A stretch of DNA of 33,908 nt from Myxococcota bacterium (GCA_028284955.1 JANQQS010000161.1:1-33908), one strand, 5' to 3'. Positions 1 through 33,908 are shown, numbered from the stretch's first letter. Translations and numbers: made by a program. The notes: generated by a model not told the origin, from the letters alone.

Positions 1-148
1 CAACGCGGCGGGGCCCCAGCAGTTCGCCCCCACGCAACCAGGTCACGTGCATCCTGGCGGGGGAGCTTGGGTGAATCGTTCGGGATCGTATCCCGAACGA
101 GAGGGTCTGGGTGCCAGACCCTTAAAAAACAGACGGCCAGACCCTAAG
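1..148 (-). repeat. Structured dispersed repeat, left copy
   Basis: This noncoding stretch is an inverted copy of the repeat at the right end of the window (33661-33776). Read on the minus strand it holds a 9-bp stem hairpin with loop CAC (102-122), an 11-bp stem hairpin with loop ACG (76-100), a block matching GATTCACCCAAGCTCCCCCG, and CTGCTGGGGCCCCGCCGC near the edge. The half-stem CCAGACCCT is repeated 23 bp further on (114-122 and 137-145). It lies just after the stop codon of the lipoprotein gene at 155-1039. No T-run follows the hairpins in that gene's direction, so an ordinary intrinsic terminator is not supported. Confidence 0.75.
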
Positions 149-154
149 AAAAAA

Positions 155-1039
155 CTACGGAAGCGCTACGGCGAAGGTTACTGCGTCCGGCATTACGATC
201 AGGGAAACGCGCACGACTTCTGTGGAGGTGGAAACCAACGTGCCGGTCACGGACACCAGACCAGGGGCGACGTTGGCGATCAACGCGCTTCCGTTACGCT
301 GGGTCGCGGTCAGCGATGATGAAGGCAAGTTGGTCGATGTGAAGTAGAGGACGGTCGTTTCTTCGGTCGCGTTGTCGACCTCGAACGCGATCCCACTCAT
401 ATCTGCGTCCAGGGAATCGATGCCTGGGCACGGCTCCGAATCGATCACCAGATGGCCGCGACCATCGAGCAACTCTACTCCCAGCGCCGAGGCCAGCGGC
501 TCAACATCTCCCGGCGAGGTCACATCGATAAGCAGTGGGCGGTCCGCAGAAGCCGCATCCGCAATCACCCGCGTGGAAGTAAACTCCAGCGTGGGTACGG
601 TTTGTTCTGGACGGAGAGCGCGAAAATGAAATGGCAGCGGGTCCGTCGCGGAAATCTGAACTGGCTGCGTCAGGCCCATATCGTCGGCCGTAAAGGTCTC
701 CATCGGGTTGGCGCAATCGGGATCCAAGTTGCCGCAGAGAAGCACCGTTGCGCCCGCCACTGGCGTCGCGACCGGAAACCCCTGCGCGCGTACGGAAACG
801 CTCACATTCGCTTCGACGGGGTCTACCCCTGCGCAGTCGAAAATGCCGGATGACTCTCGCTCCACGCAAAGTCCCGATTCACAAGCAAAGCGGCTCTGCT
901 GATTCGACGCGCAATCTTCATCCCGGCGACACTGCGTGCGGCCCGAATCGCTGACGAGGCTGCAACCGAGCAGAGCCACGGAGAATATCGCCCCCACGGC
1001 CGAGTAGACACGAGCTCGCGAGTGATTTTGGGCGGCCAA
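155..1039 (-). CDS. Secreted lipoprotein of unknown function
   Basis: A 294-residue protein starting at TTG, with a GGAG motif about 8 bases upstream. The N-terminus is a lipoprotein signal: a short basic region, a hydrophobic stretch, then the lipobox LLGC at about residue 26. The next 40 residues contain several cysteines (C-R-R-D-E-D-C, then C-E-S-G-L-C-V), a pattern common in secreted myxobacterial proteins. The rest is rich in Val, Thr and Ser and looks like beta-sandwich surface material. No enzyme motif is visible. It is divergent from the Asp-box gene, with about 40 bp between the preferred starts, so they probably share a promoter region. Confidence 0.75.
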   Translation of the reverse strand: MAAQNHSRARVYSAVGAIFSVALLGCSLVSDSGRTQCRRDEDCASNQQSRFACESGLCVERESSGIFDCAGVDPVEANVSVSVRAQGFPVATPVAGATVLLCGNLDPDCANPMETFTADDMGLTQPVQISATDPLPFHFRALRPEQTVPTLEFTSTRVIADAASADRPLLIDVTSPGDVEPLASALGVELLDGRGHLVIDSEPCPGIDSLDADMSGIAFEVDNATEETTVLYFTSTNLPSSSLTATQRNGSALIANVAPGLVSVTGTLVSTSTEVVRVSLIVMPDAVTFAVALP

Positions 1040-1078
1040 GTGGATTCTCCAGAGTTCGAAAGGTACTTTGTTGTTATC

Positions 1079-2455
1079 GTGTTTCGCAACTCATTGCGCC
1101 TTCGTCGACCGCGAACTGCGAGCCGGTTGCGTGCCATCAATACTGCGGCGCTTGCGATGTGCGCAACGCTTGCAACCCAAGCAGCCCCCGTGGCCCACGC
1201 GCACGGCCGATTCCCCGCCACCAATGGAATCACATTCCATCCCAGCGACGAACGCATTGTCGTAGTGCGCACGACCTTCGGCGCATTGGTCAGCCGCGAC
1301 TCGGGAGCCAACTGGGGGTGGGTATGCCGTGGCGCACTCGACATCGGCCTGTCCGAAGACCCTGCGCTCGCGCTGCTCGGAGATGGCACCTGGGTCGCCG
1401 CCACGTTCGCTGGTTTGGCTCGGGGCACGGAAAGTGGATGTGAATGGAACCCTGTCGGTGGCGACCTGGGCGCGGAAATCGTCATTGACGTGGCCAGTGA
1501 CCCCGCGGACCCGGCGCATACGTTCGCGGTCACATCCAGCGGGCAAACTGAAAACTTCGTCTATCGCTCAAGCGATTTGGGTGTGTCGTGGGAGTCGACG
1601 GGCGGACCAAACGAACGCGTGCTCTTCGAAACGCTCAACGTCGCACCTTCGGACCCGTCGGTGCTCTACCTGAGCGGTGTGATTCCCGCGTCCGAAAATG
1701 AGCCGCGCCGAGCGTTCGTCTATCGGTCCTCGGACGGCGGAGCAAACTGGTCGCGAATGCCTTTTTTGCTTCGCGAAGACGAACGAAACGTGATTCTGCT
1801 GGGTGTCCATCCGGTCAACTCCGACAAGCTCGTGGCTCGTGTCGAGCCCTCGGCGGGAACCCGTGTCGAAGATCGACTGGTGCTGAGCGAGGACGGCGGC
1901 GTCTCGTTTGATGATGTCGCCGTTTCGAGCGGCATTCGCGCGTTCACGTGGTCGCCCGATGGCGAACGGGCATACTACGGCGGCGTCGGAGACCTGGGAC
2001 TATGGCGCTCCGACGATCGAGGGAACACGTTTACCCAGATTCAAGACGAATGGGAAGTGCGATGTCTCGCTACGCGCGGCGAGGAGCTCTGGGCATGCGC
2101 CGATAGTTTTCTCGATGACTTCGCGGTAGGTCGCTCTACCGACGCGGGGGCCACCTTCGAACCGATGATGGCGTTCACAAACATCGGTGGCGTACTGGAA
2201 TGCGGCGCTCGGTCTACAGTCGCGGAGGTGTGCCCTGCCGAGTATCAAGACCTCGTAAACGACTTGGCTCTCGACGACGCCGGCGACGCGCAACCTCCGG
2301 GGTCGTATACGGGCCGCGACCGTGGCTCATCGGGCTGCGCCATCGACAGCCCCCGAACGCGTTCGTCGAACCGATGGCCTCTCGCCATCGCGCTCTTCAC
2401 AGCCATGTTGTTCGCGATCAGGCGCGGAGCTCGTTGTACGCCGAGCTATCGATGA
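1079..2455 (+). CDS. Secreted Asp-box beta-propeller with MYXO-CTERM-like tail
   Basis: A 458-residue exported protein. I chose the GTG at 1079 because it begins a plausible Sec signal (basic start, hydrophobic core, then A-H-A-H-G); the frame is open back to a GTG at 1022, but that start would overlap the divergent gene. Six or so Asp-box motifs of the form S-x-D-x-G-x-x-[WF] recur, for example SRDSGANWGW, RSSDLGVSW, RSSDGGANW and RSDDRGNTF. These mark the BNR/sialidase/Vps10-type beta-propeller. The C-terminus has G-C, a hydrophobic span (WPLAIALFTAMLFAI) and R-R-G-A-R, the layout of MYXO-CTERM surface-anchoring tails. The end overlaps the convergent HMG-CoA synthase gene by 38 bp. The ligand is unknown. 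Confidence 0.8.
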   Translation: MFRNSLRLRRPRTASRLRAINTAALAMCATLATQAAPVAHAHGRFPATNGITFHPSDERIVVVRTTFGALVSRDSGANWGWVCRGALDIGLSEDPALALLGDGTWVAATFAGLARGTESGCEWNPVGGDLGAEIVIDVASDPADPAHTFAVTSSGQTENFVYRSSDLGVSWESTGGPNERVLFETLNVAPSDPSVLYLSGVIPASENEPRRAFVYRSSDGGANWSRMPFLLREDERNVILLGVHPVNSDKLVARVEPSAGTRVEDRLVLSEDGGVSFDDVAVSSGIRAFTWSPDGERAYYGGVGDLGLWRSDDRGNTFTQIQDEWEVRCLATRGEELWACADSFLDDFAVGRSTDAGATFEPMMAFTNIGGVLECGARSTVAEVCPAEYQDLVNDLALDDAGDAQPPGSYTGRDRGSSGCAIDSPRTRSSNRWPLAIALFTAMLFAIRRGARCTPSYR

Positions 2456-3497
2456 GCTGACGAGCGCTGAGATCGACGTCGACGTCCGCGGCCCACGCGC
2501 CGGTTGCGGCCTCTGGACCTGCGTCGAGGAGAAGGAGTTCCGCGCCGAATCCGGAGCCGTATGAAAACGCTCCAATGCGCTTTCCGATGGGTCGTCCCGC
2601 GAGCGCGCTGGCCACCGAAATCCAGAGGCTCGCGGTGTACGCATTTCCGCTCACGCGATTCCAGCGCATGGTCGGATCGACTTTCTGCTCATAGAACTCT
2701 GCCGCCTTTTCGGCGTCCCAACCGGAACGTTCGGCCACGTGCCGGACCGCCTTTTTGACCATCTTAGGAAAGGGCACGTGAAAACATACCGATTCCAGGT
2801 CATTCAGCGCGGCCTCGAGCCCGCCGTGTTCCTCCGCGAAGGCACCAAAACACGACTCTGCCGCCCGCATGTAGCAGTCCAGGCTGAGTGGGCCTTCGAC
2901 GCTCGGAAACGCCTGACCTACGGGACGCCAAAAATCAAACGCGGGCTCGCTCCACGCGTACGAGACCGGGTCAACCCGCGCCACCGTAGGCTCCCCCACG
3001 ATCAAGGCCACCGCGCCTGCGCCCTGGGTCGGCTCACCGGGGTCTCGAGGCGCATAGAGCGCAACGTCGGCTGCGATCACCAGCGCCGCTTTGCCGCGCG
3101 CGGCGCCAGAGAGTCGCCATTCGACCGCTTGACGGAGCGCCAGCGTGCCGCCGTAGCACGCATGCTTCACCTCGTAGCTCCGCACTTGCCCGGAAATCCC
3201 AAGCTCTCCGGCGACCCAGGCGCTGAGCGGACGACTCATGTCCTTAGCCGTCTCGGTACCCACCGCGATCATTCCGATATCTTGAAGGTCGCCATCCCAT
3301 CGCGAGAGTGCGCGCTTAGCCGCCTCCACGGCCAGGCTGACTACATCTTCGCCGTCTCCGCAGAGTGCGATTTCGCGGCATCCGAGCCCGATCGTGTATT
3401 TGTCGGGGTCGGCGCCGCGCAACGTCGCGAGCTCGTCCACCCGCATCGCCAGCGTGGGGAGATGAAGTCCGATAGAAGCGATACCTGTATTAGTCAT
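2418..3497 (-). CDS. mvaS: Hydroxymethylglutaryl-CoA synthase
   Basis: A 359-residue thiolase-fold enzyme that condenses acetyl-CoA and acetoacetyl-CoA to HMG-CoA, the entry to the mevalonate route to isoprenoids. Family residues are visible: the general-base Glu in VGTET (about residue 82), the nucleophilic Cys in EVKHACYGGT (about 114), the His in CFHVPFPKM (about 240), and GNAYTASL near the end. An ATG four codons upstream exists, but GGATGG sits 8 bases before the chosen ATG. It is somewhat shorter than most bacterial MvaS. No other mevalonate gene is in the window. HMG-CoA synthase-like enzymes for polyketide beta-branching are related, but no acyl carrier or ketosynthase gene is nearby, so the mevalonate role is favoured. 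Confidence 0.85.
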   Translation of the reverse strand: MTNTGIASIGLHLPTLAMRVDELATLRGADPDKYTIGLGCREIALCGDGEDVVSLAVEAAKRALSRWDGDLQDIGMIAVGTETAKDMSRPLSAWVAGELGISGQVRSYEVKHACYGGTLALRQAVEWRLSGAARGKAALVIAADVALYAPRDPGEPTQGAGAVALIVGEPTVARVDPVSYAWSEPAFDFWRPVGQAFPSVEGPLSLDCYMRAAESCFGAFAEEHGGLEAALNDLESVCFHVPFPKMVKKAVRHVAERSGWDAEKAAEFYEQKVDPTMRWNRVSGNAYTASLWISVASALAGRPIGKRIGAFSYGSGFGAELLLLDAGPEAATGAWAADVDVDLSARQLIDSSAYNELRA

Positions 3498-3718
3498 GAT
3501 ACAATCCATCCAGCAGAAAAGCGGTACCTAGCGCACCGGGGGAGCCATAGCTCATCCACGACGCTTGGGACACGGGTTTCCCCCGAGCCGTCTCCGGCAC
3601 CCCGTGAAACGGTGTTTGTGCCCCGTGAATTGGCGCACCCACGGTGAAGCAAGCGTCGGCTGGTGAAACCACGGCGGGCTGTTATTTTCCCTCGCAAGAA
3701 AGGCGAGAAACATCCTCT

Positions 3719-5365
3719 ATGACCGATTGGACCCTACGAGCCCACCCCTCCTTCTCTGGCGTGAAAGGCCCCGTGCTCACGATTGTGATGGACGGCGTAG
3801 GATGCGGCCGCCGAGACGAGGGAGACGCGGTGTGGCAAGCCCGGACGCCGCATCTCGATCGCCTGGCCACCGAAACGCTGAACACCACACTACGCGCCCA
3901 CGGCGTCGCGGTCGGCCTTCCCAGCGACGACGACATGGGCAACAGCGAAGTGGGACACAACGCGTTCGGAGCGGGACGCGTCTTCGCGCAGGGCGCCAAA
4001 CGCGTGGGCGCGGCCATCGCATCGGGAGATATTTTTCGAGGCGACGAATGGACGCGGCTCACGGACAAAGTTCGTCAAAGCGGCGAACCGATACATTTTC
4101 TGGGGCTCCTCTCCGACGGCAATGTGCATAGCCACATCGATCATCTCTTTGCGCTGCTCCGTCGCTGTCACGAAGAACAAATTGCGCGGGCTCGAATCCA
4201 CGTCTTGCTCGACGGTCGCGACGTTCCCGAAACCAGCGCCCTCGAATACATCGAGCCACTCGAGCGACTCCTCGCCGACCTCAATAGCGCCGGCCGCGAC
4301 TATCGAATCGCATCCGGCGGGGGTCGCATGAACATCACCATGGATCGGTACAACGCGGATTGGGCCATGGTCGAGCGCGGATATGCACACCACGTGCGCG
4401 GAGAAGGCCGAGGCTTTCAGAGCGCCGCCGAGGCGATTCAAACACTGCGTAGCGAACACCCCGGCGTCATCGATCAAGACCTGCCCCCCTTCGTGGTCGT
4501 CGACGAAGGAGGCAAGCCAGTGGGCCAGGTGCGCGACGGAGCAGCGGTTGTGCTCTTTAATTTTCGCGGAGATCGCGCCATCGAAATCAGTCGCGCGCTT
4601 ACCGAGGAGCGTTTCACCGAGTTCGATCGTGGGCCTCTCCCGGACATCGCATTCGCAGGGATGATGCAATACGACGGCGACCTTCACATCCCCACCCACT
4701 ACCTGGTCCAGCCGCCCGACATCGATCGAACCGTGGGCGAGTATCTCGCGCGCAATGGCGTCTCCCAGTACGCCTGCAGCGAGACTCAAAAGTTTGGACA
4801 CGTGACCTTCTTTTGGAATGGAAACCGCAGCGGCATGTTCGATGAGTGCCTAGAAACCTACCAGGAGATCCCCAGCGACAACCGGCCCTTCGACGAAGCG
4901 CCGTGGATGAAGGCTGCCGAAATCGCCGACGCGACCATGGACGCTCTCAAGAAAGGCGTGCGCCACGCGCGCATCAACTTCGCAAACGGCGACATGGTCG
5001 GTCACACGGGCAACCTCAACGCTGCCGTCATGGCGGTGGAAGCGGTGGACCTCTGCATCGGCCGCATCGTCCCTGTGGTTCGAACCCTCGGCGGTGCGCT
5101 CATCGTCACCGCGGACCACGGCAACGCCGACGAGATGATCGAGCGAAACAAAAAAACCGGCGAGCTCAAACGCAAAAAAGACGGTTCCTTCGCCGCCAAA
5201 ACCAGCCACACGCTTAACCAGGTGCCCTGCTATATCGACGCGCCCGGTTCATCGCTCAAGCTCGCAGGAACGCCCGACGCAGGCATCGCAAGCATCGCCG
5301 CGACCGTGCTCCATCTGCTCGGCTTCGAACGCCCCGAAGGCTACGAGCCCTCGCTGCTCGGTTAA
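3719..5365 (+). CDS. gpmI: 2,3-bisphosphoglycerate-independent phosphoglycerate mutase
   Basis: A 548-residue cytosolic glycolytic enzyme interconverting 3- and 2-phosphoglycerate with a two-metal site and a phosphoserine intermediate. The alkaline-phosphatase-superfamily signature is clear: metal Asp in VMDGVGCG (residue 25), nucleophile Ser in GNSEVGHN (residue 76), LSDGNVHSH, LLDGRDVP, then NFANGDMVGHTG and VTADHGNADEM near the C-terminus. The ATG at 3719 follows AAAGGCGAG at a suitable distance; the frame is open further upstream without family sequence. The substrate loop reads GGGRMNITMDRYNADW, which from memory is closer to the plant/trypanosomatid form than to the commoner bacterial GRYYAMDRD form. 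Confidence 0.93.
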   Translation: MTDWTLRAHPSFSGVKGPVLTIVMDGVGCGRRDEGDAVWQARTPHLDRLATETLNTTLRAHGVAVGLPSDDDMGNSEVGHNAFGAGRVFAQGAKRVGAAIASGDIFRGDEWTRLTDKVRQSGEPIHFLGLLSDGNVHSHIDHLFALLRRCHEEQIARARIHVLLDGRDVPETSALEYIEPLERLLADLNSAGRDYRIASGGGRMNITMDRYNADWAMVERGYAHHVRGEGRGFQSAAEAIQTLRSEHPGVIDQDLPPFVVVDEGGKPVGQVRDGAAVVLFNFRGDRAIEISRALTEERFTEFDRGPLPDIAFAGMMQYDGDLHIPTHYLVQPPDIDRTVGEYLARNGVSQYACSETQKFGHVTFFWNGNRSGMFDECLETYQEIPSDNRPFDEAPWMKAAEIADATMDALKKGVRHARINFANGDMVGHTGNLNAAVMAVEAVDLCIGRIVPVVRTLGGALIVTADHGNADEMIERNKKTGELKRKKDGSFAAKTSHTLNQVPCYIDAPGSSLKLAGTPDAGIASIAATVLHLLGFERPEGYEPSLLG

Positions 5366-5530
5366 CCTATCGCGCCCGAGGCTGCGCTCCGGCTTTGGCC
5401 CGAAGGCTACGATCTTCGCCACTGGCGTACCACGCCGCTCGATAATCACCTCCTCCCCCGCCGCGACCCGATTCAACAACCGCGAAAAGATGAGTCTTGG
5501 CTTCGTGAACGCTGACTTCCATACCGTCAC
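5249..5530 (-). pseudogene. Truncated Phd/YefM-type antitoxin
   Basis: The first 45-50 residues match the Phd/YefM antitoxin fold: basic start, then RLLNRVAAGEEVIIERRG and TPVAKIVAF, the usual hydrophobic-helix and beta-hairpin core that dimerises and binds the operator. After about residue 55 the reading frame simply runs antisense through the 3' end of gpmI, so the toxin-neutralising tail is not of family origin. No PIN/VapC or Doc-like toxin follows. I read it as the stump of a former type II toxin-antitoxin locus, cut off where gpmI ends. The start is GTG. Confidence 0.55.
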
Positions 5531-5536
5531 GATAAA

Positions 5537-5549
5537 ATGACTAAGTCAT
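5537..5549. promoter_or_regulatory. Palindrome ATGACTAAGTCAT, possible operator
   Basis: A perfect 13-bp palindrome with an odd centre, 6 bp upstream of the antitoxin-remnant start. Phd-type antitoxins repress their own promoters by binding such short palindromes, so this may be the old operator. Function is inference. Confidence 0.35.
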
Positions 5550-5569
5550 GAGCCAAGTCTGATCGCGAG

Positions 5570-6733
5570 CTACAGCGAGCCTGGCGGCGGAGAGGAAGGC
5601 GACGGTTCGGCGCCTGCCGGGGCGTCAGGTTCGGTCGACGGAACGGGCTCGGTTGACGGCTCAGACGGCGAGGCCTCAGACGAAGACGACGCGGGCGAAG
5701 AAGACGCAGGCGCCTCGGCAGCTTGCAGATCCGTCAACCGCACCATACCGCGCACCGCAACGTCGTTATCGACCGCGGCGAACACATCGACTTCCCCGGT
5801 GTCTTCAAAGCGATTCATCTCTCGAGCGAACCCCGAAGAGGCCACAATGGCGATCGTTTGCCCTTGAAACCGGACTTTCGAGCCCTCGGGAAGACGCCAT
5901 AGCGTTCGGCCTTCTTCGGCCTGGAGCCGTTGCGGAATCTCGCCGGGAGCGATCTTACTGGCCGTCCCGTCGGGGGATGGCCCCGTTTGTTCAGACTCCC
6001 CAGTCGCCGGTTGAAGTTCCGCGTTGACGTACCCCACCACATACGGCCCATCGCCCACGCGAACGCCCTTCCACGCCCCCCGCTCCCGCAACACCTCGAC
6101 CGGAAGCGGTGGCTCGAGGGCGGGCAGCGTAGCCACGACGGCGCCATCGGGCTTGTCATAGATCGGCACTTCTTGGCCCGCCGGAAGTACATGCGAGGTG
6201 CCTTCCCGAGGCGGCTCGGCGCCACCAGGGACCGGCTCGGCGCTCAGCCCTACGCGAGGAAACGTGCCCGTATAAGGCCCGAGCGAGGCGGTCGGCAATC
6301 GATCAAACCACGGCGTGACTTCGACGTTCAATCGGCCAGGATCATCGGCCGGGCCAAGCACCTGCACCAAGTCTCCCGGCCCCACATAGGCAGGCGTGCC
6401 GCGAATCTTTCCGCGCCGCATCACCCGCGCCGCGAGGCGCGAAGAAGACAGCCATGCGCGCACTTTGAGCGGCCCACGAATCCGCACGCGGACGCGATCG
6501 CCTCGCGGCGGCTCATAGATCGAAACGCGCACGCCCTCCGATACATAGCCGATCGCCGGCGCGTCTTCGCGCTCATGAAGATAGAGCGCGGGTCCGGTTC
6601 CCGGCCCCGTCACAAATTCGGTCGGCCAGCCCGATGGTTCCGAGCCAGACGACGACGTGTTCACCTCCGGGGACGACCCGCCGCAAGCCGCCGCCACGCA
6701 TGCCATCCACGGAAGTACAACGCTGAGTTTCAT
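5570..6733 (-). CDS. Lipoprotein with SH3-like regions
   Basis: A 387-residue lipoprotein. The ATG at 6733 is preferred over an upstream start at 6772 because it leads straight into a signal peptide ending in the lipobox AAAC. The mature part has two or three segments resembling bacterial SH3 domains, with alternating short beta-strand patterns such as SEGVRVSIYEPP, DRVRVRIRGPLKVRAWL and GAWKGVRVGDGPYVVGYV. The last 60 residues are low-complexity Ala/Ser/Pro/Glu, probably a disordered tail. No catalytic motif is seen. It follows the HEAT-like gene by 40 bp on the same strand, so co-transcription is likely. It probably sits in the outer membrane facing the periplasm. Confidence 0.75.
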   Translation of the reverse strand: MKLSVVLPWMACVAAACGGSSPEVNTSSSGSEPSGWPTEFVTGPGTGPALYLHEREDAPAIGYVSEGVRVSIYEPPRGDRVRVRIRGPLKVRAWLSSSRLAARVMRRGKIRGTPAYVGPGDLVQVLGPADDPGRLNVEVTPWFDRLPTASLGPYTGTFPRVGLSAEPVPGGAEPPREGTSHVLPAGQEVPIYDKPDGAVVATLPALEPPLPVEVLRERGAWKGVRVGDGPYVVGYVNAELQPATGESEQTGPSPDGTASKIAPGEIPQRLQAEEGRTLWRLPEGSKVRFQGQTIAIVASSGFAREMNRFEDTGEVDVFAAVDNDVAVRGMVRLTDLQAAEAPASSSPASSSSEASPSEPSTEPVPSTEPDAPAGAEPSPSSPPPGSL

Positions 6734-6754
6734 AAGTGTGGTTTCATAGGTGTG

Positions 6755-6782
6755 CTCTAGCGATACCTTCACTCTAGCGATA
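6755..6782. repeat. Direct repeat CTCTAGCGATA x2
   Basis: Two identical 11-bp copies at 6755-6765 and 6772-6782, 17 bp apart, just upstream of the SH3-like lipoprotein gene. The second copy includes the stop codon of the upstream gene. It may be a regulator site or a chance duplication. Confidence 0.5.
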
Positions 6783-7538
6783 TCGGGGCCTGAGTTTCAC
6801 CCCCAAGAAATCCGCAATCTGTTGCGCCAGCTCACGAGGAATCCGGTCGAGCCGGCCTTCCACCACCGCACGCGCACGCGCATGGGGCTCTCCTTTGAGC
6901 GCCGGGAGGACAGCCTGCGACCATTGCACGAGTGTCTTTCCGTCCGCGCTTTCGAGCGCGGTGGTGAGCGACGGCTCAAGGCGTTTCTGGTAGGCCACCG
7001 AAGCCGCGCAGAGCGTTGCGAAGGTCCGCACCAGGCCGTCGCGGCCAACCGCGGTGGCGGGCTCAAATGAATTCTTGAGCGTCTCCAAATGGCGCGCCAC
7101 GCGGGCAGGAGCGATCTTCGCCACCGCAGGCAGCGATTCAGCCGAGGTCTGGACCACTCGCTTATGCTTCGATGTGAGCCCCGCCACGAACCGGTCGACC
7201 AAAGGAACGACCAGCGAAGGCTTGTGGGCCACAATTTCGCTGAGCACGCGGGCGGCCTGAGTGGCCACCGTACTCCGCGAATCGGAGAGCTTGTCGCCCA
7301 AATCAGAAATCGATGCCGCGGGGCTTTCCTCCGCCAGAATCTGGCCGGCAACCGCAGCGGCGCCCCGGCCGGTTGATTTTTTCGCGCTGCCCTGGGCCTT
7401 TGCCTCGCCAGCCTCGCTTGACGAAGCCTGGTCCGCGGAACCCGTGTCCGCAGAACCCTTGCCCGCCGAAACCTTGTCGCCGGCGCGTTGCTCCTCCGAC
7501 TTAGTCGCCTGGGTTCGAGCTGCTTTCCTGGTTGTCAT
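6774..7538 (-). CDS. HEAT-repeat-like helical protein
   Basis: A 254-residue protein with no signal peptide, presumably cytosolic. Residues 1-60 are a low-complexity Ser/Ala/Gly/Lys/Glu region with near repeats (GSADTGSADQASSSEAGEAK). From about residue 65 the sequence is a run of amphipathic helices (VATQAARVLSEIVAHKPSLV, LTSKHKRVVQTSAESLPAVA, ARVARHLETLKNSFEPATAV) typical of HEAT/ARM alpha-solenoids, which usually serve as protein-binding scaffolds. The ATG has GGAGG 9 bases upstream. It lies between the esterase and the SH3-like lipoprotein on the same strand. No partner can be named. Confidence 0.7.
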   Translation of the reverse strand: MTTRKAARTQATKSEEQRAGDKVSAGKGSADTGSADQASSSEAGEAKAQGSAKKSTGRGAAAVAGQILAEESPAASISDLGDKLSDSRSTVATQAARVLSEIVAHKPSLVVPLVDRFVAGLTSKHKRVVQTSAESLPAVAKIAPARVARHLETLKNSFEPATAVGRDGLVRTFATLCAASVAYQKRLEPSLTTALESADGKTLVQWSQAVLPALKGEPHARARAVVEGRLDRIPRELAQQIADFLGVKLRPRYR

Positions 7539-7570
7539 CCGAACATTCCTCCAGCGGAGTCATTGCATCG

Positions 7571-7600
7571 CGCGACGTTCCGGCCCGCGACGTTCCGGCC
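7571..7600. repeat. 15-bp perfect tandem duplication
   Basis: CGCGACGTTCCGGCC occurs twice head to tail in the gap between the esterase gene and the HEAT-like gene, about 30 bp upstream of the HEAT-like start codon. No function is evident. Confidence 0.7.
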
Positions 7601-7750
7601 CGCCCGCGTCGAAACGCAGGGCCGGCATCTCGCCTAGAGCGGCCTTCTAGCACAGCGCCGGAGGGTTGAGCATAAGCGAGGCTGCCGCGTCACCCAAGAT
7701 TTCACGCATTCCGCGCCAAAAAAGCATACAACGAGGTGCCTCCTCGCGAA

Positions 7751-8827
7751 CTACGCGCCCAAGGCATCGACCAGTCTGGGCAAAGAAATCTCGTAGCGGT
7801 GTGAAGTGCCTCGATGTCCCCCCGAAAACTCCTCATGATGCACCGCGATCCCGGCCTTTTTCATGGCCTCCGCCATCGACCGGGCCGCAAACTGCAATCC
7901 GTATTCGTCACGGTCGCCGGCATCCAAATACACCAGCGACATCGACCGCAGCGCGTCTTCGTGGTCAGCCAGCCGCTCCAGCGGATCGTGACGCATCCAT
8001 CGCGCCCACACGCGCTCCACGAGCTCTCCGGTGTCGAGGCAAATCGGCAGATCGACATGCGGAAACGGCGCCTCCGGGCGCGGCGAATAAGCCGTTGCGC
8101 AGGCCACCATCAGCAGTGCATCAAACTCCGATTGATTTCGCGGCCCTTCCGCATCGATGGTCGCGCAAAACTCCGCCAGGCCGCCCGCCGCGCGCAGCGC
8201 GATTGCCGCCGAGTTCAACATCGGTCGAAAACTAAGCCGAAACGCTCCATCTCCGGCGTGGCTCCCGATCGCCGAACACACTTCTGGCCGCGCCATGCCC
8301 AGCCACAGCGCGCCAAATCCTCCCGACGACGTGCCCACCGCAGCCCGCCCCGAACGCTCGGCCACAGTACGAAAGCTGCGATCGACCCGCGGAACCACCT
8401 CCTCAGCCAAATACGTCTGGTAGGCCCCGCCCACCTCCGAATCGAGAAACTGGCTCCCGCCCCATCGATTGATGCAATCCGGAAGCACTAGTAGCGCGGG
8501 CGCACACGCCCCCTCGCGCACCAACCGATCAAACCGCTCCACGGTATTGGGCTTAAACGCACTGTACCCAAACACCGACCGATGGGTGCTCCCAAACCCC
8601 GGCAGCACCATCACCACCGGAAACCGCCCTCCATCGTCATATCCGGGGGGCACATAGACAAAAAGCTCCCGCCGCACCGGATCGCCGAGCCCGTTCCCTT
8701 TCAGGCAAGCGCTCTCAAACTCGAGGCGCTCAAGGCGCCCCGCAAGCACACGACTCGGTCTGAAGGGGTTTGTACGGTCCACACCGATCGCTACCTTGAA
8801 ACTGGACTCAGGGCCACCCTGCGCCAC
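7751..8827 (-). CDS. Putative alpha/beta-hydrolase esterase (esterase D / enterochelin esterase-like)
   Basis: A 358-residue alpha/beta hydrolase without an obvious signal peptide. The family layout is visible: ELFVYVPPGYDDGGRFPVV (strand before the oxyanion region), VLPGFGS, LPDCINRWGGSQFLDS, the nucleophile elbow GTSSGGFGA with Ser about residue 167, the acid in YLDAGDRDEYGL, and the His in SGGHRGTSHRYE. This is the COG0627/COG2382-type esterase group that cleaves small acyl or carboxylic esters; the substrate cannot be read from sequence. The start is uncertain: the GTG at 8827 is preceded almost directly by AGGTGGA, and another in-frame GTG lies 15 codons inside. Confidence 0.8.
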   Translation of the reverse strand: MAQGGPESSFKVAIGVDRTNPFRPSRVLAGRLERLEFESACLKGNGLGDPVRRELFVYVPPGYDDGGRFPVVMVLPGFGSTHRSVFGYSAFKPNTVERFDRLVREGACAPALLVLPDCINRWGGSQFLDSEVGGAYQTYLAEEVVPRVDRSFRTVAERSGRAAVGTSSGGFGALWLGMARPEVCSAIGSHAGDGAFRLSFRPMLNSAAIALRAAGGLAEFCATIDAEGPRNQSEFDALLMVACATAYSPRPEAPFPHVDLPICLDTGELVERVWARWMRHDPLERLADHEDALRSMSLVYLDAGDRDEYGLQFAARSMAEAMKKAGIAVHHEEFSGGHRGTSHRYEISLPRLVDALGA

Positions 8828-8833
8828 TCCACC

Positions 8834-8890
8834 TGGTTGTATTCGAACATCTACATCTGGTTGTATTCGAACATCTACTTGTATTCGAAC
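8834..8890. repeat. Micro-duplication of a gene's 3' end
   Basis: TTGTATTCGAAC occurs three times: at the end of the neighbouring lipoprotein gene (8879-8890, encoding its last residues F-E-Y-K) and twice beyond its stop codon, within a longer unit of about 24 bp (TGGTTGTATTCGAACATCTA at 8834 and 8858). This looks like a recent tandem duplication of the coding end into the intergenic space. Confidence 0.85.
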
Positions 8891-9531
8891 GTGCAGCCGT
8901 CCATGCGGAGCACCGCCGGAGCGGTGAACAGGTGCTGCTCGGTCGATGTTCTCGTTCCGTTTTCGTAGATCGTCGTTTTAAGCTCGATCTCCGATGTGAA
9001 CGACAAGTCCACGAAGCCCTTGAGCGTGTCGTTGTCGGCTCGGAGCGCGTGCTGGTTCTCCGGGTCTGAAAAGACGACCTCAGTAAAGTGCCCGCCTGCC
9101 TCAGTGGTGATTTCTTTGGTCACTTGTAGGTCTTTTACCCAGGTCTGCGTGGCTTTCGAAGTCATTGTACCGACGCCTCGCAGAACCATCTTAGCGCCGG
9201 GGTTGAGCGGTTGTTGGGTCGTCATGGCGTACGCGTTGTTTCTGTCGACAGACGGCTCACCGGTTCTAACTGCTACAGTATTCGTATTTCCAAAAAAATC
9301 GAACTCAGAGCCCTTCCGCTTCAGGCCTCCGTCAAATAGGACAGAAGAGCCGTCTGAAAGTTTTTTTTTGCAAAAAAGTTCCACTGTGAAATCACGATCT
9401 AAATGCTTCAGTTGCGTGTCCTCGTCGCTCGCGCTGTCCGCAACACCAGCTGTACATCCCATCCCTCCCATCGAGGACAGCAGCATGAGCGCCGCGCCAA
9501 AGCGTTGATTGAATAGTTGGCTCAGAGTCAC
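8875..9531 (-). CDS. Lipoprotein of the sigma-54-linked set
   Basis: A 218-residue lipoprotein. The GTG at 9531 was chosen because AGGAGG sits 7 bases upstream and it opens a good signal peptide ending in the lipobox GMGC; the frame is open a further 29 codons upstream without signal-like sequence. Mature residues begin T-A-G-V-A-D-S-A-S-D-E-D, an acidic stretch like those of its cousins in this window. The rest is predicted beta-rich with two cysteines (one near the start, one four residues from the C-terminus). No known domain recognised. A sigma-54-like promoter lies at 9571-9586. It is divergent from the lipoprotein at 10088. Confidence 0.75.
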   Translation of the reverse strand: MTLSQLFNQRFGAALMLLSSMGGMGCTAGVADSASDEDTQLKHLDRDFTVELFCKKKLSDGSSVLFDGGLKRKGSEFDFFGNTNTVAVRTGEPSVDRNNAYAMTTQQPLNPGAKMVLRGVGTMTSKATQTWVKDLQVTKEITTEAGGHFTEVVFSDPENQHALRADNDTLKGFVDLSFTSEIELKTTIYENGTRTSTEQHLFTAPAVLRMDGCTFEYK

Positions 9532-9570
9532 AACGAAACCTCCTGTAGTTCGTGTCGCGTCACGCGACGA

Positions 9571-9586
9571 AGCACAGTTCATGCCA
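9571..9586 (-). promoter_or_regulatory. Sigma-54-like -24/-12 promoter
   Basis: On the minus strand the sequence is TGGCATGAACTGTGCT. It matches the sigma-54 consensus TGGCACG-N4-TTGCW at 10 of 12 specified positions, with the exact GG-N10-GC spacing. The -12 GC is about 40 bases upstream of the lipoprotein start at 9531. It differs from the site at 27201-27216 only in the N4 spacer. Confidence 0.65.
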
Positions 9587-9996
9587 AGAAAGCTATCGTC
9601 GCTGCACTCTGTCCGCACTCCGTTGCTCTCCGCGACACCTCTCGCTCGGTGACATGAATTCGCTCAGCTTTTTCCTCTCGCGCATCTCGCGCCACGCGCA
9701 AAGCGTGCGCCACGACGTCACTCGCGCCCCGAAAACCCCAGCCCAGCCGCTCTTCGCGCCGCGAATTTCTTCCCGCCGGATACGCTCGCTTGCGTTGCGC
9801 CAGACTCGCTTGAGTTGCGCCAGAGACGTTGCGCAACCATTCGCAATTCATTGCATCGACATCCGCGCAAAAAGTCCGACGCAGGATTGGTGAACCATCC
9901 AGGCAACAACAGTGCCATTGCATCGATCGATACGCACCGGAACTTCGTCAAGCCGGCACTCCGACGAAGGTCAAATCAGATGCGTTGGCCAGTGCT
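9587..9996. other. Intergenic region between divergent lipoprotein promoters
   Basis: No convincing gene. It holds a 13-bp palindrome TTCGCGCCGCGAA (9753-9765), a tandem 20-bp repeat (9785-9824) and a TTGCGCAA palindrome (9829-9836). These lie roughly midway between the two sigma-54-like promoters, where binding sites for an enhancer-binding activator would be expected. That role is inference. Confidence 0.5.
9785..9824. repeat. Tandem 20-bp repeat, candidate activator site
   Basis: CTCGCTTGCGTTGCGCCAGA is followed directly by a second copy with one change (C to A at the ninth base). A third TTGCGC follows within TTGCGCAA at 9829-9836. Confidence 0.7.
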
Positions 9997-10012
9997 CGGC
10001 ACACATTCTGCT
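9997..10012 (+). promoter_or_regulatory. Sigma-54-like -24/-12 promoter
   Basis: CGGCACACATTCTGCT matches TGGCACG-N4-TTGCW at 9 of 12 positions with the exact GG-N10-GC spacing. The -12 GC is about 76 bases upstream of the lipoprotein ATG at 10088. It closely resembles the site at 27555-27570 (CGGAACACATCTTGCT). Confidence 0.6.
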
Positions 10013-10087
10013 TATTTTCCTTCCGGGACTCGAGGAATGTGGTCGTCTGTCACCACCTAGCCCCCGTCGTCGCAAGGAGCACCCGTG

Positions 10088-10513
10088 ATGAAGCTGATCA
10101 CAACTCATTCCATATTCGTAGGCTCGCTGGCCTTGGCAGCTTGGGGATGTACCGCAACGACAGACGTAGAGCCGACAGAAAAAAAGACTGGCAACGCTGA
10201 GGACCCGTGTGCATCGGCAAACGACATACTGACAGATTCACGTTGCAGTAAAACGTGGGACTCCGAGTTTTGTAGCCTAGGAGCCGCCACAAATGACTTT
10301 TACAAGTGCGGCATTGATCTCCCGGAACACGTTCCGCCCAAGCCCAAAACATGCACGCTAGGGGAAGAATGCGGAACGCTCGTCGTACCATCGCTCGAGC
10401 CCTGGTGTGTGGAGCGCAATGCTCAAGGTGAGTGCACGTGCTGGTCTAATACCAACGAAGGCAGCTGCGGTACCAAGGCCATTCCCCCGAGCGACCCGCT
10501 GAACCCAGATTGA
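10088..10513 (+). CDS. Small cysteine-rich lipoprotein with post-lipobox TEKK motif
   Basis: A 141-residue lipoprotein. AAGGAG precedes the ATG by 8 bases; a GTG one codon earlier is less well spaced. The signal peptide ends in the lipobox AWGC, followed by T-A-T-T-D-V-E-P-T-E-K-K, a motif shared with other lipoproteins of the window. The mature part has about ten cysteines (for example CSKTWDSEFC, CTLGEEC, CTCWSN), suggesting a small disulfide-stabilised domain. No known family recognised. A sigma-54-like promoter lies upstream. A decayed nucleotidyltransferase gene runs antisense into its 3' end. Confidence 0.8.
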   Translation: MKLITTHSIFVGSLALAAWGCTATTDVEPTEKKTGNAEDPCASANDILTDSRCSKTWDSEFCSLGAATNDFYKCGIDLPEHVPPKPKTCTLGEECGTLVVPSLEPWCVERNAQGECTCWSNTNEGSCGTKAIPPSDPLNPD

Positions 10514-10788
10514 CCAAACCAGACGATTTCATTTGTCCGGGCAGAAGCGAGCTGTTCGACAATCGCGTTCGGAACTCCATAGTCGCGCATCGCTTCTTGA
10601 AGGCGCGCCCGATTGTCTGGTGCGGAGTCGAACCAGATGTCCAAGTCTTTGGTCGCACGCGGCTGCGTATGAAAGCCAACCGCATGCCCTCCGATCACCA
10701 GGTAGCGAACCGCGTGGCGAGCCAACGTCTCGACAAAGTCCGAAAGGTCGGGTGCGTTGCCAAGATAGCGACTCACTTTTTGACCCAT
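10423..10788 (-). pseudogene. 3'-truncated nucleotidyltransferase (DUF6036-like)
   Basis: From the ATG at 10788 the protein has the start of a nucleotidyltransferase-fold domain: SDFVETLARHAVRYLVIGGHAVGFH, then PRATKDLDIWFD with the D-x-D metal pair, then helices up to NEIVWFGQ. In the family this is followed by a conserved segment containing I-D-L-L-T; here homology stops at about 10514, exactly where the convergent lipoprotein gene ends, and the frame continues as antisense. So the catalytic domain is cut. The ATG overlaps the end of a small upstream gene by 16 bp, as in toxin-antitoxin pairs. It is probably inactive. Confidence 0.6.
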
Positions 10789-10955
10789 GGCCGCACGCCA
10801 TAGAATCGAAAACCCACGCCTCCGCCCGCCGGCGATTCGCGCTGAGGCCAAGCCATCCGGGTGACTTCGAAGCATGCACGCCATCGCTCGGCCGGAGAGA
10901 GTCGGCTCTGCTCGGCGTCGGCCAGTGACGCGAGCTCTTCGTGCGACGAAGCCAC
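10773..10955 (-). CDS. Small partner protein of the truncated nucleotidyltransferase
   Basis: A predicted protein of about 60 residues from a GTG at 10955 (a GTG three codons earlier is equally possible). The core ADAEQSRLSPAERWRACFE resembles short helical proteins that precede DUF6036-type nucleotidyltransferases in many genomes (typical L-S-P-E-E-R-x-x-x-x-F-E-L pattern). Its end overlaps the nucleotidyltransferase start, indicating translational coupling. If the pair was a toxin-antitoxin-like module this would be the antitoxin-side member, but that role is inferred from position only. The reading frame upstream runs into a palindromic element, so the true start is uncertain. Confidence 0.45.
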   Translation of the reverse strand: MASSHEELASLADAEQSRLSPAERWRACFEVTRMAWPQRESPAGGGVGFRFYGVRPWVKK

Positions 10956-11051
10956 GCCGCCCACCCAGTCTTGGGCCTTCTGCCGAGCGCGCCTCCGGCG
11001 CCAACAAAGCTGCCAAGCCCGATGACGAACTGGGCGCCCGCGTCTATCGAA

Positions 11052-11196
11052 GGCCCTGGCGGTGGGGTGCGCCCAGAGCGAGGCCCGGAGGGGCCCAAAA
11101 GCGAACGCAGCAAAGCGAAGTGCTGCTTTTGGGAGAACCCGAAGGGAGCGCCTGCGCGACCGCCCTCGCGGCGGGCACACCCCCACCGCCAGGGCC
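11052..11196. repeat. 145-bp palindromic element with terminal inverted repeats
   Basis: Left end GGCCCTGGCGGTGGGG and right end CCCCACCGCCAGGGCC are perfect 16-bp inverted repeats. An inner pair, CCCAAAAGC (11094-11102) and GCTTTTGGG, forms a second stem in the centre. The whole element could fold into one long imperfect hairpin. It carries no transposase and no convincing coding frame, so it resembles a MITE or a large REP/BIME-like element. It sits between the decayed nucleotidyltransferase module and argS. I see no clear target-site duplication. Confidence 0.75.
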
Positions 11197-11300
11197 GTGC
11201 GCCAATCGTCACTTCAGTGGACCAAATCAATCATGCGGTTGCCCCGGCGTCTGTTGCGTCCTGTCGCCTGCTTCGTTTTCGAGGATTCTTGCGCTGCCGC

Positions 11301-13067
11301 TTACATCCTCGTAATGACCGGAATTCCTAAGAGCCCCAGTCCGCGCTCTAGTTGGCGTCCGACCAGCGCGGTAAGCCCGAGGCGACTCGAGCGCGTGGCT
11401 CCTTCCGCTTTGAGCACGGGGCATTCGGTGAAGAATCGACTGAACGCGGTGGCCACCGAGTACAGGTGCTCGCAGAGAAGATGGGGTTGGTAGGTTTCGG
11501 CGGCGCGGTGCACCACATCCGGAAACCGAATCAGGGTGCGCGCGAGGGCGATTTCGGTGGCATGCTCCGGGACGACAGGCGCGGCGAATGTGGCGAACTC
11601 TTCGCTGGCGCCTAAAGAGGCCGAGGCTTTGTCGAAGATGGAGCGCGTTCGCGCGTAGTTGAACATCAAGTAGGGCGCGGCGTTGCCCGCGAAGGAAATC
11701 ATTTTGTCCCAGTCGAAGCGGTAATCGCTCATCCGGTTTTGATGAAGGTCGGCGTATTTGACTGAGCCAATGCCGATGGCGCGCTTGGCGAACGCGAGGT
11801 CTTCGTCGGCAATGCGCAGCTTGCCGCTCTCGCGCGCTTCATCGATACGGGCGCCCGCACGCTCTTCGGCCTCAGTGAGCAATGAAAAAAGCGTAATGGG
11901 TTGGCCGTCGCGGGTACGCAGCGGTTTTCCATCGTCGCCGAGTACGGTGCCAAACGCGACATGGTCGAGCCGCATGTTCACTTCGAGCAAGCCCATCACC
12001 GCAAAGAGCTGACGAAAGTGAAGCGATTGGCGCGCGTCGACCACATAGACCGAGCGGTCGGCGCGGAATTGCTGCTCCCGATGCAGCACCGTCGCGATGT
12101 CGGTGGTGGAGTAGAGAAACGCGCCGTCTTTCTTCCGAACGATGAAGGGCTCCTTTTGTTTACGAAGCCCCTTTGGCGCCGCCGACAGCTCGCCAAAGAA
12201 GACGCACAGCGCGCCCTGGTCTTCCCTCGCGATTCCTGCACTGAGGAGTCGCTCGACCACTTCGGGCAGCGCATCATGGTAGGCGCTCTCCCCGAGCCAC
12301 TCGTCAAACTCCACGCCGAGCAGCGCATACACCCGGTCGAGCGAGGCTCGCGTCGCCGTGACAAATTGCTCCCACAGCGCGCGATTGTCCGCGTCGCCCG
12401 CCTGCAACCGAGCGAGCTCGGCCCGCGCCTGCTCGGCAAACGCCTCGTCTTCTTTCGCGCGCGCGCTCGCTAGTTTGTATACGCGCTCAAGCTCCGCAAT
12501 CGCATCACGCTCGAGCTCCTCCGCATCACCAAACTCGCGCATCCCGACAATCAGCAAACCAAACTGCGTGCCCCAATCGCCAATATGGTTGTCGCGGATC
12601 ACACGGTGACCCACCGCCCCGAGCAGCCGGGACACGCTGTCGCCAATCACCGTTGTGCGAAGATGGCCCACGTGCATTTGCTTGGCGATGTTCGGCGACG
12701 AGAAGTCCACCACAATGGTCTCCGGCGACTCGACCAGAGGCACGCCGAGCTTATCCACATCGCGGAGCATCGCTTCCAGCTGCTCGCCGACCCAGGCCGG
12801 CCGCAGCGTCAGATTCACAAACCCCGGCCCCGCAACCTCGGCTTTTTCGATAGCCGGCTCGCGCTGGAGCGCCTCCGCAATAGGGCCCGCGAGCTCGCGC
12901 GGCGGGCGACCCAGCTTCTTCGCGAGCGGCATGGCCGCGTTGATCTGAAAATCCCCAAACTGAGCGTCGGCGGTCGGCCTGAGCAAGGGCATCACCGACC
13001 CTTCAAGCTCAAGCGCTGACCGAATCGCCGTCGCGGCAACTTCTTCCAAATAAGCTTCCAGCAGCAT
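11301..13067 (-). CDS. argS: Arginyl-tRNA synthetase
   Basis: A 588-residue class I aminoacyl-tRNA synthetase charging tRNA-Arg. The ATG at 13067 has AAAGGG 5 bases upstream and starts the expected N-terminal additional domain (QFGDFQINAAMPLAKKLGR). Then come PGFVNLTL, SSPNIAKQMHVGHLRTT with the HIGH-type motif HVGH (about 132-135), the DNHIGDWGTQFG segment, and YSTTDIATVLHR. The KMSKS region is the relaxed DKMISFAGNAAPYLMFNYAR form common in ArgRS. The C-terminal anticodon-binding helices end normally. Length is usual. It is divergent from the acyl-CoA dehydrogenase gene, 155 bp apart. Confidence 0.95.
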   Translation of the reverse strand: MLLEAYLEEVAATAIRSALELEGSVMPLLRPTADAQFGDFQINAAMPLAKKLGRPPRELAGPIAEALQREPAIEKAEVAGPGFVNLTLRPAWVGEQLEAMLRDVDKLGVPLVESPETIVVDFSSPNIAKQMHVGHLRTTVIGDSVSRLLGAVGHRVIRDNHIGDWGTQFGLLIVGMREFGDAEELERDAIAELERVYKLASARAKEDEAFAEQARAELARLQAGDADNRALWEQFVTATRASLDRVYALLGVEFDEWLGESAYHDALPEVVERLLSAGIAREDQGALCVFFGELSAAPKGLRKQKEPFIVRKKDGAFLYSTTDIATVLHREQQFRADRSVYVVDARQSLHFRQLFAVMGLLEVNMRLDHVAFGTVLGDDGKPLRTRDGQPITLFSLLTEAEERAGARIDEARESGKLRIADEDLAFAKRAIGIGSVKYADLHQNRMSDYRFDWDKMISFAGNAAPYLMFNYARTRSIFDKASASLGASEEFATFAAPVVPEHATEIALARTLIRFPDVVHRAAETYQPHLLCEHLYSVATAFSRFFTECPVLKAEGATRSSRLGLTALVGRQLERGLGLLGIPVITRM

Positions 13068-13158
13068 GCGTACCCTTTGCGTCGGCGCGAAGGGTCCGCG
13101 ATATTCGCCCACCGCGCCAGTCGGTTGATGGAATCTGGAACACCAAAAAATAAATGAA

Positions 13159-13168
13159 TGAATATTCA
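13159..13168. promoter_or_regulatory. Palindrome TGAATATTCA between argS and acyl-CoA dehydrogenase
   Basis: A perfect 10-bp palindrome within an AT-rich patch (13146-13170), 55 bp upstream of the acyl-CoA dehydrogenase start. Fatty-acid-degradation genes are often controlled by TetR/FadR-type repressors binding such sites. The role is inference. Confidence 0.3.
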
Positions 13169-13222
13169 ATGTACCCTTGACGCGCCGCATCAACATCGGC
13201 ATGATTGGGATGGGGGTAATTC

Positions 13223-15061
13223 GTGCAAGGAATCAATCGGTACAAAGCAGACCTTAGAGATTTCCATTTTCTGCTCTTTGAACAGTTCGGCCTTGATGAA
13301 CTGCTCGGCAAAGCGCCGTTCGCGGATTGGGGGGTCGAGGAATGCCGGCTCGTGCTCGACGAGGTGTATCGATTTGCCTGCGAAGTCACCGGCCCGCTGA
13401 ACTCGGTCGGTGACGCCCACGGCTGTCGATTCGAAGACGGCAAAGTCTTCGTCGCGCCGGGCTTCAAGGAAGCCTGGGACAAAATCTACGAGGCCGGCTG
13501 GTCGACGCTTACCGCCCCCGAAAACATCGGCGGGCAAGACGCGCCGCATACCCTCGGCGTACTCACCCAAGAAATGATCGGCGGGTCGAATACGTCGTTC
13601 AGCATGTACCCGAGCCTTTCTCTTGGCGCCGCCGAAGTCATCGGCCATTTCGGCACCGATCGGCAGCGTAAGCTTTATGCCTCGCGCATGACCGACGGCA
13701 CCTTCGGCGGAACGATGTGCCTCACCGAGCCCCACGCCGGGTCGGACGTAGGCAGCTCGGCCACCAAAGCCACCAAAAACGAAGACGGCACCTATTCGAT
13801 CAAGGGCACGAAAATCTACATCAGCGGCGGCGACCACGACATGACGGAAAACGTCGTACATCTCGTGCTCGCCCGCGTCGAAGGCGCGCCCCCGGGCACC
13901 AAAGGGCTGTCGCTCTTCGTGGTCCCCAAAATCCGTATCCAGGAAGACGGCTCGCTCGGCGAACCCAACGACGTCATCACGGCGTCGATCGAGCACAAGA
14001 TGGGCATCAAAGCCTCATCCACCTGCGCGCTTCAGTTCGGCGAAGACGACAACTGCATCGGCGAGCTCGTCGGCGAAGTCGAACACAAGGGCATGCACCA
14101 AATGTTTCGGATGATGAACTTCGCGCGCATCAGCGTGGGCATTCAAGGCCTCTCGGTCGCCTCCAGCGCCTACCTCAACGCGGTTGAATACGCGCGCGAC
14201 CGCAAACAAGGGTCGCATATCACGCAGTTCAAAGACCCCACCGCGCCCCGCGTCCCCATCATCGAGCATCCCAACGTGCGCAAGATGCTCCTCGACATGA
14301 AAGCCAAGGTCGAAGGGGTGCGCGCGCTGGTCGTCAAACTCGCGCTTCATCAAGACCGCGTGCACGTGCTTTCCGGCCAAGACGACGAACAAGCCGCCTA
14401 TCATCAGGGCCAGGTCGACCTGCTCACCCCGCTCGTCAAAGCCTACGGCTCGGACCAAGGCTTCGAAGTTTGCGCGTCCGCCATTCAAGTATTCGGCGGC
14501 GCTGGCTATCTGCGCGACCACCCCGTCGAGCAATACTGCCGCGACGCGAAAATCTTCAGCATCTATGAGGGCACCAACGCGATTCAAGCCCTCGACCTCG
14601 TGGGCCGAAAACTCGGCCAAGCGGGCGGAAAAAACACCCAGGCATTCCTCGCCGACGTACAGAAGTTTATCGACGCGCACCGCGAACACACCTCGCTCGG
14701 TAGCGAAGTGCAAGCTTTACAAAAAGCCCACGAAGCGGTGGCCGGCTGCGTGATGCAATTCCTGAGCTGGTTTCAGGCGGGGAAAATGGAGCAGATCCCC
14801 CTCGCGGCGGAAAACTTTCTCGGCATGATGAGTGAACTCGCCATCGGATGGCTCTTGCTCGAGCAAGCCGTCATCGCCGAAACCAAAGCAACCGACGTCT
14901 CAGACACCCACCCCGACAAAGCCTTCTACGCCGGCAAAACATTCGCTGCGCAATACTTCGCCCGCAACATCCTCCCCGCCGTGGTCAGCGCCGCCCGCGT
15001 GCTCACCCGCGAAGACAGCTCCGCGAACGACATCCCCAGCGAAGCGTTCGGAAGCGTATAA
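13223..15061 (+). CDS. Long-form acyl-CoA dehydrogenase
   Basis: A 612-residue FAD enzyme oxidising an acyl-CoA to the enoyl-CoA. The N-terminal domain precedes the FAD/substrate segment GTMCLTEPHAGSDVG, then the beta domain (YSIKGTKIYISGGDHDM), then helices with QVFGGAGYLRDHPVEQYCRDAKIFSIYEGTNAIQ, where Glu 449 is the expected catalytic base. The extra C-terminal 100-150 residues place it in the roughly 600-residue branch that includes DmdC (3-methylmercaptopropionyl-CoA dehydrogenase) and other broad-range enzymes; the substrate cannot be told. The start is GTG after a G-rich stretch. It stands alone, and the MORC-like operon begins 49 bp after its stop. Confidence 0.9.
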   Translation: MQGINRYKADLRDFHFLLFEQFGLDELLGKAPFADWGVEECRLVLDEVYRFACEVTGPLNSVGDAHGCRFEDGKVFVAPGFKEAWDKIYEAGWSTLTAPENIGGQDAPHTLGVLTQEMIGGSNTSFSMYPSLSLGAAEVIGHFGTDRQRKLYASRMTDGTFGGTMCLTEPHAGSDVGSSATKATKNEDGTYSIKGTKIYISGGDHDMTENVVHLVLARVEGAPPGTKGLSLFVVPKIRIQEDGSLGEPNDVITASIEHKMGIKASSTCALQFGEDDNCIGELVGEVEHKGMHQMFRMMNFARISVGIQGLSVASSAYLNAVEYARDRKQGSHITQFKDPTAPRVPIIEHPNVRKMLLDMKAKVEGVRALVVKLALHQDRVHVLSGQDDEQAAYHQGQVDLLTPLVKAYGSDQGFEVCASAIQVFGGAGYLRDHPVEQYCRDAKIFSIYEGTNAIQALDLVGRKLGQAGGKNTQAFLADVQKFIDAHREHTSLGSEVQALQKAHEAVAGCVMQFLSWFQAGKMEQIPLAAENFLGMMSELAIGWLLLEQAVIAETKATDVSDTHPDKAFYAGKTFAAQYFARNILPAVVSAARVLTREDSSANDIPSEAFGSV

Positions 15062-15110
15062 ATCGACCGACGCATGGCCGTGCCGAACGCCATGACGTAC
15101 AAAGGCGGGC

Positions 15111-16967
15111 ATGTCTCGTTCGGACGCGCGGTGGATATTTGACCCGCTTCCGGCGTCCGGCGCTCGGCGCGGCGGCGACCCGGCGGCGCACGCCTTTCGG
15201 CACGATTTGGAGACGTTTGTGCGCGAAGTCGTACAGAACGCCAACGACCAAGCGCTGACGTGGCCAAAAATCCGCTTTCGGTTTCACGAAATCGCTGGAA
15301 AAGACCTTCAGCATTTTTTGGACGCGGCGTCGTGGCGCACGCTCAAGCCGCATCTGGAAGGGGCAGTCACGGCGCACAAACAACCTCGCCTCTCGAGCTT
15401 CTTGCAAGACATCCGCCAGCACAACAAACTCTTGATCCTTTTTCTGGAAGACTTTGGGACCGAAGGGCTCACTGGCGACGAGCTTCGCGGCGAATCCCAT
15501 TTTCGATCTCTCTGCAAGGACACACTGTACAGCCACAAACACACCGATGCGGCCGGAGGGAGCTATGGTCTGGGCAAGAGCGTGCTGTGGAGCTTCTCTG
15601 GCCTGTCCGCAGTGATTTTCTACTCGGTACTCGCCCAGGAACTCAAAGGGCAAACATCTCCTCGATTGATCGGTCGCGCAGAACTTCCTTCGCACGCAGA
15701 CCGCGCGCAATGGTTCAGCGGCCCAGGATGGTTCGGTCGCCCACGTGGCGCGCGAGCGGAATCGATGTGGGCGCAAGACGCCGAGAACCTCGCCCGAGCG
15801 CTGGGTTTTCAGTCCCGACCTCCCGAAGCGCTCGGAACCAGCATCGCCATCCTCGGGTTTCGGGACCCGACCAGCGAAGAAAATGTTTCGGTCGAGGAAC
15901 TAAACGGAAACGTCGCCTGCGCGGCCGGCAAGTTTTTTTGGCCCGCGATGTGTCGAGACCGCCGCAAGCTTCGGGTGCTCACCGATCGACCCGGCCCCCT
16001 GGCGAACGAGCCTTCGTTGATCGACCCGGCCGAACAAGACATCGTCGCCCCCTTTGTGGACGCCTACCTTCGCCGGAACCGGCCCGCCGAGCGATTGTTG
16101 CGGCCCGGCGACGTGGCGGTGCGGTCCATTCCGTGGGAACTCCCGAGCCGACGCGACGGCGTTCGCGCCCCCACCGGCCACGTGGAGCTCGTGGTTCGTT
16201 TGGCAGACGATCGCCCGAGCGACTCGCTGCTTCGCCACGTTGCGCTTTTTCGCGGGCCCGGAATGGTGGTCCGATACTGGAATCGAAGCAGTCTGGGCGT
16301 TGGAGTTCGCCCCTTTCATGCACTGCTCGCATGTGGAGAAGCCCGCGACCCGCGCAACGTGACCGCATCCGACCAGCATATCGAGCAATTCCTCCGTGCC
16401 GCGGAGCCGCCTGGCCACGACCAATGGCACGCCACCCCCCGACTCAAAACAGAGTACCTACGCGGCTACGCAAAAGCGCTCGAACGGCTCAAGGCGGCGG
16501 TTACCGCTGAGCTGCGCGACCTTCTGCTCCCCGTGCCCGCGCAAGGCGAACGTGGCCCCGAGCAACTGCAAAAGCGCTTTCCGGTAGGCCCACGTGGAGG
16601 AACCCATCGCGAACACAGTTTCCATTTCCACGATCTCCACGCCGGCTATACCGGAAACCACTGGAGTTTCGCCGGAGAGATCGCTCCCGCAACGAAACAC
16701 GACGGATTTCGAGCTCGGCTGTCTCTTCACGAAGTGGGCGATGGTGGCACGCCCGTCGCATCGATACCGATCCGCCAGCTCGTTTCCGCGCAGAAAGACG
16801 TGCGGGTGGACGTTCAACAAGGAGTTGCGCACATCGTGGGAGCCCCGTCCGTGCGGTCGGTTCGCTTTCGTGGTGCGAGCTCTCCCTATCCGCCGGACGC
16901 GCTGCCGGGTGAGCTCGGCTTGGACGTCGTGGGAACGCTGAGCACTGAGACGCGTAGTTCAAATTGA
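15111..16967 (+). CDS. MORC/Hsp90-like GHKL ATPase, candidate defence protein
   Basis: A 618-residue protein. The first 180 residues carry GHKL (Bergerat) ATP-site motifs: N-box FVREVVQNANDQ (36-47) with the metal-binding Asn, G1 box EDFGTEGLT (113-121), and G2 box GGSYGLGKSVLW (149-160). There is no His-phosphorylation or receiver domain, so it is not a sensor kinase. Residues 180-600 are unknown, with a probable S5-like transducer region. Prokaryotic MORC-like GHKL ATPases are known from comparative genomics to sit in operons with helicases, nucleases and methylases of restriction type. The start is ATG after AAAGGCGG. Two co-directional genes follow at 18 bp and with a stop/start overlap. 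A chaperone-like role cannot be excluded. Confidence 0.75.
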   Translation: MSRSDARWIFDPLPASGARRGGDPAAHAFRHDLETFVREVVQNANDQALTWPKIRFRFHEIAGKDLQHFLDAASWRTLKPHLEGAVTAHKQPRLSSFLQDIRQHNKLLILFLEDFGTEGLTGDELRGESHFRSLCKDTLYSHKHTDAAGGSYGLGKSVLWSFSGLSAVIFYSVLAQELKGQTSPRLIGRAELPSHADRAQWFSGPGWFGRPRGARAESMWAQDAENLARALGFQSRPPEALGTSIAILGFRDPTSEENVSVEELNGNVACAAGKFFWPAMCRDRRKLRVLTDRPGPLANEPSLIDPAEQDIVAPFVDAYLRRNRPAERLLRPGDVAVRSIPWELPSRRDGVRAPTGHVELVVRLADDRPSDSLLRHVALFRGPGMVVRYWNRSSLGVGVRPFHALLACGEARDPRNVTASDQHIEQFLRAAEPPGHDQWHATPRLKTEYLRGYAKALERLKAAVTAELRDLLLPVPAQGERGPEQLQKRFPVGPRGGTHREHSFHFHDLHAGYTGNHWSFAGEIAPATKHDGFRARLSLHEVGDGGTPVASIPIRQLVSAQKDVRVDVQQGVAHIVGAPSVRSVRFRGASSPYPPDALPGELGLDVVGTLSTETRSSN

Positions 16968-16985
16968 GAACAGCGGAAAACGTTC

Positions 16986-17990
16986 ATGGCGCAGCACGCA
17001 AAAGAATCGAAGACGAGAAAACGTTTTCTTCCCTTCGCTTACGATCGAACTGGGCTCCGATTGAGCATCGAGCGATGCACCCTCGACGACACAGGTGAAG
17101 CCGCGATAGACCCAAATCGGAACATCGTCGACATCGATCATGCGCTGCCCTGGACCCAAGCGCGGGTAACGGTAAGTTGTTCGTTGGGCGACGGTGTACT
17201 GGCCCGTGTCTTCACCGAAGACGAGCGCGCGGCGCCTCCGATGGAAGCGTGGCTCACGCTTTGTTCGCGGGAAACCAATCTCCGAAGGGGCATACGTTTG
17301 GCGCATCCCCGAAACGCAACGACCGTCACGGAAACATTTTCGCTCTTGCGAGACGAACTCTTCGGAACCGTGGAACTCACACCGTTTCTCGTTCGCGCGT
17401 CTGCCAGGCGCGTAGCCTCACCCGGCTACGCAAACGAGGAGGGAGCACGGGTCGCATCGGGTAGCCCGTGGCATCTTCGCGTCGACCGAAAACGCCCTCC
17501 CCCCGGAAAGTTTCTCGACGTCCGATACCGCAACTTCAGCGAAGACGCCGTCCTAGAGTCGCGTTCCGATTGCCTCTACGCGCTGGAGCACGAGTGCCCC
17601 GAACCCATTCTTTGGCTGAACTCCGACCACCCAAAGCTCGCTGCGACGCTCAACGATCGCGGCACTCGAGGGCGCAAAGCCCGAATCCGGGATGTGCTGT
17701 TCGACGCGGTAAGCCACGGAGTTTGGACGCAGCTGTTCATGAAAGCGGCCACCGACTTTGCCGATCACGATGAGCTTGTATACGCCTGGGAGGATTCGGT
17801 ATTTCGCGAACTCCTGCCGGCCATGTATCTCGCTCGCACCCACACGATGCGTCTCGAAAAGCTCCGCGAGCGCCTCGAATACGGCGGGCTCGCAACCATA
17901 CTGTCTGACCTAGACGCTGCGCTCCAGTCACATCTCAAAACCACCTCCCATATGACCGCGTTGGTCGAAGAAATCTTGGAGCGCGGGTAA
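16986..17990 (+). CDS. Unknown middle protein of the GHKL operon
   Basis: A 334-residue protein with no signal peptide or membrane span. I do not recognise a family. The N-terminal half is beta-rich (RLSIERCTLDD, ARVTVSCSLGDGVLARVF). A central region has basic patches (WHLRVDRKRPPPGKFLDVRYRN), and the C-terminal half is helical (DAVSHGVWTQLFMKAATDFA, RLEKLRERLEY). The segment around residue 210 (ECPEPILWLNSDHPKLAATL) might be a conserved core. Position between the GHKL ATPase (18 bp gap) and the next gene (its TAA overlaps the next ATG) says it works with both. A nuclease role is possible, but no PD-(D/E)XK pattern is clear. Confidence 0.7.
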   Translation: MAQHAKESKTRKRFLPFAYDRTGLRLSIERCTLDDTGEAAIDPNRNIVDIDHALPWTQARVTVSCSLGDGVLARVFTEDERAAPPMEAWLTLCSRETNLRRGIRLAHPRNATTVTETFSLLRDELFGTVELTPFLVRASARRVASPGYANEEGARVASGSPWHLRVDRKRPPPGKFLDVRYRNFSEDAVLESRSDCLYALEHECPEPILWLNSDHPKLAATLNDRGTRGRKARIRDVLFDAVSHGVWTQLFMKAATDFADHDELVYAWEDSVFRELLPAMYLARTHTMRLEKLRERLEYGGLATILSDLDAALQSHLKTTSHMTALVEEILERG

Positions 17991-18682
17991 TGCTTCAGAT
18001 TCTCCGCGAGGAGGGAGCCCGGCTTGTCACCCCCGAGCTCGTGGCCGGCGAAGTGCTTCGTTGGCCCGCGGACGCCTACGAAGGGCTCGTCGAAGAACTG
18101 AACCGAGATATCTCGCTCGATAGCTTCGATCGCATCGTCGATTCGATTCTCAACGAGACGCCTCGGTACAGCCCATCGATCGATGCTCTGGCCGCGGCCG
18201 GCATCCACCAAGCGCTGCCGTTGACGCGCCGAGAAGCTCGCGAGCCGGGCATCTGGCGTTTCCTTACCGTGATCTACCGGCCAGATTTCGTGCGCCATCG
18301 ATGGGAAAATCGTTCGTGGAGCACGATGCGTTCTCGCTTTCTTCGCCTCGACATGCGCCCGGACGGGAACGCGATAGCGCGCCTGTGGTGGATTGCCGAA
18401 CTTACCCGCCGAGATACGAACTACGCCCTGACTTCGAAAGTGCTCAAGCGACAAACACTCGCCAATGGTCTGTTCGTGCGTGACCTGGCCCACTTCCCAC
18501 CCGCCATCGCCGCATGCGTCGAAGAATTAGAAGACGCACCAGCCCACGTCATCGAAGCCACGCTCAAAGAGCTCACCCGTATGTTGGGCCTCATCGTGCT
18601 CGAAAGCTGTGACTCGGCGCGGCTTCAAACGCTTGTCCGAAAAGCACGCCGCTCCATATCGAGCAAAGAAAGCTCGAGGTAA
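17990..18682 (+). CDS. Unknown protein resembling DUF6339, third gene of GHKL operon
   Basis: A 230-residue, mainly helical protein. Its ATG shares one base with the preceding TAA (TAATG), so translation is coupled. The core AREPGIWRFLTVIYRPDFVRHRW followed by NAIARLWWIAELTRR resembles, from memory, the DUF6339 family, whose members I recall beside GHKL ATPases and Z1-type helicases in restriction-like islands; I cannot verify this here. Multiple Trp and Arg residues in that core suggest a nucleic-acid or protein contact face. No catalytic motif is evident. It ends 43 bp before the end of a convergent gene, closing the operon. Confidence 0.6.
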   Translation: MLQILREEGARLVTPELVAGEVLRWPADAYEGLVEELNRDISLDSFDRIVDSILNETPRYSPSIDALAAAGIHQALPLTRREAREPGIWRFLTVIYRPDFVRHRWENRSWSTMRSRFLRLDMRPDGNAIARLWWIAELTRRDTNYALTSKVLKRQTLANGLFVRDLAHFPPAIAACVEELEDAPAHVIEATLKELTRMLGLIVLESCDSARLQTLVRKARRSISSKESSR

Positions 18683-18724
18683 ACGATTGTGCTTGGGACG
18701 ATCCAGGCTCTGGACGATTGTGCT
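18683..18724. repeat. 11-bp direct repeats at the operon end
   Basis: ACGATTGTGCT occurs at 18683-18693 and 18714-18724, between the convergent stops of the GHKL operon and the winged-helix gene. It may be a recombination scar or target duplication at a module boundary; chance is also possible. Confidence 0.5.
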
Positions 18725-18725
18725 C

Positions 18726-19430
18726 CTACGAACGACGTAGCCTCCACCGCGCTCCTCGACCTTGACCGCTCACTTCCAAACCGGCGCCAAGCAAATCGTG
18801 CCGGGCCTGGGCGCGCGAGATGCCGTGATCCACCGCGCGGAGATACTCTTGCATCGATACGCTTCCCTGCCGCTCCACCAACGATCGCAGAATGTCCGCG
18901 CGCGTACGGGCGTCGTATCGCCCCACCTGTTGCTTGCGAAACGCGTCCATCGTGGGTCGCTCCGCGCCGATGAAGCCCCACGCGGCATACGCCCGCAAAT
19001 TTCGCCCCCGCCGGCGCTCTGAGCGACGACTGCCCGGGCGATCGAGATCGATAAAAAACCGCTCCGCGGGGAACACCGGGGACCACCCCGACCGCAGGTA
19101 GGCCACCATAGCGCGGAGTTCGGCATCTCGAGACGCTTCATAGGCAAACTCGGATGCCACGAGGAGCGCCTGCGGAAACCGCATCTCCGCCATCGCCGCG
19201 CGCAACTGTCGCGGGTTGATGCGGTGCTCATGTTCTAGCCAAAACTGGAGAAGAATGGAGAGCAAGCGCGCGTCGTAGCGAAGCATGTCGCCAGCCAACG
19301 CGATCAGCTGCTCGAGGCTGCGAACTTTGTACGGCCAGGCTCGCCGGGCGCCGACCGAGGGCGCTCCCTCTCGCCGCAACTCGAAGTATAGGCGCTCGAG
19401 CTCACGTGTGGTTGGCGGGTGAAGCAGCAT
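18726..19430 (-). CDS. Winged-helix-like partner of a nucleotidyltransferase
   Basis: A 234-residue basic protein without signal peptide. The N-terminal two thirds are helices (TTRELERLYFELRREG, LEQLIALAGDMLRYDARLLS). The last 60 residues (RADILRSLVERQGSVSMQEY, then GISRAQARHDLLGAGLE, then GQGRGARWRL) read like a winged helix: recognition helix, then a beta-wing. It follows the nucleotidyltransferase gene by 27 bp on the same strand. A DNA-binding protein paired with a nucleotidyltransferase recalls AbiEi/AbiEii-type systems, in which the winged-helix member is antitoxin and repressor. Gene order here is reversed relative to AbiE, and this assignment is inference. Confidence 0.6.
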   Translation of the reverse strand: MLLHPPTTRELERLYFELRREGAPSVGARRAWPYKVRSLEQLIALAGDMLRYDARLLSILLQFWLEHEHRINPRQLRAAMAEMRFPQALLVASEFAYEASRDAELRAMVAYLRSGWSPVFPAERFFIDLDRPGSRRSERRRGRNLRAYAAWGFIGAERPTMDAFRKQQVGRYDARTRADILRSLVERQGSVSMQEYLRAVDHGISRAQARHDLLGAGLEVSGQGRGARWRLRRS

Positions 19431-19457
19431 GATTCGACAAAGCTCGCTCCTCGAGCT

Positions 19458-19997
19458 TTACAATGACTCCGCATCACGAAGGTCATCAAAAAAGTCTGCC
19501 GCCGCGTCGGCATGCGGAATTCTTCGTTCAAGCAAGTACGCAAGTTGCGCGTCGACGACATCCAAATCGTCGCACAGATGAATGAGCTTGCGTGCATGCA
19601 GAAGATCCTTGTCGCGCCCCGCAAAACACTTCATCACCAGCAAATCCTCCGGCCCCAGCGCGCTCACCGAAAGCCGGGTTCCCGAAAACACTGGTCGCAA
19701 GCGGTCGCCGTAGTCGCGCGGAAGCACATGCGCGAATGTTTCGAAATGCGCATTCAGCCAATCCGGAGCGAGGTTCATGTTCTTAGCGACCCGGCGGGCC
19801 GCGGCATCCAATTCGGAAACCCGCACGCTCCCTCGTTTTGCGAACGCATCCACATCCTGGGTCGCTAGGGGATGATTGTACGCGAGCACCATGGCCGCTC
19901 CGCGTCCCACCACCAGCTCCGCTTCCCGCTCTATCTCGCCATCGAGCCGCCGAAAAGCCTCCCGAGCGAGCGACCGGTCGAGCAGTGTGTAAGCCAT
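19458..19997 (-). CDS. Nucleotidyltransferase-fold protein (DUF6036-like), putative toxin
   Basis: A 179-residue protein. Its nucleotidyltransferase pattern is ELVVGRGAAMVLAYNHPLAT, then QDVDAF with the D-x-D metal pair, and later DLLVMKCFAGRDKDLLHARKLI, the usual DUF6036/AbiEii-like helix (L-x-x-K-x-x-A-x-R-x-K-D). The glycine motif GRGAA departs from the common GG-[ST], so activity is uncertain. The ATG at 19997 has no good Shine-Dalgarno sequence; the region upstream is AT-rich with repeats. Probably the effector of a two-gene toxin-antitoxin-like module with the following winged-helix gene. Confidence 0.65.
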   Translation of the reverse strand: MAYTLLDRSLAREAFRRLDGEIEREAELVVGRGAAMVLAYNHPLATQDVDAFAKRGSVRVSELDAAARRVAKNMNLAPDWLNAHFETFAHVLPRDYGDRLRPVFSGTRLSVSALGPEDLLVMKCFAGRDKDLLHARKLIHLCDDLDVVDAQLAYLLERRIPHADAAADFFDDLRDAESL

Positions 19998-19998
19998 G

Positions 19999-20037
19999 AC
20001 AATAAATAGCTAGTTATTGCTTAGTATACAATAAATA
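19999..20037. promoter_or_regulatory. AT-rich promoter/operator with direct and inverted repeats
   Basis: ACAATAAATA occurs at 19999-20008 and 20028-20037, and CAATAA / TTATTG form an inverted pair between. This AT-rich patch immediately upstream of the nucleotidyltransferase start stands out from the surrounding GC-rich DNA and fits an autoregulated promoter. Confidence 0.45.
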
Positions 20038-20071
20038 AGCTGATGTTGTGAGAAGCGAACGAGCCAGAACT

Positions 20072-20485
20072 CTAGAGAAACACGCGGTAGTCCGTCTTGA
20101 ACACCTTAGCCAATCGCATGGCCATGGATTTTCCGATGGGCCGGCGTCCATGCTCCATCGCGGAAATATCGCCCTGCGTCGCTCCGATTTTCTCGGCTAA
20201 ACGCTGCTGCGTCAGACCTTCGCGCGCACGGAACCCGCGGAGCACGGTTCCTGCTCGTCCATATTTGGCGTGTAGGCCCGCAAAAACCTCCTCCGAGGAC
20301 CTAAACTCGCGCAACCTGGGTTCGTCAGACCTGGGTTCGTTGGACTCCTCTAGCGCGTAGGGACGCAGAAGCTCGATCACCCCCTCGGCGGCTTTTTTGG
20401 GAACAAGAAAACTCTTCGGGTTCCTCCCGCCGATGGTCACCCTCACCCCATGACTAGTACGGTGCTTTTTCATGGGTGCCGACAT
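20072..20485 (-). CDS. XRE-family antitoxin (HigA-like)
   Basis: A 137-residue protein. The ATG at 20485 is chosen because GGAGGT lies 5 bases upstream. The C-terminal 60 residues are a clear Cro/C1 helix-turn-helix: REGLTQQRLAEKIGATQGDI, then SAMEHGRRPIGKSMAMRLAK. The N-terminal part is a linker with a short VTIGGRNPKSFLVPKKAAEG segment. Its start lies inside the 3' end of the toxin gene (32 bp overlap), the toxin-first order of HigBA-like pairs. It should bind the toxin and repress the shared promoter. Confidence 0.8.
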   Translation of the reverse strand: MSAPMKKHRTSHGVRVTIGGRNPKSFLVPKKAAEGVIELLRPYALEESNEPRSDEPRLREFRSSEEVFAGLHAKYGRAGTVLRGFRAREGLTQQRLAEKIGATQGDISAMEHGRRPIGKSMAMRLAKVFKTDYRVFL

Positions 20486-20747
20486 AAAACACCTCCACAA
20501 TGCGCACGGTACGTTTCTGCGCCTCCCAGCAAACGACGTACGTGGGGCGACCTGATCGCACATGACAATGATATTGATTCGGTCGGCCCCGCAGCTTCCC
20601 AAAATTCTTCCAACCCCTTCCATGCAGCGCCGGCCCGAACACCTCTAAATCTGCCGCGAGCGCAGCCACCGCAAGTTGAACCCGCTCCGGCATGTTCCGA
20701 AGCGCTTTGGCTGCAGTCTTGGAAAATTGGATTGTCCATCGTTCCAT
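20454..20747 (-). CDS. RelE/HigB-like toxin
   Basis: A 97-residue basic protein with the RelE/ParE fold pattern: MERWTIQFSKTAAKALRNMP, a helix (VQLAVAALAADLEVFG), then beta strands NFGKLRGRPNQYHCHVRSGR, PTYVVCWEA and RTVRIVEVFYVGTHEKAPY. RelE-family toxins cut ribosome-bound mRNA; HigB members often precede their antitoxin, as here. The ATG at 20747 is preferred over a TTG four codons earlier. The antitoxin gene overlaps its end. Confidence 0.75.
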   Translation of the reverse strand: MERWTIQFSKTAAKALRNMPERVQLAVAALAADLEVFGPALHGRGWKNFGKLRGRPNQYHCHVRSGRPTYVVCWEAQKRTVRIVEVFYVGTHEKAPY

Positions 20748-20751
20748 AAAG

Positions 20752-20776
20752 TATAGCAATGAAGGCTATATAGCAA
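20752..20776. promoter_or_regulatory. Probable toxin-antitoxin operator
   Basis: TATAGCAA is repeated at 20752-20759 and 20769-20776, 17 bp apart, and the second copy lies in the palindrome GCTATATAGC (20765-20774). The site is within 30 bp of the toxin start, as expected for an XRE antitoxin operator overlapping the promoter. Confidence 0.5.
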
Positions 20777-20840
20777 ACCACACCCGACTATTTTACGAAG
20801 GCTCATCAAGCATCCATCGCGCCGATTGAAGCTCCAGCCG

Positions 20841-21161
20841 CTATTCTTGTTCGATCACCCGAATCACCTGGTCCACCGGAACACGACGACGGTACGGGAT
20901 CACGCGTGCGTGCCCCGGCCAATTGAGGTGGTCGGCGCATCGCTGGGCATCGACGCACAGGATCAGTCGGTCGATCTTGGCGGCGCGTATCTGAGCGAGC
21001 TTCTTTCGAAGGTAGTCCCCGGTCCAGAAGCCTACAATTTCGAGCAGCCACGAACCGCGCGCACTCGCCGACCCGACGCGTGGGGCGAGAGCGGGGCGCA
21101 GCTCAAAATCCGGAAAGAATAAACCTCGCCCGCAGGGTACGGGGGTTGGTTCACGAATCAC
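20841..21161 (-). CDS. Bax1/DUF790-like nuclease, C-terminal part after an in-frame TAG
   Basis: A 106-residue frame starting at GTG two codons after the TAG that ends the upstream part, in the same frame. It holds the PD-(D/E)XK core of Bax1-like nucleases: FFPDFEL with the metal Asp, then LLEIVGFWTGDYLRKKLAQI with the Glu and a downstream Lys, then LILCVDAQRC and VIPYRRRV. The first part supplies the preceding helix (DSQVEERFFRDFQ). So one stop codon divides one nuclease domain. It may be expressed by reinitiation at the GTG, by readthrough of TAG, or not at all. No strong Shine-Dalgarno precedes the GTG. Confidence 0.7.
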   Translation of the reverse strand: MIREPTPVPCGRGLFFPDFELRPALAPRVGSASARGSWLLEIVGFWTGDYLRKKLAQIRAAKIDRLILCVDAQRCADHLNWPGHARVIPYRRRVPVDQVIRVIEQE

Positions 21162-21164
21162 AGT

Positions 21165-22190
21165 CTACTCTACGGTGGGCCTCGGGGCTTTGATTCCCTG
21201 AACCGCTTTCTGAAAATCACGAAAAAATCGTTCTTCAACTTGGCTATCAAACCGACGCGGTTCTTTCACAGGGAAGATCGGCGCGCCGGTGGACACGCGG
21301 AAAGAACACTCCTCGCCGTCGATACGGCAGCGCGCGCGAAGCTCAAACTCCCGGCACCACGATAGGCGCGGCACCACGCCGGCAAGGGCTCGCGCGTACA
21401 TCGTGGTGCGCCGAAAAAGAGCCAGCGGGCCCGAAATATGAATCACGAACCCGCCATCGGCCGCCGCGCGAACGACGCCCAGCAACCCCACCAAGTGAAC
21501 ATAGCGCAACACATCCTTCGCGCCCCCATCCACCCGAAGCGTCACGTGGCGCGAGCTGCGAAGGAGCGACTGAATGCTCGCAAGATTGACGCGCACCATC
21601 AGCTCATCGAGCGTCACCGCCGACTTCGGTGCGCAGACGATTCGTTCGCTAGGCAAGTCTGCTAGGAGGCTGTCCGCCAGTTCCTGAGGGCTCACCCCGA
21701 GTGCGTGAGCGGCAATCCGCCGCGCTTCCGCGACCGACCCTCCCCGGCTAGTAAACAGCGTTCGTCTCGCAACGCGCGGCTTGACGGGAGCGCCGACTTT
21801 GGATCCGTAGAGCTGGTCCAAAACGCGTGCGGCGTCCCGAAACGCGTACGCGTTCACGGAAAGGGTCACCTCGAGCAGACGAATCCGTTCACGACGCATA
21901 TGCACCGGAGCGCCCACCGAACTCTCGTACTCATAGAGCAATCGCCGGAGCCACGGCCGATCTCCGTCGCTCAGAAAGCGTGGCGTGAATTCCCGCACTT
22001 CTCGGTCTCCGTCCGTGCCCGATCCTCCAAAAACGTCCAGTTCACCCAAATCGCCCGGCCCACCAGAGTCGCCCGGTTCACCAGAGTCGCCCGGTTCACC
22101 CCAATTGGTTGAGGCACCCCAATTGGTCGGGGCACTCAAATTGCTCCGGGCACCAAATACTCTCGGATTGTTATGCGGCATCCACATCAC
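21165..22190 (-). CDS. Bax1/DUF790-like protein, N-terminal part, partner of XPB helicase
   Basis: A 341-residue part of a Bax1 (Binds Archaeal XPB)-like nuclease. The family region begins near VREFTPRFLSDGDRPWLRRL and runs to FPVKEPRRFDSQVEERFFRD, where the nuclease domain starts; it then meets an in-frame TAG at 21165-21167. The first 60 residues are an unusual array of six-residue repeats (GEPGDS, APTNWG, ASTNWG) encoded by 18-bp DNA repeats. The start is GTG at 22190 or ATG at 22181, overlapping the helicase end by 11-20 bp, so the pair is translationally coupled. Known Bax1 acts with XPB as a helicase-nuclease on bubble or damaged DNA. Confidence 0.75.
   Translation of the reverse strand: MMWMPHNNPRVFGARSNLSAPTNWGASTNWGEPGDSGEPGDSGGPGDLGELDVFGGSGTDGDREVREFTPRFLSDGDRPWLRRLLYEYESSVGAPVHMRRERIRLLEVTLSVNAYAFRDAARVLDQLYGSKVGAPVKPRVARRTLFTSRGGSVAEARRIAAHALGVSPQELADSLLADLPSERIVCAPKSAVTLDELMVRVNLASIQSLLRSSRHVTLRVDGGAKDVLRYVHLVGLLGVVRAAADGGFVIHISGPLALFRRTTMYARALAGVVPRLSWCREFELRARCRIDGEECSFRVSTGAPIFPVKEPRRFDSQVEERFFRDFQKAVQGIKAPRPTVE
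22027..22170. repeat. 18-bp tandem repeat array within the Bax1-like gene
   Basis: About eight consecutive 18-bp units, the best two identical (CCAGAGTCGCCCGGTTCA at 22063 and 22081) and others diverged (CCCCAATTGGTTGAGGCA at 22099, CCCCAATTGGTCGGGGCA at 22117). In frame they encode hexapeptides near the protein's N-terminus with consensus x-x-x-[ND]-x-G. Such arrays expand and contract by slippage. Confidence 0.8.
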
Positions 22191-23604
22191 CCAGCGGTTG
22201 CCGCTTCGACTGACCCGATGCGAGTTGACGATTCTTGCTGCGCCGCTCTTCCATCGTGCCCCGACACACCAATTCGATCACCGTGGCGCGCTTTCCCGCG
22301 CTGGGCCGGAGCACGCGACCTATCCGCTGTACGTGTTCCCGGCGGCCAAGCGTAGCTCCGACAATGATCGCGACATCCGCATCGGGCACGTCGTAGCCTT
22401 CGTTGAGCACCCGAGACGACACGATGCCGCGAAGCTTGCCGGCGCGAAATAGATCGAGTGCCTCGTCGCGTTCGGCCTTTTTGATGTCGCAGGTAATCGG
22501 CCAGAGCAGATGTTCGCGCGCCACCGCATACGCGGAACGATTGTCGGCCGTGAAACACAACACTCGGCTGCCTCGCGTGCCCCGAAGAATGCACCGCAGC
22601 GCCTCGGCCTTGGCGCTCGGATAACTCACGATGTGCTCGGCGCGCCGCAGCGCAAGCAGCGCCTCCTCGCCGCCGGGAATTGTTCTGACGCGGGCCACCA
22701 GCGCAGCCCAAGACAGGCCTCGTTCCCCGCGACTGGCGATATTTCGAGCGTGCCGAAAACGCCGAACCAAACGATCGTATTGCTCCTGCTCCGGCGTACG
22801 AAGATCTACGAAGCTCACCGTATGATCGAAATCAGCGAGAAACCGGCCGCGTAGCTCTTCGATGGCGGTTTCGGAGCAGATCTCGCCCACCAGTTCGTCG
22901 AGTGTCTCTCGATGATCCCCGCATTCAGAAGGCGTCGCAGTGAGGCCCAGGCGAAACGGAGCGATGGCCATGTGCAGCAGCTCGGTACGACTGCCGTGAC
23001 CAAAATGATGCGCTTCATCTACCACCAGCAATGCATATCGATGACCGATGCGGGGCATCGCGCGCAGCGCACTCTCGAACGTCGCAACGGTGACGGCACT
23101 GATACGTCGATGGCCGTCGCCGAGCATACCGAGATCTTTGGCATCGAACATCTCGCTCATCCGTTCGTACCACTGATGCAGCAACACCCGCGTCGGCACC
23201 ACCACCAGGGTAGGCACGCGCAACCGGCTAGCCGCGGCCAAGCCCAGATGCGTTTTGCCCGCCCCCGTCGGAAGCACCACCACACCGCGCCGTCCAGCCC
23301 GCCCCCACGACTCAAGGGCGGCTTCCTGATACGGCCGAAGCTCCACATCTTTGGCGTACACTCGGCGAGTCACATCGCGTAAAGCGACCGGTCGACCTTC
23401 GAGCGCACGCACCAACCCTGCAAAGTGGTAGGCGGGAGCACGATGGGCATCTACCCGTGGATCCCAAACCAAACCTTCCCGCAAATCACGCAACTCTGCG
23501 CAAGGGCGCCCGCCCAGATTCTCCCGTATCCGCCGCGCCGCATCTTCCCGCACCAGCAGCGTACCGCGATCAAAACGCAGCATCCCTTTCGCCCGTTCCA
23601 ACAT
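22171..23604 (-). CDS. XPB/Rad25-like superfamily 2 DNA helicase
   Basis: A 477-residue helicase. Motifs in order: Q-like ELRPYQEAAL, Walker A LPTGAGKT (111-118), VVPTRVLLHQW, DEAH box VVDEAHH (DEAH at 196-199), LGLTATPS, the C-terminal RecA lobe (SRVLCFTADNRSAYA, GIVSSRVLNEGYDVPDADVA) and motif VI QRIGRVLRPSAGK. The 90 residues before the helicase core fit the XPB damage-recognition-like domain. The start could be the ATG at 23604 or the one seven codons in (MLRFDRGTLL), which looks more like family starts. It overlaps the Bax1-like gene. Bacterial XPB is scattered, often with Bax1, and is tied to DNA repair or defence; which applies here is unknown. Confidence 0.88.
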   Translation of the reverse strand: MLERAKGMLRFDRGTLLVREDAARRIRENLGGRPCAELRDLREGLVWDPRVDAHRAPAYHFAGLVRALEGRPVALRDVTRRVYAKDVELRPYQEAALESWGRAGRRGVVVLPTGAGKTHLGLAAASRLRVPTLVVVPTRVLLHQWYERMSEMFDAKDLGMLGDGHRRISAVTVATFESALRAMPRIGHRYALLVVDEAHHFGHGSRTELLHMAIAPFRLGLTATPSECGDHRETLDELVGEICSETAIEELRGRFLADFDHTVSFVDLRTPEQEQYDRLVRRFRHARNIASRGERGLSWAALVARVRTIPGGEEALLALRRAEHIVSYPSAKAEALRCILRGTRGSRVLCFTADNRSAYAVAREHLLWPITCDIKKAERDEALDLFRAGKLRGIVSSRVLNEGYDVPDADVAIIVGATLGRREHVQRIGRVLRPSAGKRATVIELVCRGTMEERRSKNRQLASGQSKRQPLGDVDAA

Positions 23605-23812
23605 TCAAAACCAAAACAACGCAAGAACCTGGCCAGCAAACAAACCCTGAAAACGCGCCACTTTGTTCTGTGTACGCAAACGAAACTGGCGAAACGTCGC
23701 CGCGCACGCCGGCGATCGCCACATGTGTACCGATGACACGTCGCACAACATTCGTTAGCTTCGATTCTTCGCCAGCCGCTCCTACGGCGACCTCGATGAT
23801 GATGACGACGAA

Positions 23813-23968
23813 GTGCTCGAGACGCTCGCTACCTTCGTCAGCATGGAAGCTCGGAACGAAGACCCGTGGGCGCCGAAAAAACAAATGACGAAAGCAGAAC
23901 GGAACAAAAAGAAAAAACAACGGCAGCAAGCAAAGCGGCAGCGAAACAAATCAAGAAACCGCCGATAG
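23813..23968 (+). CDS. Small Lys/Arg-rich protein with acidic leader
   Basis: A frame too short to stand out by length, in the 437-bp gap between the helicase and the Rpn-like gene. Coding character is suggested by a sharply structured product: an acidic run (D-L-D-D-D-D-D-E-V-L-E-T-L) that begins upstream of the annotated GTG, then MEARNEDPWAPKKQMTKAE, then a basic tail rich in Lys, Arg and Gln ending R-N-R-R. The frame is open back to a TAG at 23756. Possible starts are GTG 23813 and ATG 23843, neither with a Shine-Dalgarno sequence, so the gene may be 5'-truncated. An acidic-to-basic tail might bind nucleic acid. I do not recognise a family. Confidence 0.35.
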   Translation: MLETLATFVSMEARNEDPWAPKKQMTKAERNKKKKQRQQAKRQRNKSRNRR

Positions 23969-24041
23969 ACGACGTATCGACGAATCACTTTGAACGCAAC
24001 TCCGCAGCGCGCACGCCGATAAGACCGACCGAGGCTGCCGC

Positions 24042-24986
24042 GTGCCATCGCGTTCCCACGAAGCCCTACTCCTGCTCTTTCGAAATTGCCCTAAACTGGC
24101 CCCTCAGCTCATGCGGGAATCGCTCGGTGTGAAACTGCCCCACCACTCCTCGGTCCGCGAACAATCCGTCGACTTCACCGAAGCCCTCCCCACCGAATAC
24201 CGGGCCGACTTGGTCATCCAGCTCGATGGTGAGCTCAATAGCAAACAAGGCCCGGTGGCCGCGCTCGTCGTCGAAATACAGCTCCGCCGGGACCCACAAA
24301 AGCGCTTCACCTGGCCCGTCTACGTCGCAACGCTCCGGGCTCGACTAAAGTGCGAAGCCCACGTGCTCGTCGTCACGCCTTCCGAAAAAGTTGCCGCATG
24401 GTGCCGCAAGCCGATTTCTCTCGGCGGAGCAAGCTCCGTGCATCCGTTGGTGCTTGGCCCAAACGCAATCCCCGTCGTCCAAACCCCAGACGCAGCGCGG
24501 AGAACCCCCGAACTCGGAGTCCTTTCGGTGATGGCCCACGCGCCGCGCCAAGACGCAGAACAATCCGCCCGCATGGCTCTCGCGGCATTGCAAGGTCTTG
24601 CCCCTCTCGACACCGAACGAGGCAGGCTATACTCAGACATGGTCTTGTCGCAGCTCGGCATAGCCGCCAAAGCTGCGTTGGAGGAACACATGGAAACCGA
24701 AGGGTACGAACTGCAAAGCGACTGGGCCAAAGGACATTACGCAAGGGGCGTTGCCGAAGGCGTCAAACGAGGCCAGGCCGAGGGCGTCAAACGAGGCCGA
24801 GCCGAGGGAATTGCCGAAGCACGCAAAAAAGACCTACGCAACATTTTCGAAGCGCGCGGATTGCCCCTATCGGAGACTCAGCGCGAGCGGATTCTCGCCT
24901 GTCGCGACTCAGACGTGCTCGAGCAATGGATTCGCGCCTCCGTCACTGCGCGGTCGGTTGACGATGTGATCGGATCTGGCGACTGA
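24042..24986 (+). CDS. Rpn/YhgA-like PD-(D/E)XK nuclease family protein
   Basis: A 314-residue protein of a family expanded in myxobacteria-type genomes, recognised by SHEALLLLFRNCPKLAPQL at the start, EYRADLVIQL (putative metal Asp), ALVVEIQLRRDPQKRFTWPV (putative Glu-x-Gln of the nuclease core), and a C-terminal tail of tandem repeats (VAEGVKRGQAEGVKRGRAEG) ahead of a short helical end. Rpn proteins are recombination-promoting nucleases with transposase-like ancestry; some act in phage defence. The start is GTG with GAGG 7 bases upstream. The tail is encoded by a near-perfect 24-bp DNA duplication, so its length may vary among strains. Confidence 0.75.
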   Translation: MPSRSHEALLLLFRNCPKLAPQLMRESLGVKLPHHSSVREQSVDFTEALPTEYRADLVIQLDGELNSKQGPVAALVVEIQLRRDPQKRFTWPVYVATLRARLKCEAHVLVVTPSEKVAAWCRKPISLGGASSVHPLVLGPNAIPVVQTPDAARRTPELGVLSVMAHAPRQDAEQSARMALAALQGLAPLDTERGRLYSDMVLSQLGIAAKAALEEHMETEGYELQSDWAKGHYARGVAEGVKRGQAEGVKRGRAEGIAEARKKDLRNIFEARGLPLSETQRERILACRDSDVLEQWIRASVTARSVDDVIGSGD

Positions 24987-25087
24987 TGTGCCTCGGCTGC
25001 GAGTGAAACCCCTCGACCGCGAAAAATTAAACGATGTAGCGCGGTCGCTACCCAAGACCCACCGCCCCTTCATGCTACCCTTGGAGA

Positions 25088-25495
25088 ATGGACGAGGCAC
25101 GTACAACGAAGCCAGCGAGTCCAAACGCACCGGAATCTCTGAGCGCATACGTGAAAGGCTTGCGGGATCGCGAACGGTCTCGGCAATCGCGTGACCAAGC
25201 CTACCGTGAACGCGTTCTCGCGCGCGTACGCGAAGCGGCCCAGATCCTGGCATCGCGCTACGACGCTCGCCGCGTCCTCCTCTTCGGCAGTCTCGCCCGC
25301 AACCAGGCAATGCCAGGCAGCGATGTCGACCTACTCGTTTGGGGCCTCGACCCGAGCCGCCTGTTCGAGGCGTCGGCCGAAGTGAACGCCATTCTCCAGG
25401 AAGCCTATGCCGACCTGGTGCCCGAACAAATCACCTATCCCCCGGTCAAACGTAGAGCGCTCGACGAAGGCGTGTGGCTCTTGGACGGTGAGTGA
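25088..25495 (+). CDS. Minimal nucleotidyltransferase (MntA-like)
   Basis: A 135-residue protein with an N-terminal charged helix (about 55 residues) followed by the minimal nucleotidyltransferase core: RRVLLFGSLARNQAMPGSDV and DLLVWG, that is G-S-x(9-10)-S-D-x-D, with metal-binding Asp residues. In type VII toxin-antitoxin pairs MntA adenylylates and silences an adjoining HEPN RNase (HepT). The start is ATG just after GGAGA. The expected HEPN gene follows at 25503 but appears decayed. Without a live toxin this gene may be an orphan antitoxin. Confidence 0.75.
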   Translation: MDEARTTKPASPNAPESLSAYVKGLRDRERSRQSRDQAYRERVLARVREAAQILASRYDARRVLLFGSLARNQAMPGSDVDLLVWGLDPSRLFEASAEVNAILQEAYADLVPEQITYPPVKRRALDEGVWLLDGE

Positions 25496-25502
25496 TTGGC
25501 CT

Positions 25503-25700
25503 ATGGAAGAACTTGGACTGCACTCAAAACAGATACGCAAGCTTTTGGAACACACGTCGAGACACTCGCACTCGCCGCGGAGCGCGCTGGCACCTGAATC
25601 GAGCAACGTCGCCGCTAACTCTGTTCCCGATACGAACACTGAAGTATGTTCGGCTGCAAGCCGTCTCCGCTCCGAATACGTTTCATGTATTTTATCGTGA
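25503..25700 (+). pseudogene. Remnant of a HEPN (HepT-like) partner
   Basis: An ATG 5 bp after the MntA-like stop begins MEELGLHSKQIRKLLEHTSR, which has the position and helical character of a HepT N-terminus. Coding character fades after about 30 residues, the HEPN R-x(4-6)-H motif is absent, and from 25615 the frame overlaps the 3' end of the convergent gene. I read it as a decayed toxin stump; support comes mainly from position. Confidence 0.3.
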
Positions 25701-26100
25701 CCGGGTCCGTGTCCAACTCGAACCTTACCGTCCCGTCGCCCAAAGGAAATATCCCGGTCTGGTTCGCGCTCACGTCGTGGAACTTCAATCGTTGGAGCGT
25801 CGCGCCTGGATTGGATGAGATATCCCCTTCGACCTGTCGCTGCGTCCATGCCGCGCCTTCACCCTCGAATACATAGGGAAGCTCGCGTACCAGCTTTCCG
25901 CCGTATCCGAAAAACCCGCCCCGTCTAACAGCATTGTGCTCATTGCGCTTCAAACGAAGCGAAACCTTCGTGTCCCACAAACCGTTGGTGTAAACGCGTC
26001 TTCCCTCGGGCCCAGTAGCGATCTCGACAGCGTACTGCACCGAAAACAGGACAACGTACGACTCGCGAAAACCTGACCCCGCTGGAAAAGAACCATCCAT
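25615..26100 (-). CDS. Unknown protein, third gene of a lipoprotein operon
   Basis: A predicted protein of 161 residues, beta-rich and basic, with segments such as SYVVLFSVQYAVEIATG, DTKVSLRLKRN and FFGYGGKLVREL. I do not recognise a family. The ATG at 26100 has TTGGAG directly upstream, a poor spacing. It lacks a signal peptide, unlike the two lipoprotein genes ahead of it (70 bp gap). In the upstream DNA this frame is open only back to a TGA about 40 bp earlier, while another frame reads VSTSRFTIRDQ into the same point. A frameshift that removed the signal peptide is possible. Confidence 0.5.
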   Translation of the reverse strand: MDGSFPAGSGFRESYVVLFSVQYAVEIATGPEGRRVYTNGLWDTKVSLRLKRNEHNAVRRGGFFGYGGKLVRELPYVFEGEGAAWTQRQVEGDISSNPGATLQRLKFHDVSANQTGIFPLGDGTVRFELDTDPVTIKYMKRIRSGDGLQPNILQCSYREQS

Positions 26101-26169
26101 CTCCAACTTGATCGCGAATAGTGAAACGGGAAGTGCTCACGCTCGCCGCGCTAGCAAGGTTCGAAAAAC

Positions 26170-26559
26170 TCATCCCGACGGCCAACATCCTTTCGCCAGG
26201 ATTTCGCCGTACTTCTGTTCGGCTCCCGGTGGCCATAGGCTTGGATCCTGCGGAAGCGATTCGAGAAGCTTTTTGCAGTCGACTGGCGCCGAGTTCGGCG
26301 ACCGCTTGCCGCCGCAAATGGCATCGAGCTCATTGCAATCCGAGCAAGTTCTCGTGACGTCAGAAATCTGGCAGCTGTCGCACCCTTCGGTCAGGTGGTG
26401 TTGGACTTCGGGCGTGCATTGACGCACTGGCCCCACGAACTGTTTTTCTTCGGTTTCCGGTGGCATGTCCGACACGGAGGCGGAACAACCCGCGACCAGC
26501 GCGGAGGAACAAACGACCAGCGCGAAGGAGAAAAACGGTTTTGATCTATCGAACGCCAT
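26170..26559 (-). CDS. Cysteine-rich lipoprotein with post-lipobox TEEK motif
   Basis: A 129-residue lipoprotein starting at ATG 26559 (an ATG seven codons earlier is also possible). Signal peptide FFSFALVVCSSALVAGC; the mature protein starts S-A-S-V-S-D-M-P-P-E-T-E-E-K-Q. About nine cysteines follow (CTPEVQ, CDSCQ, CSDCNELDAIC, CKK), indicating a compact disulfide-rich domain. It overlaps the end of the preceding lipoprotein gene by 14 bp, so the two are translationally coupled and share the sigma-54-like promoter at 27201-27216. Function unknown. Confidence 0.75.
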   Translation of the reverse strand: MAFDRSKPFFSFALVVCSSALVAGCSASVSDMPPETEEKQFVGPVRQCTPEVQHHLTEGCDSCQISDVTRTCSDCNELDAICGGKRSPNSAPVDCKKLLESLPQDPSLWPPGAEQKYGEILAKGCWPSG

Positions 26560-27142
26560 TGCTAAAACCAAACCTTTCATTGCAGGCGGTCTTGCCCTTC
26601 TGGATTTCGCTATCCATACACGCGGTGCACCCGGTGTCTCTCGTCGCGGTTTTCCACTGGTTGCATTTCGATGCACAAGCGGCTTTCGCGGGGGTGTTCA
26701 CGCGGCGGTAGCAATCGTGCCGGCTGGTCGCATTCTGCACGGCCTGCGAAAATGCGGCGTTCGCCTCATCCAAACCGGATTGAGTGCAGGCAGGGGGCGA
26801 CGGCGGTCTGCATATCGAGGTGCAATCCTTATAAACGCCTGGCCGTCGCGCCTGATGCTCACAGGTTCGGCATGCGTGTGTGGCGGCGGCGATTTGCTGG
26901 ACTCGCGCGGACTCGCATGCCGTGCGTTGCCGAATCCCGTCGAAACTTTGCTTCTCTGTCTCTTCAAACTCGGTGTCTGTCGTTGACGCGGTGCACGACG
27001 CGAGCCCCGCAGCGAGCAGACACGATACCGCGAGCCTTCCTCTCCGCGTCGCCGGTCTCGATGACGTCGCGTATCTCGACGACATCACACCTTTCAATGG
27101 CATCGCGCTCTTCGTTGATGGCCTTGCGCTTCTCACGTTCAT
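26546..27142 (-). CDS. Cysteine-rich lipoprotein with post-lipobox TEK motif
   Basis: A 198-residue lipoprotein. The ATG at 27142 has GGGAGG 4 bases upstream; an ATG at 27085 after AAAGG would give a shorter leader. The long basic leader ends in LLAAGLASC, then T-A-S-T-T-D-T-E-F-E-E-T-E-K-Q. The rest holds about a dozen cysteines in C-x-x-C-like pairs (CRTCEH, CTSICR, CASKC, CTACMD) with many charged residues. No family recognised. It resembles the following gene in layout and is probably a paralogue from duplication. First gene of the minus-strand operon. Confidence 0.75.
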   Translation of the reverse strand: MNVRSARPSTKSAMPLKGVMSSRYATSSRPATRRGRLAVSCLLAAGLASCTASTTDTEFEETEKQSFDGIRQRTACESARVQQIAAATHACRTCEHQARRPGVYKDCTSICRPPSPPACTQSGLDEANAAFSQAVQNATSRHDCYRRVNTPAKAACASKCNQWKTATRDTGCTACMDSEIQKGKTACNERFGFSNGVR

Positions 27143-27200
27143 GACGCCTCCCGGTGACAAGTCTTTACCCGAAACACCTGCGGGCACAAGACCACGTTGG

Positions 27201-27216
27201 AGCACTATCCATGCCA
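27201..27216 (-). promoter_or_regulatory. Sigma-54-like -24/-12 promoter
   Basis: On the minus strand TGGCATGGATAGTGCT matches TGGCACG-N4-TTGCW at 10 of 12 positions with GG-N10-GC. The -12 GC is about 59 bases upstream of the lipoprotein start at 27142. Outside the N4 spacer it is identical to the site at 9571-9586. Confidence 0.65.
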
Positions 27217-27554
27217 ATCCGCGACGCCGCGCTAGCGCGGCTCGTCGCCTGTAGTTCGCGCGCCTGGCCGCCTGTTTTAGCGAAGTTGCTCCGAGTATCC
27301 ACGACTCGTGTTCGCGCCCCGACAAGAAAAACGCGGAACCGAGAGGGGACTACGGTCACCACGCACGACGACTCGGTCCGCGCCACGTTTCAACCTTGAG
27401 GACATGGGGCCTTCATACCTCAGGCCACGGCCTGGCGCTTCTTCCCGTCTCCATCGATTCCGGCCCCTCCATCGATGTTCACGCCGAACCGCAACCACTC
27501 GAATTCAGAGCCTTTCGAGCGCCTCGAGGCCGCTATTCCCTCCTCTCGGAACGC
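27217..27554. other. Intergenic region between divergent lipoprotein promoters
   Basis: No convincing gene on either strand. It lies between two sigma-54-like promoters facing outward, the place for activator binding, but I see no strong repeat shared with the other two such regions. Confidence 0.45.
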
Positions 27555-27570
27555 CGGAACACATCTTGCT
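27555..27570 (+). promoter_or_regulatory. Sigma-54-like -24/-12 promoter
   Basis: CGGAACACATCTTGCT matches TGGCACG-N4-TTGCW at 9 of 12 positions with GG-N10-GC and a perfect TTGCT. The -12 GC is about 27 bases upstream of the GTG at 27597, leaving a short leader that still contains the AAGGAG at 27584-27589. Confidence 0.55.
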
Positions 27571-27596
27571 CCGTTGATTCAACAAGGAGTCAAACT

Positions 27597-28520
27597 GTGC
27601 AGTTCCGAGGACTTTCCTTTGTGTGCATCATCGCATTGCTACGATTTTCCGCCGGTTGCGCGGCACAAACGGAGGACGTTGCATCCAGCGACAGCGTAGT
27701 TTCTCAAAAGAGCGCCTTCGGCCTAGTCAACCTCGCCGCTACTGTCTATTACTTGGTGGAAGGTGGCAGCACCGACCAAGACGCCCAACGCTTTTCCCAA
27801 CTGAAACGATATCACCTGACTGACGTGCCCGCGCGAGTCGCGCGCTGGGCCTTCGTAAGCCGCGAATTCATGAAGCTCTACACCCTTCGCATTGGCAAGG
27901 AGTACAGTTACTACGACTACTTGAATGACGTAGAGTGGCAGCTCAACTCCACCTGGGGCCCCGGCTTCAGCAAGAAAACGGCGGACACCACCATCAGCGG
28001 CATCCGCGCGATGAACCAGCGCTGGTCCAAAAAGCACCCCGAGCTCGTGGGGGCCATCGACAGAGCGGTAAAGCAGGTCAACGACGGGATCGCGACCTCG
28101 AAATCCTGGCAGGCATGCGCCCCCGTCGACGTCATCTCGATGCCGAAGCCAGGGGGCGTAGTCGCCGCGGTGGGGCACGATGTGGCCATGATTCGCCTGC
28201 TCATTCGGCTCAAGTGGATGCGAGAGCTATATCTCGTGACGGATGTGAACGGTTTTATATGGGACAGGATGAAACGCTTGCATCCCGCGGTAAGCAACCG
28301 AGTGACGTTCAACCACTTCGAGCAACTCTCCAAAGGGCTCTATCGATGGAACAACGCGGGCTCCCGCTATGAACAGGTCGACGGGCCTCGCGCCGGAAAC
28401 GGCGAGCTATCGAGAACCGATTTCCATCAGATCGAAACGGCAAGCCGAAAAGCCGCCATCGATTTTTCGCGAAGCGTGCCGTACGGCGACCCGCCGTGGA
28501 ATCGACGCTGCGACGACTAG
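27597..28520 (+). CDS. Lipoprotein of unknown function
   Basis: A 307-residue lipoprotein starting at GTG with AAGGAG 7 bases upstream. Signal peptide FVCIIALLRFSAGC; mature start A-A-Q-T-E-D-V-A-S-S-D-S-V-V-S-Q-K. The mature part is aromatic and basic, probably helical (VARWAFVSREFMKLYTLRIG, SYYDYLNDVEWQLNSTWGPG, AVGHDVAMIRLLIRLKWMRE). Only two cysteines remain in the main domain. No family recognised. It is divergent from the cysteine-rich lipoprotein operon. It could be an outer-membrane-anchored periplasmic or surface protein. Confidence 0.75.
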   Translation: MQFRGLSFVCIIALLRFSAGCAAQTEDVASSDSVVSQKSAFGLVNLAATVYYLVEGGSTDQDAQRFSQLKRYHLTDVPARVARWAFVSREFMKLYTLRIGKEYSYYDYLNDVEWQLNSTWGPGFSKKTADTTISGIRAMNQRWSKKHPELVGAIDRAVKQVNDGIATSKSWQACAPVDVISMPKPGGVVAAVGHDVAMIRLLIRLKWMRELYLVTDVNGFIWDRMKRLHPAVSNRVTFNHFEQLSKGLYRWNNAGSRYEQVDGPRAGNGELSRTDFHQIETASRKAAIDFSRSVPYGDPPWNRRCDD

Positions 28521-28602
28521 GAAAGTCCCATCGCGTGGGCGGCGACCCCGGGGAGCTGATGAGGAGCGGGGCGTGATCGCGAGCGGCTCGCTTCCGTGAG
28601 CA

Positions 28603-28725
28603 GGATCGGGCGACGGGGATCGGGATGGGCATCCGGATCGGGAGCGGCAGTGGGATCGGGAGTGGCATGAGACCGGGAGTAGCTTTGGGACCCGGATCGG
28701 GAAAGGGGTCGGGACGCGGATCGGG
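28603..28725. repeat. Short-unit repeat patch, GGATCGGG
   Basis: Six exact copies of GGATCGGG with related G-rich words within about 125 bp, in the 405-bp gap between two convergent lipoprotein genes (28521-28925). Frames through it would give Gly/Ser- or Pro/Asp-rich peptides, which are products of the repeat rather than genes. I see nothing else in this gap. Confidence 0.7.
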
Positions 28726-28925
28726 AGATGCTTCGGGTAGGAGACGTCGGAGACGCTTCCGGCCTGGGGCGGCAACGACGGCTTCGGGGCCTAGGTGGCG
28801 TGAGGGGGTTGGTGGACGGCAGGAGGGCCCGGGCCGCAGATTCGAAAACGAGTAAGGCGTTCGCATCGGCAACGTTTTCGGGTCGAGGGTCCTGCCGGCG
28901 TTGCTTCAGGCGGGGGGTTCCAGGC

Positions 28926-31049
28926 CTATTCGAGTCCGCGATTTGTGCCCTGCACGGGAATCGAGCCGGGCGACAGCTGGTCGCCGGAGCACACGCCTGC
29001 GCCAGGGTAGAAACACTTCGGCTCAGGCAACCCGTCGCTCGTCTCGGTGCGATACTTCTGAGTTTCGGCCGCTTCGCAGCTGTCTTTAATGTTGAGCCAG
29101 CCCGTCCACACCCAATCATCGATCGAGGCTCGCCCGATTTCGGTGCCATTTCCGCAGGCATCATACGCAACGATCGTTCCGAACCGCGTCAAGCGAGTGG
29201 CCTGTCGGTACCAGACGCCATAGCGACCGGAGTAGAGTTTGCTCCCTCGGCTGACGCTCGTGCTCTGCTCGCTGCTCCGAGTAAACAGCGTCGTCGACGC
29301 CCGGCTGACTTCTCGCGCAATCTCCGCGCTCTTCGCCGAGGCTTCGTCCCAATGATTCTCTCGGTTGGTTTCGTTGGTCACCACAAAGCCATTCGCCTCA
29401 GCGTAGGTATTGGTAAACGCCCAGTGCGCCCCCGCCGCGCGATTCAACCCTTCCGTTCTGTTTTCGGAGGAGTTGGTCGAGTTCGACCCTCCCTTGGCGT
29501 TGTTGGTGGTGTTGATCGTCGAGCCGCCTCTCGAGGTATTGGTCTCGGTCTCAGTAATCGATTGCCCGGAAAAGCTATCCCCCAGCGAACCCTGCTCTCC
29601 TGTCTGGGCAAAGTTTGGCCCCTTTTGCCCAGAGGTTGTCAGCGAACCATTTTGACCGAAGGTCAGTGTTGTTTTGGTGTCGGTGTCCTGCGAACCGTTC
29701 CAAGTGTAGGTACCCCCGGTGTTGCGAACGAGGTTCCACGTATTGGCGTTGGCGCGTCCCTGTGCGGTATTGAAGCTGTCGGTCAACGTTGACGTATCTT
29801 CTTCCCCCTCGTTGAACGCGTTGGTGATCACCACGTTGCCGGTGGTGGAGACCGCCTGCATCGTCTCGTCGAGCGCGCCGTACGAAGAGGTATGTTCTCT
29901 ACCGTATTTTTCGGTCCAGTTGCGGGTGTCGGTAATCTGCGTGCCCCGCTCCACTTTAGTGGTCCAGGTCTCGTTCCACTCCGAGTCAAACCCGGTTTCC
30001 GTGCCCGGCGTACATGCATCCATGGGCACCGCGGGCAGCACCTCGGTCTTCACAACTTCTTGGTCGAAGAAAATCTGAATCGGCTCGCGAACCACGAACG
30101 AATGGAACAAGTTGTGTTTTCCGCCGTTGATATCTTCCGCCTCCACCGAAACGCTCATGCGATAACCCGTGGTGTACTGAGGCACTTGGCCAAACCCCAT
30201 CAACAGCACGTGCTCCTGAGCGCTGAAATGGTGGCGCATGTTGGTGGGCTCTTTCGAAGTTGTGCCATCATTTTTGAGCAACCCGGGAGGCAACGAATAG
30301 CGAATCGACATCGGCTGAAAACCAACCGCCTCAACCCGCATCGCGTACGGCAACCGATTCATCGTCACCATCGCGGGCTCGCGACAGTCGGCGACCCACT
30401 GGTCTGCGAACGCACGAAACTCGTTGATGACCAGCGAAGGGCCTACGCGCACCTGAAATCGTTGCCAGGTATTTTGAGGCTGCCGAACCCCTGGGTTTCC
30501 AGATTTGTCTTCCTCCGGGGTCTCGTTGAAATAGCGATTGGTCGCGAAGATTTCCCCTTCGAAATATCCCAGGCGCGGCCGCTCCCCCGCAGACTGAAAC
30601 GGTATCCGGTATCCTCCGAAATGCTCCCAAACGATGGTCCCCGAGTTGTCGGCGGAGGGTCGAAACGGAATCGTCAGGTCGACATCGCGGGTATCTTGAG
30701 CGCCGCCTTGCGGAGCGCCTGCGGTCTCCCCCGTCGTGGCGCTGTCCATGATGTATTTGCCGCGGAAAGTTACGTCGACCCACCCTTCGGTCGTCTGAGG
30801 GAAATTGCGGCCGTGGATGAGAAACTGTTCGCCCACCGAAACATGAGACGTCGAGACGCCGTCGAGCATTGGCGTCGTTCGGCCGTTGCTGACTACCTGT
30901 TCGACCCCGTTGGACGCCGTGCAGCCCGCCAGCAGGCAGCACAGGCTCGCTGAGCCTACGGCGACTCGCCCGATACCTCGGGCCCGAGACGTCAAAGACC
31001 TGAACGTCGATGTTGTTCGTGCATTTCCGATGGACGATTTCCGCAGCAT
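28926..31049 (-). CDS. Large lipoprotein with TIG-like start and Asn/Thr/Ser-rich middle
   Basis: A 707-residue lipoprotein, the largest exported protein here. The ATG at 31049 has AAGGAG 5 bases upstream. A basic leader and SASLCCLLAGC form the lipobox, then T-A-S-N-G-V-E-Q. A first segment (PMLDGVSTSHVSVGEQFLIH, GRNFP) resembles an IPT/TIG Ig-like domain. Residues of about 390-570 are rich in Thr, Ser, Asn and Gly (for example SRGGSTINTTNNAKGGSNST), like a fibre or stalk. The C-terminal part has conserved-looking cysteines (CGNGTE, CEAAE, CFYPGAGVC). Probably a surface protein. Sigma-54-like promoter at 31146-31161. Confidence 0.75.
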   Translation of the reverse strand: MLRKSSIGNARTTSTFRSLTSRARGIGRVAVGSASLCCLLAGCTASNGVEQVVSNGRTTPMLDGVSTSHVSVGEQFLIHGRNFPQTTEGWVDVTFRGKYIMDSATTGETAGAPQGGAQDTRDVDLTIPFRPSADNSGTIVWEHFGGYRIPFQSAGERPRLGYFEGEIFATNRYFNETPEEDKSGNPGVRQPQNTWQRFQVRVGPSLVINEFRAFADQWVADCREPAMVTMNRLPYAMRVEAVGFQPMSIRYSLPPGLLKNDGTTSKEPTNMRHHFSAQEHVLLMGFGQVPQYTTGYRMSVSVEAEDINGGKHNLFHSFVVREPIQIFFDQEVVKTEVLPAVPMDACTPGTETGFDSEWNETWTTKVERGTQITDTRNWTEKYGREHTSSYGALDETMQAVSTTGNVVITNAFNEGEEDTSTLTDSFNTAQGRANANTWNLVRNTGGTYTWNGSQDTDTKTTLTFGQNGSLTTSGQKGPNFAQTGEQGSLGDSFSGQSITETETNTSRGGSTINTTNNAKGGSNSTNSSENRTEGLNRAAGAHWAFTNTYAEANGFVVTNETNRENHWDEASAKSAEIAREVSRASTTLFTRSSEQSTSVSRGSKLYSGRYGVWYRQATRLTRFGTIVAYDACGNGTEIGRASIDDWVWTGWLNIKDSCEAAETQKYRTETSDGLPEPKCFYPGAGVCSGDQLSPGSIPVQGTNRGLE

Positions 31050-31145
31050 CTTTTCTCCTTTTCCGCGACGGAGAAACTCTTGGTCCCACTGCCTGTACCG
31101 CTTACTACAGAACAAACGGATAGAACAGTGACGGACGGAAGCAGG

Positions 31146-31161
31146 AGCAAAAATTGCGCCA
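31146..31161 (-). promoter_or_regulatory. Sigma-54-like -24/-12 promoter
   Basis: On the minus strand TGGCGCAATTTTTGCT matches TGGCACG-N4-TTGCW at 10 of 12 positions, with GG-N10-GC and a T-rich spacer that is favourable in many sigma-54 promoters. The -12 GC is about 97 bases upstream of the large lipoprotein's start. Confidence 0.6.
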
Positions 31162-31564
31162 ACTATTCGGGAAGCGCTCGAGTCCTAACCAAACTGAATA
31201 CGCAACGTTCGTCACTCCATCAACTCGCCGAAAAAACTGTGAATATCCCGATTCGTGTAGCGCATCACGCAAAGCGCCCGCGATCCACGTTGCGGCATCG
31301 CATGGCCCGATGGCGGACATGCCTTCCCAAACCCAGGTCGAAAGACCCCAGCGCGACCCTGCGACTCAGCCCGGCTCACGACTAGAGGGCGAAAAAGGGG
31401 CTCCTCGCCCCCAACTCGTGCGTCTTGAACCCAACCCATGCGTGTTCAAAACGGGACCGAAGCACCCAGCCGCGCAGTGAGAATCTTCCTCAGAAGCGGG
31501 CCGAACGCTTTCGGCCGGGCTATTTCCGCCTTCGAAATGGGCAAAATCAGCCATTCGAAGCGTC
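31162..31564. other. Intergenic region between divergent lipoprotein promoters
   Basis: No convincing gene on either strand. The patch TCACGCAAAGCGC near 31267 resembles CCACGCGCAAAGCGTG at about 9693-9708 in the first divergent region; this is the only loosely shared word I noticed. Confidence 0.4.
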
Positions 31565-31580
31565 CGGCACGAAGTTCGCA
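31565..31580 (+). promoter_or_regulatory. Sigma-54-like -24/-12 promoter
   Basis: CGGCACGAAGTTCGCA matches TGGCACG-N4-TTGCW at 10 of 12 positions with GG-N10-GC. The -12 GC is about 67 bases upstream of the ATG at 31647. Confidence 0.65.
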
Positions 31581-31646
31581 TTGCTGGGCGAATAGGCGCG
31601 CCGACACCGAGCGCGCGCATATTTGAAGACATCTCGGGAGCGAGAA

Positions 31647-32774
31647 ATGCGTTATTGGATTCGTATCACAAGCCTGATCTGCATCGTTTCATTGGGGAGC
31701 GCCTGCGCCGCCGAGTCATACGACTCCGACTTCGAGGCGCAGACCGAAGAAAAGGCCAGCAAGCTCGTCCTCGTCAAGCAAGCTTGGCTACTTCTATGGA
31801 ACGGCGCGAAGTCAAAAGCCGGCGCCGCATGGAAAGGCACCCAAGGAGCGAGAACTGTTGTAGGAACAGGCGTCAAGAAGGGTTTCGTGGTTGTGGGGAG
31901 AGGCGCCTGGGGAGGCATCAAGGCCACGGGACGATGGGGCGCACGCCGATACACCGATACCGCCAAGTTCTTCGGCGAAATCGACCCCAAAGTGAAACTC
32001 ACTCTGATCACGTCGCTCGCGGGTGCTGGGGTGGTAGCGATCTTTGCTAATCAAGGAGGCTGGGGCACGAGGGCGAAGCTGCCGAACGGGACGGAGCCGG
32101 TTGAGGCAACACCGGGTAATATTAAGACGACCGAAAAAAGCCTCAACGATGCCAACACAGCGGCCCAAAGGGCGTTCGTAAACGCATGCACTGCCCAGGC
32201 TGCAGCAATAAAAGCGCAGCTGAACACGGCGGAAGCGTGGCAAAGAAAAGGACTGGAAGGCCAGCTCAACGCACACATACAGATGTGCGACACAGCGAAG
32301 TGTCTGGCCGGACAGCTTCCACGGACCTCGACCAGATGCAAACAGCTCCTCGGCAACAGCGCAGTCCCTCCTCTTTACGATCACCAAGACCATCTCGCCT
32401 ACAACATCGCGCTCTATAACTCGTTCAAGTTTACATCCGCGACGATCGCCAACAACGGTTGGGACCGAAACCAATTCATCACCGTCAATCTGGCCGAATT
32501 CGCGCGGAACAAGGCGGTGAACTGGTGTTATTTGTTCGGGCCCGCCGAACGAATGGTCTACGCCGGCAAAGCCCACCGACTTACCTTCGACGAAATCCTC
32601 CGGGTCGACAGTTGCGTCCAAGAGTTTGGCGGATGGGGCGCCAACGTGACGACCATGGCACGCAAGAAGTGGCCAAAAATCGTGCAAGAGGCGACCCAAC
32701 TGGCGAGCGCGCCCGGTACGACCCTCGAGGTCACCGCGATTGCAAGCGTCCCCGAAGCGAACCCTACCCTCTAA
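31647..32774 (+). CDS. Lipoprotein with TEEK motif and Trp/Gly/Lys-rich amphipathic region
   Basis: A 375-residue lipoprotein; ATG with GGGAG about 6 bases upstream. Signal peptide ITSLICIVSLGSAC, then A-A-E-S-Y-D-S-D-F-E-A-Q-T-E-E-K. Residues of about 35-105 are rich in Trp, Gly, Lys and Arg (KAGAAWKGTQ, RGAWGGIKATGRWGARRY), followed by a hydrophobic span LTLITSLAGAGVVAIF that may cross or insert into a membrane. The C-terminal 230 residues are helical with about six cysteines. No family recognised. The membrane-active look of the middle suggests, but does not show, a pore or adhesion role. Confidence 0.75.
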   Translation: MRYWIRITSLICIVSLGSACAAESYDSDFEAQTEEKASKLVLVKQAWLLLWNGAKSKAGAAWKGTQGARTVVGTGVKKGFVVVGRGAWGGIKATGRWGARRYTDTAKFFGEIDPKVKLTLITSLAGAGVVAIFANQGGWGTRAKLPNGTEPVEATPGNIKTTEKSLNDANTAAQRAFVNACTAQAAAIKAQLNTAEAWQRKGLEGQLNAHIQMCDTAKCLAGQLPRTSTRCKQLLGNSAVPPLYDHQDHLAYNIALYNSFKFTSATIANNGWDRNQFITVNLAEFARNKAVNWCYLFGPAERMVYAGKAHRLTFDEILRVDSCVQEFGGWGANVTTMARKKWPKIVQEATQLASAPGTTLEVTAIASVPEANPTL

Positions 32775-32961
32775 CTTCGAGCGCCCCTTGGTCTCCCAAC
32801 CCGCGAGAACTCTTACCCCCGGCGCCATCAACAAAAGCCTGTTGACAAGCGCATCATCGTCAACAACACGTCGTCAACTACACGTCGTCAACTACATTGT
32901 CGCGTGCTATGAGGTCCTTAGATTGCGAGCCCCTGTGGTCTGTACGTCTCGAAGCAGGAAC

Positions 32962-33657
32962 ATGCCCTTAAACTCACCGCGCGCTGCGGCCGCCTTCCTG
33001 TTCTCCATCGGCTTCGTGGGCGCGCCGACCGCGGCCCACGCCCAGGGCTCAGAAGACGTCGAGAGCGCGCGCGCCAAGCTGCGCCATGAGCCCACGGTCG
33101 CGGAGACAGTGCGGGTGTCGCTCGAGTATTTCCGGGTTCATCCGGATGCATTTGACGACCTGCGGCGCAAAGCGAAAACGCGCGGTTGGCTGCCGTTGCT
33201 CGCAGCGGGTTATCTCTACGATGACGAGAACTTCAACCGCGACGAAACGCGAACCATGTCCGAGCCGTTCATCGCTGATGAATCTCGAGGAACGCGCAGC
33301 CACGGGGTGTCGATCGGTGGCGTGTGGGATTTACGCGAGCTTTTGTTCAACGCTTCGGAAGTTCAGGTCTACGGTTTGATCGGCGTGCAGCGTGACTTGA
33401 TGCTGGAAGCGGTGCGTACGTACTATCTGCGTCGGCAGCTGCTGCTTCGTCTGCTGCTCAGGCCGCCTGAAGATCCGCTCGCCTACGCTGCGCTCGAAAT
33501 GCGCGTAGACGAGTTTACCGCGATTTTGGACGTGCTTTCGGGCGGCTGGTTTTCCGAAGAATCGAAGCGGCGCTGGTATCGACGCAATCGAAATCGGAAC
33601 CGCAACCGCGATCGCGGGGGTCGGCCAGAGAAGCCCCCCGGAACCACGCTTCGTTAA
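32962..33657 (+). CDS. Exported protein of unknown function
   Basis: A 231-residue protein from an ATG at 32962 with a Sec signal (AAAAFLFSIGFVGAPTAAHA, cut after A-H-A). The frame is open a further 222 bp upstream without signal-like sequence. The mature part is helical with a conserved-looking core (GWLPLLAAGYLYDDENFNRD, GVWDLRELLFNASEVQVYGL, LRRQLLLRLLLRPPEDPLAY), resembling hypothetical exported proteins of myxobacteria-type genomes. The C-terminus is a run of alternating Arg and Asn encoded by a short DNA repeat. The structured dispersed repeat begins 3 bp after its stop. Confidence 0.7.
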   Translation: MPLNSPRAAAAFLFSIGFVGAPTAAHAQGSEDVESARAKLRHEPTVAETVRVSLEYFRVHPDAFDDLRRKAKTRGWLPLLAAGYLYDDENFNRDETRTMSEPFIADESRGTRSHGVSIGGVWDLRELLFNASEVQVYGLIGVQRDLMLEAVRTYYLRRQLLLRLLLRPPEDPLAYAALEMRVDEFTAILDVLSGGWFSEESKRRWYRRNRNRNRNRDRGGRPEKPPGTTLR

Positions 33658-33660
33658 TTT

Positions 33661-33908
33661 GAGGGTCTGGCACCCAGACCCTCTCGTCGGGGTACGACCC
33701 CGCCGATTCACCCAAGCTCCCCCGCCAGGAGGCACGTGGCATGGTTGCGTGGCGTGAACTGCTGGGGCCCCGCCGCATAGGGGTGGGCCGGACGCGAAGC
33801 GGCCGGAGTCGGGTGGGGGTCCCGCGCGGGTCGTACCCGCGTGGGGGAGGGTTTGCATCAAACCCACCAGACAACACAGTCCCAAGCTCCCCCGCCAGGG
33901 AGCACGTG
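33661..33908 (+). repeat. Structured dispersed repeat, right copy and start of a further unit
   Basis: Inverted counterpart of the left-end repeat. Four hairpins with three-base loops follow one another: 33661-33683 (10-bp stem, loop CAC), 33688-33702 (CGGGGT/ACCCCG, loop ACG), 33825-33841 (CGCGGGT/ACCCGCG, loop CGT) and 33849-33865 (GGGTTTG/CAAACCC, loop CAT). The block CCCAAGCTCCCCCGCCAGG occurs at 33711 and again at 33881, so another unit begins before the window ends. No gene is supported here. Confidence 0.75.

Follow-up and report, generated by a model that had tools for sequence, protein, structure and literature searches.

Prokaryotic ATPases of the MORC and paraMORC type have so far been regarded as accessory to restriction-modification systems. 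What, then, might such an ATPase do in an operon that holds neither a methylase nor a helicase? The question is posed by a 33,908-nucleotide stretch of DNA from a Myxococcota bacterium (GCA_028284955.1, JANQQS010000161.1; hereafter the window), in which three tightly packed genes, here called A, B and C, encode a predicted paraMORC2-like GHKL ATPase, a partner protein belonging to no family and an all-alpha DUF6339 protein.

A compact operon at a variable site

The three genes lie on the plus strand and each begins with ATG. Gene A (15111-16967; 618 residues) starts 49 bp downstream of an acyl-CoA dehydrogenase gene (13223-15061; Pfam Acyl-CoA_dh), gene B (16986-17990; 334 residues) follows after 18 bp, and gene C (17990-18682; 230 residues) overlaps B by one nucleotide within the sequence TAATG, in full agreement with the operon that an earlier, sequence-only reading of this DNA had described. 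That reading had also placed no methylase or Z1 helicase gene next to the trio. Inspection of the window bears this out, and extends it to DUF4420 genes, none of which adjoins the trio; C5 methylase (PF00145) and Z1 (PF10593) homologues are moreover absent from the whole genome, which is 96.6% complete.

The GC content of the trio is that of its flanks, and neither a tRNA gene nor a flanking repeat was found near it. In several genomes of the same family, ArgS neighbours the acyl-CoA dehydrogenase gene (the order in G359 is iPGM, esterase, ArgS, dehydrogenase), and none of A, B or C lies downstream of the dehydrogenase in eight loci from family members. Because relatives keep ArgS and the dehydrogenase without the trio, and because the flanks differ at every other trio locus, the trio is, to judge from these comparisons, a sporadic and laterally spread cassette.

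Gene A fits the paraMORC2 group of GHKL ATPases

The protein encoded by gene A comprises an N-terminal GHKL and S5-like region followed by a C-terminal extension with no assigned function. Four GHKL motifs occur in order, all invariant or nearly so across 34 aligned homologues. In the N-box, EVVQNANDQ (15225-15251, plus strand, as are all motifs given here), E39 is the predicted general base and N43 a predicted Mg ligand, and these two residues and D46 are found in 34/34 homologues. The G1 motif, EDFGTEGLTG (15447-15476), has D114 and G119 in 33/34 sequences each and G122 in all 34; in the lid or glycine motif, G2, GGSYGLGK (15555-15578), G149, G150, G153 and G155 are kept in every homologue and K156 in 32/34; and in G3, GT(S) (15834-15839), G242 is invariant and T243 is kept in 33/34. 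R381 (16251-16253), likewise present in 34/34, is a candidate S5-domain basic residue that would contact the nucleotide, a role proposed on the basis of the S5 arginine/lysine described by Iyer, Abhiman and Aravind (2008; PMC2292703).

The Pfam GHKL models score neither A nor any of 33 relatives, and no other Pfam family gave A a meaningful match. Alignment by hhalign to HATPase_c_3 proteins puts the N-boxes in register (pairwise E of 5e-4, probability 32%), and with MutL and MORC-like proteins of the phylum the significant alignment covers essentially the N-box alone, such that the GHKL assignment of A is motif-based. A profile of A gave no meaningful match to PDB sequences; the PADLOC profile PDC-M33A does match A, with an E value of 1.1e-20.

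Which GHKL group does A belong to? In PMC2292703, MORC is defined by the motif GhXhhpXXRhl and paraMORC2 by an ExxxH motif, both in the S5 domain. GhXhhpXXRhl is found in none of the 34 trio A proteins and in none of six Z1-linked sequences. The ExxxH signature is present in A as EPPGH (residues 432-436; 16404-16418), and its E432 and H436 are kept in 34/34 trio A proteins and in 6/6 Z1-associated homologues. With ExxxH present throughout and the MORC motif in none, A fits paraMORC2 rather than MORC proper on the evidence of its motifs. The sequence-only reading, which had called A a MORC-like GHKL ATPase, was thus right about the GHKL motifs and needs correction as to the group.

Predicted structural features of the partner proteins

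AlphaFold2 models B as an Ig-like beta-sandwich (residues about 20-168), a small beta region and a C-terminal helical bundle (216-333), with a pLDDT of 92 and a pTM of 0.59, so the packing of the domains is uncertain. A fold search returned generic beta-sandwiches alone (among them RbmA, GH2 and BRR2; Z up to 8.0), and nothing meaningful emerged either from a Pfam scan of B and its relatives or from a comparison of a B profile with PDB sequences. The profile of NsnC, a component of Menshen, matches B weakly (E 0.0096) over just 59 residues.

Protein C belongs to DUF6339 (PF19866), as had been suspected from the sequence, with an E value of 3.9e-18 and 66.2 bits against a gathering cut-off of 23.2, and it is also matched by the PADLOC profile PDC-M33C (E 5.4e-10). 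Its AlphaFold2 model is compact and all-alpha (pLDDT 95.8, pTM 0.91); searches of PDB and viral fold libraries gave no match with E below 2, and a C profile found nothing meaningful among PDB sequences. Structure prediction, which had been proposed as a check on both partners, accordingly yielded confident models of B and C and a specific fold match for neither. Among the residues of C, R104 and R131 are invariant and D65, N127 and E205 nearly so; we know of no nuclease signature that this set of conserved polar residues fits. None of the three proteins has a nuclease domain that the Pfam scan recognised; one lacking a known signature could be hidden in C or in the C-terminus of A.

A, B and C occur as a unit

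Within the phylum Myxococcota, 14 of 379 genomes have gene A. Its relatives share 37-53% identity with it over nearly the full length, and B and C stand next to them wherever the contig allows; as relatives this diverged each have B and C downstream, the trio is not a chance arrangement. DUF6339 is found in 15 of the 379 genomes, in every case beside A and a B-type protein except in G179, whose copy is truncated at a contig edge. When 84,980 species genomes were searched with a profile, 39 loci emerged, distributed over Myxococcota, Halobacteria, Cyanobacteriota and Actinomycetota; the order A, B, C is kept in nearly all of them. At two loci (L022 and L023), the B slot is held by a diverged protein with a weak score or none, which aligns with B at the family level.

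Across 72,556 plasmids, A-bearing records also had B and C, with two exceptions: a Synechococcus plasmid, whose C is annotated as DUF6339 and falls under the search threshold, and a divergent Deinococcus record, in which both B and C fall under it. Haloarchaeal plasmids carry the trio as well. A viral carrier was considered and rejected, since no relative of A was found in viral contigs and the one match, to a phage record without annotation, is weak (23% identity, covering 46% of A). The gene-neighbourhood check suggested by the sequence-only reading therefore favours its proposal that these genes belong together, with A-B-C in nearly every uncut locus. As far as gene neighbourhoods can tell, the three constitute an obligate unit, together in essentially all loci not cut by a contig end. 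The copy in G372 is the sole one with a frameshift.

Three genomic contexts and a solitary myxobacterial clade

Trio loci occur in three contexts. In the first, an MzaC-like Z1 helicase and mostly a DUF4420 nuclease accompany A, B and C, while a C5 methylase lies nearby, at some loci together with Vsr; DUF4420 is present at L022 and L024-L026 and was not detected at L027, and the contig of L023 ends early. The window type of A and the Z1-operon type are homologous over 407 columns (hhalign probability 99.95), and B aligns with the protein in the same slot over 215 columns (probability 97.5). In the second context, a C5 methylase adjoins the trio. The hosts here are haloarchaea, actinobacteria and one cyanobacterium, and among the loci from haloarchaea, cyanobacteria and actinobacteria 17 have the methylase as a neighbour; on the Synechococcus plasmid, the genes form a tight A-B-C-methylase operon with 4-bp overlaps around C. 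Some trio loci have a Vsr gene, and in one case a DrmA-like helicase adjoins a trio-type locus. The third context is solitary and consists of some 16 distinct Myxococcota loci, the window included, in whose fetched flanks there are no homologues of C5 methylase, Z1 or Vsr.

These contexts follow the phylogeny of the ATPase. When 49 A proteins are arranged in a maximum-likelihood tree, the context labels are strongly clustered (5 changes, as compared with 18.4 when shuffled), and the A protein of the window falls within a 12-row, all-solitary myxobacterial clade (support 97/88) that is separate from the haloarchaeal methylase-linked clade. Most lineages pair the trio with a C5 methylase and at times also with Z1/DUF4420, whereas here and across the myxobacterial clade it stands without a linked C5 methylase or Z1 helicase gene; homologues are thus not always accompanied by these genes, and the window copy retains all of its motifs. 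Of the earlier proposal of a minimal stand-alone defence system, the stand-alone part is upheld, in that the set is conserved, sporadic and intact in its ATP-site motifs; the defence part is addressed below. Because the solitary clade resides in genomes without C5 methylase and Z1 helicase, our data suggest that the GHKL trio itself is the working core.

A proposed clamp mechanism and its alternatives

Having established that the trio occurs alone, we consider there to be an even chance that it represents a complete, laterally spread defence module that is directed at foreign DNA and has a paraMORC2-type GHKL ATPase as its basis. ATPase activity, complex formation, a DNA target and defence are all inferred here from sequence; the co-occurrence of the genes, their sporadic spread, the methylase-linked relatives, the solitary clade, the matches to PDC-M33A and PDC-M33C and the lack of a recognised nuclease support the defence reading. 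The best reading is that of an ATP-gated GHKL DNA clamp for which methylase and helicase would be dispensable. A would bind ATP, dimerise through its GHKL domain and clamp shut on the DNA of an invader; B, with its beta-sandwich and helical bundle, may act as a scaffold or target-sensing subunit; and C would be an obligate DNA- or complex-binding partner. Foreign DNA would be blocked by trapping or compaction, or by recruitment of a host nuclease, as opposed to cleavage by a nuclease of the module's own.

How would such a clamp spare its host? In the relatives with a linked C5 methylase, that enzyme probably marks self DNA, and a myxobacterial lineage without one would have to tell self from non-self in another way. 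Since a cutter of unmethylated DNA would kill a host without the methylase, the solitary form should either recognise a target absent from the host, rely on an unrelated methylase, or not cut. One specific version, which we regard as tentative and on balance doubtful, is that a MORC-like clamp restricts foreign DNA with no methylase, helicase or nuclease at all, by responding to the state of the DNA (its topology, ends or chromatinisation) and then entrapping or compacting it, which would parallel the action of eukaryotic MORCs on transposons.

Methylases elsewhere in the host genomes bear on two alternatives. The trio could be the restriction half of a restriction-modification-like system protected in trans by an unlinked N6/N4 methylase. 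The linkage of its relatives to a C5 methylase is in keeping with this idea, and protection in trans is conceivable because N6/N4 methylases are encoded elsewhere in 7/8 trio genomes, among them all seven solitary-trio genomes that are at least 90% complete, including the window's own. The linked enzymes, however, are C5 methylases, and no C5 methylase of any kind occurs in five of those seven genomes (the window's own, G047, G126, G365 and G372). Nor are the strongest N6/N4 methylases a single orthologue: the window's own genome, G218 and G372 have one in common, at 63-67%, and the others differ, and a shared N6/N4 partner was rejected given the lack of a common orthologue among the methylases compared. 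We therefore judge protection in trans to be unlikely.

The trio could conversely be modification-dependent (type IV-like) and attack foreign DNA bearing a modification that the host lacks. Five of the seven hosts with genomes at least 90% complete carry no C5 methylase, as noted, and to them DNA with 5mC would count as foreign. Against this stand G086 and G218, which have C5 methylases unlinked to the trio, as well as the close relatives that adjoin one; in addition, no modified-base reader domain was recognised in the trio. Such a mode of action seems improbable.

A role in chromosome-associated silencing or organisation rather than defence, as for eukaryotic MORCs, would suit the GHKL clamp architecture and the absence of a recognised nuclease from the trio. 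The sporadic presence of the genes, their variable flanks, their carriage on plasmids and the methylase, Vsr and DrmA-like links all argue in the other direction, and we rate this alternative as distinctly unlikely.

The sequence-only reading had further suggested that the trio might use a nearby helicase-nuclease pair. This pair, XPB-Bax1 (21165-23604), lies 2.5 kb away in the same window; its helicase is Rad25-like, and Rad25-like helicases are linked with MORC operons by Iyer et al. (2008; PMC2292703). G372 and Terrabacter likewise have XPB/SF2-like helicase genes no more than a few kb from their trios. These are of other types, however, and no DUF790 homologue stands beside any other trio; the pair is encoded on the opposite strand, with three genes intervening; and Bax1/DUF790 is widespread (196 of 379 phylum genomes), with no match in the trio genomes G047 and G086. 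We consequently rejected XPB-Bax1 as a partner, the chance of a joint function being very small. Least credible of all is that a larger Z1/methylase operon has been decaying and the trio is what is left of it: although the same three genes are found inside Z1-type six-gene operons, the three ORFs are intact with their motifs kept, a diverse solitary clade persists at about 37-53% identity, and a frameshift affects the G372 copy alone.

For the clamp model, the solitary clade brings to the fore how self-attack is avoided and whether DNA is captured or cleaved. Capture, if true, would establish a direct link between bacterial immunity and the silencing that MORC proteins mediate in eukaryotes.

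Comparison with known systems

Like the paraMORC2 proteins of PMC2292703, A has GHKL ATP motifs and a C-terminal ExxxH and lacks the MORC-specific motif, and its relatives have genes for C5 methylase, Vsr, Z1 helicase and a RE-fold nuclease as linked neighbours. Unlike the operons described there, the window has no linked restriction genes, and B and DUF6339 appear as obligate partners; standalone genes are reported there just for paraMORC3, which has its own nuclease domain. A GHKL ATPase also occurs in Shedu proteins of the paraMORC3 type such as VcSduA, where it serves anti-phage defence (PMC12137116); VcSduA carries a fused PD-(D/E)xK nuclease, whereas none was recognised in A.

Type I of a putative Z1/DUF4420/C5-methylase system is described as having "three core and three additional genes" (Nat Commun 2022; PMC9523054). 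Loci L022 and L024-L026, in which Z1, DUF4420 and C5 methylase together with A-B-C make six genes, correspond to this arrangement, from which we infer that A, B and C are the additional three; the window, by comparison, has the three non-core genes only and lacks every one of the core genes. The Z1-type relatives also match MzaC and MzaD of mzaABCDE, but there is no Z1 or DUF4420 gene here, and B and DUF6339 are recognised by no Mza model.

The PADLOC candidate PDC-M33 likewise has three components of similar size, two of whose profiles match A and C. Its M33B profile (289 positions), in contrast, matches nothing in the window's own genome, where E values up to 1 were considered, or in seven other trio genomes; with one broken match only and no usable M33B locus, M33B was rejected as a relative of B. 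The literature searched yielded no mention of DUF6339 or PDC-M33. Thus, while earlier descriptions exist of restriction operons with paraMORC2, of the six-gene Z1 system and of PDC-M33 as a candidate, what is new is the definition of A-B-C as a putative obligate unit with three contexts, together with a clade that lives without a C5 methylase, helicase or nuclease partner.

Nucleotidyltransferase and helicase genes near the trio

Three reverse-strand genes at 18726-20623 form a group that resembles an AbiE-like toxin-antitoxin arrangement, in which a DUF6036 nucleotidyltransferase gene (19458-19997) is preceded by one for an HTH protein (20072-20623) and followed by one for an uncharacterised protein (18726-19430). 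Also near the trio, an MNT-like nucleotidyltransferase gene (NTP_transf_2) and a small ORF that overlaps it, itself lacking any Pfam match (25088-25818, forward strand), possibly constitute an MNT/HEPN-type toxin-antitoxin pair. The XPB-Bax1 (DUF790) helicase-nuclease pair (21165-23604, reverse strand) is divergent and the second such pair of the genome, which carries a further DUF790 gene elsewhere (G000:C213:22311-23489).

Trio loci in other genomes

Haloarchaeal loci often hold two trios from different clades (L040, L042, L043, L044, L045, L046, L048 and L052), oriented head-to-head or tail-to-tail with the C5 methylase gene between or near them, an arrangement suggesting that the double trios are paired or heteromeric systems. 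Two proteins, of ~257 and ~456 residues (clusters c2 and c3; loci L042, L044-L047, L051, L053, L055 and L060) recur beside haloarchaeal trios and match no Pfam family. In genome G372, a frameshift breaks the gene for the paraMORC2-like ATPase (gene A; L020, 7958-9791) into two ORFs, which may reflect assembly error or decay.

Locus L027 (651-12169) is a DISARM-like hybrid, in which a UvrD-like helicase gene precedes the trio (A-B-C) and Z1, and a gene for a DrmA-like helicase comes immediately after them. HhH-GPD base-excision glycosylase genes (cluster c1) recur near the C5 methylase gene of haloarchaeal trio loci, just as Vsr genes do at other loci, which fits a role in repair of deaminated 5-methylcytosine.
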